Assembly (NCBI RefSeq): GCF_003234115.2
Contig: NZ_CP126251.1
Coordinates: 372,001 to 436,000, forward strand
From: Curtobacterium sp. MCPF17_002
GTDB taxonomy: Bacteria; Actinomycetota; Actinomycetes; Actinomycetales; Microbacteriaceae
Direction of reading: 5' to 3'
DNA: 64,000 bases
Both the position numbers and the translations under genes were made by a program. Each line of letters starts with the position of its first letter. Position 1 is the first letter of the stretch. This document shows, piece after piece, positions 1 through 64,000 of this stretch. The notes beneath the pieces were generated by a model. The model did no database searches. It was not told the origin of the DNA and was given only the letters and a program-made list of their open reading frames with translations.

Positions 1-61
1 ACGCCGTGAACTCGCGCCCGGCCTGGGGGGACGCGGACCGGCGAAACGGTAGACCAGGACC

Positions 62-937
62 ATGACCGCGAACGCCACCACCGGACCCGCGACCGTGTTC
101 TCCGACGCCGGAGCCGTCCTCGTCGAGAGCATCGTGTGGGATCCGGCCACCGAACGGCTCCGGTGGGCGGACATCACGCTCGGCACCCTGAACACCTCCG
201 ACGCGCACGGCACGGCCGAGTCGAGCGTCCCGTTGCCACCCCCGCTCGCGAGCTTCCAGCCCCGGGCCGACGGCGGCTTCGTCGCCGCGCTCGGGGACAC
301 CGTCGTCGTCACCGACCCCGACGGCGTGGTCGAGCGCGAGGTCGCCCGGGTCGAGCACGCGGTCGCCGGCATGCGGTTCAACGAGGGGAAGTGCGACCCG
401 TTCGGCCGTTTCCTGGTCGGCAGCATGAACGTGTCGTCGGGGGAGCCCGATGCGGCGCTCTACTCCGTCGAGGCCGACGGCACGACCCGCGTGCTCCGCG
501 GCGGCTTCGGCGTGACGAACGGCATGGAGTGGTCGGACGACGGGTCGGTCATGTACGTCACGGACACGAGCACGTCGACGATCTACCGCGCGTCGTACGG
601 ACCGGACGGCGAGCTCGGCGAACTCGAACCGTTCATCGTCGGGGCCGCGCACGACGGCCTCGTCCGCGACGACGAGGGGTGCTTCTGGAGCGCGATCTAC
701 GGCGGCGGCCGTGTCGAGCGGTACGGGCCGGACGGGTCGCACCTCGAGACGGTCGAACTGCCCGCGCCGAACGTGACGTCGGTCGCCTTCGGGGGGCCGG
801 AGATGTCGACGCTGTTCGTCGGGTCGGCGCGCGAGAACGCGACCGAGGAGCAGCTCGAGCAGTACCCGCACTCGGGCGCCGTGCTCGCGGTGCCGACGCG
901 GGTGCACGGATTCCCCGCGAACACCTTCAGCGGCTGA
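62..937 (+). CDS. SMP-30/gluconolactonase family protein
   Basis: This 291-residue protein looks like a six-bladed beta-propeller lactonase of the SMP-30/gluconolactonase/LRE family, which opens sugar lactones using one divalent metal. The usual metal ligands can be picked out: Glu near residue 22 (LVESIVWD), an Asn-rich loop near 100 (RFNEGKCDPFGR), TNGMEWS near 152 and HDGLVRDD near 199. There is no signal peptide, so it should be cytoplasmic. The start has a TAGACC element six bases upstream, so the message may be leaderless. The real substrate is not evident from its neighbours. Confidence 0.88.
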   Translation: MTANATTGPATVFSDAGAVLVESIVWDPATERLRWADITLGTLNTSDAHGTAESSVPLPPPLASFQPRADGGFVAALGDTVVVTDPDGVVEREVARVEHAVAGMRFNEGKCDPFGRFLVGSMNVSSGEPDAALYSVEADGTTRVLRGGFGVTNGMEWSDDGSVMYVTDTSTSTIYRASYGPDGELGELEPFIVGAAHDGLVRDDEGCFWSAIYGGGRVERYGPDGSHLETVELPAPNVTSVAFGGPEMSTLFVGSARENATEEQLEQYPHSGAVLAVPTRVHGFPANTFSG

Positions 938-1006
938 CGGCTCGGGGCCAGGGCGGCCGTCCTGCCGGCGGGTATCCTGGGCGATCGCCCGACCCGAGGA
1001 GACCAC

Positions 1007-2086
1007 GTGAACGACGAGCACACGGCAGCCGCCCCGGACCCGGCGAGCCACCTCGCCGAGGCGGAGGACGCCGACGTCACGGTGGAGGTCGACCGGATCG
1101 CGGTCGACGGCACCTACGTCCGGGTCAGCTCCATCGGCGAGCCCGGCGAGCGGGCGTTCCTGCTGGTCGCCGGCCTCGGGATCGCCGCCACCTACTACGA
1201 GCGGCTCGCGCCGCACCTCAACGAGAACGGCCCGGTGCACGCGCTCGACCTGCCCGGGTTCGCCGGCGTGCCGCGGTTCCGGGGCAAGGTCTCGATCGAG
1301 CGGTACGCCGACGCGGTCGAGCAGGTCATCGACGAGCTCGGACTCGTGGACCCGGTGCTGGTCGGGCACTCGATGGGCACGCAGGTGGTGACCGAGGTCG
1401 CCGCGCGGCGCCCGGACATCTCCGACCTGGTGCTCATCAGCCCGGTCGTCGACTCGAAGGCGCGCACGGTCCGGCAGTCGGCGTTCCGGTTCCTCCGGTC
1501 GACGCTGCACGAGCCGTCGGCGGTCCGCTGGCACGGGATCACGGCGTACGCGCTGTGCGGCTGGCACTGGTTCTCGAAGGTGCTGCCCCGGATGATCGCG
1601 TTCCCGATCGAGGAACGCGCCGCCCACGTGCAGGCGCGCACGCTCATCGTCCGTGGTGAGCACGACGCGATGGTCCCGCGGGACTGGGTCCGCCGGCTCG
1701 CGCGGGTGTTCCCCTACGCGGTCCTCCGCGAGGTCGTCGACGGTGCGCACTCGGTCATGCACGCGCAGGCCGACGCGGTCGCGCGGCTCGCCGTCGCACA
1801 CGTCGGACACGAGCTGCCGGACCGCGGAGTGTCCTCGCTGCAGCGCGTCCGTGACGACTCCACGGCGTCCGACCTGGCACGGCTGGGTCCGAAGGACGCG
1901 TGGCTGCTGGTGAAGTCGCGGTTCGTCGAGCTGTTCGGCATGGCGCGGGGCGACGACCAGACCCTCGAGGCCGCCAAGTCCGCGCACGCGGTCGCGATGG
2001 CGGACGGCGACGACCTGCCGGTCGACCCCGCGGACCGCAGGGCGGTCGTCGACGAGGTCGCACCCGAAGCCCGCAGGGCGGGCTGA
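1007..2086 (+). CDS. alpha/beta hydrolase
   Basis: The first 265 or so residues form an alpha/beta hydrolase fold. The nucleophile elbow GHSMGT has its Ser near residue 121, and the catalytic His lies in DGAHSVMH near residue 248. About 90 residues follow the hydrolase domain and end in a charged helix; they are not part of the usual fold and I do not recognise them. The GTG start has a clear ribosome site (GAGGAG). It is probably a cytoplasmic esterase or C-C hydrolase, and the substrate cannot be told. A large hairpin follows the stop codon. Confidence 0.85.
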   Translation: MNDEHTAAAPDPASHLAEAEDADVTVEVDRIAVDGTYVRVSSIGEPGERAFLLVAGLGIAATYYERLAPHLNENGPVHALDLPGFAGVPRFRGKVSIERYADAVEQVIDELGLVDPVLVGHSMGTQVVTEVAARRPDISDLVLISPVVDSKARTVRQSAFRFLRSTLHEPSAVRWHGITAYALCGWHWFSKVLPRMIAFPIEERAAHVQARTLIVRGEHDAMVPRDWVRRLARVFPYAVLREVVDGAHSVMHAQADAVARLAVAHVGHELPDRGVSSLQRVRDDSTASDLARLGPKDAWLLVKSRFVELFGMARGDDQTLEAAKSAHAVAMADGDDLPVDPADRRAVVDEVAPEARRAG

Positions 2087-2096
2087 GCTGACGCAC

Positions 2097-2167
2097 TGGA
2101 CGTGACGCACTGGAGGCCCGGTGCCGGTTCTCGGAACCGGCACCGGGCCTCCAGGCAGTCACGTCCA
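2097..2167. terminator. large bidirectional hairpin between convergent genes
   Basis: A perfect 21-bp inverted repeat (2110-2130 with 2134-2154, three-base loop) begins CTGGAGGCCCGGTGCC. A second pair of 10-bp arms (TGGACGTGAC at 2097-2106, GTCACGTCCA at 2158-2167) extends the stem across a 3-base mismatch. It sits between the hydrolase and the convergent oxidoreductase and can stop transcription from both sides. No T-run is present, as is common in high-GC actinobacteria. Confidence 0.8.
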
Positions 2168-2184
2168 CGGCGACCGGTGCGTCA

Positions 2185-3378
2185 TCAGGGCGCGATGCGG
2201 CCCCGCAGCATGTCGGGCGTGAGGGCGTTCGCCTCGGCGAGGACCTTGCGGGCCTCGTCAGTCTTGTCCCACACGTTCCAGAGCAGCACCCCGCGGACGA
2301 GGTCGTCGTCGTCGAGGTAGTACACGACGCCGGTGACGTTCGGCTCCTGCCAGTCCTCGACGGGACGGAGGTTCGTCGTGACCTGCCCGACGGCCTCGTA
2401 CCCCATGTCGAAGACGTCCGAGTAGAACATCGGCGTGTGGTCGTAGGTCTCGTCGGCGTCCGCGAGGTTCCGGCCAGCCTGCCGGCCCTGCTGCTGCGCG
2501 TTGTCGACGTGCTCGACCCGGCGGGTGCCGAGGATCCGGTCCGGGTACTCGGCGACGTCCCCGGCGGCGAACACCGAGTCGTCGTCGGTGAGGAGCGTCG
2601 AGGTGACCACGATCCCGTCGCGCACCGTGAGTCCGGCGTCGGCGGCGAGCTGTGTCGCCGGTTCGATACCGAGTCCGACGACGACCGCGTCGGCCTCGAC
2701 CGTGGAGCCGTCATCGAGGGTCAGCGTGACGCCGTCCTCGGTCTGGGTCCCCGACTCGACCCGGCGACCGGTCCGCAGGTCCACGCCGTGGTCGACGAAC
2801 CGCTGCTGGAACGCGTGCGCCAGTCCGTCCGGGAACATCCGCCCGCCGACCACGTCGTCCGGGTCGACCAACGTGACCCGTGCACCGTTCTGCACGATGC
2901 CGGCGGCGATCTCGGTGCCGATGTAGCTGCCGCCGACCACGGCCACGTGGGCCCCGGCCTCGGCGAGCTCGCGGAGTCGCCGGTAGTCCGTCGCGCTGCG
3001 GTAGTCGAGCACGCGCGGCGACGGGTCCAACCCGGGCAGGCCGCGTGGCTTGCCGCCGGTCGCCAGGAGCAGCCGCTCGTAGCCGTGCGTGGCGCCGTCG
3101 CTCGTCGTGACGGTCTTCGCGGCACGGTCGATCCCCGTCACCGAGGTGCCGAGGACGAACGTCGCCCCGGTCTCCTCGGTGTGCAGGTCGACCTTCTCGT
3201 CCCAGCTGAAGTCCGGGTCGGTCCAGAGCTTCTTCGAGAGCGCCGGTCGGGCGTACGGCCGGTCGACGTCCTCGCTGATGATGCCGATCGAGCCGTCGGC
3301 GTCGAGCTCGCGGACGCCCCGGGCGGCGGCGTCGGCGACCATCCCGCCGCCGACGATGAGGTAGCGGAAGTCGGTCAT
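2185..3378 (-). CDS. FAD-dependent NAD(P)/ferredoxin reductase family protein
   Basis: This 397-residue flavoprotein has the two-dinucleotide fold of ferredoxin/rubredoxin reductases. The N-terminal FAD loop is VGGGMVADAAARG, a second GxGxxG-like loop for NAD(P)H is VVGGSYIGTEIAAG near 150, and the FAD-closing motif is FAAGDVAEYP near 275. The C-terminal 90 residues form the usual reductase-like dimerisation domain. It would pass electrons from NAD(P)H to a ferredoxin or similar partner, but no ferredoxin or P450 gene lies nearby. A strong GGAGG site precedes the ATG. Confidence 0.88.
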   Translation of the reverse strand: MTDFRYLIVGGGMVADAAARGVRELDADGSIGIISEDVDRPYARPALSKKLWTDPDFSWDEKVDLHTEETGATFVLGTSVTGIDRAAKTVTTSDGATHGYERLLLATGGKPRGLPGLDPSPRVLDYRSATDYRRLRELAEAGAHVAVVGGSYIGTEIAAGIVQNGARVTLVDPDDVVGGRMFPDGLAHAFQQRFVDHGVDLRTGRRVESGTQTEDGVTLTLDDGSTVEADAVVVGLGIEPATQLAADAGLTVRDGIVVTSTLLTDDDSVFAAGDVAEYPDRILGTRRVEHVDNAQQQGRQAGRNLADADETYDHTPMFYSDVFDMGYEAVGQVTTNLRPVEDWQEPNVTGVVYYLDDDDLVRGVLLWNVWDKTDEARKVLAEANALTPDMLRGRIAP

Positions 3379-3409
3379 GACGCCTCCTGGCGGTGCTGTG
3401 CTGCCACGA

Positions 3410-4210
3410 TCAGATCGTCGCGACCGAGCCGGAGTCGACCCGGTAGTTCGAGCCGTTCACGAAGCTGGCGAGCTCGGAGCAGAGGAACGCGACGACGTTC
3501 GCGACCTCTTCCGGTTCGCCTCGACGCTTGAGCTCCATGTACGGACGTTCCTCGTCGAGGAAGGACTCGATCGCCTCGTCGAAGGTCTGGTTCGTCTCCT
3601 CGGCGCGCTTGTCCATCATCGCGTCGGTCATCGGCGTGTGGATGAACGCGGGGCTCACGGTGTTGACCAGCAACCCCTCGGACGCGTACGAGCGCGACAG
3701 CCCCTTCGCGAACGACAGGACCCCGGCCTTGGCGGCGCAGTACGGGAGCTCGTCGTCGTACGGCTGCGAGGCGTCCTCGGAGACCAGGTACACGATGCGA
3801 CCCCAGCCGCCCGACCGCAGATCGGCGATGAACTCGCGCGTGATGCGGACCGGGCCCATCAGGTCGACGTCGAGCGTCTCCTTCCAGCCGTCCTCGTCGA
3901 TCTCGTGGAACATCCCCTGGGCGCCGGTGACGCCGGAGGACTGCACGAGGATGTCGATCTCGCCGACGGCGTCGCGCACCCGGTCGTGCAGGGCTGCGAG
4001 GCTCGAGGCGCTCCGGACGTCCGCCGCGAACGCGTGGAGCTTGCCCGGCGCCGCCTCGAGCTGGTCCGCACTGTTGTCGAGCCGTGCCTGGTCGATGTCG
4101 GTGACGACGACCGTCGCGCCCTCTGCGAGGAGGATGCGCGCCGTGTTCCAGCCGATGCCGGAGTCACCACCGAAGACCAGCGCGGTCTTGTCCTGGATGC
4201 CGAGGTCCAT
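3410..4210 (-). CDS. SDR family oxidoreductase
   Basis: This is a 266-residue classical short-chain dehydrogenase. The cofactor loop is FGGDSGIG (residues 13-20), an acidic residue after strand 2 (VTDID) suggests NAD(H), and the catalytic YCAAK sits near residue 160 with a Ser about 14 residues before it. The C-terminal VDSGS follows family rules. The open frame extends 33 codons upstream, but MDLGIQDK is the natural start. It is 8 bases downstream of the Dps gene on the same strand, so the two are probably co-transcribed. Confidence 0.88.
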   Translation of the reverse strand: MDLGIQDKTALVFGGDSGIGWNTARILLAEGATVVVTDIDQARLDNSADQLEAAPGKLHAFAADVRSASSLAALHDRVRDAVGEIDILVQSSGVTGAQGMFHEIDEDGWKETLDVDLMGPVRITREFIADLRSGGWGRIVYLVSEDASQPYDDELPYCAAKAGVLSFAKGLSRSYASEGLLVNTVSPAFIHTPMTDAMMDKRAEETNQTFDEAIESFLDEERPYMELKRRGEPEEVANVVAFLCSELASFVNGSNYRVDSGSVATI

Positions 4211-4218
4211 GCGACCGC

Positions 4219-4725
4219 CTACGCGTGCGCCGAAGCGTCCGCGACGGCGGGCGTGGTGGCCGATGCCAGCGGGGTGCTGGGGGCGCGGTTCTCGGCGGAG
4301 ACCATCCACGCGAGCTGCTCGAGGCGCTCGATGAAGCCGTGGAGCAGGTCCGCGGTCGTCGGGTCCTCCTCGTCGACCTCGTCGTGGACGTCACGCATGG
4401 TGCCGGTCGCCTGGTAGAGGCGGAGCGTCACGAGGTCGATGGCGTCGTGCGTGGTGACCTCGCCCTCGGGGAACTGGTCGAGGTGACTGGACGCGGCGAC
4501 GGTGCTGGAGCGGCCGTCCGGCACGGCGTAGAGCGCACGCATGCGCTCCGCGGTGTCGTCGGCGAACTCGCGCGCTGCGTCGACGATCTCGTCGAGCTGG
4601 AGGTGGAGGTCCCGGAAGTTGGTCCCGAGGATGTTCCAGTGCGCCTGCTTGCCCTGCAGGTGCAGGTCGATGAGGTCCACGAGGACCGCCTGGAGGTTCT
4701 TGGCGAGCTTGTCCGATGCGTGCAT
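4219..4725 (-). CDS. dps: Dps family DNA-protection ferritin
   Basis: This 168-residue four-helix protein is a Dps-type mini-ferritin, which stores iron, detoxifies peroxide with it, and often coats DNA in starved cells. The ferroxidase ligands are visible in KQAHWNILG and in the helix HLQLDEIVDAAREFADD. The C-terminus is an Ala/Thr-rich tail. An in-frame ATG six codons upstream is less likely, because GGAAGGAG sits at the right distance from the chosen ATG. It lies between MarR and SDR genes on the same strand, in a run with stress/redox flavour. Confidence 0.92.
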   Translation of the reverse strand: MHASDKLAKNLQAVLVDLIDLHLQGKQAHWNILGTNFRDLHLQLDEIVDAAREFADDTAERMRALYAVPDGRSSTVAASSHLDQFPEGEVTTHDAIDLVTLRLYQATGTMRDVHDEVDEEDPTTADLLHGFIERLEQLAWMVSAENRAPSTPLASATTPAVADASAHA

Positions 4726-4815
4726 GATCGGCTCCTTCCGCATTGGTGACCAGTACCAGCCCGGTCTACGCGGTGCGGCAGGGCGTCTGCTCAGAGGACC
4801 GTCCCCCGCGGCTGC

Positions 4816-5349
4816 TCAGGGCTCGGCGGGGGCGACGTGGTCGTGGGCCGCCGGGTCGACCTGGTCGACTGCGCTGCGCATCTGCTCGAGGAACACGGCG
4901 ACGACCCTGGCGTCCGCGGAGGAGAGTCCCTCGGCGATCGACATCATCCGGCGGTGCATGACGCCGAGCGTGGCGCGGACCTCGTCGTCGGTCTCGATCG
5001 TCGGCGTGATGACGAGCGCGCGGCGGTCGGTGGGGTGCGGCTCGCGTCGGACGTGGTTCGACTTCACGAGCCGGTCGATGAGGATCGTCGTGGAGGCCGA
5101 GGAGATCTTGAGGTAGGCGGCGAGGTCCTTCGGGCTGACCGCCCGCCCCGAGCGCTGGGACTGCAACAGGAAGCGGACGGCGAGCAGGTCGGTCTCGCCC
5201 ATGCCCATCGAGTCGCGCGTGCGGCGACGCATGGCCGTCTCGGCGGCACGGTACCGGCGCAGGGCGTTGAGCACGGTGACGCCGCGCTGGGTCGCGTCGT
5301 CATCGGGGAACCAGTACCCGGACGCTTCCGTGATCTCCTGCGTGGACAT
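4816..5349 (-). CDS. MarR family transcriptional regulator
   Basis: This 177-residue protein has the MarR winged helix. The recognition region is around LAAYLKISSASTTILID (residues 87-103), followed by the wing HPTDRRALVITPT, with helices for dimerisation at both ends. Such proteins repress transcription until a phenolic or oxidant ligand binds. It lies upstream of dps-SDR-reductase on the same strand and may control that run. A repeat array occupies the DNA directly upstream of its start. Confidence 0.9.
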   Translation of the reverse strand: MSTQEITEASGYWFPDDDATQRGVTVLNALRRYRAAETAMRRRTRDSMGMGETDLLAVRFLLQSQRSGRAVSPKDLAAYLKISSASTTILIDRLVKSNHVRREPHPTDRRALVITPTIETDDEVRATLGVMHRRMMSIAEGLSSADARVVAVFLEQMRSAVDQVDPAAHDHVAPAEP

Positions 5350-5422
5350 GGCGTTCAGGGTAGCCCGCCCGGTTGTCAGGCTGTCGAGGTGGACCCGGGG
5401 GAGCGCGGAGGCGCGCGCGGGT

Positions 5423-5547
5423 GCCGATCCGCGCGTGGGGAGTCGAAACGCGCGTGGTGTGCCGAATCGCGCGTAGGGAGTCGTTCTTTCCGACTGCCTA
5501 CGCGCGATCCGACCCCCTACGAGCGGAACGACCTACGCGGCGACCTA
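5423..5547. repeat. 19-bp iterated inverted-repeat array, copy 1
   Basis: Three direct 19-bp units start at 5423, 5442 and 5461 (for example GCCGAATCGCGCGTAGGGA). After a short loop they are followed by inverted units at 5495 and 5514 and degenerate half units to 5547. The centre folds as an 18-bp stem with one mismatch (5466-5483 with 5491-5508). The last CTACG gives the TAG stop codon of the FMN reductase gene. Related arrays lie at 44110-44221 and 63783-63858. Confidence 0.85.
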
Positions 5548-6120
5548 CGCCGCGACCGACTCCGACTCCGACTCCGCGCCCGACGCTGCCTCGGCGAGCG
5601 CGGTCAGCGCACCCTGCACGAGCTGCGTGACCTCGGCGTCCTCGCGCGGGTGGGTCTCGGCGAAGCGCACGACCGACTGCGGGATGGCGACCTTGACGTC
5701 CTGGAGGACCTTCGCGCCGGCGATCCCGGCGGCCTTGCGGGCGTCGTCGTGCGCCCAGACGCCGCCGTACTGGCCGAACGCCGAGCCGATGACGGCGAGC
5801 GGCTTGCCCGAGATGGGGGAGGCGCCGAACGGACGCGACGCCCAGTCCAGCGCGTTCTTGAGGACGGCGGGGATGGTGCCGTTGTACTCGGGCGTGATGA
5901 GGAGCAGGGCGTCGGCGGCGTCGATCGCGGCACGGAACGCGACGGCGGAGGCCGGCGGGGCGTCGCCGTCGATGTCCTCGTTGTAGAAGGGCAGGTCGAC
6001 GATGCCGTCGAACGTGGTGAGCTCGATGCCCTCCGGGGCGTGGTGTTCGGCCGCTTCGGCGAGCTTGCGGTTGATCGACTCGGCGCGGAGGCTGCCGACG
6101 AGGGTGAGGACGTGCGTCAT
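5545..6120 (-). CDS. NADPH-dependent FMN reductase (NAD(P)H oxidoreductase)
   Basis: This 191-residue flavodoxin-like reductase has the FMN phosphate loop VGSLRAESINRKLAE (residues 6-20) and the family motif SPEYNGTIP in the form ITPEYNGTIPAVLKNALDW near residue 85. It reduces FMN, quinones or azo compounds with NAD(P)H. The chosen ATG has AAGGAT upstream; an extension of 15 codons is open but unlikely. The acidic Ser/Glu tail is encoded right next to the 19-bp repeat array that supplies the stop codon. Confidence 0.9.
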   Translation of the reverse strand: MTHVLTLVGSLRAESINRKLAEAAEHHAPEGIELTTFDGIVDLPFYNEDIDGDAPPASAVAFRAAIDAADALLLITPEYNGTIPAVLKNALDWASRPFGASPISGKPLAVIGSAFGQYGGVWAHDDARKAAGIAGAKVLQDVKVAIPQSVVRFAETHPREDAEVTQLVQGALTALAEAASGAESESESVAA

Positions 6121-6220
6121 GGGGATCCTTCTGTTCTGTGACGGAAAGGTGTCAGCGACAACCAATGCGTTCGGCCGTCAGGCTATTCCCGACTCAGGAG
6201 GCCCTCGGTAGGTTGACGAC

Positions 6221-7888
6221 GTGAGCCAGCTCCGCACACCCGCCAGCACGCCCCGCACCACCGATCCGGACTGGTGGCGGAACGCCGTCGTCTACCAGGT
6301 GTACCCGCGCAGCTTCGCCGACACGAACGGCGACGGCCTCGGTGACGTCGCCGGGATCACGAGCCGCGTGCCGTACCTGGCGTCGCTCGGCGTCGACGCG
6401 ATGTGGCTCTCCCCGTTCTTCCCCTCGCCGCTCGCCGACGGTGGGTACGACGTCGCCGACTACCGCTCGGTCGACCCGAGGCTCGGCACGCTGGACGACC
6501 TCGACGCGCTCGTCCGGACGGCGCACGAGCACGACATCCGGGTGATCGTCGACGTCGTGCCGAACCACACCTCGGACGAGCACGAGTGGTTCCGCGCGGC
6601 GCTGGCCTCGGCGCCGGGGTCGCCGGAGCGCGCACGGTACGTGTTCCGGGACGGCAGCGGTCCCGCCGGCGATCTGCCCCCGAGCGACTGGGTGTCGAAC
6701 TTCGGCGGCAGCGCCTGGACCCGGGTGCCGGACGGCCAGTGGTACCTGCACCTGTTCGCTCCCGAGCAGCCGGACCTCGACTGGGAGAACCCGGAGGTCC
6801 GCGAGGACTTCGAACGGACCCTCCGCTTCTGGTCCGACCGGGGCGTCGACGGGTTCCGCGTGGACGTCGCACACGGGCTCGCGAAGGACCTCTCGACGCC
6901 GTACCGACCTTCGGACGAGAAGGCGCTGCCGCTCGACGGCTCCGACCCGCTGTACGACCGCGACGAGGTGCACGAGATCTTCGCCACGTGGCGCGACGTC
7001 CTGAACGAGTACGACCCGCCCCGTGCCGCGGTCGCGGAAGCGTGGGCTCCGGCGCCCCGCCGTGCCCTCTACGCCCGGCCCACCGAGCTCGGTCAGGCGT
7101 TCAACTTCGACCTGCTCGAGGCGCCGTTCGACGCAGCCGCCTTCCGCGGGATCATCCAGCGGAACCTCGCAATGTCGGAGCAGTCGGGGGCGTCGAGCAC
7201 CTGGGTGCTGTCGAACCACGACGTCGTCCGCCACGCCACCCGCTACGGCCTGCCGCTCGGGGCCGACACCGATGCGTGGCTCATGACCGACGGCACCGCT
7301 CCGGCCCTCGACGCAACGCGGGGCCTCCGACGGGCGCGCGCCGCGACGCTGCTCGTGCTCGCGCTCCCCGGTTCGTCGTACGTGTACCAGGGTGAGGAGC
7401 TCGGGCTGCACGAGGCCGCTGCCATCCCGCGCGACCGGTTGCAGGACCCGAAGTGGATCCGGACCGGGCACACCGTGAAGGGTCGGGACGGCTGCCGTGT
7501 CCCGATCCCGTGGACCACCTCGGGGCCGTCGTTCGGCTTCGGCTCGGTGGCCCCGCACCTCCCGCAGCCCGCGGACTTCGGCGCGTCGTCGGTCGAGGCC
7601 GAGGACGGAGACCCCGCGTCGACCCTGTCGCTGTACCGCACCGCGATCGCGGCAAGGCGCCGACTGCAGCAGGGCGAGGCGCTCACCTGGATCGACGCCG
7701 TCGACGGCTCGGGCGTCGGTGTCGGCGGTGGTTCCCGTGTCGTCGCGTTCGCCCGGCACGACGGGTGGCGGTCGGTCACGAACTTCGGCGCCGACCCGGT
7801 CCCGTTGCCGTCCGGGACGGTCATCGTCGCCTCCGGGCCGGTCGAGGACGGCATGCTGCCCGGCGAGACGACGGTCTGGCTCGACTGA
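6221..7888 (+). CDS. GH13 alpha-glucosidase (oligo-1,6-glucosidase type)
   Basis: This 555-residue enzyme belongs to glycoside hydrolase family 13 and hydrolyses terminal alpha-glucosidic bonds of short maltooligosaccharides or related sugars. The four conserved regions are DVVPNHTS near 110, GFRVDVAHG with the nucleophile Asp near 214, the acid Glu in VAEAW near 274, and SNHDVVRH near 333. There is no signal peptide, so it acts inside the cell. The GTG start has TAGGTT six bases upstream and no ribosome site, which fits a leaderless message. Confidence 0.92.
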   Translation: MSQLRTPASTPRTTDPDWWRNAVVYQVYPRSFADTNGDGLGDVAGITSRVPYLASLGVDAMWLSPFFPSPLADGGYDVADYRSVDPRLGTLDDLDALVRTAHEHDIRVIVDVVPNHTSDEHEWFRAALASAPGSPERARYVFRDGSGPAGDLPPSDWVSNFGGSAWTRVPDGQWYLHLFAPEQPDLDWENPEVREDFERTLRFWSDRGVDGFRVDVAHGLAKDLSTPYRPSDEKALPLDGSDPLYDRDEVHEIFATWRDVLNEYDPPRAAVAEAWAPAPRRALYARPTELGQAFNFDLLEAPFDAAAFRGIIQRNLAMSEQSGASSTWVLSNHDVVRHATRYGLPLGADTDAWLMTDGTAPALDATRGLRRARAATLLVLALPGSSYVYQGEELGLHEAAAIPRDRLQDPKWIRTGHTVKGRDGCRVPIPWTTSGPSFGFGSVAPHLPQPADFGASSVEAEDGDPASTLSLYRTAIAARRRLQQGEALTWIDAVDGSGVGVGGGSRVVAFARHDGWRSVTNFGADPVPLPSGTVIVASGPVEDGMLPGETTVWLD

Positions 7889-7910
7889 GTCCGGTTCTCG
7901 GGTGGTCCCT

Positions 7911-7931
7911 CCTCCACAGCCTGGAGGCGCG
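7911..7931. repeat. CTGGAGGCGCG motif with hairpin CCTCCA-TGGAGG
   Basis: The block CCTCCACAGCCTGGAGGCGC reappears exactly at 53218-53237. It contains a small hairpin and the dispersed CTGGAGGCGCG core. It sits just after the glucosidase stop codon and may help end that transcript. Confidence 0.6.
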
Positions 7932-7997
7932 TGGCATCGATCCACAGATCGGCCCGCGCCCGCCTGATGGGTGCCGCTCGATCGCGACGATCGGGGC

Positions 7998-10088
7998 ATG
8001 AGAGAGCCCACCAGCCCAGATCCCAACAGCACGTATCCCAACGCCGCGACCTCCGACGACTCGGCTTCCACCGGCCCGGCAGCGGGCCGCCCGTCCGTCC
8101 GGTCACGCCGGGTGCGGCGCACGGCGGCGGTCGCCAGTGTCCTCACCGCACTCGGCGTCCTCGCCGCGCCCGCCCTCGTCCCGTCGGCGTCGACCGCGGC
8201 GGAACTCGGCTTCCCGTACGTCAACCAGTTCGACTCGGCGGACGGCGGCTCCCTGAGCGGTGACGCGGTGACGGCCGGCGGTCGCCTGCGTCTCACCGAC
8301 GCCGTCCGGAACCAGTCCGGGTCGTGGTCGACCGACGACACGTTCCCCTCGGATCGCGGGCTCGAGATCGAGTTCGAGTACGCGATGCACAACGACATCG
8401 CCGACCCCGGTGCAGACGGGCTGCTGCTCTCCCTGTCCGACGGTGCAGCACCGCAGGGTGTCGGTGCCTACGGTGCCGCGCTCGGCTACTCGTGCCGGTC
8501 GAGCAAGAACCAGGGCGGCAGTGTCCGGTGCGACCTCCCCGGCATGCCCGGCGGGTTCGCGGGCATCGCACTCGACCACTACGGCAACTTCTCGCTCCCG
8601 CTGAACCAGTCCGGCCCGGGCGCGCAGGAGGAGTTCGTCGTGGTGCGGGGCTCCGGCGACGGCGTCACCGGCTACCGGTACGTCGAGGGGGCGAGCGCTC
8701 CCGGTGGCACCGCCACCGATGGACCGCAGACGCGCACGGTCCGGGTGACGCTGCTTCCGGGCGACGACGGCGAGCTCTTCGTCACGGTCCGCGTCGACGC
8801 CGGCGGGGGGCTCCGTCCGGTCCTCGACCGCGTGCCGTTGCACGGGCCCGGACAGGCACCGCTCCCGAGCACCCTGCGCCTCGGGTTCGCCGGCGCCACC
8901 GGCTCGCACGTCAACGTGCACGAGGTCGACTCGCTCCGGGTCTGGCAGCCGGCCGACCTCGCGGTGGAGCACGACCTGCCGCCGACGGTGACCGCCGGCG
9001 GCGCGGTGGAGTACGCCGTCACCGCTCGGAACGTCGGTCCGAACGCGTCGGCCCCGAGCGCGCTCGAGGTCGACGTGCCGGATGCCCTGCAGGACGTCAC
9101 CTGGACCTGCGCGCCCGCGACCGGCACGCCTGCCGCTCCCGGCGCTGCGTGCGGGACCTCCTCGGGCACGGGCGACGTGGCGGCGCAGGTCGACCTGCCC
9201 CGCGACGCCGCGGCGACCGTGACGATCACCGGGCGACTCCCCGAGGGGGCGTCCGGCACGCTGGACAGCACCGCTCGCGTCTCGCCGGCACCCACCATGT
9301 CGGACGTCAACGAGGCGGACAACGTCTCGACGGCCAGCTCCGAGGTCGTGCCGGGGCCGGACCCCGAGGCACACGTCGAGACCGACAAGTCCGTCGCACC
9401 GTCGACCGACGTCGCACCCGGTGACGAGGTCGAGTACCTCGTCACGGCACGCAACCGCGGTCCGGCCGTCGCGGACGACGTGGGGGCGGTCGACGAGCTG
9501 CCGACGGCGATGCGCTTCGCCGGTTCCGAGGACGGGTGCACCGCCGCCGGGCAGGTCGTGACGTGCTCGTCGGGGTCGTCCCTCGCCGCCGGGGAGTCGA
9601 CGTCCTTCCGGATCCGGGCCGTGCTCGACCCGGACTACGAGGGAGACGGATCGGACGTCGTGAACGTGGCCACCGCGACCTCGCCGACCGACCCGGACGG
9701 CGGCGATCCGTCGCCGGGCGTCGGGATCGAGGTGGGCGTGCCGGACGACGGAGGACCGGACGACGGTGGGCCCGGCGACGGCGGGCCGGATGACGGTGGA
9801 CCCGGCGACGGACCCGGGGACGGTGGCCGGATGACGGCGGACCCGGCGACGGCGGTGACGGTGACCCGGACGTGGACCGGGCGGACCCGCGGCGCGCTCC
9901 GGACCGGACCGGGGTGCTGGCCTACACCGGCGCTCCGGACCTCGGTCTCCTCGCGGCCGTCGGTGGCATCGCGGCCGCGGCGGGCGGGGCCTGCTGGTGG
10001 CTCGCCCGGCGGCGACGTCGTGGCCCGAGGGACGTCGTCCCGGGTGCGGAGCACGGACCGACGGGGACCTGACCCGACGAGGACCTGA
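7998..10088 (+). CDS. secreted L-type lectin-like/DUF11 surface protein, sorting tail out of frame
   Basis: A twin-arginine-like signal (RSRRVRRTAAVASVL and a hydrophobic run ending ASTAAE) starts the protein. An L-type lectin-like domain follows at about residues 65-315, then two DUF11 repeats (about 320-455 and 460-575) and a Pro/Asp/Gly repeat (PDDGGPGDGG). As written, the frame then runs into about 80 residues of unlike, Arg-rich sequence. Adding one G after 9826 would restore the repeat and join it to an LAYTG sorting signal ending at 10072. The lectin domain suggests sugar binding at the cell surface. The ATG at 7998 is my choice; no strong ribosome site is visible. Confidence 0.8.
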   Translation: MREPTSPDPNSTYPNAATSDDSASTGPAAGRPSVRSRRVRRTAAVASVLTALGVLAAPALVPSASTAAELGFPYVNQFDSADGGSLSGDAVTAGGRLRLTDAVRNQSGSWSTDDTFPSDRGLEIEFEYAMHNDIADPGADGLLLSLSDGAAPQGVGAYGAALGYSCRSSKNQGGSVRCDLPGMPGGFAGIALDHYGNFSLPLNQSGPGAQEEFVVVRGSGDGVTGYRYVEGASAPGGTATDGPQTRTVRVTLLPGDDGELFVTVRVDAGGGLRPVLDRVPLHGPGQAPLPSTLRLGFAGATGSHVNVHEVDSLRVWQPADLAVEHDLPPTVTAGGAVEYAVTARNVGPNASAPSALEVDVPDALQDVTWTCAPATGTPAAPGAACGTSSGTGDVAAQVDLPRDAAATVTITGRLPEGASGTLDSTARVSPAPTMSDVNEADNVSTASSEVVPGPDPEAHVETDKSVAPSTDVAPGDEVEYLVTARNRGPAVADDVGAVDELPTAMRFAGSEDGCTAAGQVVTCSSGSSLAAGESTSFRIRAVLDPDYEGDGSDVVNVATATSPTDPDGGDPSPGVGIEVGVPDDGGPDDGGPGDGGPDDGGPGDGPGDGGRMTADPATAVTVTRTWTGRTRGALRTGPGCWPTPALRTSVSSRPSVASRPRRAGPAGGSPGGDVVARGTSSRVRSTDRRGPDPTRT
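9827..10072 (+). other. out-of-frame cell-wall sorting tail (LAYTG, membrane helix, Arg cluster)
   Basis: In the frame shifted by one base from the lectin gene, the Asp/Gly/Pro repeat continues. It is followed by LAYTG (9917-9931), about 22 hydrophobic residues (GLLAAVGGIAAAAGG onward) and RRRRR. This is a textbook sortase signal of the LAxTG kind used by class E sortases. Compared with its repeat neighbours (GGTGGGCCGG), the sequence at 9822-9830 has one G fewer. Either the gene is switched off here, or one base is missing from the assembly. Confidence 0.8.
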
Positions 10089-10126
10089 CCCGTCGAGGAC
10101 CTGACCCCACGGGGACCTGACCCCGC
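10063..10126. repeat. 16-bp tandem repeat, four copies, carrying stop codons
   Basis: Four 16-bp units (GGGGACCTGACCCGAC and variants) begin at 10063, 10079, 10095 and 10111. Each carries ACCTGACC, so TGA occurs at 10070, 10086, 10102 and 10118. Because 16 is not a multiple of 3, the array puts a stop codon in all three plus-strand frames. The rest of the gap up to 10341 holds a TAGGAT promoter element at 10303-10308 and nothing else I recognise. Confidence 0.85.
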
Positions 10127-10341
10127 CCGACGGCCTGGCCCGCACGACGACCCGGCCGGATCCCGGCCGGATCCCGACCGGCTGGCCACGGAGCGCGGTG
10201 GGGCGGCGAGAACCGCGCCGTCCCGCCGCGCAGCGAGGCCCTGGTTCGAGCATCCTCAGCGGCCGAGCGCCCCACGCGGTCGGTCGCGCGGCACTCCGGC
10301 GGTAGGATCGAACCACGATCCGCATGCCCGAAAGAGGTCTC

Positions 10342-10983
10342 GTGTCCGACTCCGTGGACGACTCCGGCCAGCGCGCGCGGTACTGGCCGATCCCCGTCCT
10401 CCGGGCCGTCCCAGCCGCGATCGTGGCCCTCGTCATCACCTTCTCGTCCAACCACGCCGCAGGTTACGGCCTGGTGCTGTTCGGCGGGTTCGCGATCGTC
10501 GACGGACTCGTGCTGCTCCTGGCGGGTGCCACGCGGCTCACCGCGGACGACCGTTCGCGCCGGACCACCCTCGTGCAGGCCGTGATCACGGTGATCGCAG
10601 CGGTCGCCGGCTTCGCGCTCAACGGCTTCGGGCTGCCGGCGTTCATCTCGGTGATCGTCGCCTGGGCCGTCCTCACCGGAGCGCTCGAACTGACGCAGGG
10701 CCTCCGCGCACGGCGTCGCTCGCCCTTCGCCCGTGACTGGTCCACGATCGGCGGCCTCACGCTGCTGCTCGCCGTCGCGTTCCTCGTGACGCCCCCTGAC
10801 TACTCGCAGCAGCTCGGCGGAGTTGAACGGGTGTCCGGCATCCTCGACGCCTCGATCGTCCTCGTCGGCCTGCTCGGCGCGTACCTCGCCATCACGGCGG
10901 TCTTCCACGTGATCGCCGGCCTCTCGCACAAATGGGGAACGGCCGCACCGGCCGCAGCCCCGAACGGAGCACCACACGCATGA
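10342..10983 (+). CDS. DUF308/HdeD-like multi-spanning membrane protein
   Basis: This roughly 213-residue protein has about six hydrophobic helices in short pairs, as in DUF308/HdeD-like membrane proteins; no enzymatic motif is seen. The GTG start (SDSVDDSG) has AGAGG at the right distance, while an ATG six codons upstream has none. TAGGAT at 10303-10308 is a likely -10 element. Its stop overlaps the start of the next small membrane gene (ATGA), so the two are translated together. Function unknown. Confidence 0.75.
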   Translation: MSDSVDDSGQRARYWPIPVLRAVPAAIVALVITFSSNHAAGYGLVLFGGFAIVDGLVLLLAGATRLTADDRSRRTTLVQAVITVIAAVAGFALNGFGLPAFISVIVAWAVLTGALELTQGLRARRRSPFARDWSTIGGLTLLLAVAFLVTPPDYSQQLGGVERVSGILDASIVLVGLLGAYLAITAVFHVIAGLSHKWGTAAPAAAPNGAPHA

Positions 10984-11243
10984 CCACCCCCAGCCGTCGC
11001 GACCGCCTGCGCCCGGTCGAGCTCCTCGGGATCTCCGCGATCGTCGCGGTCTTCACCGGGCTCGTCGTGCTCTTCTCGACCCGTGAACTCCAGCTCGCGG
11101 TGATCTTCCTCGGCGTCGCGTTCATCGTCGTCGTGGTCGTCCTCGCGATGCTGCAGCTGGCGACGTCGAGCGACCAGGACGACAACGACATGCTCGGCGG
11201 GCACAAGACCCCGGGCGAAGGAGACGGCGACGACTTCCACTGA
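10980..11243 (+). CDS. small two-helix membrane protein
   Basis: This 87-residue protein has two adjacent hydrophobic helices (LLGISAIVAVFTGLVVLF and LAVIFLGVAFIVVVVVLAM) joined by a short turn, and an acidic, Gly-rich cytoplasmic tail ending in DDFH. I do not recognise the family. The ATG overlaps the upstream stop codon, with GGAG before it, so it should be made together with the DUF308-like protein. Confidence 0.75.
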   Translation: MTTPSRRDRLRPVELLGISAIVAVFTGLVVLFSTRELQLAVIFLGVAFIVVVVVLAMLQLATSSDQDDNDMLGGHKTPGEGDGDDFH

Positions 11244-11346
11244 GTCGGGCATCACCCGCACGCTGCCGTCACGTCGTCCCTTCCAGGGCGACCCGGACCT
11301 CCCGCAGCGGTACCGCCACCGGTACCTGATCCTCGCGGTCTGCTGC

Positions 11347-12711
11347 ATGAGCCTGTTCATCGTGTCGATGGACGCCACGGTGGTGAACGTCGCGCTGCCG
11401 TCGATCGGTCGTGAGCTCGGCAGCACCATCTCCGGCCTGCAGTGGACGATCGACGCGTACACGCTCGTCCTCGCCAGCCTGCTGCTGCTCTCCGGCTCCA
11501 CCGCCGACCGCATCGGGCGGCGGAGGACCTTCCAGATCGGCCTCGCGCTCTTCACGATCGGCTCGCTGCTCTGCTCGATGGCGCCGAGTGTCGGGTGGCT
11601 CGTGGTCTTCCGGATGCTGCAGGCGGTCGGCGGCTCGATGATGAACCCGGTGGCGATGTCGATCATCACCGCCACGTTCGACGACGCGAAGGAGCGGGCC
11701 CGCGCGGTCGGCGTCTGGGGCGCCGTCGTCGGGGTGTCGATGGGCCTCGGGCCGCTCGTCGGCGGAGCGCTGACGGACACGGTCGGCTGGCGGGCGATCT
11801 TCTGGATCAACGTGCCGATCGGCGTCGCGGCGATCGTCCTGACGTTCCTGTTCGTCCCGGAGTCGAGGTCCCCGAAGCCGCGTCGCCTCGATCCGGTCGG
11901 CCAGGTGCTCGTCATCGTGCTCCTCGCGACGCTGGTCGGCGGGCTCATCGAGGGACCCCGGCTCGGCTGGACCTCGCCCGCGGCGCTCGGCCTGTTCGTC
12001 CTGGCGGCCGCCTCCCTCGTCGTGTTCGTCGCCGTCGAACGGCGTCGTGCGGAGCCGCTCGTCGACGTCCGGTTCTTCCGGAGCATCCCGTTCTCGTCCG
12101 CCGTCGTCACGGCGATCGCCGCGTTCGGGGCGAACGGTGCGTTCCTGTTCCTCAACGCCCTCTACCTGCAGGAGGTCCGGGGCATGTCGCCGTTCGAGGC
12201 CGGCCTCTGGACCCTGCCGGCCGCCGTCGCGACGATGCTGGTCTCCCCGCTGTCCGGACGCCTCGTCGGGTCGATCGGGACGCGGGTGCCGCTCGTCCTC
12301 GCGGGGATCGGTGTCGGCGGTGCCGGCGCGATCCTGACCACGATCGATTCGGATACCCCGATGTGGGTACTCGTCGTCGCCTTCGTGCTCTTCGGCTTCG
12401 GGTTCGGCATGGTGAACGCCCCGATCACGAACACCGCCGTCTCCGGCATGCCGCGCGCCCAGTCCGGTTCCGCTGCGGCGGTGGCGTCGACGAGCCGGCA
12501 GACCGGGGTCTCCCTCGGCGTCGCACTCGCCGGCACCGTGACCGGAGCGAGTGCCGTCGCGAGCGTCGGGGCCGGGTTCGGCGTGGCGACGCACCCGATG
12601 TGGTGGATCGTCCTCGGCATCGGTGCGGGCATCGTCGTCGTCGGCTTCGTGTCGAGCTCCGCGGCGGCGAAGCGTTCGGTCGCGGGCATCGCCCACCTGC
12701 TCGACGACTGA
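11347..12711 (+). CDS. MFS transporter, DHA2 (14-helix) drug exporter family
   Basis: This 454-residue protein has about 14 hydrophobic helices. It shows the MFS loop-2 motif (GSTADRIGRRRTF) and the DHA2 first helix with an embedded acid (SMDATVVNVALP). Relatives export drugs or dyes with proton exchange. The frame is open for another 34 codons upstream (RYRHRYLILAVCC precedes the Met) but contains no ATG, GTG or TTG. The annotated Met has no ribosome site, so the true N-terminus is uncertain. Confidence 0.88.
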   Translation: MSLFIVSMDATVVNVALPSIGRELGSTISGLQWTIDAYTLVLASLLLLSGSTADRIGRRRTFQIGLALFTIGSLLCSMAPSVGWLVVFRMLQAVGGSMMNPVAMSIITATFDDAKERARAVGVWGAVVGVSMGLGPLVGGALTDTVGWRAIFWINVPIGVAAIVLTFLFVPESRSPKPRRLDPVGQVLVIVLLATLVGGLIEGPRLGWTSPAALGLFVLAAASLVVFVAVERRRAEPLVDVRFFRSIPFSSAVVTAIAAFGANGAFLFLNALYLQEVRGMSPFEAGLWTLPAAVATMLVSPLSGRLVGSIGTRVPLVLAGIGVGGAGAILTTIDSDTPMWVLVVAFVLFGFGFGMVNAPITNTAVSGMPRAQSGSAAAVASTSRQTGVSLGVALAGTVTGASAVASVGAGFGVATHPMWWIVLGIGAGIVVVGFVSSSAAAKRSVAGIAHLLDD

Positions 12712-12739
12712 CCCACGGCGTCCACCAGACGCCGCCCCC

Positions 12740-12827
12740 CGAGACACCGCCGCGCCCACGAGACACCGCCGCACCCCCGAGACACCGCCCGTTCCGACGG
12801 TGTCTCGACCCATCGGGCGGCGTCTCG
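12740..12827. repeat. 19-bp iterated inverted array with a different unit sequence
   Basis: CGAGACACC occurs at 12740, 12759 and 12778, an exact 19-bp period. It is then inverted as GGTGTCTCG at 12799 and GGCGTCTCG at 12819. The central copies can pair as a hairpin. The layout matches the arrays at 5423, 44110 and 63783, but the unit sequence is unrelated. It sits after the MFS gene and before the sigma-factor promoter. Confidence 0.8.
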
Positions 12828-12950
12828 CCGAAGCGACGAACCCGAACCACAGCCCCGCATCCGCTCCGACACGCCCGGTCGTCACGTTTCGGCGACGCTC
12901 CTGTCATGATCGCCGGTCCGGCCGACATCTCTGGGTGAAGGGGGTGGGAC

Positions 12951-13490
12951 GTGGACGTGACGACGGAGTCGGACGAAGCGATCGTCCGTGCGATGGCACA
13001 GGGCGACAAAGGCGCCCTCGCCCGTGCGTTCGACCGGTACGCCGCCACCCTCACCCGCTACGCCTGGGCCATCGCCGCCGACCGGATGGAGGTCGAGGAG
13101 ATCGTCCAGGACTCCTTCCTGACCCTCTGGCAGCGTGCGGCGACCCTCGAGCTCCCCGCCGACACGATGCTCCCGTGGCTCCTCGTCGTGTGCCGCAACC
13201 ACGCCCTGAACGCCGGGCGGAAGCGTGCCAAGCACCGGAACGACGAGCTCCCCGAACACCTCGCGGCCCCGGAGGGCCACGACGAAGCCCGTGAACGGCT
13301 CCGCTGGGTCCGCGCCGAGATCGCCTCGCTTCCCGAGACCGACCGGCGCATCTGCGAACTGTGCCTCCTCGAGGGGCACTCCTACGCCGAGGCCGCCGAG
13401 ATCCTCGGGCTGAGCGTGGGAGCGGTCACCCAGCGGGTCTCCCGCAACCGACGTCGACTCAAGAAGGCGGTGATGCACGATGAACACTGA
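12951..13490 (+). CDS. RNA polymerase sigma factor, ECF type
   Basis: This 179-residue ECF sigma factor has region 2 (YAATLTRYAWAIAADRMEVEEIVQDSFLTLW, in two stretches, about residues 31-62) and region 4 (LPETDRRICELCLLEG then the helix-turn-helix around SYAEAAEILGLSVGAVTQRV, about 126-160). It directs RNA polymerase to a small set of stress promoters. The GTG start follows a G-rich stretch. Its 3' end overlaps the next gene by 11 bases, which is probably its membrane-bound partner. Confidence 0.92.
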   Translation: MDVTTESDEAIVRAMAQGDKGALARAFDRYAATLTRYAWAIAADRMEVEEIVQDSFLTLWQRAATLELPADTMLPWLLVVCRNHALNAGRKRAKHRNDELPEHLAAPEGHDEARERLRWVRAEIASLPETDRRICELCLLEGHSYAEAAEILGLSVGAVTQRVSRNRRRLKKAVMHDEH

Positions 13491-14229
13491 ACCTCCCGAG
13501 GGAGACGAGCTGCAGCGCATGCTCGTCTCGATGAAGCGGAACGTCCTCGACCGTGCCGCACCGCGTCCGAGGCGACGTCGTGGTCGCTCCGGCCTCGTGA
13601 TCGGTGTCGTCACGCTCCTCGCCGTGGGCACCGCGACGGGTGCCGTCGCGCTGACGCTCGCGCAGCAGGACGAGCCCGTCGCCGCACCCGTGCACACCCA
13701 GGAGCCCGAACCGGCTCCGTCCGCCACCACGCCGACGTCTGCCCCGATCACCGCGAGCCCGACGCCGCGGCCCACACCGCCCCGGAACACCACCGCCACC
13801 CTGCCGACGACGTGCCGGGGCACCGTGCCCGCGAGCGACTACGACCGGTTCTTCGGGGCCACCCCGCTGACGGAGATCGACCAGCAGGCGGAGTCGACGG
13901 GAACCGATTCCCCGGACATCGTCTGGACGGGTGGTGCGGCGACGATCACGTGTCAGTGGGCCGACCCGCGCGCCGACGTGAGCGGCCTCACGATGGACAT
14001 CGGGACCGCTGGCCCGGGAGCGGCCGAGCGGCTCGCGGACAGCCCGTGGGACTGCGAGGACCGCGAGGGGGGTCGGATGTGTCAGCTGACCGTCAAGGCC
14101 GAGCCGTACCCGGTGGACCAGACGACGACGGTCTTCATCCGCGACGACACCTTCATCATGATCCGACAGGCCAACTTCCCGACGAACGGACTGCTCGATG
14201 CCGTGGTCGGGGAGATCTGGGGGGACTGA
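13480..14229 (+). CDS. single-pass membrane protein, probable anti-sigma/sensor partner
   Basis: This 249-residue protein has a short cytoplasmic part of about 40 residues, one membrane helix (SGLVIGVVTLLAVGTATGAV), a Thr/Pro-rich outer linker, and an outer domain with four Cys residues that may form two disulfides. It overlaps the ECF sigma gene by 11 bases. That position and topology suggest it holds or senses for that sigma factor. No ZAS zinc motif (HxxxCxxC) is present, so it is not a standard zinc anti-sigma factor. Function is inferred from context only. Confidence 0.65.
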   Translation: MNTEPPEGDELQRMLVSMKRNVLDRAAPRPRRRRGRSGLVIGVVTLLAVGTATGAVALTLAQQDEPVAAPVHTQEPEPAPSATTPTSAPITASPTPRPTPPRNTTATLPTTCRGTVPASDYDRFFGATPLTEIDQQAESTGTDSPDIVWTGGAATITCQWADPRADVSGLTMDIGTAGPGAAERLADSPWDCEDREGGRMCQLTVKAEPYPVDQTTTVFIRDDTFIMIRQANFPTNGLLDAVVGEIWGD

Positions 14230-14305
14230 CGGCCTGGAGGCGCGTGGCGGGGACGACCCGCGCCTCCAGTCCGCCGGTGGGTCACGCCCAGGGCGACCGT
14301 CAGTC
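14224..14305. terminator. bidirectional hairpin between convergent genes
   Basis: Inner arms CTGGAGGCGCG (14234-14244) and CGCGCCTCCAG (14259-14269) are flanked by outer arms GACTGACGG (14224-14232) and CCGTCAGTC (14297-14305). The outer arms contain the stop codons of both convergent genes. This parallels the hairpin at 2097-2167. Confidence 0.75.
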
Positions 14306-15181
14306 GACGACGCGAGCAGCCACGATGTCGCGCGCCAGCGCGCGCACCGCGCGGTTCGGCTCCGGGCTGGTGCGCATCGCGAGGCCGATCCGGAGGGGTT
14401 CGACCTCGTCCTCGAGTTCGAGCACTGCGCCGTCGTGTCGCACCCCGGAGTCCGGGACCACCCCGACGCCGAGGCCGGCGGACGCGAACCGGATCACCGC
14501 GGGCATGTCGTTCATCTCCGCGACGATGCGCCGTCGGATCCCGAGCCGTTCGAGTGCGGTGTCGAGGATGATCCGGTTGCCGAAGCCGTGCGCGGTGTCG
14601 ATGAAGGGTTCGTCGGCGAGTTCCGCCAGCGAGACGGAGGTGCGTCCGGCGAACCGGTGATCGGCGGCGAGGAAGACCCGGAACGGCATCTCCCGCAGCG
14701 GGTGCACGACCACTCCGCTCGGCACGGCGGGCAGCCCCGTGTAGGCGATGTCGAGCCGCCCGGCGACCAGGTCCTGCACGAGGCCGGTGGTGCCGGACGG
14801 TGAGGTCATCAGCTCGACGGCGACGAGGGGGTGCCGCTGCCGGAACCGGCGGAGGACCCCGGTCAGGTCGACGATGTCCATGCTCGTGAAGATGCCGAGC
14901 CGCACCCGTCCGCGGAGGTCGGCGTCCTCCACCGTCGCGAGGTCGCGCATCTGGTCGAGGGACTCGAGCACCGCGCGGGCGTGCGGGAGCACGTCCTCGC
15001 CGGCGGCGGTGAGGACGAGGTGCCGGCCGGTGCGGTCGAAGAGCCGGACGCCGAGTGTCCGCTCGAGCGAGGCGATCCCCGCGGACACCGTCGACTGCGC
15101 GGCCCACAGCCGTTCCGCGGCGCGGGTCACGCTGCCCTCGGCGGCGACGGTGACGAACTGTTCGAGCAGCCGGGTCTCCAT
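14300..15181 (-). CDS. LysR family transcriptional regulator
   Basis: This 293-residue LysR protein has the N-terminal winged helix (FVTVAAEGSVTRAAERLW, then the recognition helix around AQSTVSAGIASLE) and a C-terminal ligand-binding domain. I chose METRLLEQF as the start. TTGATG and GATACT, 18 bases apart, put the transcript start almost on this ATG, so the message is probably leaderless. It is divergent from an MFS exporter, which it probably controls in response to the exported compound. Confidence 0.9.
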   Translation of the reverse strand: METRLLEQFVTVAAEGSVTRAAERLWAAQSTVSAGIASLERTLGVRLFDRTGRHLVLTAAGEDVLPHARAVLESLDQMRDLATVEDADLRGRVRLGIFTSMDIVDLTGVLRRFRQRHPLVAVELMTSPSGTTGLVQDLVAGRLDIAYTGLPAVPSGVVVHPLREMPFRVFLAADHRFAGRTSVSLAELADEPFIDTAHGFGNRIILDTALERLGIRRRIVAEMNDMPAVIRFASAGLGVGVVPDSGVRHDGAVLELEDEVEPLRIGLAMRTSPEPNRAVRALARDIVAARVVD

Positions 15182-15262
15182 CCTCCGAGTATCGACCGGA
15201 TCGATGGGTGACATCAAGAGCATCCGTTGGACTCGATGCCCCTGCGGCGGGATCATCGGAGC
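15182..15262. promoter_or_regulatory. divergent LysR/MFS promoter region with LysR-type box
   Basis: The minus-strand promoter reads TTGATG-18-GATACT. The plus-strand promoter reads TTGGAC (15227-15232)-18-GATCAT (15251-15256). ATCGACCGGATCGAT at 15191-15205 is a T-N11-A style inverted repeat inside the LysR promoter, which fits autoregulation. Confidence 0.6.
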
Positions 15263-16552
15263 ATGTCAACCGTCACCGACACCCCGACGGGCACCGTCCC
15301 CGCCACCGTTGCTGCTCCCGCATCGGCGGGCGACCGCGTCGTCGCTCCCCGCGGACGCCGTGCCCACACGCGGCGTCGTCACGGCTTCGGCTTCTGGGCG
15401 GTCGCCTTCGCGTTCCTCTCGGTGATGGCCTTCGCGACCGTGCCGGCACCGCTCTACGTGATCTACCAGGCACGGGACGGCTTCCCGACGTTCACGACCA
15501 CCGTCATCTTCGCGGCCTACGGCGTGGGCGTCGTCGGGGCGCTCTTCCTGGCCGGACACCTCAGCGACGTGCACGGTCGTCGCCCGCTCATCCTCGTGTC
15601 GATCGCCCTCGAGCTCGTCGCCGCCGTGCTCTTCCTGCTCTGGAACGACGTCAGCGGCCTCATCGTCGCGCGGCTCGTGACCGGCCTCGGCGTCGGGCTG
15701 CTGACGGCGACGGCGACCGCGCACCTCGGGGAGCTCCGCGTCCGGGCGACGGGCTCGCAGTCCTCCGCTGCCGGTGCGAGCGTCGCCGCCGGTGCCGTGA
15801 ACCTCGGCGGCCTGTCGCTCGGTGCCCTGGTCGGCGGCGCACTCGCCGAGTTCGTCGGGCAGCCGCTGATGGTGCCGTACGTCGTGTTCGTCGTCGCGCT
15901 GACGGTCGCGTTCGTGGTCGTCCTAGCCGCGCCGGAGACCGTCGACCGTCCGTCCTCGCCGGTCGCCTACCGCCCGCAGCGCCTGCAGGCGCCGGAGGGC
16001 AAGGCCGGAGCGTTCTGGGTCGCCGGCACCGCCGCCTTCGCCGCCCTCGCGGTGCAGGGCCTCTTCACCTCGGTCGCGCCGAGCTTCCTCGGGACGACCT
16101 TCCACGTGACCGACCGCCTGGCAGCGGGAGCCACCACGTTCGGCGTCTTCGCCGCGAGCGCGGTGTCGCAGATCGTGTTCGCCCGGCTGTCGCAGCGGGC
16201 GCAGATCCGGCTCGGCCTGGTGCTGCTCGTCGTCGGGCTCGTGGTCCTGGCCGTGGCCGCCGTGCTGCTCCAGGTCGCCGGCTTCATCGGGGGCGGTGTC
16301 GTCGCGGGAGCCGGTGTCGGGCTGCTCTTCAAGGCGTCGATCTCGAGCGCCGGGGCGCTGGTCGAGCCGGAGCGCCGTGGTGGGGTCCTCGCGGCGACGT
16401 TCCTCATCGCCTACGCCGGCCTGACCGTGCCCGTCGTCGCCGTGGGTGCTGCGCTGCTCGTGCTGCCGACGCTCCCGGTGCTCCTCGGGTACGTGGTGTT
16501 CGTGGTGGTGCTGGCGCTCGTCGCCGGGACGCGCTTGGCCGCGCGGGCGTAG
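15263..16552 (+). CDS. MFS transporter (12-helix)
   Basis: This 429-residue MFS protein has about twelve membrane helices, a long charged N-terminal lead, and the loop-2 motif GHLSDVHGRRPLI near residue 95. It resembles sugar-efflux/drug-efflux members of the superfamily. It is transcribed away from the LysR gene at 14300-15181, the usual layout of a regulator with its exporter. The ATG at 15263 has GGAG upstream. A 24-bp tandem repeat begins directly after the stop codon. Confidence 0.88.
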   Translation: MSTVTDTPTGTVPATVAAPASAGDRVVAPRGRRAHTRRRHGFGFWAVAFAFLSVMAFATVPAPLYVIYQARDGFPTFTTTVIFAAYGVGVVGALFLAGHLSDVHGRRPLILVSIALELVAAVLFLLWNDVSGLIVARLVTGLGVGLLTATATAHLGELRVRATGSQSSAAGASVAAGAVNLGGLSLGALVGGALAEFVGQPLMVPYVVFVVALTVAFVVVLAAPETVDRPSSPVAYRPQRLQAPEGKAGAFWVAGTAAFAALAVQGLFTSVAPSFLGTTFHVTDRLAAGATTFGVFAASAVSQIVFARLSQRAQIRLGLVLLVVGLVVLAVAAVLLQVAGFIGGGVVAGAGVGLLFKASISSAGALVEPERRGGVLAATFLIAYAGLTVPVVAVGAALLVLPTLPVLLGYVVFVVVLALVAGTRLAARA

Positions 16553-16624
16553 CGCGCCGGGGCCGCCCACGCCTCACGCGCCGGGACCGCCCGCGCCTCA
16601 CGCGCCGGGGCCGCCCGCGCCTCA
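16553..16624. repeat. 24-bp tandem repeat, three copies, directly after the stop codon
   Basis: Three 24-bp units begin at 16553, 16577 and 16601, each starting CGCGCCGGGRCCGCCC and ending GCCTCA. The first base follows the TAG stop of the MFS gene. They look like recent slippage or duplication copies. A CTGGAGGCGCG motif follows at 16678. Confidence 0.88.
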
Positions 16625-16712
16625 CGATCGTGCTGCGGCACCCCGTCCGCGCCGCTGACACCGCGCACCGTGCGAGCCTGGAGGCGCGACACCCGTCCGG
16701 CATACTGGGCGC

Positions 16713-17324
16713 GTGTCCCAGAAGCGCAACCGTTCCGTGCTCGCCGGGGTCGTGGCCGTCCTGGCCGCCGGCCTCGTCGCCGGAGGGCTCGCGCTCGCCG
16801 CACAGCGCGGCGCCGACGACCCGGTGATCGGCGGCGGAGCCGCGACCGTGAGCCCGAGTGCGACCGCGGGCGACGGCAGCGCGGCGGACGGCACGGTGAC
16901 GATCACGGTGGCCGGCCCCGACCTGCCCGGCGGCGGTGTCCTCGACCGGTGCGGTGCGAACAGTCGCGAGAGCGTCGCGCGCTACGACACGGCGGCGCTC
17001 GGCGAGGTCGTGCTGCAGTGCGGCGACTCCGGCCAGGGCTACGAGCACATCCGCGTCCGCCACACCCAGGACTGGACCGACGTCGTGACGGGTCACGGCT
17101 CCCGGGACTGGGACGACGCGATGCTCACCGCCGTGCGGACCGTCCTCGAGACGCCTCGCACCGGGTACCCGCAGGACGCCGGCGACGGCAAGGTCTGCTA
17201 CGCCGCACCCGTGCGGTTCGACGACGGATCCCGCCCCGCCGAGGAGCCCTTCGTCAAGGTCATCGTCTCCGCCACCACGGAGCGCGTCATCACCGCCTAC
17301 CCCACACGCGACGACGGCTGCTGA
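16713..17324 (+). CDS. membrane-anchored extracytoplasmic protein of unknown function
   Basis: This 203-residue protein has an N-terminal membrane anchor or signal (VLAGVVAVLAAGLVAGGLALA), a low-complexity stretch to about residue 60, and an outer domain with conserved-looking YEHIRVRHTQDW and DWDDAM, and four Cys residues. The His/Arg/Trp pattern is slightly reminiscent of toxin-nuclease domains that carry an HI..RH motif, but the match is too weak to name a function. The GTG start has CATACT six bases upstream and no ribosome site, so it is probably leaderless. Confidence 0.7.
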   Translation: MSQKRNRSVLAGVVAVLAAGLVAGGLALAAQRGADDPVIGGGAATVSPSATAGDGSAADGTVTITVAGPDLPGGGVLDRCGANSRESVARYDTAALGEVVLQCGDSGQGYEHIRVRHTQDWTDVVTGHGSRDWDDAMLTAVRTVLETPRTGYPQDAGDGKVCYAAPVRFDDGSRPAEEPFVKVIVSATTERVITAYPTRDDGC

Positions 17325-17367
17325 CCCGCGCCCGCGCGCTCAGCCCGGTCTCGGTCTCGGGTGACGC

Positions 17368-17509
17368 ATGCGTGTGCACGTTCCGACGTTCCACCTGTCG
17401 ATCTACTGGTGCCGTGTCGAATCCTGCACGCGCATCTGATGCGTGTACATGTTCCGACGTTCCACGCGTCGATCGTCTGGCGCAATGTCGGAAGATGCGC
17501 ACGCACCGA
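17368..17509. repeat. 71-bp direct repeat, two copies, each a degenerate hairpin
   Basis: ATGCGTGTGCACGTTCCGAC at 17368 and ATGCGTGTACATGTTCCGAC at 17439 begin two 71-bp units that also share CGTTCCAC and GTCGATC. The two ends of each unit can pair, so each is a long imperfect hairpin. The block fills the gap between two convergent genes; I see no gene in it. Confidence 0.75.
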
Positions 17510-17585
17510 GCGCCCACGTACTCATGGCCGACCCGACCCGACCCGACCCGACCGGCGCCGCGCCCGCACCGCACCGCCCGCTCCG

Positions 17586-18506
17586 CTACGCGTGCACCTC
17601 GTGCTCGTGCCGGCGGTGCGACACCGGCTCCAGCTGGAACGTCGAGTGCTCCACGGGCACGTCGAAGTGCTCCGCCACGCACTGCTGCAGCTCGTCGAGG
17701 ATCCGCGGAGCGTGCGCGCTCGAGAAGCAGTGGTCGTCCACGACCACGTGCGCGGTGAGGTTCGGCACCCCGGTGGCCACGAGCGTCGCGTGCAGGTCGT
17801 GCACCGCGATGACGTGGTCGAGCTCGAGGATGTGCCCCCGCACGGCGTCGAGGTCGAGCCCCGGTGGCGTCGATTCGAGCAGGACGTTCGCGGTCTCGCG
17901 CAGCAGCCGGATCGCCCGAGGCAGGATGAGCAGCCCGATGAGGATCGCCGCGACCGAGTCGGCACGCTCCCACCCGGTCACCATGAGCACGATCGCGGCG
18001 CCGATCACCGCGACGGAGCCGAGCGTGTCGTTGAGGACCTCGAGCCGTGCGGCCCGTGAGGTGAAGGTCTCACCCGACGCCCGCAGCAGCACCCCGTACG
18101 CCACGAGGTTGCCGACGAGCCCGATGATCCCGAACACGAGCAGCGGCCCCGAGTGGATCTCGGCCGGCACGATCAGTCGCTGCACCGCGGAGATGATGAC
18201 GTAGACGCCGACCGCGAGGAGGATCGCCGCCTGCGCCGTGGCCCCGAGCACCTCGGCCCGCTGGAACCCCCACGTGCGCTGCGCCGTCGGACTGCGTCGG
18301 GCGAGGCGTGTGGCGACGAGGCCGATGCCGAGCCCACCGGTGTCGACGACCATGTGCCCCGCGTCGACGAGCAGCGCGAGCGACCCGGTGACGACGGCGC
18401 CGACGACCTCGGCGAGCAGGATGCCCGCGGAGATGCAGAACGCGACGAGCAGCGCGCGCTCGGACGCGTGTCCGTGCGCGTGCACCGCTCCGTGGTCGTG
18501 TCCCAT
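17586..18506 (-). CDS. cation diffusion facilitator family transporter
   Basis: This roughly 306-residue CDF protein exports divalent cations such as zinc or cadmium by proton exchange. It begins with a His-rich stretch (MGHDHGAVHAHGH), has six membrane helices with the metal-site acids in LLVDAGHMVVDTGG (helix 2) and LEVLNDTLGSVAVI (helix 5), and ends in the cytoplasmic dimer domain with a His-rich tail (HRRHEHEVHA). Another ATG lies three codons upstream (18515). The divergent gene starts 48 bases away. Confidence 0.9.
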   Translation of the reverse strand: MGHDHGAVHAHGHASERALLVAFCISAGILLAEVVGAVVTGSLALLVDAGHMVVDTGGLGIGLVATRLARRSPTAQRTWGFQRAEVLGATAQAAILLAVGVYVIISAVQRLIVPAEIHSGPLLVFGIIGLVGNLVAYGVLLRASGETFTSRAARLEVLNDTLGSVAVIGAAIVLMVTGWERADSVAAILIGLLILPRAIRLLRETANVLLESTPPGLDLDAVRGHILELDHVIAVHDLHATLVATGVPNLTAHVVVDDHCFSSAHAPRILDELQQCVAEHFDVPVEHSTFQLEPVSHRRHEHEVHA

Positions 18507-18554
18507 GCGGTCCATCGTAGGTTTCCGGCGGGTCGACATGCCAGGATCGGGAGC

Positions 18555-19220
18555 GTGACCCGGTCGCCCTACGAGCTGAGCACGCCGCCGGACGTGCTGG
18601 CCCGCCTGCACCCGCGGCTCCGCACGTACTTCGGCCCGATCCCACCCGGTCACGTCGGTCGCGGCGAGGGGGTCTTCACCGTGGTCGGCACGCCCCGCCG
18701 GTGGCTCTGGCCCGTCCTCGCGTGGTTCGCGCGCGACGCCGTCATGTTCCCGGTGTGGGAACGGGACGTGCCCTTCACCGTCGAGAACCGCCCGGCTCGC
18801 GTCCGCCGCGGATCCGCCGGCCTGGAGGCGCGGGTCGCCGTCCGCGCGCACCGCACCTTCCGGTTCCGCTCGGGTGCCCGCACGATGGCGGACGCCATCA
18901 CCGCCGAACCGGACGGCCTCGTCGACCACCTCGGTCGGCGTGGGCGCGTCAGCGCGCTCCTGCGGACGGAGGTCGATGCGGACGGTCCGGACGCGGGCGC
19001 CCTGCGCCTGGTCTCCACGCGTGTGACGTTCCGCGCGCTGGGACGCGAGTGGCGCCTCCAGGCTCGCATCGCACCACGTGTGACGCTGGTGGAACGATTC
19101 GATGACGAAGCCGACCGGCAGCGCGTGTCCCTGGTGCTCTCGGCGCCGGTGATCGGCACGCTGTACCGGTACGAGGGGGCGTTCCGGTACGAGATCGCGC
19201 CGGACACAGAACGGGGATGA
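18555..19220 (+). CDS. DUF4166 domain-containing protein
   Basis: This 221-residue protein matches the DUF4166 pattern: HPRLRTYFG at the start, GRGEGVFTVVGTPRRWLWPVL near residue 35, and a C-terminal beta-rich part. The function of the family is unknown. It is one base from the TIGR01777 epimerase gene, and these two are often neighbours or fused. The GTG start has GGGAG upstream and CAGGAT as a possible -10. One copy of CTGGAGGCGCGG lies in its coding sequence (18822), here giving LEAR. Confidence 0.8.
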   Translation: MTRSPYELSTPPDVLARLHPRLRTYFGPIPPGHVGRGEGVFTVVGTPRRWLWPVLAWFARDAVMFPVWERDVPFTVENRPARVRRGSAGLEARVAVRAHRTFRFRSGARTMADAITAEPDGLVDHLGRRGRVSALLRTEVDADGPDAGALRLVSTRVTFRALGREWRLQARIAPRVTLVERFDDEADRQRVSLVLSAPVIGTLYRYEGAFRYEIAPDTERG

Positions 19221-19221
19221 G

Positions 19222-20199
19222 ATGAGAGACCAGAAGGGCCGCGTCGTGGTCGCGGGAGCGAGCGGTTTCGTCGGACAGTACCTCCAGGACGCGTTCCGCG
19301 ACGAGGGGTACGAGGTCGTCACGGTCGGGCGAACGGGCGATGCCGTGTGGGGCAACACCCTGCGGATCCGCGAACTCGTGGACGGCGCCGCGATGGTCGT
19401 GAACATGGCCGGCAAGAGCGTGAACTGCCGCTACGGGCGACGCAACCGCGCCGAGATCATCCGCTCCCGGGTGGACACCACCCTCGAACTCGCCGAGGCG
19501 ATCCGGACGAGCGAGCAGCCGCCGCCGCTGTGGATCAACGCGTCCACGGCGACGATCTACCGGCACGCCGACGACCGTCCGCAGGACGAGGCGACGGGGG
19601 AGCTCGGCGAGGGGTTCTCGGTCTCGGTGGCGAGGGCGTGGGAGGACGCCCTGAACGCGGTGGACCTCCCCGGAACCCGTCGCGTGGCGCTGCGGATGGC
19701 GATCGTGTTCGGCGACGGCAGTGCCCTGGTGCCGCTCCTCCGACTGGCGCAGGCGGGGCTCGGCGGGCCGCAGTACGACGGCGCGTGGTTCCCGACGCGC
19801 TCCCGGCTGCGGGCGGGGACCCACCACCACGACCGGCACACCCGCGGGCGGCAGAAGTTCAGCTGGGTGCACATCGCCGACGTCCTGGGGGCGATCCGCT
19901 TCGTCCGCGACCACGAGGACATCGACGGCGCGGTCAACGTGTCGAGCCCGAACCCGTCGGACAACCGGACCGTGATGGCGACGATCCGCGACGCCGTGGG
20001 CCGACGGTTCGGGATCCCCACGTGGCGGTGGATGCTCGAGATCGGGTCGTTCGCGATCCGGACCGAGACGGAACTCGTGCTGAAGAGCCGGTGGGTGGTG
20101 CCGACGCGGCTGGTCGAGGCGGGCTACGAGTTCCGGTACCCGCACCTGCGCGGGGCGCTCGCCGGGATCATCGCCGAGCGTCGCCAGCACCGGGGCTGA
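19222..20199 (+). CDS. TIGR01777 family NAD-dependent epimerase/oxidoreductase
   Basis: This 325-residue protein is an extended SDR of the TIGR01777 kind. It has the NAD loop GASGFVGQYL near residue 13, the family NMAGKSVNCRY near 62, and the C-terminal DUF1731-like segment. Relatives are sometimes labelled cell-division inhibitors without strong evidence. The start is one base after the DUF4166 stop, so the two genes form an operon. Its 3' end overlaps the convergent EamA gene by 32 bases. Confidence 0.85.
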   Translation: MRDQKGRVVVAGASGFVGQYLQDAFRDEGYEVVTVGRTGDAVWGNTLRIRELVDGAAMVVNMAGKSVNCRYGRRNRAEIIRSRVDTTLELAEAIRTSEQPPPLWINASTATIYRHADDRPQDEATGELGEGFSVSVARAWEDALNAVDLPGTRRVALRMAIVFGDGSALVPLLRLAQAGLGGPQYDGAWFPTRSRLRAGTHHHDRHTRGRQKFSWVHIADVLGAIRFVRDHEDIDGAVNVSSPNPSDNRTVMATIRDAVGRRFGIPTWRWMLEIGSFAIRTETELVLKSRWVVPTRLVEAGYEFRYPHLRGALAGIIAERRQHRG

Positions 20200-21124
20200 G
20201 CACGGGCACAGCGTCGCCGAACTCGCCGCCGGGCTCGCCGGCTGGCAGCGCCGCACCCGCCCGGGCCTGACGCGACGACCACAGCACCGCCGCGACGACG
20301 ACCACACCCGCGATCACCTCGACCAGGTCGGGGACCTCGCCGAACGCCACCCAGGACGCGAGCACCCCGACGACGGGCACGAGCATCGAGAACGGCGCGA
20401 CGGTGCTCGACGGGTACGCGGCCATCAGCCGCGACCAGATGCCGTACCCGACGAGCGTCGCCACCAGCACGATGTAGAGCAGGCCGAGGTCCGCCGGCAG
20501 TGCCGCACGGGTGAACGCGGTGCCGAGCGCCTGCCCGATGCGGTCCGGCCCCTCGACGACGAACGACAGCACGGCCATCGGGACCGGCGGCACGATCGAC
20601 CACCACAGGGTCAGGTGCAGCGGGTTCGACGCCCCCGAACGCCGGGTCGCGACGTTCCCGATCGCCCAGCCGAGGGCGCCACACAGGGCCAGCACGACGG
20701 GGAGCAGTGCTGCTGCCTGTGCCCGGTGCACCGCGATCGCCGCGAGGGCGCACACCGCGATCGTCACCCCGATGACCTGTCGCCGGGTGAGCCGCTCGCG
20801 CAGGAACACCCCGGCGAGCACGACCGTGAACGGTGCCGAGGCCTGCAGCACGAGCGAGGCCAGGCCCGACGGCAACCCCGCCGCCATGCCGAGGTAGAGG
20901 AACGCGAACTGCAGCACGCCGAGCCCGAGGCCGACGAGCAGGAGCCGTCCGAACGGGATCCGCGGGCGCGGCACGAACAGCACGGTCGGGATCGCCAGCA
21001 GGGTGAACCGGACCGCGGCGAGGAGGAACGGCGGGAAGTGCTCGAGCGCGATCGCCGTGGCGGGGAAGTTGAGCCCCCAGACGACGGCGACGACCACGGC
21101 GAGGAGACGATCACGGGGGAGCAC
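20168..21124 (-). CDS. EamA/DMT family transporter
   Basis: This roughly 318-residue protein has ten membrane helices in two EamA repeats, as in the RhaT/YdcZ-like drug/metabolite exporters. The first helix reads VVVAVVWGLNFPATAIAL. The C-terminal 35 residues are a Gly/Ala/Pro-rich tail that overlaps the convergent gene. Starts at 21124 or 21142 (both GTG) are possible. It is divergent from a LysR gene that probably regulates it, a pairing typical of amino-acid or metabolite export. Confidence 0.85.
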   Translation of the reverse strand: MLPRDRLLAVVVAVVWGLNFPATAIALEHFPPFLLAAVRFTLLAIPTVLFVPRPRIPFGRLLLVGLGLGVLQFAFLYLGMAAGLPSGLASLVLQASAPFTVVLAGVFLRERLTRRQVIGVTIAVCALAAIAVHRAQAAALLPVVLALCGALGWAIGNVATRRSGASNPLHLTLWWSIVPPVPMAVLSFVVEGPDRIGQALGTAFTRAALPADLGLLYIVLVATLVGYGIWSRLMAAYPSSTVAPFSMLVPVVGVLASWVAFGEVPDLVEVIAGVVVVAAVLWSSRQARAGAALPAGEPGGEFGDAVPVLSPGAGDARR

Positions 21125-21196
21125 GGGACGATCGTGACCCACTCGGACCGTGCAGCACCAGCGAAGAGTTCCGAACCGACGTTGTAGCCTCCCTGC

Positions 21197-22111
21197 ATGG
21201 TCGACTTCGACGTCCAGCTGCTCGCCGTCCTCCGGGAACTCGCCGAGCGCGGCAGCGTCACCGCGGTCGCCGAGGCCACGCACCGCACCCCGAGCGCCGT
21301 CTCGCAGCAGCTCCGGACCCTGCAGCGCCAGGTCGGGGTCACCCTCGTCGAGCGAGTCGGTCGTGGCGTGCGGCTGACCGAGCACGGCCGGGTCCTCGCG
21401 GGCCTCGCCGCCGGCGTCGCGACGGCGATCGCCACGGTCGACGCCGCGTGGCGCGAGCACCTCGGCGGTGCGACCGGACGCGTCGACCTCGCGGTCTTCC
21501 CGTCCGCCGCGGAGCTCCTGCTGCCGGGGCTCCTCACCCGGATGCGTGAGCACCCGGGCATCGAGCTCGTCCTCGTCGACGTGGACGTCAACGAGGACGA
21601 GTTCGGACCCCTCGCCGCCGACCACGACGTGGTGATCGGACACCGGCCGGACGGGGCTCCGCCGGCGGGACGCGAAGCGCTCGAGACGGTGCCGCTCCTG
21701 CGCGAACCGCTCGACGTGGCGCTCCCGCTCGGGCACCGCCTGGCCGCACGCGCACGCGTGGGCATCGACGACGTCGTCGGCGAGGACTGGATCGGCGTGC
21801 CGTCGGGCTACCCGATCGACCGGGTGCTCACTGCGATGGCCGCAGCCACGGACACCCCGCCGAGCGTGGGCTTCCGGACGATCCACCTGCCCGTCATCGA
21901 GAACCTGGTCGCCGCCGGGCACGGGGTCGCGCTCGTCCCGCGCTACACCTCGGGGACGCGTGCACCGGGGCGATTCCACCTGGCCGAACTCGCCGAGGTC
22001 CGGGCCGGTCGCCGCATCGAGGCGCTCGTCCGTCCCGACCGTGCGGTCCGCCCAGGGGTCCGCACCGTCCTGGAGGCGCTGGTCGCCGAAGCACGAGACG
22101 TCACCGCCTGA
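21197..22111 (+). CDS. LysR family transcriptional regulator
   Basis: This 304-residue LysR protein has its winged helix at residues 1-60 (LRELAERGSVTAVAEATHR, then TPSAVSQQLRTL) and a periplasmic-binding-like effector domain after residue 90. It is divergent from the EamA exporter, with 72 bases between them. TAGCCT lies six bases before the ATG and there is no ribosome site, so the message is probably leaderless. A hairpin and a CTGGAGGCGCGG copy follow the gene. Confidence 0.9.
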   Translation: MVDFDVQLLAVLRELAERGSVTAVAEATHRTPSAVSQQLRTLQRQVGVTLVERVGRGVRLTEHGRVLAGLAAGVATAIATVDAAWREHLGGATGRVDLAVFPSAAELLLPGLLTRMREHPGIELVLVDVDVNEDEFGPLAADHDVVIGHRPDGAPPAGREALETVPLLREPLDVALPLGHRLAARARVGIDDVVGEDWIGVPSGYPIDRVLTAMAAATDTPPSVGFRTIHLPVIENLVAAGHGVALVPRYTSGTRAPGRFHLAELAEVRAGRRIEALVRPDRAVRPGVRTVLEALVAEARDVTA

Positions 22112-22181
22112 GAGTGGTGCCGCTGACGGCGGGGCCGCCCCGCGCCTCCAGTCCGCCCGTGGGATGCGGCAGATCCCCATC

Positions 22182-22232
22182 GTGAGCAGGAATGGTCGGG
22201 TCCCGATCCGGAACCCGACCACTTCTGCTCAC
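22182..22232. terminator. hairpin with GTGAGCAGGAA arms, copy 1
   Basis: Arms GTGAGCAGGAATGGTCGGGT (22182-22201) and ACCCGACCACTTCTGCTCAC (22213-22232) pair with two mismatches. It sits between the LysR gene and the convergent purB. A related hairpin with nearly the same left arm lies at 51402-51452. CCGCGCCTCCAG lies just upstream at 22140-22151. Confidence 0.75.
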
Positions 22233-22276
22233 GAAGTGCACGCGAGGTGCACGCGCGCGCCGCGCGCGTGGTGCCG

Positions 22277-23662
22277 TCAGACGTCGAGGTGGTCGACCAG
22301 CTCGTCGGCCAGGCCCGTGTACGTCGCCGGGGTCAGGTTCGTCAGCCGCGCCTTCGCCCCGGACGAGATGTCCAGACCGTTCACGAACGCGACGAGGTCC
22401 GCCTGCCCGATGCGCTTGCCGCGGGTGAGCTCCTTGAGCATCGCGTACGGGTCCTCGATGTTCGACTGCCCGGAGGTCACCTCGGCACGGATCACCGTCT
22501 GGATCGCCTCGCCGAGCACCTCCCAGTTGTGGTCGAGGTCCTCGGCCAGCCGGGTCTCGTTCACCGCGATCTCGTTCAGGCCGCGACGGAGGTTGTCGAG
22601 CGCGAGCAGCGAGTGCCCGAACGCGACGCCGATGTTCCGCTGCGTGGTGGAGTCCGTGAGGTCACGCTGCAACCGGGACGTCACGAGGGTCTCGGACAGC
22701 GTCGAGAACAGCGCCGAGGAGATCTCGAGGTTCGCCTCGGCGTTCTCGAACCGGATCGGGTTGATCTTGTGCGGCATCGTCGACGACCCCGTGGCACCCG
22801 CGACCGGGATCTGCGTGAAGTACCCCATCGAGATGTAGGTCCACACGTCGGTCGCGAAGTTGTGCAGGATCCGGTTCGCGTGCCGGACGCGGTCGTAGAG
22901 CTCCGCCTGCCAGTCGTGCGACTCGATCTGCGTCGTCAGCGGGTTCCAGGTGAGCCCGAGGCCCTCGACGAACTCGCGGGAGAGCGTCGGCCAGTCGGCC
23001 TCGGGGTCGGCGGCGAGGTGCGCCGAGAACGTGCCGGTCGCGCCGGAGAACTTGCCGAGGTACTCACCGCCCTCGATCTGCGCCAGGACGCGCTCGAGGC
23101 GGTAGACGACGACCGCGAGCTCCTTGCCGAGCGTGGTCGGGGTGGCCGGCTGCCCGTGCGTGTGGGAGAGCATCGGCACCTCCCGCAGCTCGACGCTCAT
23201 CTCGCGGAGCTTCGCCAGCACCCCGCGGAACGCCGGCAACCAGACCTGGTCGACGGTGTCCCGCACGGTGAGTGCGTAGGAGAGGTTGTTGATGTCCTCG
23301 CTCGTGCACGCGAAGTGCGTGAGCTCGGCGATGGCGTCGAGACCGAGCTCCGACAGGCGGCGACGGACGAAGTACTCGACCGCCTTCACGTCGTGACGGG
23401 TCGTCGCCTCGATCTCGGCGAGTTCGGCGATCTGCGCCTGCCCGAAGGTCAGGGCGACGCCGCGCAGTGCGGTCTTGTCGTCGACGCTGAGCGGCGACGT
23501 GGTGAACATCGCGTGGTCGGTCAGGAAGACGAGCCACTCGACCTCGACCACGATGCGCGCGCGGTTGAGGCCGGCTTCGGACAGGTGCTCGCCCACCGTG
23601 TGCACGATCGGGTAGTAGCGACCGTCGAGCGGGCTGATCGGCTGCGGGGGAAGGGGGGTCAT
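22277..23662 (-). CDS. purB: adenylosuccinate lyase
   Basis: This 461-residue enzyme of the fumarase/aspartase superfamily cleaves adenylosuccinate to AMP and SAICAR to AICAR in purine synthesis. The start PISPLDGRYYP and the superfamily signature GSSTMPHKINPIRFENAE near residue 290 are both clear. The N-terminal active-site block is TSEDINNLSYAL. The ATG overlaps the phosphatase stop codon (ATGA), so purB is translated together with it; GGGAG precedes the start. Confidence 0.96.
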   Translation of the reverse strand: MTPLPPQPISPLDGRYYPIVHTVGEHLSEAGLNRARIVVEVEWLVFLTDHAMFTTSPLSVDDKTALRGVALTFGQAQIAELAEIEATTRHDVKAVEYFVRRRLSELGLDAIAELTHFACTSEDINNLSYALTVRDTVDQVWLPAFRGVLAKLREMSVELREVPMLSHTHGQPATPTTLGKELAVVVYRLERVLAQIEGGEYLGKFSGATGTFSAHLAADPEADWPTLSREFVEGLGLTWNPLTTQIESHDWQAELYDRVRHANRILHNFATDVWTYISMGYFTQIPVAGATGSSTMPHKINPIRFENAEANLEISSALFSTLSETLVTSRLQRDLTDSTTQRNIGVAFGHSLLALDNLRRGLNEIAVNETRLAEDLDHNWEVLGEAIQTVIRAEVTSGQSNIEDPYAMLKELTRGKRIGQADLVAFVNGLDISSGAKARLTNLTPATYTGLADELVDHLDV

Positions 23663-24327
23663 GGGGCTCCCTGACGGACTGCCGGCTCGAGTTGGCGGAA
23701 GAGCGCCCGGCAGGCCCGTTCGACGGTCGAGAGCACTCGGTCGAACTCGTGCCGGTCCGCGTAGTACGGATCCGGTACGTCGGTCTGCTGGGGCCAGGCG
23801 TCGTCGTACCGCAACAGGAGCGTCACCTTCGCGGCGTCGTCCATGGTCGGGGCCCACGAGCGCAGGATGCGTTCGTGGGAGCGGTCGAGTGCGACCACCA
23901 GGTCGAGGTCCGGGAACCGGTCCGGGTCGAACTGACGGGCGCGATGCCTGCTGCCATCGTATCCGCGTGCTGCGAGTGCCGCGATCGTGCGCTCGTCGGC
24001 GGGCTCCCCGACGTGCCAGTCGCCGGTGCCGGCGGACTGGACCTGGAACCGGTCGGCCAAGCCTGCGTCCGCCGCGAGCTGGGCGAAGACGATGCCGGCC
24101 ATGGGGGAGCGGCAGATGTTGCCGCTGCAGACGAACGAGACGCGGAACGGGGCGCCGGCGTCCGTGGTCATGGGGACATCATCGCGCAGCGCGGGAGCGT
24201 CCGCGACGGTCGTCGTGTCGGTCGGGTCGGTCGGGTCGGTCGCGTCGGTCGCGTCGGTCGCGTCCGTCGCGTCGTCCGTCGTGCTGCCTGGAGGCGCGGT
24301 GCCGGCCGCGTCGTCGGCCAGCGTCAC
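23659..24327 (-). CDS. low-molecular-weight protein-tyrosine phosphatase with repetitive N-terminal extension
   Basis: The phosphatase domain carries the P-loop VCSGNICRSPMA, the normal CxxxxxRS active site, and a DPYY-like acid loop (DVPDPYYAD) near the C-terminus. The frame is open back to a GTG at 24327 that overlaps the upstream stop codon as GTGA. That would add about 52 residues rich in DAT/DPT repeats. The ATG at 24171 (MTTDAGAP) would give a standard-size protein of about 170 residues but has no ribosome site. One CTGGAGGCGCGG copy lies in the extension. It may remove phosphate from proteins tied to envelope polysaccharide export. Confidence 0.82.
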   Translation of the reverse strand: MTLADDAAGTAPPGSTTDDATDATDATDATDPTDPTDTTTVADAPALRDDVPMTTDAGAPFRVSFVCSGNICRSPMAGIVFAQLAADAGLADRFQVQSAGTGDWHVGEPADERTIAALAARGYDGSRHRARQFDPDRFPDLDLVVALDRSHERILRSWAPTMDDAAKVTLLLRYDDAWPQQTDVPDPYYADRHEFDRVLSTVERACRALFRQLEPAVRQGAP

Positions 24328-24722
24328 GCGCGGGGTCGGTTGAGCACCGGGCGGACGAACAGCCCGATCAGCCAGGCGAACACGGCGAGCACGAACGCAC
24401 CGACGATGCCCCAGCCGAACGACTCCACGTTCAGGCCGAACCCGAACGCGTCGGAGATCCCGGCGACGATGAGCAGCAGGATCGCGTTCACGACGAACGA
24501 GATGAGCCCGAGCGTGAGGATGTAGATCGGGAACGCCACGATCCGGATGAGCGTGCCGATGACCGCGTTCACGAGCCCGAACACGAACGCCACGAGCAGG
24601 AAGGTCAGCACGGTGGCGGTGGTGCCGCCGTCGCCGAACGGGGTGACGGAGACGCCGCTCACGATGAGCGTGGTGAGCCAGAGCGCAACGGCGTTGACGA
24701 CGAGGCGGACGAGGAATCGCAT
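24324..24722 (-). CDS. phage holin family (YvlD/DUF360-like) membrane protein
   Basis: This 132-residue protein has four membrane helices and the pattern RFLVRLVVNAVALWLTTLIV at the start and NAVIGTLIRIVAFPIYILTLGL in the middle. These are typical of the chromosomal family named phage holin 4/DUF360. There is no sign of a prophage around it, so a housekeeping envelope role is more likely than lysis. It is the first gene of a coupled operon with the phosphatase and purB. Confidence 0.85.
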   Translation of the reverse strand: MRFLVRLVVNAVALWLTTLIVSGVSVTPFGDGGTTATVLTFLLVAFVFGLVNAVIGTLIRIVAFPIYILTLGLISFVVNAILLLIVAGISDAFGFGLNVESFGWGIVGAFVLAVFAWLIGLFVRPVLNRPRA

Positions 24723-24793
24723 GACCCCATGATGCCCTCCGGTGCGCGCACACGCGCAGCATCGCGGTCCTGCCCGCCCAGTAGCCTGGAGGG

Positions 24794-25873
24794 GTGAGTG
24801 ACGAGCGCGTGCACATCCGGCCCGAGATCGCGGTCCTGCCGCCCTACAAGCAGGGACGCCAGGCCGCCGCGGACGCCTTCAAGCTGTCGAGCAACGAGAA
24901 CCCGTTCCCGCCGCTCCCCGGCGTGGTCGAGGCCGTGCAGGCGCAGACCGCGTTCAACCGCTACCCCGACGCCACCGCACTGGCCGTCCGCGCCGTGCTC
25001 GCGAACCGCTTCGGCCTGACCGTCGACGAGGTCCACGTCGCCCCGGGCAGCGTCGCGATCCTGCACGAGCTCGCGAAGGCCACGTCGGGCCCCGGTGACG
25101 AGATCGTGTACGCCTGGCGCTCCTTCGAGGCCTACCCCGGCGTCGTCACGGTCGCCGGCGCCACGAGCGTGCAGGTGCCGAACCGTGCCGACGGCGGCCA
25201 CGACCTCGACGCGATGGCCGCCGCCGTCACCGACCGCACCCGGATGGTCATCGTCTGCACGCCGAACAACCCGACCGGTCCGATCGTGACCGGCCCGGAG
25301 TTCGAGGCGTTCATGGCGTCGGTGCCGAGCTCGGTGCTGGTCGTCCTCGACGAGGCCTACGCGGAGTTCGTGACGGACCCCGCGGCCGTCCGCGGTGCAG
25401 CGCTCCTCGAGCGGTACCCGAACCTCGTCGTCCTCCGCACCTTCTCGAAGGCCTACGGGCTCGCCGGGCTGCGCGTCGGCTACGCCTTCGGTCCGGCGTA
25501 CGTGCTCGACGCCGTACGTGCCTGCGCGATCCCGCTGTCGGTGACGGCGCAGGGCCAGGCCGCGGCGCTCGCCAGCCTCGAGCGGGAGTCCGAACTGCTC
25601 GAGCGCGTCGCCGAGCTCGCCGCACTCCGTGACCGCATCGTGGCGTCGCTGCGCGAGCAGGGCTGGGACGTGCCGGACGCGCAGGGCAACTTCGTGTGGC
25701 TGCCCACGGGCGAGGGGACGGCGGTCGCGGCCGAGGCGTTCGAGCGTGCCGGGATCATCGTCCGGGCCTTCGCGCCCGAGGGCATCCGCATCTCCATCGG
25801 TGAGCACGAGGCTGTGGAAACGCTCCTCGAAACGGCACGTGCACTTGTGGGGGACCTCCAGGCTGCGGAGTAG
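24794..25873 (+). CDS. hisC: histidinol-phosphate/aromatic aminotransferase
   Basis: This 359-residue class II aminotransferase uses pyridoxal phosphate. SSNENPFPP near the start, TPNNPTGP near 157, DEAYAEF near 180 and the Schiff-base Lys near 219 in [10 protein letters not shown] are all present. It moves an amino group onto histidinol-phosphate precursor or aromatic 2-oxoacids; the sequence alone does not separate HisC from the aromatic type. TAGCCT lies six bases before the GTG, and GGAGGG fills the gap. It is 23 bases from the dehydrogenase operon. Confidence 0.88.
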
Positions 25874-25896
25874 TCGCTGCCGCTACGCTGGCCCGC

Positions 25897-27033
25897 ATGT
25901 CATTCCGCGCCGCGGCTCCCGCGACGACCGCCATCCGGCTCCTCGACACCGAGGGCCGGTTCGTGGAGACCGACGAGAACGCCGAGTTCGCCGCCGCAGC
26001 GCGTGCGATCCCGGACGAGACCCTGCTGGCGATGCACCGTCGCATGGTCCTCACCCGTCGGTTCGACCACGCCGGTCACAACCTCCAGCGCACCGGCCAG
26101 CTCGGCCTCTGGGTGCCCAGTCACGGACAGGAAGCGGCCCAGGTCGGTTCCGTGTTCGCGCTCCGTGCCCAGGACCACGTGTTCCCGTCGTACCGCGAGC
26201 ACGCCGTCACGATGCACCGCGGCGTCGAGCCGATGGAGATCATCGCGATGTACCGCGGCCAGACGCACGGCGGCTGGGACCCGGACGAGCGTGGCAACAC
26301 CCACATCTCGACCCTCGTGATCGGCTCGCAGACGCTGCACGCCACGGGCTACGCGCTCGGCCAGCAGCTCGACGGCGACGTCGGCACGGGTGACCCGGAC
26401 CGCGACGCCTGCTCGATCGTGTACTTCGGCGACGGCGCGACCAGCCAGGGCGACGTGAACGAGGCGTACGTGTTCTCGGCCTCGACGAAGGCGCCCGTCG
26501 TGTTCTTCCTGCAGAACAACCACTGGGCGATCTCGGTCCCGGTGTCGGTGCAGTCGCCGACGCCGCTGGTGGACCGCCCGCGCGGCTTCGGCATCCCGAG
26601 CGTCCTCATCGACGGCAACGACATCCTCGCGTCGTACACGGCGTCGGTCGTCGCGACCGACCACGCCCGCAGCGGGCAGGGTCCGGCGTTCATCGAGGCG
26701 GACACCTACCGCATCGGCGCGCACACCAGCTCGGACGACCCGAGCCGGTACCGCGGCGACGACGAGCTCTCCGCGTGGGTGGAGCGTGACCCGATCACCC
26801 GGTCCGCCGCCTACCTGCGCTCGAAGGGCGTCACGGACGAGCAGTTCGCCGCGTTCGACGAAGAGGGCGAGGACCTCGCCGCCGACGTCCGCCGCCGCAC
26901 GAACGCGCTGACGCCGCCGTCCGTCGACGTCATGTTCGACAACGTCTACCGCGAACCGCACCCGCTGATCGCCGAGCAGAAGGCCTGGCTGGAACGCTAC
27001 GAGGCCGGCTACGAAGGGGGCGCCCACGCATGA
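25897..27033 (+). CDS. 2-oxoacid dehydrogenase E1 component, alpha subunit
   Basis: This 378-residue thiamine-diphosphate enzyme subunit carries the cofactor motif [13 protein letters not shown] near 180, closed by QNNHWAIS near 206. Together with E1 beta it decarboxylates a 2-oxoacid and passes the acyl group to the E2 lipoyl arm. The alpha2beta2 layout fits branched-chain or pyruvate dehydrogenase; the sequence does not settle which. TACGCT seven bases before the ATG suggests a leaderless start. The stop overlaps the beta gene (ATGA). Confidence 0.92.
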
Positions 27034-28079
27034 GCACCACCGAGCAGCTCTTCGACTACACGCTGCGCTCCCACCCGGGTGCCGGCGAGGTCCCGAGCGA
27101 CCCCACCCCGACCCTGACGATGGCCAAGGCCCTCAACGCCGGGCTCGCCGCCGCGATGCAGTCGGACGACAAGGTCCTGCTGATGGGCGAGGACATCGGC
27201 CAGCTGGGCGGCGTCTTCCGCATCACCGAGGGCCTGCAGGACCGGTTCGGCCCCGAGCGCGTCCGGGACACCCCGCTCGCCGAGGCCGGCATCATCGGCA
27301 CCGCGATCGGTCTCGCCCTGCGCGGCTACCGTCCGGTCGTCGAGATCCAGTTCGACGGCTTCGTCTGGCCGGGCTTCGACCAGATCACCTCGCAGCTCGC
27401 GAAGATGGCGAACCGGCTGCCGGCGCACATGTCGCTGCCCGTCGTCATCCGCATCCCCTACGGCGGCCACATCGGTGCCGTGGAGCACCACCAGGAGTCG
27501 CCCGAGGCCTACTTCGCGCACACGCCGGGCCTCCGCGTGGTGAGCCCGAGCACGCCGAACGACGCCTACTGGATGATCCAGGAAGCCATCGCGTCGAAGG
27601 ACCCGGTGGTCTTCCTCGAGCCGAAGTCCCGCTACTGGCCGAAGGGCCAGGTCGACCTCGTCGACGGCCACGTCCCGATGCACACCACCCGCGTCGCCCG
27701 GACCGGCACCGAGGTCACCCTCGTCGGCCACGGTGCGATGGTGGCGACGCTCATGCAGGCCGCGGACATCGCCGAGGCCGAGGGCACCAGCTGCGAGGTC
27801 ATCGACCTCCGCTCGATCTCCCCGATCGACTGGGAGCCGCTGCTGGCGTCCGTCCGGAAGACCGGCCGGCTCGTCATCGCGCAGGAAGCATCCGGCTTCG
27901 TGAGCGTCGGCAGCGAGATCGCCGCCACGGTCGCCGAGAAGGCGTTCTACACGATGCAGGCACCGCCGCTCCGGGTCTCCGGGTTCGACGTGCCGTTCCC
28001 GGTGTCGAAGCTGGAACACCTGCACCTGCCGGACGCCGACCGCGTCCTCGAGGCCGTCGACCGCGCCCTCGCCTACTGA
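27030..28079 (+). CDS. 2-oxoacid dehydrogenase E1 component, beta subunit
   Basis: This 349-residue protein is the transketolase-like beta subunit. It has [18 protein letters not shown] near 50, [21 protein letters not shown] in two adjacent blocks, [15 protein letters not shown] near 110, and the C-terminal transketolase domain with [15 protein letters not shown]. It is translationally coupled to the alpha subunit and followed 35 bases later by E2. Confidence 0.93.
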
Positions 28080-28114
28080 CCCCGAGCCTGACCAGAACCG
28101 CCGAAGGAGCCGTA

Positions 28115-29725
28115 GTGGCCGCCGCCGAATTCCCCCTGCCCGACGTGGGCGAAGGCCTGACCGAGGCCGAGATCGTGCAGTGGCGCGTCGCGATCGGGGA
28201 CGAGATCGCCGTCGACCAGGTGCTCGTCGAGATCGAGACGGCGAAGTCCCTCGTCGAGCTGCCGTCGCCCTTCGCGGGCAAGGTCACCGGGCTGCTCGTC
28301 TCCGAGGGCGACACCGTCGAGGTCGGCAAGCCGATCATCCGCGTGGAGTCCGACGCGTCGGTCACGTCCGGTGCAGTCGCCGGTGGCCAGCCTGGAGGCG
28401 CGGCTCCCGTCGCCGACAGCGTCCCGACCTCGCCGGTCGTCGCGTCCACCCCGCCCGCGCCGGCCGCACCCGCGACCCCGGTCGCGCAGGCCCCTGCAGC
28501 TCCCGCTCCCGTCGCTGCACCGGCTCCGGCGGCCGCCGTGCCGCCGGCTGCGCCTGCAGCTGGCCCCGTCGCCGCGGCGGCGGCTCCCGCGGCTGCACCC
28601 CAGCCGGTCGCGGTCGATGCCTCCGTCGTCGGGACCGACGAGTCCTCCGGGGCCGTCCTCGTCGGGTACGGCTCCGCGACCTCGTCGCCGTCCCGCCGGA
28701 AGCCGGGCGCCCGCCGGGCCGCAGCGCTGGCGGCCGAGGCGAGCCGCGCCTCCAGTGTGGATGCCGCAGCAGCGGCCGAAGCGTCCGTCGACCCGGGTGA
28801 GGACAGCACCGCCGAGGCCATCACCGCCCAGGCTTCCGCGCCCGCGCGGAAGCAGAGCGTCGCGACCAACGTCCTGGCGAAGCCCCCGATCCGCAAGCTC
28901 GCGAAGGACCTCGGTGTCGAGCTGACCGAGATCGTGGCGACCGGTCTCGCGGGTGAGGTCACCCGCGACGACGTCATCCGCCACGCCAAGCAGGCCAGCG
29001 TGTTCCGCAACATCGAGACGCCCGAGTGGGGCGGTGTGCGCAGCGAGACGATCCCGGTCAAGGGCGTCCGCAAGGCGATCGCGACAGCGATGACCACCTC
29101 GGCGTTCACAGCACCGCACGTGTCGTTGTTCGTCGACGTCGACGCGACCCGGACGATGGAGTTCGTGAAGCGGCTGAAGTCGTCGCCGACGTTCGCCGGC
29201 GTGAAGGTCTCGCCGCTGCTCATCGTCGCGAAGGCCGTCATCTGGGCCGTCCGCCGGAACCGCTCGGTGAACTCGACCTGGACCGACCGCGAGATCATCG
29301 TCCACCACTTCGTGAACCTCGGCATCGCCGCGGCGACCCCGCGTGGGCTCATCGTGCCGAACATCAAGGACGCGCAGGACATGACCCTGCTCGAGCTGGC
29401 GCAGGCGCTCGAGGAGCTCACCCTGACCGCTCGTGACGGCAAGACCACGCCGAAGCAGATGGCGAACGGCACCGTCTCGATCACGAACATCGGGGTGTTC
29501 GGCATGGACACCGGCACGCCGATCCTCAACCCGGGCGAGGTCGCGATCGTCGCCATGGGCACGATCAAGCCGAAGCCGTGGGTCGTCGACGGCGAGGTCC
29601 GCTCGCGCATGGTGACGACGATCGGTGCGTCGTTCGACCACCGCGTCGTCGACGGTGACGTGGCGTCGCGCTTCGTGCACGACGTCGCGTCGGTGCTCGA
29701 GGAGCCCGCGCTCCTGCTCGACTAG
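28115..29725 (+). CDS. dihydrolipoamide acyltransferase (E2) of the 2-oxoacid dehydrogenase complex
   Basis: This 536-residue E2 has one lipoyl domain (residues 1-80, lipoyl Lys44 in [10 protein letters not shown]), a long Ala/Pro linker (about 84-245), a peripheral subunit-binding domain (about 248-292) and the catalytic domain with [12 protein letters not shown] near 508. The linker holds two copies of the dispersed 12-mer: CTGGAGGCGCGG at 28392 and its inverse at 28744. They form a 15-bp inverted pair and change the coding only to small residues. No E3 gene is near. The stop shares CTAG with the convergent toxin gene. Confidence 0.93.
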
Positions 29726-30552
29726 TCGCGCTGGGACGGAGCCGCCGTCGCGAGTTCGGCGGCGAAGAGCCGTACAGCGAGGACGGCGTCGAGCGCCAGC
29801 GCCAGGGGGTCGAGCGGGCTGCCCGCGGCGACCGCCGTGGCCGCGAACACTCGGGCCCCGCGGCTGTCAGCCGAGTCGAACAGGGCGCACGCGCCGAGGA
29901 CGGCACTGAAGCGGTCGCGATCGGTGGTCGGGTCGAGCACGGCGAGCACGGCGCTGGCCGCTCGGTCGGGGTCGGTCCTCGCGGCGTTCACGAGCACCCA
30001 CGCGAAGTCGTAGAGGTCCTTCTCCGCACGGCGCCAGTACGCGGCAGCGCCCTTCGCCGCGAGGTACCCGCCGATGTCGGTCATCCGGACGGACTGGCCC
30101 AGGACCCGTGCTTCGTGCGCGTCGCGGAGCGCAGGGCCCGGACCCCGGAGGTTCTTGACGCCGAGCACGGTCGCACCGCGCAAGGCGATCTCGCGATCGA
30201 GGTTGTCCGCGACGTCCGTGAGGAACTCCACGAGCACGGGATGTCCACGGACGTCCGTGATCCACCGCCAGCCGACGTTCGGCGAGGCAGGTACGAAACC
30301 AGCACTGAGCAGTGCTCTCTCCAACCAGCCGTAGTCGTCCTCGTCGCGGTCGTACTCGAAGCCGAGGTCCAGGAGGAGATCGACGTCGTTCGTGCCCTGG
30401 TGTGGCTCATCCGTCTCCACGAGGTACTCGGGAACGAGTCCCCCGATGAGCAAGAGTTGCGATGAGCGAGAGCCGGCAGCGGACAGGAGCGCCGCGAGCG
30501 CGTCCTCCGCCAGCGCGCGTGCGGCGTGGTCCCGCGGCGTCGCGTCGCTCAT
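29722..30552 (-). CDS. AbiEii-like nucleotidyltransferase, toxin of a type IV toxin-antitoxin pair
   Basis: This 276-residue protein shows the core of the AbiEii/MNT nucleotidyltransferases: [11 protein letters not shown] (GG at 37-38), the metal-binding TNDVD (Asp56, Asp58), and the later [10 protein letters not shown] near 178, which matches the K-x-x-x-D motif of AbiEii. Such toxins modify tRNA acceptor ends or other targets with nucleotides and stop growth. Its ATG overlaps the stop of the upstream AbiEi-like gene, the normal antitoxin-toxin order. The sequence is divergent, so the family call rests on motifs plus context. Confidence 0.72.
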
Positions 30553-31613
30553 GCGAAGGGCCCGAGGGTCGAGCTGCGAAGGACCGCAGCAGCCTCGCGC
30601 TCTCGCTCGGAGCCGGCGAGGAGGTCCGCGTACACACGAGCGGCGGATGCGATCCGGGTTCCCCTGATCACCTGTGTCGTCCGCTCGACCGGCACCGGGG
30701 CGATCCTCAACCGCACCTGGCCCGAATCCGCCGGCAGCATCCGTGCCTCTTCGCTGCGAACGCGGATCTCCTCCAGGTCGGCGTCGACGTACGCCGTCAC
30801 GGCGCGCGCACCGGTGAGGAACGGTTGCACGAGTTCCGCCGCGGAGGCACCCGTGAAGATCACGTCAGCTCCGAAGGTCGTCAGGAGGTCCCGCTCGATG
30901 GAGGCCGGGTCGCGGCTGAGCGTGTGGAACGACTCCCATCGACGCGGCTGGCGGCGATCCCAGTCGGACCAGGAGTCGAGCAGCCCGGGACCGTCGAGCA
31001 GCACCCGACTCCGCGCTTCCGGCCCGGGGCCGGTCCACTGGTTGCGGTCGAAACCGCTGAGGGCGTTCGAGACGGAACCGAGGGACCGCCCGGACAGCGT
31101 CGCCAGGGTCTCGACCTCGGGGACCCGGACGAGGTCGTCAGCTGTCCGGGACCTGGTCGCAACCACCGCGACGAACGCCTCTGCGATCTCCGCGCGGGCC
31201 GCCGACCAGCGGAACCCGACTTCTTCTGTGCGCTGGCCGTCGGCGGCCGGCGCACGCTCGACCCAGACGGTGCCGATGTGCAGGGAAGCCGAGCCGTCGA
31301 GGGCGACCCACGATGCGCCGATCGCCTCGAGCACCTTCCGAGAGCCCTCGGAGACCGAACTGGCGCAGAAGACCTGGTGCTGTTCCGCCACCGTTCCGTC
31401 GACCGGTGCCGACAGTGGTTCGTTCTCGAGCGCCCGGACGACGTCGCGCGGGAACCCTTCCCCTGCCCATCGCAGCACGAGGGCAACACGGGAGCCGTCC
31501 GGCAGGACGGCGACTGGAGCCGTCGTGGCATCGTCGGTGGTGACGATCTCGATGGAGCCGGCGGGTAGCGCGCGTCGAAGCGCTCCCACGACGGCTCTTT
31601 CAGTGATCGGCAC
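30549..31613 (-). CDS. AbiEi-like antitoxin/repressor of a type IV toxin-antitoxin pair
   Basis: This 354-residue protein has a likely winged helix in the middle (VPEVETLATLSGRSLGSVSN, about 195-215) and a C-terminal AbiEi-like domain ending IASAARVYADLLAGSEREREAA in two blocks. That ending is the family's typical IASPVRVYLDLL-type signature. AbiEi antitoxins repress their own promoter. The GTG start lies six bases after TACAGT, and the 20-bp palindrome at 31615-31634 covers that element. An ATG-led 51-codon extension upstream is open but would run through the promoter. Confidence 0.7.
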   Translation of the reverse strand: MPITERAVVGALRRALPAGSIEIVTTDDATTAPVAVLPDGSRVALVLRWAGEGFPRDVVRALENEPLSAPVDGTVAEQHQVFCASSVSEGSRKVLEAIGASWVALDGSASLHIGTVWVERAPAADGQRTEEVGFRWSAARAEIAEAFVAVVATRSRTADDLVRVPEVETLATLSGRSLGSVSNALSGFDRNQWTGPGPEARSRVLLDGPGLLDSWSDWDRRQPRRWESFHTLSRDPASIERDLLTTFGADVIFTGASAAELVQPFLTGARAVTAYVDADLEEIRVRSEEARMLPADSGQVRLRIAPVPVERTTQVIRGTRIASAARVYADLLAGSEREREAAAVLRSSTLGPFA

Positions 31614-31614
31614 C

Positions 31615-31651
31615 TTTTCACTGTACAGTGAAAACCGAATCGGAGTGAAAT
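31615..31651 (-). promoter_or_regulatory. AbiE promoter with palindromic operator
   Basis: TTTTCACTGTACAGTGAAAA at 31615-31634 is a perfect 20-bp palindrome. Read on the minus strand it contains TACAGT, which ends six bases before the GTG start of the AbiEi-like gene. A second half site (AGTGAAA) lies about 20 bases further upstream, at 31645-31651. This is what an autorepressed toxin-antitoxin promoter would look like. Confidence 0.75.
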
Positions 31652-31738
31652 GGATCGCCGGTGCGGGGGACCGCACCGGAACCGCACTCGTCGCGCGCCG
31701 TTCACCCGGATGTCGGTGGGCGGCGGGATGATCGACGC

Positions 31739-32311
31739 ATGGTCCACCAGCTCCTGATGCCCTCACAGGAGATCCGAACGGATCGCCTCCTGCTCACTCC
31801 GCTCACCCCGGCGGACATCGACGACGTGCACGGGGTGTTCTCCGACGCGCGCACGTGGACCCACCTGCCCGCCGGTCGGCACGTGGTCCGGGCATCGACC
31901 GTCGACCTCGTGCAGCGCAAGATCGGTGGTCGTGCTCGTCACGGCCTCGGGTCGTGGGCGGTGCGGTCGGCGGCCGACCACGCGTTCCTCGGCGTCGGTG
32001 GCGTGGACATGACCGCCGCGGGCGTCTGGAACCTCGGGTACCGCCTGGCGCCGTCGGCGTGGGGCCACGGCTACGCGACGGAGATCGCCCGCGCTGCCGT
32101 GACGGCTGCGAACGACCTCGCTCCCGTCCCGATCACCGGCCGTGTGCTCACGAACAACCCGGCGTCGGCCGCGGTGCTCGGGCGTGCGGGGCTGTCGCTG
32201 GTGTGGCAGGGCTCGACCTCGTCGACGCTGCCCGACGGCGTGGAACGTCAGGTGTGGGCCGACCGGGCGCTGTCACGGACGCAGCGGGGCTGGCTCGTCG
32301 CCAACGCCTGA
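31739..32311 (+). CDS. GNAT family N-acetyltransferase (RimJ/RimL type)
   Basis: This 190-residue acetyltransferase has the RimJ/RimL start (EIRTDRLLLTPLTPADID) and the acetyl-CoA loop region around RLAPSAWGHGYATEIARA near residue 100, followed by NNPASAAVLGRAGLSLVWQG. Its substrate could be a protein N-terminus or a small amine. A possible -10 (GATGAT) lies six bases upstream of the ATG. It sits between the toxin-antitoxin pair and the bacteriocin operon; a link to either is not shown. Confidence 0.88.
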   Translation: MVHQLLMPSQEIRTDRLLLTPLTPADIDDVHGVFSDARTWTHLPAGRHVVRASTVDLVQRKIGGRARHGLGSWAVRSAADHAFLGVGGVDMTAAGVWNLGYRLAPSAWGHGYATEIARAAVTAANDLAPVPITGRVLTNNPASAAVLGRAGLSLVWQGSTSSTLPDGVERQVWADRALSRTQRGWLVANA

Positions 32312-32323
32312 GTCTCGGGCCCG

Positions 32324-32962
32324 TCATCCGTCGGAGCCGAACAGCGAGATCGTCCTCGTCGCTCGTGCTTCCACGTCCACCGCGTGCGTCGCGATGACCA
32401 CTGCCGCGCCGGTCGCCGCGAGCTCGTCGAGCAGGTCGAGGACCATCGTCGCGTTCACCGCGTCGAGCGCACTGGTTGGTTCGTCGGCGAGGATGACGTC
32501 CGGGCGCTTGACCAGCAGGCGCGCGAGGGCAACTCGCTGCTGTTCGCCGCCGCTGAGCTCGTGCGCGCGATCTGTTGCTCGACCGGCGAGCCCGACCCGA
32601 TCCACCGCGGCCGCTGTGCGCACCGGATCCCCGAGGTGTGTCCGGCCCGCCACACGAGCGATGTCGATGTTGGCCTCCACGGTCATGTCCGGGACCAGGC
32701 CGAAGTCCTGGAAGAGGTAACCAAGGTGATGCCGACGCACGAGGCGCGCTCTCCGACCTGTCCCACCGGCCAGCACGCCGTCGATCCGGATGGTGCCTGC
32801 GTCGAAGGTGTCGAGGTGGCCGATGCAATCGAGGAGCGTCGACTTCCCGGCGCCACTCGGCCCGATCAGTGCGACGGTCTCGCCTCGATCGACGTCGAAC
32901 GTCAGGTCGTGCCAGAGCACCCGTCGCCCTCGACGCTTGTGAGCGCTGCGCACCTCGATCAT
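32324..32962 (-). CDS. ABC transporter ATP-binding protein of the bacteriocin operon
   Basis: This 212-residue ATPase belongs to the MacB/LolD group. It has Walker [10 protein letters not shown] (34-42), the signature [15 protein letters not shown] and Walker [13 protein letters not shown], then the switch His in ATHAVD. It overlaps the stop of the large membrane protein gene (ATGA). In lactococcin-972-type operons an ATPase and a large membrane protein follow the bacteriocin gene and are thought to give immunity, export or both. Confidence 0.92.
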
Positions 32963-34989
32963 CACGATCCGTTCCCTCGCGTTCTGACGACGTTCCTCCC
33001 GGACCGAGCGATGACCACGACGTTCACGCAGGCCACGACCACGAGGCTCAGTACCGCCGAGCCACCGGCGACTCCGGATGCGTCGGCGATCGGGTCGAGC
33101 ACGGAGCGGGCGCCGCTCCCGTCGGGACGCTGGTCCCACCACGTGTTGTAGGTCATCACGGCTGCGGCTGCCAGCAGCAAGCCCTCGACGGCGAGCAACG
33201 ATCCGTTCGCTCGGATGAAGGGCGTTCCCGCTGCCGCCCTCGCGAACTGCGCACGCCCGTACCGTCGCCGATGGGCGAGTGTGCTCAGCGTCGCGAGCAC
33301 GAGTGTGACGACGAGGCTGCTCCCGACGGAGGCAGCCGCGATGTTGGCGGCAGCGGTGGCCCGTCGGACCGCCTCGGCGGCGACCTGCCCGACCGCGACG
33401 ACCGCACTGAACTCGTGCCCGACGTCCGATCCGGCGATCGATCGCTCTGCCGCTTCTTCCGACGTGAACACCACGTCCCCGGTCGACAACCATGAGCCGA
33501 GTTGATCAACCGAGAAGACCGATGACGGATTCGGCACGACGATCAGAGGCGCATCGCCCAGCCATGACCGCGCCGTCGAGTCTCCCGGGTACGTGTACAC
33601 GTCCTGCGGAGCCAGGCGCTCGCCCCCGAAGTCGTGCCGGAGATGGTCCGGTGCGTTGCGGAGGTCCCAGTCAGCGAGCGCGCGCACGAAGTCGTCGCGA
33701 GCGATGTCCGAACCCGCCGGAAGCCACACCGAGATCCGGTCCTCGTCGGCTCGGATGCGGGAGCCGTCTGCTGCACGCACGTCTCGGAGATCCAGGTACT
33801 CCGGATCCACGAACAGCGCGGGGGTGGTGTCGATGCCGTGGCCGCTCGACACCTCGACCCCGGCGGACAGGAGTGCCCGCCGGTCGTCGAGCGCTGCCGC
33901 GGTGAAGCGCCCGATCCTGTCCCAGTAGGCCTGCGTGTCGACGCCGGGCCGAGGGTCTGGTGTCACCCAGAGCTGCACCGTCGCTCCTGCTGCTCGGAGA
34001 TCGCGTTCCGCGGAACCGGACCGAGCGACGGCGACGGCTCCGGTGAGGTCGAACACGGCACCGACGAGGAGGAGCAGCGCCGGTACTCGCGCCAGTTGTG
34101 TGAGGACGAGCAGTGCTCCGGACGGGCGTGCTCCTCGGAGGGAGTCCGCGATCGGCCGACGGCAGGCGAGGACCGTGCCTGTCGCATGCGCGACGATGAC
34201 GGGGACCAGCAGGAGTGCACAGCAGAGCACGGCCGCGATGCCCAGCCACCCGGCGAACGCGAGCCGGTTGTAGAACCACAGGCCGACGGCGAGGACCGGG
34301 ATGCCCGCCGCTGCGACCAGCAGGGTCGTCCGAGCTGCGGAGAGTTCGGCGGCGACGATCGAGAGGACGTTGTGGCCGTGGAGGCGGCGGACCGCCGTCC
34401 TCCGAGGTGAACCGATCGTTCCGACCAAGCAGAGCACGATGCTCCCGAGACCGAGCGCACCGACGAGCGTCCACGAACCGTCGAGGCCGTCGGACACGCC
34501 GAGCCGCTCGGCGAGCGACAGGCCCTCGGACGTCACGTCGTAGCCAGCGGACGCGAGTGCATCGACCGTGGCCTGCCGCGCCCGCTCGTCACCGAGGACG
34601 TCGTACGAACCGGCTGGGTCGAAGGCGTCGAGCGCTGCCATCGGACGGACGGTCGTGGTCATGGACCTCGCGAAGTCCGGGTAGCCGTCGTCCAGCCATC
34701 GAGCACCTTCGGTCTCCGGCGCGTTCGTCACGAGTGCCGCCCGTCGTGTGGTGGGCGCGGCGCGGTCCGCCACCACCCGCACGATCGTTGCGCCGTTCGC
34801 TCGCGCGACGTGCTCCAGGGCCGCCGCCACCCCGGCGTTCGACGTCGGCGCGGAGCCGGGCACGGCGGTCACGATCGCGCTGGCGCCGATGATCCCCGTT
34901 TCGCTGACCTGCACGATGCCGATGAAGCTCAGGACGACGGCGAGGATCGGCGGTACTGCGTAGGCCAGCGTCACTGATCTGATGGTCAT
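32962..34989 (-). CDS. bacteriocin-associated integral membrane protein (FtsX/DUF1430-like)
   Basis: This roughly 675-residue protein has about eight hydrophobic helices. One lies near the N-terminus ([20 protein letters not shown]), a group of three around 200-330, and three at the C-terminus, separated by large outer loops. The size and layout match the bacteriocin-associated integral membrane family found with lactococcin 972, which resembles two joined MacB/FtsX permease halves. The ATG at 34989 has GGGG upstream. It is coupled to the ATPase and follows the bacteriocin gene after a hairpin. Confidence 0.8.
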
Positions 34990-35014
34990 AGTCCCCGTGT
35001 TCGTCATCGCAGAA

Positions 35015-35041
35015 GCGGGCGCCCCCATCGGGAGCGCCCGC
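35015..35041 (-). terminator. hairpin between bacteriocin and membrane protein genes
   Basis: GCGGGCGC (35015-35022) and GCGCCCGC (35034-35041) pair around an 11-base loop that can pair further (CCC with GGG). It starts seven bases after the bacteriocin stop codon. A partial terminator here would give much more bacteriocin transcript than transporter transcript. Confidence 0.7.
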
Positions 35042-35047
35042 CCATGA

Positions 35048-35446
35048 TCAGCAGTTGTGGTAGTACGCCTGGTTGCCGCTGCGCGCCCTCGGTGTCAGCG
35101 CCTTCGCGTACTTGCCGCCGGCGACACCGGTCACACGCTTCGTCTTCTTGCCGACCGCCGTGGCGCCGTGGCACCGCTTCTTTCGGAAGTAGTTCGACCA
35201 CGTGTCGTCCTTGCCGACGCCCCACTGCCAGAAGGCCCCGCCCCCGCCGTCGTCCTTCCGCGTGACGATCCCAGTGGTCTCGCCGGTCGACCCGACTCCT
35301 CCGTCGGCGATGGCGACGCCGCCGGCTTCGGATGTGGATCCCATGACCTCGTACGGCGCGGCCGACGCGGCCGTGGCGGTCCCTGCGATCAGGCCGATCG
35401 ACAGCCCGAGGCCGACGAGGACCTTCGTCTTCGTGTTCTGCATCAT
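35048..35446 (-). CDS. lactococcin 972 family bacteriocin precursor
   Basis: This 132-residue precursor has a clean signal peptide (KVLVGLGLSIGLIAGTATA then ASA-A). The mature protein carries a Gly-rich lead of about 40 residues and a lactococcin-972-like core: GAFWQWGVG, TWSNYFRKKRCHGATAVG, then AGGKYAKAL and NQAYYHNC. Lactococcin 972 blocks septum formation by binding lipid II; that this homologue does the same is inference. Two Cys residues could form a disulfide. Two adjacent ATGs (35446, 35443) follow GGAAGGGG. It is the first gene of an operon with a membrane protein and an ATPase. Confidence 0.88.
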   Translation of the reverse strand: MMQNTKTKVLVGLGLSIGLIAGTATAASAAPYEVMGSTSEAGGVAIADGGVGSTGETTGIVTRKDDGGGGAFWQWGVGKDDTWSNYFRKKRCHGATAVGKKTKRVTGVAGGKYAKALTPRARSGNQAYYHNC

Positions 35447-35479
35447 TCCCCTTCCACTGCCCCTTCGTGAGGCGCACCC

Positions 35480-35509
35480 ATCCTGGCGCGAAGTGAACGG
35501 TGAAGTCAA
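35480..35509 (-). promoter_or_regulatory. bacteriocin operon promoter
   Basis: On the minus strand, TTGACT (35504-35509) is followed after 18 bases by CAGGAT (35480-35485), about 34 bases upstream of the bacteriocin ATG. The DNA just upstream (to about 35535) is clearly more AT-rich than the rest of the window, with TTTTGAGTC and ATATACAC. Confidence 0.7.
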
Positions 35510-35527
35510 AGACTCAAAATGTGTATA

Positions 35528-35698
35528 TCACGCATCGTCGAGTCCGTCGTCGAAGTTGCGAGGATCGGAGCCGGCCACGGCGGCGCAGATCGTGGCAAGG
35601 GCGAGCACGACGCCAGCGACCGGCGCTCCGGCGTGCGGGCAGAGCGTCAACGCCGCGACGGCGACGAGGGCGACCACACCGACGACGAGGTGCCTCAC
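35528..35698 (-). CDS. small two-helix membrane protein
   Basis: A GTG at 35698 that overlaps the esterase stop codon (GTGA) opens a 56-residue protein. It has two hydrophobic helices (LVVGVVALVAVAALTLC and APVAGVVLALATICAAVAG) and an acidic end (NFDDGLDDA). I do not recognise the family. It is the last gene of a tightly overlapping minus-strand chain, which supports it being real. Confidence 0.65.
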   Translation of the reverse strand: MRHLVVGVVALVAVAALTLCPHAGAPVAGVVLALATICAAVAGSDPRNFDDGLDDA

Positions 35699-36984
35699 CG
35701 CAGCGCCCCGAACAGAGCGTCTGCCTCGTGCGGCAGTTCCTCGCGCATCGACCACTGCACGGTGTTCCAGTCGTGCCCGCTCCCCGGGGCGAACGCGATC
35801 GTGGTCGCCGCCCCGGCTCGCTTCGCGGCGGCCCCGAGGGTGCGCGCGTTCTCGCTGAACTCCTTGTCCGCCGACCCCGCGGTGAGCCACAGTTCGTCCC
35901 CGTGGAGCCCGTTCGCCCGCATCTGCGCGATCGGCGCCGCCCGTTTCCACGCCGCGACCGAGCCGCCGAACGCCTGGTCCGCACTGTGCCGGGCGTTCTG
36001 GTCGATCGGCTGCAGCTCGCTCGAGATCGCGAGGGCGCTGCCGAACGACGACGAGTGTGCGGTCAGGAACTGCATGGCACATGTGGCCCCCTGCGAGAAC
36101 CCGACGAGCCCCCACGCCCGGCGGTCGGTGGTGACGGGCAGGTGCGCCGACAGCCACGCCGGCACGTCCTCGGTGACGTAGGTAGCAGCGGCACCGAGCC
36201 GGGAGTCGACGCACATCGTGTTCCGTCCGGGCGCGGAGAGCTGGTCGACCGAGATCACGATCGGCGCGCGGCCGCGGTGCGCAGCGGCGTAGGCGTCGAG
36301 CACGGTGCCCATCTCGCCGGCGGTGAACATGTCGCTCGGTGCCCCGGGCTGGCCGGAGAAGGCGAGGACGACGGGCAGCGGAGCGGGGTCCCGCACGAGG
36401 GCGGCGGGCGGCAGGTACACGACCGCGGGCCGGGCCGGGAAGCCGGAGCGCGTCCCCGGGATGTCGACGGTCCGGACCTCGCCGACGGCCGGCATCGAGG
36501 CGTCGGAGCCGGCCGACGAAACCGCCAGGTCGAGCGCCGGGTACGGGCTGCTCTGCACGACGGTGCCGAGCGTCGGGTACTTGGCGAACTCGACGTTCAC
36601 CCCGAGTGCGGGGACGAGGAGTGCTGCCGGCACGAGCACCACGGCGAGCGCCCGGCGCCAGCGTCCGCCCTGCACCATGCCGGTGACCGCCAGGGCGAGA
36701 CCCGCTGCCGCGATCGCGATCCACATCCGGGTGACCGGGCTGAGGGTGACCCCGAACAGGTTCAGGACGTCGCTCGCGATCCAGCAGACGACGAGCACGA
36801 CGACGGCTGCTGCGCCGGCGATCGCGGCTCGGAGGCCGACGGACCGCCACGCACGGCGATCGCGCCACGACCGGACGACCGGGAGCAGCACCACAACCGT
36901 GAGCACCGCGAACGCGACGTCGATCGGCACGAGCTTCGACGGTGCCTGCAACTGCGTCGCGAGCAGCCACTCGGTCGGGCTCAC
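35695..36984 (-). CDS. membrane-anchored alpha/beta hydrolase (esterase)
   Basis: This 429-residue protein has four N-terminal membrane helices in about 130 residues, then an outer alpha/beta hydrolase of the esterase D/feruloyl-esterase kind. The nucleophile elbow is GFSQGATCAM near residue 300, and the catalytic His is in GSGHDWNTV near 405. Actinobacterial relatives include mycolyltransferase-like esterases. Its GTG overlaps the stop of the MprF-like gene (GTGA), so the two act together, probably on the cell envelope. Confidence 0.85.
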   Translation of the reverse strand: MSPTEWLLATQLQAPSKLVPIDVAFAVLTVVVLLPVVRSWRDRRAWRSVGLRAAIAGAAAVVVLVVCWIASDVLNLFGVTLSPVTRMWIAIAAAGLALAVTGMVQGGRWRRALAVVLVPAALLVPALGVNVEFAKYPTLGTVVQSSPYPALDLAVSSAGSDASMPAVGEVRTVDIPGTRSGFPARPAVVYLPPAALVRDPAPLPVVLAFSGQPGAPSDMFTAGEMGTVLDAYAAAHRGRAPIVISVDQLSAPGRNTMCVDSRLGAAATYVTEDVPAWLSAHLPVTTDRRAWGLVGFSQGATCAMQFLTAHSSSFGSALAISSELQPIDQNARHSADQAFGGSVAAWKRAAPIAQMRANGLHGDELWLTAGSADKEFSENARTLGAAAKRAGAATTIAFAPGSGHDWNTVQWSMREELPHEADALFGALR

Positions 36985-38990
36985 GAGCGCGCCACCGCCG
37001 CACCACGATGCGCCTGCCGCAGCGCCCAGAGGTGCCTCGGCCGAAGGCCCGGGACGTACGCACGCGCCAGCGCCCGGGCGACCCGGGGGACGTGCAGCGG
37101 CGTCGGCACCACGAGCCAGAGCGGCTCGTGCCGGGCGCCGAACTTCTCCTTGAAGCGCTGCAGCGACCGGAAGCCGTACACGGGCTCGAGCAGCCGGGCG
37201 ACGAGGAGCGAGCCCCGGGTGACCAGGGACCCCGCTCCGGCGTGCGCGGCGAGCGGCGTGCCGGACAGGCTGATCGTGGTGAGCCCGGCGTCGCGGGCAC
37301 GGAGCGCGGTGCGGGCGATGAGGAACTCCATCACGCCGGGCATCCCGTCCTCGCCGCGGCGCATCACGTCGAGCGTGTACCCGGTCAGCGTCCCGTGCTC
37401 GTACACCGGCAGCCAACTCGTGACCGCGGTCACGTGCCCGTCCGCGCAGACGGCGAGCAGGAGCCGGACGTCCGGGTCGTCGAGCTCGCGGAACCCGCCG
37501 AGGGTGAACCCCATCTCCGGCAGGCGCCGGTCCGCCGCCCACCGCGTGCAGATCGCCTCGACCTCGGCGCGGCGGTCGTCGTCGAGCGCGCCGAACGTCG
37601 TCCACTCGTCACGGAGGCCTTCGCGGTCGGCACGGTTCGACGCGGTCCGGAGGTCCTGCCGCTTCTTCCCGCGCAGGTCGAACGAGGTCACGTCGAGCAC
37701 CGACTCCACGCCGACGGGCACGGCGGTCCAGCCCTCGGCGGCGAGGATCTCGCGCACCGGCTCGTGCACGCTCGTGAACGCGGGCACCCAGCCGTTGCGG
37801 TCGCAGAACGCCGTGAACCCGGCCACCACCTCGGCCCGGTCGGCAGCCGCGCATGCCGGGTCCGACACCGTGAGGGCCACTTCGCCGCGGACCCGGTAGG
37901 CAACGGCGCCGAGTCCGGCGGGGTGCGTCCAGGTCGCGTTGCCGCGCCAGGTGCCCATGTGCCCGAGCGTCCCGGCGTCGCCGTCGCGGAGCATCTCGAC
38001 GAGGTCGTCGCGACACGTGCCGGCGGCGCGGAAGCGGGCGCGCACGAGGGTGCCGCGCAGGGCGATGACGACGAGCAGCACCACGGCCGGCACGAGCCAC
38101 GCACCGAGCAGCGTGACCTGCCACTCGATCGCGTCGAGCCCGAGCCCTTGCCACTGCACGGCGTCGTCGGTCATCGGTTCGATGAGGAACACGTCGGCGA
38201 GGACGGCGGTCAGCGTGACGAGCACGCCGACGGCCAGGACGATGCCGGCGCGCCGCCCGCGCTGCACGAGCCACGCCGACGTGAGCAGGAGCAGACCGAT
38301 CACGACGACGGCACGGTCGCTCACGGCGTCGGCGAACAGCGAGAGGACCCCGTCCGGGTCCGGCACGACGAGGGTCACGAGCGTGCCCGCTCCGAGCGCG
38401 ATGAGCGTCGCCACGACCCAGGTGCGTGCGCTCACCGTGTCGCGCGTGGTGCGCGGGTCCGGACGGGAGGCGCGGCGCACGACGGACGCGCCGGCTGCGG
38501 TCCCGAGCAGGGTCGCCAGCGCGCGGGCCAGGTCCGACCCGTGGCCGGCGAAGAGCACCAGCGTCAGCACGACGGTCCAGAGGGCGGCGCGCGTGCGCCA
38601 CCGGTGCTGCGCCGGCATCGCGGCCGAGGCGGCACCGAGCAGCGCCGCGGCGACGATCGAGGGGGCGAAGAGGGGTTGGCCGACGGCGAACTCGGCGTGG
38701 GCCTCCCCGAGCGCCGAGCCGATCGTCACGGTGAGGAGCGTCCCCAGCACGGCGAGGGTCGGTACGGCGGCGCCGATCACGAGCGTCCGGACGGACCCGA
38801 GCGAGCGTTCGGCGAGGACGGTCGTCAGCACGACGGTGCCGAGCGCCAGGGCCGCGACGGGTGGGTGGTGCGGGAAGTCCGGCTCGGCGTGGGCCATCCG
38901 GGCGGTCACGACGAGCAGGACCGCCGCCACGGTCACGGCGACGGAGACCGGGAAGCGACGGAGTCGTCCGACGAGCGCTGAGGGTGCCAC
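36981..38990 (-). CDS. MprF-like membrane protein with DUF2156 (lysyl-phosphatidylglycerol synthase) domain
   Basis: This roughly 669-residue protein has eight or more membrane helices up to residue 310, then a DUF2156 catalytic domain (about 330-640) with the GNAT-like pairs seen in MprF (GRGEDGMPGVMEFLI-like stretch RRGEDGMPGVMEF, and GFRSLQRFKEKFGARHEPLW). Relatives move an aminoacyl group from tRNA to lipids and so reduce binding of cationic peptides. No lysyl-tRNA synthetase domain is attached. The GTG start is a choice made without a clear ribosome site; ATG 39062 is an alternative. It lies downstream of a two-component system. Confidence 0.82.
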   Translation of the reverse strand: MAPSALVGRLRRFPVSVAVTVAAVLLVVTARMAHAEPDFPHHPPVAALALGTVVLTTVLAERSLGSVRTLVIGAAVPTLAVLGTLLTVTIGSALGEAHAEFAVGQPLFAPSIVAAALLGAASAAMPAQHRWRTRAALWTVVLTLVLFAGHGSDLARALATLLGTAAGASVVRRASRPDPRTTRDTVSARTWVVATLIALGAGTLVTLVVPDPDGVLSLFADAVSDRAVVVIGLLLLTSAWLVQRGRRAGIVLAVGVLVTLTAVLADVFLIEPMTDDAVQWQGLGLDAIEWQVTLLGAWLVPAVVLLVVIALRGTLVRARFRAAGTCRDDLVEMLRDGDAGTLGHMGTWRGNATWTHPAGLGAVAYRVRGEVALTVSDPACAAADRAEVVAGFTAFCDRNGWVPAFTSVHEPVREILAAEGWTAVPVGVESVLDVTSFDLRGKKRQDLRTASNRADREGLRDEWTTFGALDDDRRAEVEAICTRWAADRRLPEMGFTLGGFRELDDPDVRLLLAVCADGHVTAVTSWLPVYEHGTLTGYTLDVMRRGEDGMPGVMEFLIARTALRARDAGLTTISLSGTPLAAHAGAGSLVTRGSLLVARLLEPVYGFRSLQRFKEKFGARHEPLWLVVPTPLHVPRVARALARAYVPGLRPRHLWALRQAHRGAAVARS

Positions 38991-39085
38991 GTTCTGATTG
39001 CACTCGATCGAGCGCCCGCCGTCATCGACCCCCGGCGTGAACCTCGATGGCCGATCGGCCATCGCCGCTGGCCCACAGGATGACC

Positions 39086-39131
39086 GGCCCGCTCGCCGCA
39101 GGGAGAGCGGCCCGCTCGCCGCAGGGAGAGC
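39086..39131. repeat. 23-bp tandem repeat, two exact copies, ending at a stop codon
   Basis: Two identical 23-bp units (GGCCCGCTCGCCGCAGGG plus GAGAGC-type end) occupy 39086-39108 and 39109-39131. The histidine kinase stop codon begins three bases later (39134, minus strand). This duplication directly follows the gene end on the coding strand. Confidence 0.85.
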
Positions 39132-39133
39132 GG

Positions 39134-40336
39134 TCAGACCGGCCGTGGCGCGGGCACGTGCTCGACGGGCAGCCGCAGGTGCAGCGCGAACCCGTCGTCG
39201 GGCTGCTGCCCGGACTTCATGCTCCCGCCGAGGAGCGACGCCCGCTCCCCGAGGCCGATCAGTCCGAGCCCGGACCCCGGCAGCTCCAGGCGGTCCGAGC
39301 GCGCGGGGCCGTTCACGACGTCGACGAGGACGTGGTCGCCGTGGATCCGCCCGCTCACCCGGACGGTGGCGTCGGGAGCGTGCTTGCGGACATTCGTCAG
39401 GCCCTCCTGCACGAACCGGTACACGGCGCGCTGGAGCGGCTGCGCGAGGGTCTCCGGCAGGTCCACGGTGCAGCTGGTCTCCAGTCCGCTCTCGGCGACG
39501 AGCCGCGGCAGGTCGGCGAGCACCGGCTGCGGGGCGATCTCGCGGTCGGTGCCGCCCGAGGCGCGGAGCACCTGGACCATCTCGCGGAGCTCCTGCAGGG
39601 TCACGACGCACAGCTGTCGGATCGTCCGGGCGAACCCGCGCTCCGCCTCGTCGCGTCCGGCCATCTGCATCGCCCCGGCCTGCACGGCGATGAGGGTGAC
39701 CTGGTGCGAGACCACGTCGTGCATCTCCCGCGCGAGGAGCGCCCGCTCGCGGGACAGCGCGACCGCTGCTGCCTGGCGTCGTTCGTCCTCGCGGGCCCGA
39801 CGTGACTCCACCAGCTGGTCGGTGAGGCGGGCGCGGGTCTGCACGAGGAGCCCGACGGCGAGCGGCCCGAGCGCGAAGATGAGGGCGTAGACCACCGACA
39901 CGACGATCTCGTCGAGGGTCTGCGGCGGCCCGACGAACCCGCCGAACCCCACGAACTGCACCAGTGCGGCGAGGAGCATCAGCCACCGGCGGCTGGTGCG
40001 CTCCCCGAGGGTGAACAGCGCGATGCTGGCGGCCACCACGGCCGAGCCGACGAACAGCCCGGGCATGGTGAGGGCGAACGCGAGCACCGGGAAGCGGCGG
40101 CGGAGGAGCAGCGCGGCGGCCGCGAGCAGGGACAACCACGTCTCGACGGTCGTCGCTCCCGAGATGTCGAGCACGGCGTCGGCGACGGCGGCCGCGACGA
40201 AGAGCGCGTCGACCAGCCACCAGGGTGCGCGGTGGGTGCGCACCCAGCGGAGGCCGACGTCGACGAGGCGGTCGAGCCTCCCGTCGGTCGCCGTGAGCAC
40301 GCGACCGACGCGCGCGGCCGTCCGGTGCTCAGCCAT
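39134..40336 (-). CDS. sensor histidine kinase (NarL-type two-component system)
   Basis: This 400-residue kinase has four to five N-terminal membrane helices with little outer sequence (to about residue 165), a coiled segment, the HisKA_3 phosphate-accepting His in REMHDVVSHQVTLIA near 210, and a C-terminal ATPase domain with GLGLIGLGERASLLGG near 370. The lack of a large outer domain suggests it senses membrane stress. Its ATG overlaps the response regulator stop by 8 bases. Envelope genes follow on the same strand. Confidence 0.92.
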   Translation of the reverse strand: MAEHRTAARVGRVLTATDGRLDRLVDVGLRWVRTHRAPWWLVDALFVAAAVADAVLDISGATTVETWLSLLAAAALLLRRRFPVLAFALTMPGLFVGSAVVAASIALFTLGERTSRRWLMLLAALVQFVGFGGFVGPPQTLDEIVVSVVYALIFALGPLAVGLLVQTRARLTDQLVESRRAREDERRQAAAVALSRERALLAREMHDVVSHQVTLIAVQAGAMQMAGRDEAERGFARTIRQLCVVTLQELREMVQVLRASGGTDREIAPQPVLADLPRLVAESGLETSCTVDLPETLAQPLQRAVYRFVQEGLTNVRKHAPDATVRVSGRIHGDHVLVDVVNGPARSDRLELPGSGLGLIGLGERASLLGGSMKSGQQPDDGFALHLRLPVEHVPAPRPV

Positions 40337-40967
40337 CCAGGAGCCCCGCCTCGGCCGCGCGGAGCGCGAGCTGGACCCGCGTCGGGACGGCGAACGCGGC
40401 GAGGAGGGCGCGGACGTCCTCCTTCACGGTGCCCGTGCTGACACCGAGCCGCTGGCCGATGTCGGGGTTGCTCGCCCCGTCGGCGACGAGCCGCAGGACC
40501 GCGTGCTCGCGGTCCGACAACGGTGGCGGCGGTGTCGCGGCCGACGACCGCGCGGCGAAGAGCCGGGTCCGGTCGACGCCCGGCGCCAGGACCACGCCTC
40601 CCCGCGCGAGGACCCGCACGTACCCGGCGAGCCCCTCGGGATCGGTGTCCTTGAGCAGGAACCCGGCCGCACCGAGCTCCATCGCCTGCCCGACGTACTC
40701 GTCGGTGTCGAAGGTCGTGAGCATCGCGACCGCGGGCGGATCCGGGAGGGTCTGCAGTTCGCGGAGGACCTCGAGCCCGTTGACCCGCGGCATCCGCACG
40801 TCGAGCAACACGACGTCGGGCGCGTGCTCGCGGATCACCCGCACGGCGTCGACGTCCTCGGCGGTGGCGACGACGTCGATGTCCGGCGCGGCGCCGAGGA
40901 TGAGCTCGAAACCGTAGCGGACGAGCGTCTCGTCGTCGACGATCACCACGGTTGTCACGGCGGTCAT
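40329..40967 (-). CDS. LuxR/NarL family response regulator
   Basis: This 212-residue regulator has a receiver domain (acid pocket Asp11-Asp12, phosphorylation site Asp56 in LLDVRMP, Lys near 106 in LLKDTD) and a C-terminal LuxR helix-turn-helix (LSDREHAVLRLVADGASN then VSTGTVKEDV). It pairs with the overlapping kinase. A slightly longer start (MHDKMTAV) is also open. It heads the minus-strand chain that continues to the MprF-like protein and esterase. Confidence 0.93.
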   Translation of the reverse strand: MTAVTTVVIVDDETLVRYGFELILGAAPDIDVVATAEDVDAVRVIREHAPDVVLLDVRMPRVNGLEVLRELQTLPDPPAVAMLTTFDTDEYVGQAMELGAAGFLLKDTDPEGLAGYVRVLARGGVVLAPGVDRTRLFAARSSAATPPPPLSDREHAVLRLVADGASNPDIGQRLGVSTGTVKEDVRALLAAFAVPTRVQLALRAAEAGLLDG

Positions 40968-41016
40968 CTTGTCATGCACGTTGGCGTTCGGAGGGGGACT
41001 CGCTACTGTGATGGCA

Positions 41017-41039
41017 ACTGGTCATGTCCGCGCATGACC
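41017..41039. promoter_or_regulatory. DasR/NagR-like operator upstream of the GntR gene
   Basis: ACTGGTCATGTCC begins at 41017, and GGTCATG (41020-41026) recurs inverted as CATGACC (41033-41039). It resembles the ACTGGTCTAGACCAGT sites bound by DasR/NagR regulators. It lies 35-57 bases before the GntR start and fits autoregulation. Confidence 0.6.
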
Positions 41040-41073
41040 ACCCCCACGACCAGCGACGGAGCACGAGGGACCC

Positions 41074-41808
41074 ATGACGAGCCGCATCACCGAGGGTGCC
41101 GAACCGAAGCACCAGCAGTTGCGGCGCATCCTCCTCGAGCTCGCGACCTCGCGGCTCGCACCCGGCGCGGCGATCCCGTCCGAACGCCAGCTCATCGCCG
41201 AGTACGGCGTCTCCCGGATCACCGTCCGCGAAGCCCTGGGGCAGCTCGTCAACGAGGGCTACCTCGAGCGTGTCCGCGGCAAGGGCACCTTCGTGGCGCA
41301 CCGTCCCGTGCAGTCCACGCTGCACCTCGCGTCGTTCACCGAGGAGATGCGGGCGATGGGCCACGTGCCGACGACGGTCGTGCTCGTCCGCGAGGAGAAG
41401 GTCCCGCCGACGGACACCGCCGCGGCGCTGCGGCTCGACCCGGACGTCACGGCGTTCCACGTCAAGCGCCTGCGGATGGCAGACGGGGCACCGGTGTCGA
41501 TCGACGACGCATGGCTCGTCGCCGACGCGTTCCCGGGGCTCCTCGACCACGACCTGTCCGGATCCGTCTACTCGATCATCGCGACCGAGTACGGCACGCC
41601 GATCGACCGTGCGCAGCAGACGGTGGCGGCGAACCCGGCGGCGGACGACGTGGCGACGCTCCTCGGCACGAAGACGGGTGCGCCGGTGCTCGAGTTCGAC
41701 CGGGTGTCGTACGCGGGGGAGCGCCCCGTGGAGCACACCCGCTCGTGGTACCGGTCGGACCGCTACCGGGTGCAGATGGAGGTCACCGCCTCGCAGGCGG
41801 TCGCCTGA
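41074..41808 (+). CDS. GntR family regulator (HutC/DasR-type) of the PTS genes
   Basis: This 244-residue GntR regulator of the HutC subfamily has a winged helix at about 5-75 (GAAIPSERQLIAEYGVSRIT and VREALGQLVNEGYLERVRGK) and a UTRA ligand domain. DasR/NagR members sense glucosamine-6-phosphate or N-acetylglucosamine-6-phosphate. The gene is beside the PTS components, and DasR-like palindromes sit before this gene and before the EIIC gene, so control of GlcNAc-type uptake is likely. Confidence 0.88.
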   Translation: MTSRITEGAEPKHQQLRRILLELATSRLAPGAAIPSERQLIAEYGVSRITVREALGQLVNEGYLERVRGKGTFVAHRPVQSTLHLASFTEEMRAMGHVPTTVVLVREEKVPPTDTAAALRLDPDVTAFHVKRLRMADGAPVSIDDAWLVADAFPGLLDHDLSGSVYSIIATEYGTPIDRAQQTVAANPAADDVATLLGTKTGAPVLEFDRVSYAGERPVEHTRSWYRSDRYRVQMEVTASQAVA

Positions 41809-41818
41809 CACACCCTGC

Positions 41819-41869
41819 CTGGAGGCGCGGCTCGGCCCCGCCCGTCGGGTCACGACGAGCGGGGCCGAG
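41819..41869. terminator. hairpin after GntR gene with CTGGAGGCGCGGCTC lead
   Basis: CTCGGCCCCGC (41831-41841) pairs exactly with GCGGGGCCGAG (41859-41869). The dispersed motif CTGGAGGCGCGGCTC (41819-41833) overlaps the left arm. It lies between the convergent GntR and EIIA genes. Confidence 0.8.
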
Positions 41870-41874
41870 TTCGC

Positions 41875-42327
41875 TTACGCTTCGAAGAGGGTGTCGCCCT
41901 CGCGGACGGTCGTGCCGACCGTGTCCTGCGCGATCGAGTCCGGCGCGGAGCCGAGCACCACGACGGGGCAGATCGGGGAGTAGCCGGCGGCCGAGATCAC
42001 CGACGGGGTGAACCGGACGATCGGGTCCCCGGCGCTGACGGTGTCGCCCTCGGCCGCGAGGAGCTCGAAGCCCTCACCGGAGAGCTTCACGGTGTCGATG
42101 CCGACGTGCACGAGGACGTCGGTCCCCGTGGCGCCCTGGAGCGCGAACGCGTGCGGGTGCAGCTTCACGATCGACCCGTCGACCGGGGCCACGGCGGTGA
42201 CCGCACCCTCGACGCCGGTCGGGTCCACCGCGACGCCGGCACCGACGAGCTGCCCGGCGAACACCGGGTCGGGCACGTCGGCGAGCGAGACGACCGGGCC
42301 CGCGAACGGGGTCCGGACGCTCGTCAC
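41875..42327 (-). CDS. crr: PTS system EIIA component (glucose/GlcNAc type)
   Basis: This 150-residue EIIA of the Crr fold passes phosphate from HPr to EIIB. The two active His residues are His59 in HPHAFAL and the phosphorylated His74 in LVHVGIDTVKL. It stands alone rather than fused to EIIB or EIIC, as in streptomycete GlcNAc systems. Its GTG overlaps the EIIB stop (GTGA), so the two are made together on the minus strand. Confidence 0.92.
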   Translation of the reverse strand: MTSVRTPFAGPVVSLADVPDPVFAGQLVGAGVAVDPTGVEGAVTAVAPVDGSIVKLHPHAFALQGATGTDVLVHVGIDTVKLSGEGFELLAAEGDTVSAGDPIVRFTPSVISAAGYSPICPVVVLGSAPDSIAQDTVGTTVREGDTLFEA

Positions 42328-42560
42328 AGTTCGTCCTGGATGTCCTGCGCGAGGTTGTCGGCCACCGTGCCGACGATGACCTGCCAGCCGGTACCACCAC
42401 CGACGACCGCCTGGGCGCCCGCGGCCTGCAGTGCGGCCTTGTCGACGAGGTCGCCGTCCTCGACCTCGACGCGGAGGCGCGTGATGCAGCCCTCGACCTC
42501 TTCGATGTTGTCGGCACCGCCGAGCGCGGCGATGATGTCGGCTGCCTTGATGTCGGCCAT
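42324..42560 (-). CDS. PTS system EIIB component (glucose/GlcNAc type)
   Basis: This 78-residue stand-alone EIIB has the phosphorylated Cys25 in GCITRLRVEV, the standard motif of glucose-family EIIB domains. It receives phosphate from EIIA and gives it to the sugar bound in EIIC. It is divergent from the EIIC gene, with the promoter and operator between them, and coupled to EIIA. Confidence 0.93.
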   Translation of the reverse strand: MADIKAADIIAALGGADNIEEVEGCITRLRVEVEDGDLVDKAALQAAGAQAVVGGGTGWQVIVGTVADNLAQDIQDEL

Positions 42561-42593
42561 CGTTTCCTCCTCGTTAAGGGTTCGTGTACCAGG

Positions 42594-42644
42594 TTGACAT
42601 GTGCCTTGTCTCGGATCAGACTACGGAACTGGTCATGACCGGAC
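42594..42644 (+). promoter_or_regulatory. EIIC promoter with DasR-like operator
   Basis: TTGACA (42594-42599) and CAGACT (42617-42622), 17 bases apart, form a strong promoter for the EIIC gene. AACTGGTCATGACCGGAC (42627-42644), a GGTCATGACC palindrome like DasR sites, covers the expected transcript start. A bound GntR regulator would block it. Confidence 0.75.
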
Positions 42645-42740
42645 AGGACCGGACCTGGCGAACACCGCCGAGGTTACCTGCGCTGGCTGCACGACTCAAC
42701 TCACCCCGACAAGCTCCACCCAATGACGAGAGGAACTCCG

Positions 42741-44009
42741 ATGAGCACCACCACTGCCACGGATGTGCCGGAGAAGAAGAAGCCGAAGAAGCAGTCCCGG
42801 CTCTTCGCCAACGCCCAGCGACTCGGCCGCAGCCTGCTCCTGCCGATCGCGGTCATGCCCGCCGCGGGCATCCTGCTCCGCCTCGGTCAGGCCGACATGC
42901 TCGGGGCCATCCCGGGCTTCGAGAAGGGCGCGACGATCATCGCCGCCGCCGGCAACGGTGTCTTCACGTGGCTGCCGCTGCTCTTCGCGGTCGGCATCGC
43001 GATCGGGTGGGCGAAGAAGTCCGACGGCACCACGGCGCTCGCCGCGGTCGTCGGCTACATGGTCATGTACCAGGTCTTCGCGGCGATGTCCCCGATCGTC
43101 CTCGCGGGGGTGAAGGACGCGAGTGGCAACCAGGCCACGATCAACTTCGGTGTCCTCGGCGGCATCGTGATGGGCCTCGTCTCCGCCGTGCTGTGGGAGA
43201 AGTTCCACCGCACGAAGATGCCCGACTTCCTCGGCTTCTTCTCGGGTCGTCGTCTCGTCCCGATCCTGACGGCCGTCGCTGGCTTGATCATCGCCGTCCT
43301 GATGTCCTTCGTGTACCGCTACTTCGACATCGCCCTGACCGCTGCCGGTCAGGCCGTGGCCGACAACGCCGTGCTCGGTGGCGGCATCTTCGGCTTCGTC
43401 AACCGCATGCTGATCCCGATCGGGCTGCACCAGCTGCTCAACTTCTTCCCGTGGTTCCAGCTCGGGAGCTTCACCGGGGCGGATGGCGTCGTCTACCACG
43501 GTGACATCGCGCGCTTCCTCGCGGGCGACCCGACCGCCGGCATCTTCCAGACCGGGTTCTTCCCGATCATGATGTTCGCGCTGCCGGCCGGTGCCCTCGC
43601 GATCTGGCGCAACGCCAAGCCGCAGAACCGCAAGCTCGTCGGCGGCATCATGATCTCGGCCGCCCTCACCTCGTTCGTGACGGGCATCACCGAGCCGCTC
43701 GAGTACTCGTTCATGTTCGTGGCGTTCCCGCTCTACATCATCCACGCGGTGCTCACGGGCACCTCGCTCGCTCTCGTGAACGCGCTCGGGATCCACGACG
43801 GGTTCTCGTTCTCGGCCGGTGCGATCGACTACGTGCTCAACTTCGGCAAGGCGGACGGGGCGATCTGGCTCATCCCGATCGGTCTCGGGTACGCGGTCGT
43901 CTACTACTTCCTGTTCAGTTTCGTGATCAAGAAGTGGAACCTCCGCACCCCTGGGCGCGAAGAGGACACGATCGCTGAGAACACGATCGACGCGGCCACC
44001 AAGCCGTAG
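42741..44009 (+). CDS. PTS system EIIC component (N-acetylglucosamine/glucose type)
   Basis: This 422-residue membrane permease carries the sugar across the membrane. It has about ten helices, the family start SLLLPIAVMPAAGILLRLG, the pore motif NRMLIPIGLHQLLNFFPWF (near 235) and the ITEPLEYSFMFV motif near 315. GlcNAc and glucose members look alike; the DasR-like operator favours GlcNAc. The chosen ATG has GAGGAA upstream, and an ATG six codons earlier does not. A 46-bp palindrome follows the stop. Confidence 0.9.
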   Translation: MSTTTATDVPEKKKPKKQSRLFANAQRLGRSLLLPIAVMPAAGILLRLGQADMLGAIPGFEKGATIIAAAGNGVFTWLPLLFAVGIAIGWAKKSDGTTALAAVVGYMVMYQVFAAMSPIVLAGVKDASGNQATINFGVLGGIVMGLVSAVLWEKFHRTKMPDFLGFFSGRRLVPILTAVAGLIIAVLMSFVYRYFDIALTAAGQAVADNAVLGGGIFGFVNRMLIPIGLHQLLNFFPWFQLGSFTGADGVVYHGDIARFLAGDPTAGIFQTGFFPIMMFALPAGALAIWRNAKPQNRKLVGGIMISAALTSFVTGITEPLEYSFMFVAFPLYIIHAVLTGTSLALVNALGIHDGFSFSAGAIDYVLNFGKADGAIWLIPIGLGYAVVYYFLFSFVIKKWNLRTPGREEDTIAENTIDAATKP

Positions 44010-44023
44010 ACCGGGTCCATCTG

Positions 44024-44069
44024 ACGGACGGGAGGCGCGGTGCCAGCTGGCACCGCGCCTCCCGTCCGT
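44024..44069. terminator. perfect 46-bp palindrome after EIIC
   Basis: ACGGACGGGAGGCGCGGTGC... reads the same on both strands across 44024-44069 (23-bp arms, no loop, centre CAGCTG). A copy with one mismatch lies at 63705-63750. The two loci also share about 22 bases downstream (44078-44099 with 63757-63778). It should act as a terminator for both convergent genes. Confidence 0.85.
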
Positions 44070-44109
44070 TCTGTGGGTGCGTTCCTGCCCATCGCACCTG
44101 CAATCGGAT

Positions 44110-44221
44110 GTCGAATCGCTCGTAGGAGGCAGGAATTTCCGGCCTCCTACGAGCGATTCCGCTTCCCACGCGCGGAACGGCTTCCTCCGCGCGGGACCGC
44201 TTCCTACGGGCGGAAGGGCTA
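44110..44221. repeat. 19-bp iterated inverted-repeat array, copy 2
   Basis: One direct unit (GTCGAATCGCTCGTAGGAG, 44110-44128) is followed by four inverted 19-bp units starting at 44141, 44160, 44179 and 44198 (for example CGCTTCCTACGGGCGGAAG). The central pair is a perfect 18-bp stem (44113-44130 with 44142-44159). The next partial unit contains CTACGG, which gives the TAG stop of the minus-strand gene at 44219. Confidence 0.88.
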
Positions 44222-45295
44222 CGGGGCGGAGGGTGCGGGGGCGACGTCGACGGACGCGGAGTCGATCACCGTGCCGGCGGGGACGGCCCCGACACGATCG
44301 GTCTGCAGCGTCCGCTCGCCGAGGTAGTCGCCCGAGGTGCGGTCGACGATGACCTCGCGGCGGTCGGAACCACCGCGGTCGTCCAGGCCGATCGCGGTGC
44401 CGTGCCGCCCGTCGAGCGACGCCTGGTCGTCGGTGACGACGATCCCGGGCAACCCTGCGAGCGCGTCGTAGACCGTCGCGCGGAGCTCGTTCGGCACCAG
44501 GCCGGTGCGCAGGAAGTCCGCGAGGGTGTCGAACACCTGCTCGGCGTCCGTCGCGCCCTTCGCCCGCGGGGCCGCCTCGATGCGCCGGACGAGCGCGTCG
44601 GGGTCGCGGGGCAGGTCGGCGATGTCCGCCGGGGTCAGCGTGCCGGCCGGGGTGCCGCCGAGTTCCCCGTTCCCGAAGGCGCCGCCCGCTGCCCGCTCCC
44701 GGACCGGGTCGTCGCGGTGGGCCGACGCGGCGTAGTCCTGCTGTGCGGCCGCACGGGCGGCCCGTCCCCCGTAGATCGTGGTGGCGTGCTCGGACCACGA
44801 TTGCCGGGTCCAGGTGCCGGAGACGTCTCGTGGCACCCAGGTGATGGTCGTCGTCGGGAAGAGGTAGCCCTCGTCGTAGTGTTCGCCGTCCGAGGTGGCG
44901 TACCCGAGGGCGAGCTCGCGGACGGTCACCCGGGTGAACGCCTGGGTGGTGTCCGGCGCGCTGGTGGCTGCTCGGGCAGCGTCGTGCAGCGTCGCCGCCG
45001 CGGCAGACTCCGGACCGGGCAGGTGCGTCACGCCGACACCCGTCCCGACCAGGGCGCCGGCCGTGACGAGAACGGCGGCCGCGATGAGCACCGGGCGGTA
45101 CCGGCGGGCGCTCCGGGCGGGTCGGGTGTTCCGGACACGGCCTGGCTCGGTGCCGGGCTGGCGGGTGCCGGGCTGGCGGGTGCCGGGCTGCGCGATCCGC
45201 TGCCGGGCGCGGTGGAGTGCTGCGTCGACGACGGCCGGGGGCAGGTCGTCGACCTCGGACCGCACGGCGCGGAGCACGGTGAGTTCGTCAGGCAC
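44219..45295 (-). CDS. CU044_5270 family membrane protein, partner of ECF sigma factor
   Basis: This 358-residue protein has a cytoplasmic N-terminal part with a short helical region and a PGTRQ repeat (residues about 38-50, from a 15-bp DNA repeat), one membrane helix (YRPVLIAAAVLVTAGALVG) and a large outer domain with GLPGIVVTDDQASLDGRHG near 290. The layout is that of CU044_5270 family proteins encoded next to ECF sigma factors. It overlaps the sigma gene by 8 bases and probably controls it or responds to the same signal. Confidence 0.8.
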   Translation of the reverse strand: MPDELTVLRAVRSEVDDLPPAVVDAALHRARQRIAQPGTRQPGTRQPGTEPGRVRNTRPARSARRYRPVLIAAAVLVTAGALVGTGVGVTHLPGPESAAAATLHDAARAATSAPDTTQAFTRVTVRELALGYATSDGEHYDEGYLFPTTTITWVPRDVSGTWTRQSWSEHATTIYGGRAARAAAQQDYAASAHRDDPVRERAAGGAFGNGELGGTPAGTLTPADIADLPRDPDALVRRIEAAPRAKGATDAEQVFDTLADFLRTGLVPNELRATVYDALAGLPGIVVTDDQASLDGRHGTAIGLDDRGGSDRREVIVDRTSGDYLGERTLQTDRVGAVPAGTVIDSASVDVAPAPSAP

Positions 45296-45869
45296 GGGCT
45301 TCTCCGTTCAGGGGGTTCGTCGTGGCGGGCTCGACGCGGAGTGCGGCGCGGGCCCGGTTGAGGCGGGAGCGGACGGTGCCGATCGGGACACCGGTCGCCG
45401 CTGCGATCTGCTCGTAGGTCAGTTCGGCCCAGGCGTGCAGGAGCACGGTGTCGCGGACGGCCGGACGCATCCGGTCGAGTTCGCGGACCACGGCCTCGAC
45501 CGCACGTTCGTGGTCCAGACGCTCGCCCGGGTCGTCGTCGAGCTGTTCGGGCACCGCTGCCCGGGCCATCGCTCGTCGTCCCCGTCGTTCCGACCGCCAG
45601 TGCCGGCGGAGCAGGTTCGTCGCGATGCCGAACAGCCACGGCAGCGGATCGCCCCGGTCGTGATCGCGGGCGTCCCAGCGGGTGAGGGCGACGACGAAGG
45701 TCTCGCCGAGGACGTCCTCCGCGGTCTGCAGGTCGGTCCGGCGTGCGAGGTAGAGCAGGATCCGACGACCGTGCAGGTCGAACAGTCGACCGAGTTCGGC
45801 CGACGCGTCGGGGGGTGGGTGTGTGGTGGTCACGATGGGTACTGCCCGATCCTGCCGTCGGAGTTCCAT
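45288..45869 (-). CDS. RNA polymerase sigma factor, ECF type
   Basis: This roughly 193-residue ECF sigma factor has region 2 (LGRLFDLHGRRILLYLARR then TAEDVLGETFVVALTRW) and region 4 (MRPAVRDTVLLHAWAELTY then the helix-turn-helix EQIAAATGVPIGTVRSRLNR). Conserved LPWLFGIATNLLRRHWR lies between them. The start is uncertain: ATG 45869 is taken, and GTG 45833 would also keep region 2. It is coupled to the membrane protein gene downstream, a second sigma-plus-partner unit in this window. Confidence 0.9.
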   Translation of the reverse strand: MELRRQDRAVPIVTTTHPPPDASAELGRLFDLHGRRILLYLARRTDLQTAEDVLGETFVVALTRWDARDHDRGDPLPWLFGIATNLLRRHWRSERRGRRAMARAAVPEQLDDDPGERLDHERAVEAVVRELDRMRPAVRDTVLLHAWAELTYEQIAAATGVPIGTVRSRLNRARAALRVEPATTNPLNGEARA

Positions 45870-45913
45870 CACGCTAGTCGGAAGCGGAGCCGTCGCTGTT
45901 GTTGAGACTGGTT

Positions 45914-45943
45914 TTGACAACCGTTATCAACAAGCCCTACGCT
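45914..45943 (+). promoter_or_regulatory. znuABC-zur promoter with Zur box
   Basis: TTGACAACCGTTATCAA (45914-45930) is a near-perfect inverted repeat and matches the actinobacterial Zur box. It covers the -35 element TTGACA (45914-45919). TACGCT (45938-45943) lies 18 bases downstream and seven bases before the ATG, so the transcript is nearly leaderless. Zinc-loaded Zur bound here would block the polymerase. Confidence 0.82.
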
Positions 45944-45950
45944 CGAGGAC

Positions 45951-46862
45951 ATGCAGAACCGCCTCCTCGCCCTGCCGCTCGTCGCCGGCGCCGCTGCCCT
46001 CGCACTGACCGGCTGCGCGACCTCGTCCGCCTCCGGAGACGCCTCCGGCGACGGCACGATCGCCGTCGTCGCCTCGACGAACGTCTACGGCTCGATCGTG
46101 CAGTCGATCGGCGGCGACCACGTGTCCGTCACGAGCATCCTGAACGACCCCTCGCAGGACCCGCACTCGTTCGAGTCGAGCGCGAAGACGCAGCTCGCCG
46201 TCTCGAAGGCCGACCTGCTCATCGAGAACGGTGGCGGGTACGACGACTTCATGACCACGCTCGCCGACGCGTCGACCACCAAGGCCGACACGATCAACGT
46301 CGTCAAGCTGTCCGGGCTCGACAAGGGTGGCGACGCGGAGTTCAACGAGCACGTGTTCTACAGCTACCCCACGATGGTGAAGCTCGTCGCCGACGTGTCG
46401 AAGCGGCTCAGCGCGCTCGACGAGGGCGAGAAGGCGACGTTCCAGGACAACGCGGACGCCCTGACGACGAAGCTCGAGCGGCTCGAGTCCGAGACCGCCG
46501 ACCTGCAGAAGACGTACGCCGGCGAGAAGGTCTCCTACACGGAGCCGGTGCCGGGGTACCTCTTCGACGCGATCGGCCTCGACAACGTCACCCCCGAGGC
46601 CTTCTCCGAGGCGATCGAGGAGGGCGACGACGTCCCGCCGGCCGCGCTCAACGACACCCTCAAGCTGTTCACGAACAAGACCGTGCAGCTCCTCGCGTAC
46701 AACGACCAGACGTCCAGCCCGGAGACCGAACAGGTCAAGAAGGCGGCCGACGACGCCGACGTCCCGGTGGTCGGTGTCACGGAGACGCTCCCGAAGGGGG
46801 AGGATTACGTCTCGTGGCAGCAGGCGAACATCGACGCGGTGCAGGCGGCGCTCCAGAAGTGA
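45951..46862 (+). CDS. znuA: zinc/manganese ABC transporter substrate-binding lipoprotein
   Basis: This 303-residue lipoprotein (lipobox LTGC, Cys22) is a cluster A-I metal-binding protein. Metal-ligand His residues are visible in QDPHSFESS and in FNEHVFYSYP, and the C-terminal lobe has AYNDQTSSPETEQ. The long His-rich loop of many ZnuA proteins is missing. The Zur box in its promoter and the zur gene at the end of the operon argue for zinc. A start-proximal GAGGAC may serve as ribosome site. Confidence 0.9.
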   Translation: MQNRLLALPLVAGAAALALTGCATSSASGDASGDGTIAVVASTNVYGSIVQSIGGDHVSVTSILNDPSQDPHSFESSAKTQLAVSKADLLIENGGGYDDFMTTLADASTTKADTINVVKLSGLDKGGDAEFNEHVFYSYPTMVKLVADVSKRLSALDEGEKATFQDNADALTTKLERLESETADLQKTYAGEKVSYTEPVPGYLFDAIGLDNVTPEAFSEAIEEGDDVPPAALNDTLKLFTNKTVQLLAYNDQTSSPETEQVKKAADDADVPVVGVTETLPKGEDYVSWQQANIDAVQAALQK

Positions 46863-47758
46863 CCACCGTCTCCCCCCGGATCTCCGAGCGGACCGCCGTT
46901 GCCCCGGGCAACGGCGGTTCCGCCGTGCTCGAACTCCGTGACGCGGAGCTCTCCTACGGGGCGCGCCGGCTCTGGTCGCACCTCGACCTCGACCTGGCGC
47001 CCGGCGAGTTCGTCGCGGTGCTCGGACCGAACGGAGCGGGCAAGACCTCGCTCCTCCGCACCGTCCTCGGGCAGCAGCGGCTGACGAGCGGCACGATGTC
47101 GTTCCTCGGCCAGCCCGTCCGCCGCGGCCACCGGAAGATCGGCTACATCCCGCAGCAGCGGTTGATGGACGCGGGGACACCGCTCCGCGCGCGGGACATG
47201 ATCGCCCAGGGCGTCACCGGGTCACGGTGGGGCATCATGCCGGCCAGCCGCGCCGAGCGCGCCCGCGTCGACCGGATCCTCGACGAGGTCGGTGCGACCC
47301 CGTTCGCCGACGCTCCGGTCGCCGAACTGTCCGGCGGCGAGCAGCAGCGCACCCGCGTCGGGCAGGCCATCGCCGCCGACCCTGCCCTGCTCCTCTGCGA
47401 CGAGCCGCTCATCTCGCTCGACCTGCGGCACCAGCGCGGCGTCACCGAGCTCATCGACCGCCAGCGCCGGCAGCAGGGCGCCGCGGTGCTGTTCGTCACG
47501 CACGACGTGAACCCCATCCTCGACGTCGTCGACCGGGTCCTCTACATCGCCGGCGGTCGCTTCCGGATCGGCTCGCCCGACGAGGTCCTGCGCGCCGACG
47601 TCCTCAGCGACCTGTACGGCACGCCCGTGGACGTCGTGCGCACGATGGGCCGGATCGTCATCGTCGGCGCCGCGGACTCCCCGGGCGGGATGGGCGACCA
47701 CGACCACCACTGCGACCCGGACCCGCACGCGCCGGCACCCGACGAGGGGCGGATCTGA
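46859..47758 (+). CDS. znuC: zinc ABC transporter ATP-binding protein
   Basis: This 299-residue ATPase has Walker A GPNGAGKTS near 60, the family PQQRLMDAGTPLRARDMI loop, signature [14 protein letters not shown], Walker B LLLCDEPLISLD and switch His in VTHDVN. The C-terminus carries a His/Asp-rich tail (GDHDHHCDPDPHA) that could bind zinc. The GTG overlaps the znuA stop (GTGA). Confidence 0.92.
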   Translation: MTTVSPRISERTAVAPGNGGSAVLELRDAELSYGARRLWSHLDLDLAPGEFVAVLGPNGAGKTSLLRTVLGQQRLTSGTMSFLGQPVRRGHRKIGYIPQQRLMDAGTPLRARDMIAQGVTGSRWGIMPASRAERARVDRILDEVGATPFADAPVAELSGGEQQRTRVGQAIAADPALLLCDEPLISLDLRHQRGVTELIDRQRRQQGAAVLFVTHDVNPILDVVDRVLYIAGGRFRIGSPDEVLRADVLSDLYGTPVDVVRTMGRIVIVGAADSPGGMGDHDHHCDPDPHAPAPDEGRI

Positions 47759-48705
47759 TGGACGTCTGGTCGACGATCTTCTCCTTCCAGGACTACGGCG
47801 AGCTCGTCGTGCTCGTGCAGAACTCGATCTGGGCGGGTGCGGTGCTCGGCATCGTCGGCGGCCTGATCGGCCCGTTCGTGGTCGCCCGGAACATGCCCTT
47901 CGCGGTGCACGGCATCTCCGAGCTCTCCTTCGCGGGTGCGTCGGCATCGCTGCTGCTCGGCGTCAACGTCGTCACCGGGTCGCTCGTGGGGTCGGTGGTC
48001 GCGGCGCTCCTCATCGGGCTGCTCGGATCCAAGGCCCGCGACCGGAACTCGATCATCGCCGTGCTCATGCCGTTCGGGCTCGGGCTCGGCATCCTCTGCC
48101 TCGCGCTCTACAAGGGCCGGGCGGCGAACAAGTTCGGGCTCCTCACCGGCCAGATCGTCTCGGTCGACAACCCGCAGCTGACGTTCCTCATCGTCGTCGC
48201 CGCGATCGTCGTCGTGATGCTCCTGGTGATCTGGCGCCCGCTGATGTTCTCGTCCGTCGACCCCGACGTCGCCGCTGCGGCCGGCGTGCCGGTGCGGACC
48301 CTGGCGCTCGTGTTCATGCTCGCGCTCGGGCTCGCGACCGCCGTGTCCGTGCAGATCGTCGGCGCGCTGTTGGTGCTCTCGCTGCTCGTCACCCCGGCGG
48401 CCGCGGCGCTCCGGCTCAGCTCGCACCCGGTGGTCGTGCCGATCCTGTCGACGGTGTTCGCCGTCGTGTCGGTCGTCGGCGGGATCCTGCTCGCGCTCGG
48501 CGGCGGGCTCCCCATCAGTCCCTACGTCACGACGATCTCGTTCGTGATCTGGGTCGTCTGCCGGATCGTCGGCGGACGGAAGGACCACCGCGGACGCGAC
48601 CGGGTGACGGACCGCGACCGGCGTGACGGGGGCGCACCGCGCCTCCAGGCCGGATCGCCGGATGCGTCGTCGGACGCGAGCCGCACCGAAGGAGTGACCG
48701 CGTGA
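47758..48705 (+). CDS. znuB: zinc ABC transporter permease
   Basis: This 315-residue permease of the ZnuB/TroC family has eight to nine membrane helices. NMPFAVHGISELSFAGASAS near 47 and LLVTPAAAALRLS near 218 are typical. The last 45 residues are a charged, disordered tail that contains an inverse copy of the dispersed 12-mer (48637-48648, giving APRLQAG). It shares one base with the znuC stop codon and overlaps zur (GTGA). Confidence 0.92.
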   Translation: MDVWSTIFSFQDYGELVVLVQNSIWAGAVLGIVGGLIGPFVVARNMPFAVHGISELSFAGASASLLLGVNVVTGSLVGSVVAALLIGLLGSKARDRNSIIAVLMPFGLGLGILCLALYKGRAANKFGLLTGQIVSVDNPQLTFLIVVAAIVVVMLLVIWRPLMFSSVDPDVAAAAGVPVRTLALVFMLALGLATAVSVQIVGALLVLSLLVTPAAAALRLSSHPVVVPILSTVFAVVSVVGGILLALGGGLPISPYVTTISFVIWVVCRIVGGRKDHRGRDRVTDRDRRDGGAPRLQAGSPDASSDASRTEGVTA

Positions 48706-49127
48706 ACGCCGTACCGAAGCCGAAGCGGAACACCTGGCAGCGCGAAGCGGTGCGCACCGCGCTGTCCACCACCGAGGGGTTCGTCAGCGCGCAGGCGCTC
48801 CACCAGCACCTGCGGGACGACGGCTCCACGATCGGACTCGCGACCGTCTACCGGGCGCTCTCCGACCTGGCCACCGAGGGCGACGCCGACTCGTTGCAGC
48901 AGGACGGCGAATCGCTGTACCGGGCGTGCACGACCGACAAGCACCACCACCACCTCATCTGCCGGAACTGCGGCCGCACCGTCGAGATCGAGGCGGACCC
49001 GGTCGAGCGGTGGGCGCAGGACGTCGCTGCGGCGAACGGGTTCTCGAACGCCAGTCACGTCGTGGACATCTTCGGCGAGTGCGCGGCCTGCACCGCCGTG
49101 CGCACGGGTGTCGGTGGCGGCGAGTAG
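48702..49127 (+). CDS. zur: Fur family zinc uptake regulator
   Basis: This 141-residue Fur-family repressor has an N-terminal winged helix (TTEGFVSAQALHQHL, then the recognition part around TIGLATVYRALSDL) and the metal-binding half with HHHHLICRNCGRTVEIE and ECAACTAV. The two CxxC pairs hold the structural zinc. It ends the znuABC operon and should bind the Zur box at 45914-45930. Confidence 0.92.
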   Translation: MNAVPKPKRNTWQREAVRTALSTTEGFVSAQALHQHLRDDGSTIGLATVYRALSDLATEGDADSLQQDGESLYRACTTDKHHHHLICRNCGRTVEIEADPVERWAQDVAAANGFSNASHVVDIFGECAACTAVRTGVGGGE

Positions 49128-49137
49128 CGTCCCCGCC

Positions 49138-49833
49138 ATGCACGTGATCCTGGTGCCCGGATTCTGGCTCGATGCCAGCGCATGGGACGACGTCGCCCCG
49201 GCGCTCCGTGCCGCAGGCCACTCGGTCGAGGCGGTCACCCGCGACGGGGACACCCTCGACGAGCAGGTCGCCGCACTCGTGAGCAAGCTCGAGGACGTCG
49301 CGTCGCCCGAGGAACCGATCGTGCTCGCAGGGCACTCCGGCGCCGGCCCGATCGCCTACATGGCCGCCGACCAGCGCCCGTCGCTCGTCGCGCACCTGCT
49401 CTACGTCGACACCTTCCCGGGGCCGGAGGGCGGCTGTGTGAACGACGAGCTGCCCGTCGTCGACGGCGTCGTGCCGCTGCCCCCGTGGGACGTCTGGGAA
49501 GCCGCCACGCTGCGCGGGATGACCCCGGAGCTGCGCGAGGCGTTCGAGCACCGGGCGATCCCGGAGCCCGCTGCCGTCCCGTCCGACCGGTTCCACTACT
49601 CCGACGCTGCACGGCACACGATCCCGGCGACGGTGATCACCTGCGAGATCCCGGCGACGGACCTCGCGACGATGGTGGCCGACCACCAGACCTGGGCCGC
49701 CGAGCTCGTGGCGACCGAGGAACTCTCGATCGTCGGGCTCGAGACGGGGCACTGGCCGATGTTCACGGCGCCGGAGCAGCTCGGCGAGCTCATGGTGCAG
49801 GCGCTGGCGCCGAAGCCGACCGAAGCCCCGTAG
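49138..49833 (+). CDS. alpha/beta hydrolase (EstC/salicylate-esterase-like)
   Basis: This 231-residue hydrolase has VLVPGFWLDASAWDDV at the N-terminus (oxyanion region), the nucleophile elbow AGHSGAG with Ser near 70, and the catalytic His near 205 in GLETGHWPMFTAP. It resembles small esterases of the methyl-salicylate/EstC group. TAGCGT lies seven bases before the ATG with no ribosome site, which suggests a leaderless transcript. The TAG stop lies in the loop of a GCCCCG-CGGGGC hairpin (49825-49839). Confidence 0.88.
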   Translation: MHVILVPGFWLDASAWDDVAPALRAAGHSVEAVTRDGDTLDEQVAALVSKLEDVASPEEPIVLAGHSGAGPIAYMAADQRPSLVAHLLYVDTFPGPEGGCVNDELPVVDGVVPLPPWDVWEAATLRGMTPELREAFEHRAIPEPAAVPSDRFHYSDAARHTIPATVITCEIPATDLATMVADHQTWAAELVATEELSIVGLETGHWPMFTAPEQLGELMVQALAPKPTEAP

Positions 49834-49839
49834 CGGGGC
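49825..49839 (+). terminator. short hairpin with the stop codon in its loop
   Basis: GCCCCG (49825-49830), the TAG stop codon (49831-49833) and CGGGGC (49834-49839) form a tight stem. A second degenerate copy (CGAAGCCCCGGAGCGGG) follows 22 bases later. Confidence 0.55.
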
Positions 49840-49929
49840 GCCCGAAGCCCCGGAGCGGGTCCGGTCGTCGCGGCGTGCGCGACTCGCGCCCGGACGCTTC
49901 CGGAGTGCGCCCCGCGTAGCGTCCCGCTC

Positions 49930-51405
49930 GTGGACCTCGCAGCCTGGACCCAGTGGGCCGGCGCGTCCGAGTACGACGTCGCCCGGTTCGTCCTGCAGCG
50001 CGGCGTCGCGGCCATCGCCTGTCTGGCCTTCCTCTCCGCGCTCGCGCAGTTCCCCGCCCTCGTCGGGGAGCACGGACTGCTGCCGGTGCCGCGGTTCATG
50101 GAGCGGCCGTACGCCCGGCGACTCCCCGTGGTGTGGCGGTGGTGGCGCTACACGGACCGTCGGCTCCGGCTGCTCGCCGGCGGGGGCGCGGTGGTGTCCT
50201 TCGCGCTCGTCGTCGGGCTGCCGCAGCGTGCGCCGTGGTGGGTGCCGGTGCTGTGCTTCCTCGTGCTCTGGCTCGCGTACCTGTCGATCTCCGACGTCGG
50301 GCAGACCTTCTGGGCGTTCGGGTGGGAGTCGCTGCTCGTCGAGGCGCTCTTCACGGTGGCGTTCCTCGGCGCGGACGACGTGGCACCGCCGATCGTCGTG
50401 CTCGTCGCACTGCGGTGGCTGGTGTTCCGGCTCGAGTTCGGCGCCGGGATGATCAAGATGCGCGGCGACCGGTCGTGGCGGGACCTGACCGCGCTCTACT
50501 ACCACCACGAGACGCAGCCGATGCCGAACCCCGTCTCCCGCACGGCCCACCTGCTGCCGCGGCCCGTGCACCGGTTCGAGACGCTCGGCAGCCACTTCGT
50601 GCAGCTCGTCGTGCCCTTCTTCCTGTTCGCGCCGCAGCCGGTGGCGTCGATCGCCGCCGCCCTCGTCCTGCTCACGCAGCTCTGGCTCGTGGTGTCGGGG
50701 AACTTCGCGTGGCTCAACTGGATCACGCTCGTCCTCGCCTTCGCCGCGGTCGACGACCGGTCCGTCGCCGCCGTCCTGCCCGGGCTCGAACCGCTGGTGT
50801 CGTCTGGCCCGACCGCGACGCCGGTGCCCTTCGTGGCGGTCACCGTGGCGGTCGGGGTGCTCCTCGCGTGGCTGTCCTGGCCCGCCGCGAAGAACCTGGT
50901 GTCCCGGCGGCAGCTCATGAACGCCTCGTTCAACCGGTGGCACCTCGCGAACGCGTACGGAGCGTTCGGCAGCGTCACCCAGGAGCGCGACGAGGTCATC
51001 GTGGAGGGGACGCTCGCCGAGGTGCCGTACGAGGAGGACTGGCAGCCCTACGAGTTCCGCGGCAAGCCCGGCGATCCGCGACGGCGGCCAGCCCAGTTCG
51101 CGCCGTACCACCTGCGGCTCGACTGGCTGATGTGGTTCCTCGCGCTCGGGGTCGACGACCGGTGGTTCCGCGTCTTCGTGCTCCGGCTGCTCGAGGCCGA
51201 CCGGCCGACGCTGCGGCTCCTCGCCCACGACCCGTTCGGCGGGGAGCGGCCGCGGTGGGTCCGTGCGCGGATGTTCCGCTACCGGTTCGCGACGCGGGCC
51301 GAGCGGCGGGAGTCGGGGCTGTACTGGATCCGGGAGGAGCGGTACCTGGTCCTGCCGCCGGTCGCGCTCCCGGGGCGCCCGCCCGCTCGCCCGTCCGCTT
51401 CGTGA
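49930..51405 (+). CDS. lipase maturation factor family protein
   Basis: This 491-residue membrane protein matches the lipase-maturation-factor family. It has about seven helices, LPVPRFMERP near 55, FGWESLLVEA near 137, MIKMRGDRSWRDLTALYYHHETQPMP near 175 (in adjacent blocks), and the soluble C-terminal part with YEFRGKPGDP and APYHLRLDWLMWF. In animals LMF1 folds lipases; the bacterial role is unknown. TAGCGT lies seven bases before the GTG. The stop codon sits in the left arm of the hairpin at 51402-51452. Confidence 0.88.
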   Translation: MDLAAWTQWAGASEYDVARFVLQRGVAAIACLAFLSALAQFPALVGEHGLLPVPRFMERPYARRLPVVWRWWRYTDRRLRLLAGGGAVVSFALVVGLPQRAPWWVPVLCFLVLWLAYLSISDVGQTFWAFGWESLLVEALFTVAFLGADDVAPPIVVLVALRWLVFRLEFGAGMIKMRGDRSWRDLTALYYHHETQPMPNPVSRTAHLLPRPVHRFETLGSHFVQLVVPFFLFAPQPVASIAAALVLLTQLWLVVSGNFAWLNWITLVLAFAAVDDRSVAAVLPGLEPLVSSGPTATPVPFVAVTVAVGVLLAWLSWPAAKNLVSRRQLMNASFNRWHLANAYGAFGSVTQERDEVIVEGTLAEVPYEEDWQPYEFRGKPGDPRRRPAQFAPYHLRLDWLMWFLALGVDDRWFRVFVLRLLEADRPTLRLLAHDPFGGERPRWVRARMFRYRFATRAERRESGLYWIREERYLVLPPVALPGRPPARPSAS

Positions 51406-51452
51406 GCAGGAACGGTCGGGTCAGCCTGCTGCAGGTGACCGTTCCTGCTCAC
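51402..51452. terminator. hairpin with GTGAGCAGGAA arms, copy 2
   Basis: GTGAGCAGGAACGGTC (51402-51417) and GACCGTTCCTGCTCAC (51437-51452) pair perfectly over 16 bases, with an inner CCTGCTGCAGG palindrome. The left arm contains the TGA stop codon of the upstream gene. It is related to the hairpin at 22182-22232. Confidence 0.8.
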
Positions 51453-51522
51453 CATCGCGGGCGGTGGGCGCGACCACGGGGACGACGGGAGCGGCGCGCC
51501 CGGCCGCACCGAGCCTCCCGGC

Positions 51523-51551
51523 TTGCGACACGCCCGGTCCTCGCGTAACGT
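51523..51551 (+). promoter_or_regulatory. rpmB-rpmG-rpsN promoter
   Basis: TTGCGA (51523-51528) and TAACGT (51546-51551) are 17 bases apart. No Zur-like inverted repeat is visible near them, so this ribosomal operon looks constitutive or under growth control. Confidence 0.7.
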
Positions 51552-51557
51552 TGCCCC

Positions 51558-51770
51558 TTGGTTCTCCGCGTCAGCGCGGTGGACCCGTTGTTCCAAGCCC
51601 TCCGACCGTCGCGTACGCCGCGGTCGCGCGGTGTCCTCGGTCCCTTCGACAGGGTCCGCGGGCCTGGGCGGTGCGCACAACCCCCTCGCATCACCACTTC
51701 GTGGTCGTGCGCGTGCGTACCAGGCAAGTGAACTTGGGTGCGGCCGTCCGGTCGCACGGTACCTCAGGAG
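51558..51770 (+). ncRNA. structured 5' leader of the rpmB operon (candidate)
   Basis: About 215 bases separate the promoter from the rpmB start and contain no gene. Several stems are visible, such as ACCAC-TTC-GTGGT, and GTGCGGCCG with CGGTCGCAC (51739-51758) just before the ribosome site AGGAGG. Leaders of this length in ribosomal protein operons often bind one of the encoded proteins. No known leader family is recognised here. Confidence 0.4.
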
Positions 51771-51776
51771 GAAACC

Positions 51777-52013
51777 ATGGCAGCAGTGTGCCAGGTGACC
51801 GGAGCCACCCCCGGCTTCGGACACAACATCTCGCACTCGCACCGCCGGACGAAGCGTCGCTTCGACCCGAACGTGCAGAAGAAGACGTACTACGTGCCCT
51901 CGCTTCGTCGTAACGTCTCGCTCACGCTGAGCGCAAAGGGCATCAAGGTGATCGACGCACGCGGCATCGAGTCCGTCGTCAAGGATCTCCTCGCTCGTGG
52001 GGAGAAGATCTGA
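51777..52013 (+). CDS. rpmB: 50S ribosomal protein L28
   Basis: This 78-residue protein begins [18 protein letters not shown] and is L28 of the large ribosomal subunit. The zinc-binding CxxC pairs of the other L28 type are missing, so this is the zinc-independent form. A strong AGGAGG site precedes the ATG, and the stop overlaps rpmG by one base (TGATG). Confidence 0.96.
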
Positions 52014-52183
52014 TGGCCAAGAAGGGTCAGGACGTTCGTCCGATCATCAAGCTCCGCTCCACGGCGGGCACCGGGTTCACCTACGTGACCAAGAAGAACC
52101 GTCGCAACAACCCGGACCGTCTCGTGCTCAAGAAGTACGACCCGGTGATCCGCAAGCACGTCGACTTCCGTGAGGAGCGCTAA
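52013..52183 (+). CDS. rpmG: 50S ribosomal protein L33
   Basis: This 56-residue protein ([20 protein letters not shown], ending VDFREER) is L33 of the large subunit, again without the CxxC zinc pairs. It overlaps the rpmB stop codon by one base and is two bases from rpsN, so the three genes form one operon. Confidence 0.96.
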
Positions 52184-52185
52184 GC

Positions 52186-52491
52186 ATGGCGAAGAAGAGC
52201 AAGATCGCGAAGAACAACCAGCGTGCCGTCATCATCGCGCGCTACGCCGAGCGTCGTCTCGAGCTGAAGAAGGCCCTCGTGGACCCGAACGGCTCCGACG
52301 AGTCGCGTGAGGCCGCCCGTGTCGGTCTGCAGAAGCTGCCGCGCGACGCGTCGCCGGTCCGCTACCGCAACCGCGACGCCATCGACGGTCGCCCCCGTGG
52401 CCACCTCGGTGAGTTCGGCATCAGCCGTGTCCGCTTCCGCGACATGGCCCACCGTGGCGAGCTGCCGGGCATCACGAAGAGCTCCTGGTAA
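52186..52491 (+). CDS. rpsN: 30S ribosomal protein S14
   Basis: This 101-residue protein is the long, zinc-independent type of S14 ([59 protein letters not shown]). It binds 16S rRNA in the head of the small subunit. A strong hairpin terminator starts 12 bases after the stop. Confidence 0.96.
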
Positions 52492-52503
52492 GCACCGAAT
52501 CCC

Positions 52504-52540
52504 CGAACGCCCCGTCACCCCAGTGGTGGCGGGGCGTTCG
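52504..52540 (+). terminator. terminator of the rpmB-rpmG-rpsN operon
   Basis: CGAACGCCCCG (52504-52514) and CGGGGCGTTCG (52530-52540) pair perfectly, and the loop can pair further (CACC with GGTG). Confidence 0.88.
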
Positions 52541-52646
52541 CCGTTCCCGGGGTACATCGGAGTCTCATTCGTCACATCTGCCCCGTTGGTGCCCCGACAA
52601 CCCCGGAAATCCGGGCGAGTCGGCAGGTTTCGTCCCACGTGGCTGG

Positions 52647-52652
52647 TACGTT
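52647..52652 (+). promoter_or_regulatory. probable -10 element of the HU gene
   Basis: TACGTT lies about 117 bases before the HU start, in the otherwise empty 52541-52768 gap, so the transcript would have a leader of roughly 110 bases. The -35 region (AGGTTT) is weak. Confidence 0.4.
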
Positions 52653-52768
52653 CGACTCCGGTTCCGCCAGGGTTCGCGCCCATCGGCACCGAGGCACGGG
52701 GCACCCGCTCCGGGCGCCGGACGACACGTCGTCCGACCGATACTGCAAGAAGTCCGAGGAGGACATCC

Positions 52769-53056
52769 ATGGCTGATAAGTCCCTGAACCGCACCGAGCT
52801 CGTCGCTGCCGTCGCCGCTGAGTCCGGCCAGAGCCAGGCCACCGTCAACGGCGTCGTCGACGCGCTCTTCTCCGTCGTCTCTGGCTCGGTTGCCGACGGC
52901 ACCAAGGTCACGATCCCCGGTTGGATCGCCTTCGAGAAGACCCACCGCGCCGCCCGCACGGGCCGCAACCCGCAGACGGGCGAGGCCATCGAGATCGCCG
53001 CGAGCGACTCGGTCAAGGTCAGCGCCGGCTCGAAGCTCAAGGCTTCCGTCAAGTAA
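52769..53056 (+). CDS. hup: HU family DNA-binding protein
   Basis: This 95-residue protein is a standard HU: LNRTELVAAVAAESGQSQAT, the core VTIPGWIAFEKTHRAART with the DNA-binding arm GRNPQTGEAIEI, and a short Lys tail. It lacks the long Lys/Ala tail of mycobacterial HupB. It bends and compacts DNA. A good ribosome site (GAGGAGGACATCC) precedes the ATG. Confidence 0.95.
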   Translation: MADKSLNRTELVAAVAAESGQSQATVNGVVDALFSVVSGSVADGTKVTIPGWIAFEKTHRAARTGRNPQTGEAIEIAASDSVKVSAGSKLKASVK

Positions 53057-53072
53057 GACTGCTTCCGCGCAC

Positions 53073-53100
53073 GAGAGGGACGGCTTCGGTCGTCCCTTTC
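53073..53100 (+). terminator. terminator after HU gene
   Basis: GAGAGGGACG (53073-53082) pairs with CGTCCCTTTC (53091-53100) with one mismatch around a GCTTCGGT loop, 16 bases after the stop codon. Confidence 0.8.
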
Positions 53101-53128
53101 GTCGTTCCCGGGGGTGGGGCCGGGCCGC

Positions 53129-53209
53129 CGGCTCGCGTGGTGCTCGGGGCTGGTGGTCGTCGGCTCGCGTCGTGCTCGGGGCTGGTGGCTGTCGGCTCGC
53201 GTCGCCGCC
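53129..53209. repeat. 32-bp tandem repeat, about 2.5 copies
   Basis: Units starting CGGCTCGCGT lie at 53129, 53161 and 53193 (partial). Each full unit ends in GTGCTCGGGGCTGGTGG plus a few bases. The block fills the gap between the HU gene and the CopD-CtaG gene. The CCTCCACAGCCTGGAGGCGC block at 53218 follows it. Confidence 0.85.
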
Positions 53210-53303
53210 GGGTCAGTCCTCCACAGCCTGGAGGCGCCACCACCGCCCACAGGTCGCTCCGGTGGATTCCGTGGCCGGGTGGGGCAGCGCCTAGGCTTGA
53301 CGG

Positions 53304-55388
53304 GTGAATCGGATCGCGCGCATCGCCGGCCCCGCCGTGCTGCTGCTCGTCGGGTTCGTGTCACTCCTCGTCGCGCTCGTCATCGGGGGTGGGGCGAACG
53401 CCGCGCTCATCGCCGACCCCGGTGCGCTCGTTCGCTTCGGCCTCCCCATCGCGCGCCTGGTGGTCGACCTCTCCGCCGCCGCGACGATCGGTGGTCTCGC
53501 GCTCGTGACCGTCGGGTTGTCGCGGAGCGCGCCCGAGTGGAACCGTGCGATCGACATCGCCGCCGCAGCCGCCGGCATCTGGACCGTGGCGTCCGCGGTC
53601 ACCACGTTCTTCACGTTCCTCAGCGTCGCCGGGTCCCGGGTCAGCCTCGACGAGCAGTTCGGCCAGTCGATGGGCGTGTTCCTCACCGGGACCGAACTCG
53701 GCCTCGCCTGGCTCGTGACCGTCCTCGTCGCCGCGGTCGTCACGGTGCTGTGCTTCGCTGTGCGGTCACGGGGCATGGTCGCCCTGACCGCCGGCGTCTC
53801 GATGATCGGCCTCATCCCGCTCGCCCAGCAGGGTCACGCGGCGGGCACGGCGAGCCACGACGCAGCGGTCACCGCGCTCGGCCTGCACCTGGTCGGCGCC
53901 GCACTCTGGGTCGGCGGACTCCTGATGCTCGTGCTCCTGCGGCCCGTGCTGGACGGCGGACGCCTGGCCGCGGTCGTCGGGCGGTACTCGAGCATCGCGC
54001 TCGGCTGCTTCGTGCTCGTGGCCGTGTCCGGTGTCGCGTCGGCACAGATCCGCGTCGGCGCACTCGCCAACCTGTTCACCCCGTACGGCGTCCTGGTGCT
54101 CGTCAAGATCGGTGCGATCGTGGCGATCGGGGTCCTCGGCGTCGTGCAGCGGCAGCGGGCAATCCGGTCCCTCACCGTCACCCCCGCGCGTCGGCGCCCG
54201 TTCTGGTTCCTCATCGTGGCGGAGCTCGCCGTGATGGGCGTCGCGAGCGGCTTCGCGGCGGCGCTCGGTCGCACCGCCACCCCGGACGACCAGATCGCGC
54301 TGAGCAAGACGACGGATCCCTCGCCCGCCGAGCTCCTGACGGACGACACCCTGCCGCACGCCCCGGGCGCCTGGGGATGGCTCACCGCGTGGAACTTGGA
54401 CCTGTTCTGGCTGATGGCCGCGGTGCTGCTGGCAGCGACCTACGCCGCCGGGGTCGTCCGGGTGCGCCGCAGCGGTGTCCGGTGGCCCGTCGGGCGCACG
54501 GTCGCTGCGGCCATCGCCCTGGTCTCCCTCGTCGTCGCGACGTCCGGGTCGCTGCACACCTACGACCGCTTCCTCGTCTCGGCGAACGTCGGGGCGCACC
54601 TGGTCCTCGGCCTCGTCGTGCCGGCACTGGTGTGGGCCTCGGCGCCCGTGCAGCTCATCCGCGCCGCCGTGCACCCGCGTGACGACGACAGCACCGGGGT
54701 CCGCGAGTGGACGGGCGTCCTGCTCGACAACCAGGCCGTGCGGTACCTCGCGCAGCCCTTCCCGGCGTTCGTGTTCCTCGCCGGCATCTGGTGGGCCTTC
54801 TTCGCGACCGATGCGGTGCGGTGGTCCGTGAGCGACTCGACCGGGCGCACGGTGATCGACGCCGTGTTCCTGCTCGTCGGGCTCCTGGCCGTGCCGACCC
54901 TGCTCACGCCGGTCGCTGCCGGAGCGCGGCGCGCGTCGATGCCGGCAGCGGTGGTCCGGGTCGCGGGAGCCGTGGTCGTCGCCGCCGGGCTCGTGTCGCT
55001 CGGCATCGCGATGCGCGGGCCGCTCGGGTTGCTGCAGGCGTCGTGGTTCGGGGCGATGGGGCGGACCTGGGGGCCGGACCCGCTCGTCGACCAGGGGCGT
55101 GGCGGCCTGCTGCTCGTGGTCGCCGGCGTCGTGGTGCTCGTGACGGTCGTCGTCGTGGTGCTGCTCCGGGTGCGGCGTGAGCGTGCCGGTGCCGGTGCCG
55201 GTGCCGTGGCGGTTGACGAGTTGCGCCCCCGCACGGACATCGCACCCCCGCACACCGGGGCGCGACGTTCGCAGCGGGGTGCGATCCGAGTGCGGGACGA
55301 CGCCGACGCCGACGCGGGCGACGACACCGACTTCGACGACGGCAGCGACGACGCGGTGCAGGGCACCCCGGGAACGGACGCGCGATGA
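53304..55388 (+). CDS. fused copper resistance CopD / cytochrome c oxidase assembly CtaG protein
   Basis: This 694-residue protein joins a CopD-like copper-importing membrane domain (about residues 1-330, eight helices, with GHAAGTASHDAAVTALGLHLVG holding His residues) and a caa3-type CtaG domain (about 360-620, with TYDRFLVSANVGAHLVLGLV). The C-terminal 60 residues are an Asp-rich cytoplasmic tail. It probably moves copper to cytochrome oxidase. TAGGCT six bases before the GTG suggests a leaderless message. Its stop overlaps the helicase gene (ATGA). Confidence 0.88.
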   Translation: MNRIARIAGPAVLLLVGFVSLLVALVIGGGANAALIADPGALVRFGLPIARLVVDLSAAATIGGLALVTVGLSRSAPEWNRAIDIAAAAAGIWTVASAVTTFFTFLSVAGSRVSLDEQFGQSMGVFLTGTELGLAWLVTVLVAAVVTVLCFAVRSRGMVALTAGVSMIGLIPLAQQGHAAGTASHDAAVTALGLHLVGAALWVGGLLMLVLLRPVLDGGRLAAVVGRYSSIALGCFVLVAVSGVASAQIRVGALANLFTPYGVLVLVKIGAIVAIGVLGVVQRQRAIRSLTVTPARRRPFWFLIVAELAVMGVASGFAAALGRTATPDDQIALSKTTDPSPAELLTDDTLPHAPGAWGWLTAWNLDLFWLMAAVLLAATYAAGVVRVRRSGVRWPVGRTVAAAIALVSLVVATSGSLHTYDRFLVSANVGAHLVLGLVVPALVWASAPVQLIRAAVHPRDDDSTGVREWTGVLLDNQAVRYLAQPFPAFVFLAGIWWAFFATDAVRWSVSDSTGRTVIDAVFLLVGLLAVPTLLTPVAAGARRASMPAAVVRVAGAVVVAAGLVSLGIAMRGPLGLLQASWFGAMGRTWGPDPLVDQGRGGLLLVVAGVVVLVTVVVVVLLRVRRERAGAGAGAVAVDELRPRTDIAPPHTGARRSQRGAIRVRDDADADAGDDTDFDDGSDDAVQGTPGTDAR

Positions 55389-56704
55389 GCATCGAACTCA
55401 GTGCCGAGCAGCGGGCGGTCTTCGAGTACATCGAGCACACCCGCGACCACGTGTTCATCACCGGACGTGCCGGGACGGGGAAGTCGACGCTCCTCAACCA
55501 CCTGTCGTGGAACACCGAGAAGCAGGTCGTGATCTGCGCGCCGACGGGGGTCGCTGCGCTCAACGTCGGCGGGCAGACGATCCACTCGCTGTTCCGGTTG
55601 CCGATCGGCCTCATCGCGGACGCCGAACTCCGTCAAGGGCCGGACACCCGCAAGCTCCTCAACACGATCGACACCCTCGTGATCGACGAGGTCTCGATGG
55701 TGAACGCCGACCTGCTCGACGCGATGGACCGTTCGCTGCGCAAGGCCCGCGGGCGAGCGTTCGAGGCGTTCGGTGGCGTGCAGGTCGTCATGTTCGGCGA
55801 TCCGTACCAGCTGCCGCCGGTGCCCGGGGACGGCGACGAGCGCGCCTACTTCACCGACCACTACCGCTCGATGTGGTTCTTCGACGCGAAGGTCTGGCTC
55901 GAGGCGGAGCTCAACATCATCGAGCTGGCCACCGTGCACCGGCAGCGCGACGACGCCTTCGCAGCCATGCTCACGGCGGTCCGGCACGGTCGGGTGACCG
56001 CCGACGTCGCCGGGCAGCTCAACGCCGCGGGCGCGCGACCGGCCCCGGACGACGCGATCACCCTCGCGACTCGCAACGACACCGTGGCCCGGATCAACAA
56101 GGCGGCGCTCGAGCGGCTGCCCGGCAAGGTGAAGACCTCGCGGGCGGACGTGAACGGCGACTTCGGCGGGCGGAACTTCCCCGCCGACGAGGCCCTCGAG
56201 CTGAAGCCCGGCGCCCACGTGATGTTCCTCCGCAACGACCCCGACCAGCGCTGGGTGAACGGCACCCTCGGGATCGTGCAGACCATCCGCGACACCGTGT
56301 GGGTGGACGTCGACGGGGAGTCCTTCGAGGTCCAGCCGTCGGTGTGGGAGAAGTTCAAGTACTCCTACGACCCGGACAAGAGGGAACTCAAGAAGGACAC
56401 TGTGGGGGAGTTCCAGCAGTTCCCGCTGCGTCTGGCCTGGGCGGTCACGATCCACAAGTCGCAGGGCAGCACCTACGACCGCGCGGTGGTCGACCTCGGC
56501 AACCGGGTGTTCAGCGCCGGCCAGACGTACGTCGCGCTGTCACGTCTGACCTCGCTCGAGGGCCTGTTCCTGACGCGGCCGCTGCGGCCTCAGGACATCA
56601 TCGTGGACCTCGACGTTCGGCGCTTCATGTCCGAGGCACCCCGGGTCGTGGCGACGGAGCTCGAGGCGGCGCCCGCACCCGCCCCGGACTCCGACGACGC
56701 CTGA
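55385..56704 (+). CDS. Pif1-like helicase (AAA family ATPase)
   Basis: This 439-residue superfamily 1B helicase has Walker A GRAGTGKST (27-35), APTGVAALNVGGQTIHS, Walker B DEVSMVNADLLD, the FGDPYQLPPV motif and the C-terminal UvrD-like motif TIHKSQGSTYDRAVVDLG and VALSRLTSLEGL. Such helicases unwind RNA-DNA hybrids and G-quadruplex DNA. It is coupled to the CopD-CtaG gene by a 4-base overlap. A 26-bp direct repeat spans its stop codon. Confidence 0.9.
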   Translation: MSIELSAEQRAVFEYIEHTRDHVFITGRAGTGKSTLLNHLSWNTEKQVVICAPTGVAALNVGGQTIHSLFRLPIGLIADAELRQGPDTRKLLNTIDTLVIDEVSMVNADLLDAMDRSLRKARGRAFEAFGGVQVVMFGDPYQLPPVPGDGDERAYFTDHYRSMWFFDAKVWLEAELNIIELATVHRQRDDAFAAMLTAVRHGRVTADVAGQLNAAGARPAPDDAITLATRNDTVARINKAALERLPGKVKTSRADVNGDFGGRNFPADEALELKPGAHVMFLRNDPDQRWVNGTLGIVQTIRDTVWVDVDGESFEVQPSVWEKFKYSYDPDKRELKKDTVGEFQQFPLRLAWAVTIHKSQGSTYDRAVVDLGNRVFSAGQTYVALSRLTSLEGLFLTRPLRPQDIIVDLDVRRFMSEAPRVVATELEAAPAPAPDSDDA

Positions 56705-56749
56705 CGTCCGCCGACGCCTGAGGCTCCGACGACGCCTGACGTCCGCCGA
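56689..56749. repeat. 26-bp direct repeat spanning the helicase stop codon
   Basis: CTCCGACGACGCCTGACGTC plus six more bases is identical at 56689-56714 and 56724-56749, a 35-bp period. The first copy includes the TGA stop of the helicase gene, so the gene's last codons were duplicated past its own end. Confidence 0.85.
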
Positions 56750-56888
56750 GATCGCACTTCGGCGGGGACCATTCGGCAGGAGGCGCGCCGAAGTGCGATC
56801 TCACCGCGATGGCGTGCCGGGGAGGCGCGCCGAAGTGCGATCTCACCGCGATGCCGTGCCGGGGACGCGCGCCGAAGTGCGATCTCAC
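56748..56888. repeat. 42-bp tandem repeat with inverted leader
   Basis: GAGATCGCACTTCGGCG (56748-56764) is the inverse of a core repeated three times as CGCCGAAGTGCGATCTCAC. Units start at 56781, 56823 and 56865 with a 42-bp period. The first copy can pair with the inverted leader to form a hairpin. It lies between the convergent helicase and DUF4383 genes. Confidence 0.88.
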
Positions 56889-56962
56889 GGACGACAGCGC
56901 CCGCCGGACGACGACGCCCCGCCGACCACGAGGGCAGACGGGGCGTCGACGAGGCGTGCGGG

Positions 56963-57415
56963 TCAGACCCGGGCGGCCTCGGCGCGGAGCGCGCGGATGT
57001 TCTGCTTGTCGGCACCGAACGCGGTGAGCAGCAGGATGACGCCGACGATCGCGTGGAACACGTTGTCCGTGGTGTTCAGCGCGAAGATGTTGGCCGAGGT
57101 GTTGCCGAACACGAAGCCGTACACCGCGAGGACGACGAGCACGGCCCCGACGAGGACGTTGCCGTTCCGGGAGCCGATCGTGGTGCCGAGGCCCATGATG
57201 AGCAGCACCGCGGCGAGCATCACCCAGATGAGGGCGAGCGGCGGGTTCACCCCGAAGGCGTTCCAGAGCATCCCGCCCTGGCGGCTGAAGAAGCCCGGGT
57301 CACCGTCGGCGGCGAAGAAGAACCCGAGGATGCCCCACACCAAGAGGACCGTGCCCACGGTCAGTGCGAGACCACGGTTCGGGGAAGCGGTGATGCTCGG
57401 TTCCTTGACTGCCAC
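56963..57415 (-). CDS. DUF4383 domain-containing membrane protein
   Basis: This 150-residue protein has four membrane helices and the DUF4383 patterns LVWGILGFFF, TDNVFHAIVGVILLLTAF and a middle loop GNTSANIFALN. The family is common in actinobacteria with no known role. The GTG start has GGAGGAAACC upstream; a longer frame to 57754 is open but has no ribosome site. It is divergent from the PAP2 gene, with 241 bases between, where a TATCGT element near 57570 could serve the PAP2 promoter. Confidence 0.82.
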   Translation of the reverse strand: MAVKEPSITASPNRGLALTVGTVLLVWGILGFFFAADGDPGFFSRQGGMLWNAFGVNPPLALIWVMLAAVLLIMGLGTTIGSRNGNVLVGAVLVVLAVYGFVFGNTSANIFALNTTDNVFHAIVGVILLLTAFGADKQNIRALRAEAARV

Positions 57416-57656
57416 TGCGGTTTCCTCCTCGTACGCTGCCGACGCGGGGTACGTCGGGCCGGCGATGTGCGCCGGTGCGTTCACCCGCGCGGAGCCGGTC
57501 GAGGTGTCGCTGGACCCGAAGGTCGCTGACCCGCGGTTCCCAGCCTCCGACCGGCGGTCCAACGGTATCGTGTCGGACCCCGACCGTCCGAATCGCACGC
57601 GCGTCACCAGCCGCGTGACGAGGCCGACGACCAGCACCCCGAGGAGGACCAGCCCG

Positions 57657-58553
57657 GTGACCCGTACGCCCGAACGCAACCCAGCCGAGTCGCGTGGACC
57701 GAGTGTCTCGCGGCGGTTGCGGTGGGGCCTGTTGGCTGCTCTGGGGTTCGTCATCGTGCCTCTCGTCTACACGGCCGCGGTGCTGACGCCGATCGGGCAG
57801 CGGGTCGAGGACGCCGCGCTCGGCGGGGTCCGGGAGTCCGACCTCTTCGGGTCGGACACTGCACTCAACGTCATCTCGGTGCCGGTGATCCTGTTGCTCG
57901 TGGTCGTGATCGCCGCCGTCGCGTTCGCCCGTCGCCGGCTCGCGGTGGGACTCGGAGCGGTCGTCGTGGTGCTCGCGTCGGCGGCCACCTCGACGCTCGT
58001 CAAGCGTATCGCCGAGCGCCCGGAGATCGCTCAGTCGACGACGCCGAACTCGTTCCCGTCCGGGCACGCCACGGTGGCACTCGCTGCCCTGTTCGCGGTC
58101 CTGATCGTGTCGCCGCGTCGGTTCCGTCCGGTGGTGACGCTCCTGGGTGCCGCGTACGCGGTGTTCGTGGCGAACCAGACGGTGGTCTACGGGTGGCACC
58201 GGGTGAGCGACATCATCGGCGCGTGCGCCATCGCCGTGTTCTGGCTCGGGGTGGTCCGCGCGTTCGGACCGCTCGTCGACCGCGGGGAGCGAGGGGACCG
58301 AGACGGCCCCCGATGGCCACGACGGCTGGTCACCGGCGTCCTGCTCGTCGCCACCGGTGTGACGTTCCTGGTCGGCGTCGCTGCGCTCGTGTACGGGATT
58401 GCGGGGGGAGTCCACGACCACGCTGCGATCCTCGTCGCCGGGCGGATGGCGTCGAACGCCAGCGTGCTCGCGGTGGTGACGCTGGTGTGGTTCGCGGACG
58501 ACCTGCACCACGGCGGCCGCACGGCCGCCGAGTCGATCCCCGCCGAGCGCTGA
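57657..58553 (+). CDS. PAP2 family lipid phosphatase
   Basis: This roughly 298-residue membrane phosphatase has six helices and the three PAP2 motifs: KRIAERPE near 120, PSGHATVAL near 137 and YGWHRVSDII near 180. It removes phosphate from membrane lipids such as phosphatidic acid or undecaprenyl diphosphate. The GTG start has GAGGAGGAC upstream. A 20-bp near-duplicate and a 7-bp tandem repeat follow directly after the stop codon. Confidence 0.88.
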   Translation: MTRTPERNPAESRGPSVSRRLRWGLLAALGFVIVPLVYTAAVLTPIGQRVEDAALGGVRESDLFGSDTALNVISVPVILLLVVVIAAVAFARRRLAVGLGAVVVVLASAATSTLVKRIAERPEIAQSTTPNSFPSGHATVALAALFAVLIVSPRRFRPVVTLLGAAYAVFVANQTVVYGWHRVSDIIGACAIAVFWLGVVRAFGPLVDRGERGDRDGPRWPRRLVTGVLLVATGVTFLVGVAALVYGIAGGVHDHAAILVAGRMASNASVLAVVTLVWFADDLHHGGRTAAESIPAER

Positions 58554-58565
58554 GCATCCCCGCCG

Positions 58566-58605
<40 letters not shown>

Positions 58606-58708
58606 ACCGCGAGGATCACCGCCCCGTAACCGTCCGGACCCCGGGCCGCGAGTGCGACTAGCGTGGCCGACGTCGGCGGAGGAGGGACCCGCCGCGGACG
58701 GGGCACGC

Positions 58709-61495
58709 ATGCGGGCGCAGCACACCTCGGCGACGGGCCGCCGGGCACGTGGAGCCGTCGCCGCTGCGCTCGGCCTGCTCCTGATCGGTGCGGCGGCACT
58801 CGTGCCCACCGCCGCCGAGGCCGACACCATCACCGTGCCGTTCGCGGACCACCTCGGGTGCATCGCGCCCGACGGCTACGTGCGGACGTCGTCGCCCGTG
58901 TTCAGCAAGGCCGGCGGATCGGGAGCGGTGACCGACGGTGCGACCATGACGCTCGACTCCGCCGTCTCCGCGTACCCGGTGCAGCCAGGGATGTTCAGCG
59001 ACACCGCGAACCCGACCGGCAGCTTCGGCTACGGGTCGTTCGGTCAGGAGGGCTACGGCTCCACGACGTACTACTCGGGCGCGAACGGCATCGGGTTCAG
59101 CTCGGTGGACAGCGGCGCTCGCGGCACGCTGACGATCGCGCTGCCGTACCCGCAGCGCGTCCAGTTCACCGTCGGCGGCATCGACGCGCCCTCGACGGTC
59201 CAGGTCGGCGGCGCGGGTCCGTCGGGAGCGCCGGTGCCGGCGAGGAGCCTCGCGAAGAGCACCGTCGCCGGTGCGGCGACGGCTGTGACCACCGGCGATG
59301 CGGTGCTGATCAGCGGCGCGACCGTGAGCGGCGGGGTGGACAGCGTCCCGGAGAAGGCGGCCGACGTCTGGTTCGACCAACCGGTGTCGTCGCTGACCTT
59401 CCGCGTGGCCGGGGACGGGTCCGGGCGTCCGGCCGACGGAGGGTTCCTCGTCACGCCTCCGCTCGGGTGCCAGAGCGGGACCGTCACGACCGCGGACACC
59501 ACGGCCACGGCGACCGACGTCGTGCCGGACGCGGACGGCGCCACCCGGGTGACCTACGACCTGCCCCTGTCGACGACGATCCGGAACGCCTCCCCGGCGG
59601 ACGGCATGACCCTGCTCCCCACCGTCCGTTCGGATCTCCGCGCACGGGTCGAGGCAGCGGGCGGCACCCTCGACGCGGTCCGGCTGGACACTGCGTCGTC
59701 GCCCGCCTGCGCGGTGCCGGCAGACGTCCTCACTTCGAACCACCTCGTCGGGTCGTCCGGCCCGATCGCTCCGGGAGCGACCTGTACCCAGTCAGCGGAG
59801 GCGACCGTCACCCTGCCGCTCGACGCGGACCCCCGGACCCTCACCCTGACGTCGACCCTCGCCAGCTCGTCGAACGACACCTACGCCCGTGTGAAGGGCT
59901 CCGCCACGGCCGTCCTGACCTTCCCCGCGGTCCGGTCGGCGCTGACCGTGACCGCGGCCGGCCCGGACTCGGCACTCCCGACCGCGCCGGTGTCGAAGAC
60001 CTTCACGGTGACGGGGACCGGGCCGGACACCTCCGGTCGTTCCACCATCCGGATCGACGACCCCGCCGGGTTCCCGGTCCGCTCGTGCTCGGTGTCCGGG
60101 CTCACGGAGCAGCCCTCCTGTGAGCAGCTCCTCAGCGGCGATGCGGTGTCGCTCGGCACCGTCGCAGCCGGTACGACGCGGACGGTGACGATCGCCGGCA
60201 TCGTGCCGAGCGGGACCGCGGCGGGCACCGCGTGGCCGCTGACGGCCACGGTCTCGTCGCCCGCTGACGTCACCGGAGCGCACGAGGTGCGGACGAGTCT
60301 GGTCGTCGCGGCGCCCGGACGACCCGGTGTGACGAGTCCGACGGCCGGCTCCTCGACGACCGAGCGCCGTCCGACCGTGTCCGGGAACAACGTGCCGAAC
60401 CGGGCGTCCGTCACCGTGTACCAGGGGGAACGCGTGGTCTGCGCCGCCACCGGCGACGGTGGCGGGTACTGGTCCTGCGTCCCCACGTCGGACTTCGCCG
60501 TCGGCAGCGTGGTGCTGCGCGTGACGGACACGTTCGGTGGCATCACGGGCCCGGAGGGCGGTGTCGCCTTCACGGTGCGGGCGCCGGCCACGACCCCTCC
60601 TGGAGGCGCGGCTCCCCTCCCCGGGACCGGCGGTGCTCCCGCAGGCGGTTCCGCCGGCACCGGTGGTGCCCCCGAGACCGGCCCCGAGACCGGCCCCGGG
60701 AGCGGCGGCAGCAGCGGCGGCGGCACCGGTGGCGGGACGGCGGCCGGCGGTGGGGAGGGTGCCTCGCCCGCGACCCCGGCACCCGGGTCCGTCGGAGCGG
60801 ACGACAACAACGGCGCCAGCGGCAGCGGCAGCGGCGGCAATGGGAGCGGGAGCGGCAGCGGGAGCGGCGGCACGAACGACGGTCCCCTCACCATGGCCTT
60901 CCGGTTCGGCACGCAGCGGATCATGCCGGGCACGGCTGCCGACATGCGCGGCACGCTCGGCCCGAACGCCTCCGGCGCGACCGTCGCCATCACCTTCCAG
61001 GCCCGGATGTCGACCGGCATGGTCTACCGGAACGTCGACGTCGAGGTGGACGACCAGCCCCTCGACTGCACCGTCGCGACGACCACGTTCTCGTGCGTGA
61101 TCCCGCTCGACCCGGGGCAGCAGGCCGACGTCGACGTGCGCGTGTACGCCGACCCGGTGAACGCTCCCGACACCGCGGTGCAGCAGATCACGCTCACGTC
61201 GGACCGGGCGTCGCAGGGGAACGCGATGACCGTGACCACCGCGGTCGCGAAGGGCGAGACCGAGGCCTCGCAGCTCGCCGACCAGATCACGACCTTCAAC
61301 GTGACCGAGTTCCCCGGCGCGATGGTGCCGCTCCTCGCGATGCTGCTCTTCGCGTTCGCCGCGACCGTCGTCGGCCGCCGTGGCGGGGGCGGCCCCGCCG
61401 CGGGGGCGACCACGTCACCGACCGGATCCGGTCCGCCGGAGCCGAGCCGCGCCTCCAGTCCGACCACCGACCCACCCTCCGGGAGCAACCGATGA
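58709..61495 (+). CDS. large secreted/membrane-anchored surface protein with Ig-like domain
   Basis: This roughly 928-residue protein has a signal peptide (AVAAALGLLLIGAAALVP, then AAEADT), several beta-rich regions, a bacterial Ig-like domain near 555-645 (TVSGNNVPNRASVTVYQG), a Gly/Ser/Pro linker near 645-730, a further beta domain, one C-terminal membrane helix (VPLLAMLLFAFAATVVG) and a short disordered tail. The dispersed 12-mer lies in the linker (60600) and inverted in the tail (61447). No sortase signal is seen. It is coupled to the DUF4436 gene (ATGA). Role in adhesion or envelope structure is inferred. Confidence 0.8.
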   Translation: MRAQHTSATGRRARGAVAAALGLLLIGAAALVPTAAEADTITVPFADHLGCIAPDGYVRTSSPVFSKAGGSGAVTDGATMTLDSAVSAYPVQPGMFSDTANPTGSFGYGSFGQEGYGSTTYYSGANGIGFSSVDSGARGTLTIALPYPQRVQFTVGGIDAPSTVQVGGAGPSGAPVPARSLAKSTVAGAATAVTTGDAVLISGATVSGGVDSVPEKAADVWFDQPVSSLTFRVAGDGSGRPADGGFLVTPPLGCQSGTVTTADTTATATDVVPDADGATRVTYDLPLSTTIRNASPADGMTLLPTVRSDLRARVEAAGGTLDAVRLDTASSPACAVPADVLTSNHLVGSSGPIAPGATCTQSAEATVTLPLDADPRTLTLTSTLASSSNDTYARVKGSATAVLTFPAVRSALTVTAAGPDSALPTAPVSKTFTVTGTGPDTSGRSTIRIDDPAGFPVRSCSVSGLTEQPSCEQLLSGDAVSLGTVAAGTTRTVTIAGIVPSGTAAGTAWPLTATVSSPADVTGAHEVRTSLVVAAPGRPGVTSPTAGSSTTERRPTVSGNNVPNRASVTVYQGERVVCAATGDGGGYWSCVPTSDFAVGSVVLRVTDTFGGITGPEGGVAFTVRAPATTPPGGAAPLPGTGGAPAGGSAGTGGAPETGPETGPGSGGSSGGGTGGGTAAGGGEGASPATPAPGSVGADDNNGASGSGSGGNGSGSGSGSGGTNDGPLTMAFRFGTQRIMPGTAADMRGTLGPNASGATVAITFQARMSTGMVYRNVDVEVDDQPLDCTVATTTFSCVIPLDPGQQADVDVRVYADPVNAPDTAVQQITLTSDRASQGNAMTVTTAVAKGETEASQLADQITTFNVTEFPGAMVPLLAMLLFAFAATVVGRRGGGGPAAGATTSPTGSGPPEPSRASSPTTDPPSGSNR

Positions 61496-62418
61496 CGCAG
61501 ACGACCGACGCGCCCGCCGAGCGGCGCACCCGCCGGAACCCGGCGCCGATCATCCTGATCGCGGCGGTGGTGCTCCTGGCGGTGTACTACGTCGTGATCG
61601 GCGTGTCGGGGGCGCTGCAGACCACGACGGCCGTGCCCGTGAGCGGCTCGAACAGTCAGTCGGGCAACTTCATGACCCTCCGGATGAGCGTGCAGGACGT
61701 CGACCTGTCGAACCGGGTGATGCAGGCGAACGTGCTGCCGATCCCGCACGGTTCGTACGAGGGCGAGAAGGCCGGCGAGATCTCGAAGCCGCTCCGGATC
61801 GAGGTCTCGAGCGGCGGGGTGACGACCAGTGTCGTGACGTTCCCGGGGCAGTCGGTGGTCGACGCCACCTCACTGACGCTGACGCTCGACCGCGGTGACA
61901 CGTCGTACCCGTTCGACCAGCCGTTCACGAACTTCCAGCTGAGCGTGCAGAACGACGACTCCGGAGCCGCGGTGCCGTTCGAGGTCGACATGACGAACTC
62001 GGCCAGGCCGTGGGTGATGCAGGCGGAACGGAGCGCGGGGGAGCAGCAGGACGGCCGGACCCTGGTGCCGATGCAGATCGACGGGCACCGGGACACCCTG
62101 AGCGTCGTGATCGTGTCGTTCTACATCCTCGCGATCCTCTTCACGACGCTGATGGCCGTGGTGACGATCGGCAGCGCGATCCTGCGGCGGAAGCTCGAGT
62201 TCGCGAACGTGATCTGGCTGAGTGCGACCCTGCTGTCGTTCCCGGCCCTGCGATCGGCGATGCCGGGAGCGCCGCCGATCGGGACGACGCTCGACTTCGT
62301 GTTCCTGTTCCCGTGTCTGGCACTCGTGGCGATCATGTTCGTCTGGACCGGGGCGTACATGCTCTGGCGGGAGTCGCACGTGCTGCGCCGACGGACGCTG
62401 GAGGACGACGAGGAGTAG
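61492..62418 (+). CDS. DUF4436 domain-containing membrane protein
   Basis: This 308-residue protein matches DUF4436: one N-terminal helix (PAPIILIAAVVLLAVYYVVI), an outer domain of about 180 residues, and three C-terminal helices with SVVIVSFYILAILFTTLMAV and FVFLFPCLALVAIMFVW. The outer domain resembles the family's LxVxxVDLxxRVM block. Its ATG overlaps the surface protein stop and GGGAG precedes it, so the two form an operon and may work as a complex in the envelope. Confidence 0.82.
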   Translation: MTQTTDAPAERRTRRNPAPIILIAAVVLLAVYYVVIGVSGALQTTTAVPVSGSNSQSGNFMTLRMSVQDVDLSNRVMQANVLPIPHGSYEGEKAGEISKPLRIEVSSGGVTTSVVTFPGQSVVDATSLTLTLDRGDTSYPFDQPFTNFQLSVQNDDSGAAVPFEVDMTNSARPWVMQAERSAGEQQDGRTLVPMQIDGHRDTLSVVIVSFYILAILFTTLMAVVTIGSAILRRKLEFANVIWLSATLLSFPALRSAMPGAPPIGTTLDFVFLFPCLALVAIMFVWTGAYMLWRESHVLRRRTLEDDEE

Positions 62419-62473
62419 GGCCCCGTCGCGCCGCGCGTGCGGGTTGCACTGGCGGGAATGCCCACGCCTGCGC

Positions 62474-62509
62474 TACGTTGTACCCAGCAAGTCGATGCAA
62501 ACGCATCGA
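62474..62509 (+). promoter_or_regulatory. promoter and palindromic operator of the monooxygenase gene
   Basis: TACGTT (62474-62479) is a likely -10 element. TCGATGC-AAAC-GCATCGA (62492-62509) is a perfect palindrome just downstream, where a repressor would block elongation or initiation. The core TGCAAACGCA resembles LacI-family sites. Confidence 0.55.
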
Positions 62510-62546
62510 AATGCTCGAACAACCAGCAAGCCAGGAGGCGGGCACC

Positions 62547-63686
62547 ATGCAGTTCGGTATCTTCACCGTCAGCGACGTCACGACGGACCCCACGACCGGC
62601 ACCACGCCGGACGACACCCAGCGCGTCCGGGACATCCTGACGATCGCCGAGCACGCCGACCAGGCCGGCCTCGACGTCTTCGCCACGGGTGAGCACCACA
62701 ACCCGCCGTTCGTCGCGTCCTCGCCGACGACGATGCTCGCCTACCTCGCCGCGAAGACGAAGCACATCACGCTCTCGACCTCGACGACCCTCATCACCAC
62801 GAACGACCCGGTGCGCATCGCCGAGGAGTACGCGATGCTCCAGGTCATCTCCGACGGCCGCATGGACCTCATGATGGGCCGCGGCAACACCGGCCCGGTC
62901 TACCCGTGGTTCGGGCAGGACATCCGGCAGGGCGTCAACCTCGCGATCGAGCACTACGCGCTCGTCCGCCAGCTCTGGGAGAACGACGTCGTCGACTGGC
63001 AGGGCAAGTTCCGCACGCCGCTGCAGGGCTTCACCTCGACCCCGCGTCCGCTCGACGGTGTGCCGCCCTTCGTGTGGCACGGCTCGATCCGCACGCCGGA
63101 GATCGCCGAGCAGGCCGCCTACTACGGCGACGGGTTCTTCCACAACAACATCTTCTGGCCCATCCACCACACCTCGCAGATGGTCGACCTCTACCGTCAG
63201 CGCTTCGAGCACTACGGGCACGGGGCCGCGAACCAGGCGATCGTGGGCCTCGGTGGGCAGTTCTTCGCCCGGAAGAACTCGCAGGACGCGGTCGCGGAGT
63301 TCCGTCCCTACTTCGACAACGCCCCGGTCTACGGCCACGGCCCCTCGATGGAGGACTTCACCGAGCAGACCCCGCTCACCGTGGGCTCCCCGCAGCAGGT
63401 CATCGACCGGTACGCCGCGATGAAGGACCACGTCGGGCACTACCAGCGCCAGCTGTTCCTCGTGGACCACGCGGGGCTGCCGCTCAAGACGGTGCTCGAG
63501 CAGATCGACATCCTCGCCTCGGACATCGTGCCGGAGCTCCGGAAGATCAACGACGACGGCCGCCCGGCGGACGTGCCGTCCGACCCGCCGTCGCACGCGT
63601 CGCGTGTCGCCGCGGCGATCGCCGCCGGCACGGCGGGCAGCGACCACGTCGCTGCGGAGGACGCGTGGACGGGCGCGTCCGTCTGA
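62547..63686 (+). CDS. LLM class flavin-dependent oxidoreductase
   Basis: This 379-residue protein is a bacterial luciferase-like monooxygenase: MQFGIFTVSDVT at the start, FATGEHHNPPFVASSPTTML near 45, the flavin region around DGRMDLMMGRGNTGP near 105, and AEQAAYYGDGFF near 185. It would oxidise an organic substrate with reduced FMN or F420 and oxygen. The ATG has AGGAGG upstream. The last 40 residues are an Ala-rich tail. A 46-bp palindrome follows the stop. Confidence 0.9.
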   Translation: MQFGIFTVSDVTTDPTTGTTPDDTQRVRDILTIAEHADQAGLDVFATGEHHNPPFVASSPTTMLAYLAAKTKHITLSTSTTLITTNDPVRIAEEYAMLQVISDGRMDLMMGRGNTGPVYPWFGQDIRQGVNLAIEHYALVRQLWENDVVDWQGKFRTPLQGFTSTPRPLDGVPPFVWHGSIRTPEIAEQAAYYGDGFFHNNIFWPIHHTSQMVDLYRQRFEHYGHGAANQAIVGLGGQFFARKNSQDAVAEFRPYFDNAPVYGHGPSMEDFTEQTPLTVGSPQQVIDRYAAMKDHVGHYQRQLFLVDHAGLPLKTVLEQIDILASDIVPELRKINDDGRPADVPSDPPSHASRVAAAIAAGTAGSDHVAAEDAWTGASV

Positions 63687-63704
63687 CCCTCACGTGACCA
63701 CCTG

Positions 63705-63750
63705 ACGGACTGGAGGCGCGGTGCCAGCTGGCACCGCGCCTCCCGTCCGT
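63705..63750. terminator. 46-bp palindrome after the monooxygenase gene
   Basis: Arms at 63705-63727 and 63728-63750 pair with one mismatch around the CAGCTG centre. The sequence matches 44024-44069 at 45 of 46 positions and contains CTGGAGGCGCGG. The shared flank GTGCGTTCCTGCCCATCGCA follows at 63757. Confidence 0.85.
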
Positions 63751-63782
63751 CTCGGCGTGCGTTCCTGCCCATCGCACCCGCA

Positions 63783-63858
63783 GTAGGAGGCCGAATCGCG
63801 CGTTGGATGCAGGAAGTTCCTGCTCCCCATGCGCGGATCTGCCTCCTACGCGCGGATC
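63783..63858. repeat. 19-bp iterated inverted-repeat array, copy 3
   Basis: A partial and a full direct unit (GCCGAATCGCGCGTTGGAT, 63790-63808) are followed by inverted units TGCTCCCCATGCGCGGATC (63821) and TGCCTCCTACGCGCGGATC (63840). The last unit lies inside the 3' end of the SMR gene and provides its TAG stop codon (63846-63848). Confidence 0.85.
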
Positions 63859-64000
63859 TGGGGGTCGGGCTCGGCGGCGGGGACCGGGCGTGTGGGGACC
63901 AGCTTCAGGCCGACCACGCAGCCGACGATGCCGGCGATGAACAGCAGGCGCAGGAGCGTCACGGGCTCGGCGCCGGTCGCCATGCCCCAGAGCACCGTGA
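63846..64000 (-). CDS. SMR family multidrug efflux protein, 3' end only
   Basis: Only the last 51 or so residues lie in the window. They read as the fourth helix and tail of a small multidrug resistance protein: VLWGMATGAEPVTLLRLLFI and AGIVGCVVGLKLV, which follow the SMR pattern in which GEPV and the VGLKL ending are conserved. The last eight residues (PDPQIRA and stop) are encoded by the 19-bp repeat unit, so the repeat has become the gene's C-terminus. Confidence 0.75.
   Translation of the reverse strand, partial: TVLWGMATGAEPVTLLRLLFIAGIVGCVVGLKLVPTRPVPAAEPDPQIRA

What the first reader, a model, noticed from the sequence alone, without database searches (positions are those of the whole stretch)
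44024..44221. Composite module: 46-bp palindrome, conserved spacer, 19-bp array, found twice
At 44024 and 63705 the same three parts follow in order: a 46-bp palindrome (45/46 identical), a shared stretch beginning GTGCGTTCCTGCCCATCGCA, and the 19-bp array. In both cases the module lies just after a plus-strand stop codon and runs into the stop codon of the next minus-strand gene. A module of about 170-200 bp has therefore moved or been copied between unrelated gene ends.
Basis: seen in the sequence. Interest (0 to 1): 0.6.

Follow-up and report, generated by a model that had tools for sequence, protein, structure and literature searches.

The report
Gene-end repeat element with species dialects
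The two copies are members of a roughly 50-copy family of short non-coding DNA elements at gene ends in the plant-associated bacterium Curtobacterium; species keep the elements at many of the same gene ends but spell their repeated core in different 'dialects', which hints at an unknown partner that reads or copies them.

Summary
The palindrome (P) and the core+array (E) are separate. P is the ordinary gene-end hairpin: it stands after both genes in nearly all 40 Curtobacterium species examined, with or without an array. E is a dispersed element: core GTTCCTNCCCAT, a covarying 16-bp dyad, and usually 1-5 direct half-site copies at 19-bp steps. The window's genome has about 50 copies, all intergenic, mostly against gene 3' ends; 30 of 40 Curtobacterium species carry the family, other genera essentially not. 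E is not a recent jumper: 14 of 15 sampled sites of one relative lie in gene-end intervals that hold an element here. The surprise is 'dialects': dyad and array sequence differ together between species (CGCGCGTAGGAGG versus CGGGCGTACCTGG), and 20 of 40 sampled dialect-II sites match a dialect-I element here, in place and orientation. No RAYT-type transposase, Rfam family, phage or plasmid copy was found.

The parts
42723..44009 (+). PTS EIIC gene whose 3' end carries the first copy
   Evidence: Pfam PF02378 E=3e-64; ORF list
44024..44069 (.). 46-bp palindrome P: gene-end (terminator-like) hairpin, present at this locus in nearly all Curtobacterium species
44081..44116 (+). Conserved core of element E (GTTCCTGCCCATCGCAC... 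to the start of the dyad)
44117..44155 (+). Dyad: two facing half-sites (dialect I), covarying 16-bp stem
44156..44216 (+). Three further direct half-site copies at 19-bp steps
44219..45295 (-). Opposite gene ending against the array (no Pfam match; next to a sigma-70-like gene at 45288-45920)
62547..63686 (+). Luciferase-like monooxygenase gene whose 3' end carries the second copy
   Evidence: Pfam PF00296 E=6.5e-70
63705..63750 (.). Palindrome P, 45/46 identical to the first
63761..63796 (+). Conserved core of element E, second copy
63797..63835 (+). Dyad (dialect I), second copy
63836..63858 (+). One further 19-bp unit; it contains the stop codon (63846-63848) of the minus-strand small multidrug resistance gene
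5412..5560 (.). Third, core-less copy in the window: dyad with 19-bp units on both sides

Best explanation
E is an old, genus-specific, non-coding interspersed element of about 80-200 bp: a fixed core, a dyad of two facing half-sites, and usually 1-5 extra direct half-sites at 19-bp steps. It spread by copying to gene 3' ends, often 8-10 nt past a terminator palindrome, in an ancestor or ancestors of present Curtobacterium. It has since stayed at many of the same gene ends under sequence constraint. Shown: copy number, placement, sharing of sites, covariation, dialects. Inferred: it acts at the DNA level as a gene-end boundary or back-up terminator between converging genes, and the half-sites are read by a sequence-specific factor, or overwritten by a copying process, which explains why all half-sites of an element, and nearly all elements of a genome, share one dialect.
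For: 49 of 49 scored copies intergenic; array side faces a gene 3' end in 40 of 49; 28 convergent, 1 divergent (Fisher p=0.002 and 0.0009 against window gaps). Terminator-type hairpin on the core side in 25, on the array side in 6. Orthologous sites shared across species. In the closest pair sampled, orthologous elements are more alike than non-orthologous ones (0.856 versus 0.730); against the more distant G000 that signal is gone in the core although the family consensus persists. Dyad covaries: 92% of cells paired versus 79% shuffled, 76 double changes versus 34.5, 0 of 500 shuffles; array units follow the dyad. In one convergent gap G012 has E alone, without P, where element-less species have P alone.
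Against: No binding factor, transposase or expression data found. Eight copies have the array facing a promoter, which a pure 3'-end role does not predict. Ten of 40 species do without E. G-T and A-C mismatches are equal (119 versus 120), also in one-direction contexts, so no RNA-strand signature; the same test on P is inconclusive, so its power is low. The two-gene species tree is too weak to date dialect switches.
Confidence: 0.45

Rival explanations
1. Non-autonomous mobile repeat with no host role: two subfamilies (dialects I and II) repeatedly colonised Curtobacterium genomes and each inserts preferentially next to gene-end hairpins, so the same sites are hit independently.
For: Adjacent I and II copies at one gene end in G029 (II+P, II+P, I+P); six genes end inside the array and take their stop codon from it, tails ...RA* or ...RS*; preference for hairpins on the core side; dialects scattered on a rough tree.
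Against: No Y1 transposase in 40 species; no phage, plasmid or viral copy; no clean insertion boundary or target duplication seen; shared sites also where no canonical palindrome exists (3505648, 3309445, 2977884, 336004); closest pair shows in-place descent.
Confidence: 0.3
2. RNA-level element: a bidirectional terminator or 3'-UTR structure, conserved because both transcripts fold.
For: Very stable predicted folds (z -10.8 and -8.5); convergent-gap bias; covarying stem; E replaces P in G012.
Against: G-T equals A-C overall and in one-direction contexts; no U-tract seen; does not explain the direct 19-bp units or the genome-wide dialect.
Confidence: 0.2
3. Part of a larger segmental duplication or an assembly artefact.
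For: None.
Against: Homology stops at the module ends; about 50 copies in the genome; independent genomes share them.
Confidence: 0.01

Closest known systems
BOX, RUP and SPRITE repeats of Streptococcus pneumoniae (PMC3049150)
   Same: Short interspersed, intergenic, over-represented between convergent genes; BOX has fixed end modules and a variable number of inner units; SPRITE sits at gene 3' ends and resembles a terminator.
   Different: No sequence relation known; here the repeated unit is a 19-bp half-site also used in a dyad, sites are shared between species, and the unit has species dialects.
REP/BIME elements with RAYT transposases
   Same: Extragenic palindromes at gene 3' ends, tens to hundreds of copies.
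   Different: No RAYT (Y1_Tnp) in 40 species; direct 19-bp array; fixed core.
DNA uptake sequence dialects of Neisseriaceae (PMC3630211)
   Same: Short motif that differs in concert genome-wide between related species; a genome can hold two dialects.
   Different: About 50 copies per genome rather than thousands; far longer composite element; no uptake data.
Miniature inverted-repeat transposable elements (review PMC10969869)
   Same: Small, non-coding, multicopy, palindromic.
   Different: No insertion-sequence ends or target duplications identified; long-term residence at shared sites.

Membership tests
REP/BIME (RAYT-associated) | RAYT transposase of the Y1 family in the genome or genus | tested here: not met
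   PF01797: 0 of 40 Curtobacterium genomes, controls positive
REP/BIME (RAYT-associated) | Extragenic palindrome at gene 3' ends | tested here: met
BOX-like modular interspersed repeat | Conserved end module plus variable number of tandem units, intergenic, multicopy | tested here: met
   0-5 units right of the dyad, 49 copies; architecture only
BOX-like modular interspersed repeat | Sequence homology to boxA, boxB or boxC | not tested
   No BOX sequences were fetched for comparison
Miniature inverted-repeat transposable element | Terminal inverted repeats matching an insertion sequence and target-site duplication | tested here: inconclusive
   Occupied and empty sites compared: no clean boundary or duplication seen, species too diverged; no insertion-sequence search made
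DNA uptake sequence | Preferential uptake through a cognate receptor | not testable with these tools
   Only the dialect pattern resembles it
Intrinsic terminator | Hairpin followed by U-tract, transcript 3' ends | tested here: inconclusive
   Hairpin and gene-end placement met, no U-tract by inspection; no RNA data
Known structured RNA | Rfam match at the element | tested here: not met
   Only sub-threshold miRNA matches in five loci

The most novel reading that the evidence does not exclude
About 50 dispersed gene-end sites form one DNA-level system read by an unknown sequence-specific factor. When the factor's specificity changes in a lineage, the half-sites in dyads and arrays across the genome are rewritten in place, giving species dialects.
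Probability: 0.25. Interest if true: 0.8.

Novelty: new variant of a known kind. Interest (0 to 1): 0.58.

Why it matters
Interspersed bacterial repeats are usually seen either as selfish relics or as terminators. Here one family keeps many of its sites across species while the sequence of its repeated half-site differs in concert, in the dyad, the array and dozens of loci at once. That makes it testable whether such repeats are maintained by a host factor, by gene conversion or by repeated targeted insertion. It also shows that gene-end regions in this genus are built from stacked modules: a common palindrome, this element, and other hairpin families.

Tried and rejected
Larger duplication: rejected. 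Palindrome as an integral part of the mobile module at these sites: rejected by element-less species that keep it. REP/RAYT: rejected for lack of Y1 transposase. Known RNA family: none. Plasmid, phage or viral origin: none found. A master gene next to elements in few-copy species: ordinary, unrelated genes judged from translations only. A two-gene species tree was too weak to time dialect switches. Outer arms of the inverted repeat (columns 24-35 with 77-88) show no covariation. Three literature searches for repeats in Curtobacterium or Microbacteriaceae found no description of this family; a fourth broader one listed nothing obviously relevant.

Full report
Observation. The window is bases 372001-436000 of a complete 3.82-Mb genome. 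The genus is Curtobacterium: the exact core motif was found in Curtobacterium sp. 'Ferrero'. Both modules are as described. The 46-bp palindromes match at 45/46, and BLAST between the two regions gives one direct 160-bp alignment at 84% that ends with the module. The first lies after a PTS EIIC gene, the second between a luciferase-like monooxygenase and a small multidrug resistance gene.

Anatomy. Aligning 20 genomic copies gives a gap-free 98-column alignment: core GTTCCTGCCCATCGCACCCGCA, then GTAGGAAGCGGAATCGCGCGTAGGAGGCAGGAA facing its inverted copy, then further direct units TTCCTACGCGCGGAACGGC at 19-bp steps. The number of units right of the centre is mostly 1-4, range 0-5. The '19-bp array' is therefore a dyad plus direct repeats of its right half. 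A core-less copy with units on both sides lies at 5412-5560 of the window.

Copies and placement. A profile search finds about 50 elements in the genome; 49 scored in fetched stretches are all intergenic, in a window that is 11.6% non-coding by the same gene caller. The array side faces a gene 3' end in 40 of 49; 28 are convergent, 20 tandem, 1 divergent, against 9, 19 and 10 of the window's gaps of at least 60 bp. In six the stop codon of the neighbouring gene lies inside the array, giving C-termini ...RA* (five) or ...RS* (one).

Palindrome and element are separate. Orthologous regions of both loci were fetched from 30 species each. The palindrome stands after the same gene in nearly all of them; the element is present only in G000, G060, G029, G061 and G032 at the first site, and G000, G060, G017 and G024 at the second. 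G030 has the same convergent gene pair as the first site with palindrome and no element. In the genome 25 of 49 elements have a GGAGG/CCTCC hairpin within 90 nt of the core and 6 on the array side, often with the core 17-18 nt past its inner GCCTCC, that is 8-10 nt past the palindrome. In one convergent gap the element-free species have only the palindrome, G018 and G001 have both, G012 has the element alone, and G029 has three tandem element-palindrome units.

Distribution. A dialect I model hits 25 of 59 relatives, all Curtobacterium; over 299 genomes of the family only Curtobacterium scores well, with weak hits in one other genus. With a dialect II model 30 of 40 Curtobacterium species carry the family.

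Dialects and shared sites. Species differ in the sequence of both dyad arms and of the array units: CGCGCGTAGGAGGCAGG (I) or CGGGCGTACCTGGTCGG (II). All 52 scored copies in G000 are I; all 47 scored in the fetched stretches of G001, G012 and G033 are II (those stretches were chosen with the dialect II model, but the dialect I model finds only weak matches in these genomes). G029 and G060 hold both. Fourteen of 15 fetched G029 loci fall in G000 intervals that hold an element, though at some (such as L169 and L181) the G000 copy is a kilobase away or degenerate. For dialect II species, 20 of 40 fetched loci have a dialect I element of G000 at the same gene end, in the same orientation, within 130 bp (my count from the listed rows). 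A binomial test for 21 of 40 against the 6.5% of the genome held in those stretches gives 4e-15. Four such sites lack the canonical palindrome.

Tempo. In the close pair G060/G029, pooled identity is 0.853 in elements, 0.901 in the adjacent 120 nt and 0.929 elsewhere; orthologous elements are more alike than non-orthologous ones, 0.856 versus 0.730. Against G000 orthologous dialect I cores are no more alike than random pairs, 0.725 versus 0.721, with only the array columns still showing a signal. So elements descend in place but change fast within a fixed consensus. I read this as constraint or homogenisation, not decay; that is inference.

Structure. In 36 sequences, mostly one per species, the 16-bp dyad is 92% paired against 78.7% in shuffles, with 76 double changes against 34.5 (0 of 500), and sliding the partner destroys it. 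The structure was read from these sequences, which favours it somewhat. Over 196 copies the array unit follows the dyad. G-T and A-C mismatches are equal (119, 120), also where only one strand is expected to be transcribed, which argues against a strand-specific RNA, with low power because the palindrome control is inconclusive.

What it is not. No Y1 transposase in the genus, no Rfam family, no plasmid, phage or viral relative at the sensitivity used.

Mechanism. I favour an old BOX/SPRITE-like interspersed repeat, kept at gene ends as a DNA-level boundary or back-up terminator, with half-sites either read by a factor or homogenised by copying. Pneumococcal BOX, RUP and SPRITE share the convergent-gene bias, and SPRITE the 3'-end position (PMC3049150). 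The nearest parallel for the dialects is the DNA uptake sequence of Neisseriaceae (PMC3630211). The rival, repeated targeted insertion by two mobile subfamilies, is supported by adjacent I and II copies in G029 and cannot be excluded without strain-level genomes.

Noticed in passing
44024-44069, 63705-63750, 2112-2152, 14236-14267: The GGAGGC..GCCTCC palindrome is itself a genus-wide repeated gene-end hairpin; at orthologous sites its arms change in compensated pairs (GCGCGG/CCGCGC, GCCCGG/CCGGGC, GCACGG/CCGTGC, GCTCGG/CCGAGC).
   Followed up: partly
Second-site orthologues, e.g. L121, L126, L132, L120, L119: Species without the element at this gene end often carry other hairpin-plus-short-array families in the same place (CCGAGTCTCG units at about 21 bp, CGGCGCGCGTCCCGGGACT at 19 bp, GCGAAAGCGACAG hairpins), so gene ends may host several analogous families.
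   Followed up: no
22182-22232 and 51402-51452: GTGAGCAG...CTGCTCAC pairs 43 bp apart, possibly copies of the hairpin family seen upstream of the palindrome in G029, G060, G011 and G033.
   Followed up: no
63846-63848 and five other genes of the genome: Genes whose stop codon and last residues (...RA* or ...RS*) are encoded by the 19-bp array.
   Followed up: partly
L002:2883-2940: msiK RNA (Rfam RF01747, 50.3 bits, above its gathering score), over 1 kb from the element copy in this locus.
   Followed up: no
G065:C1:1403540 and 1448644: Weak dyad-like hits in another genus of the family; possible distant relative.
   Followed up: no
56779-56888: 42-bp tandem repeat, 2.6 copies at 97% match.
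   Followed up: no
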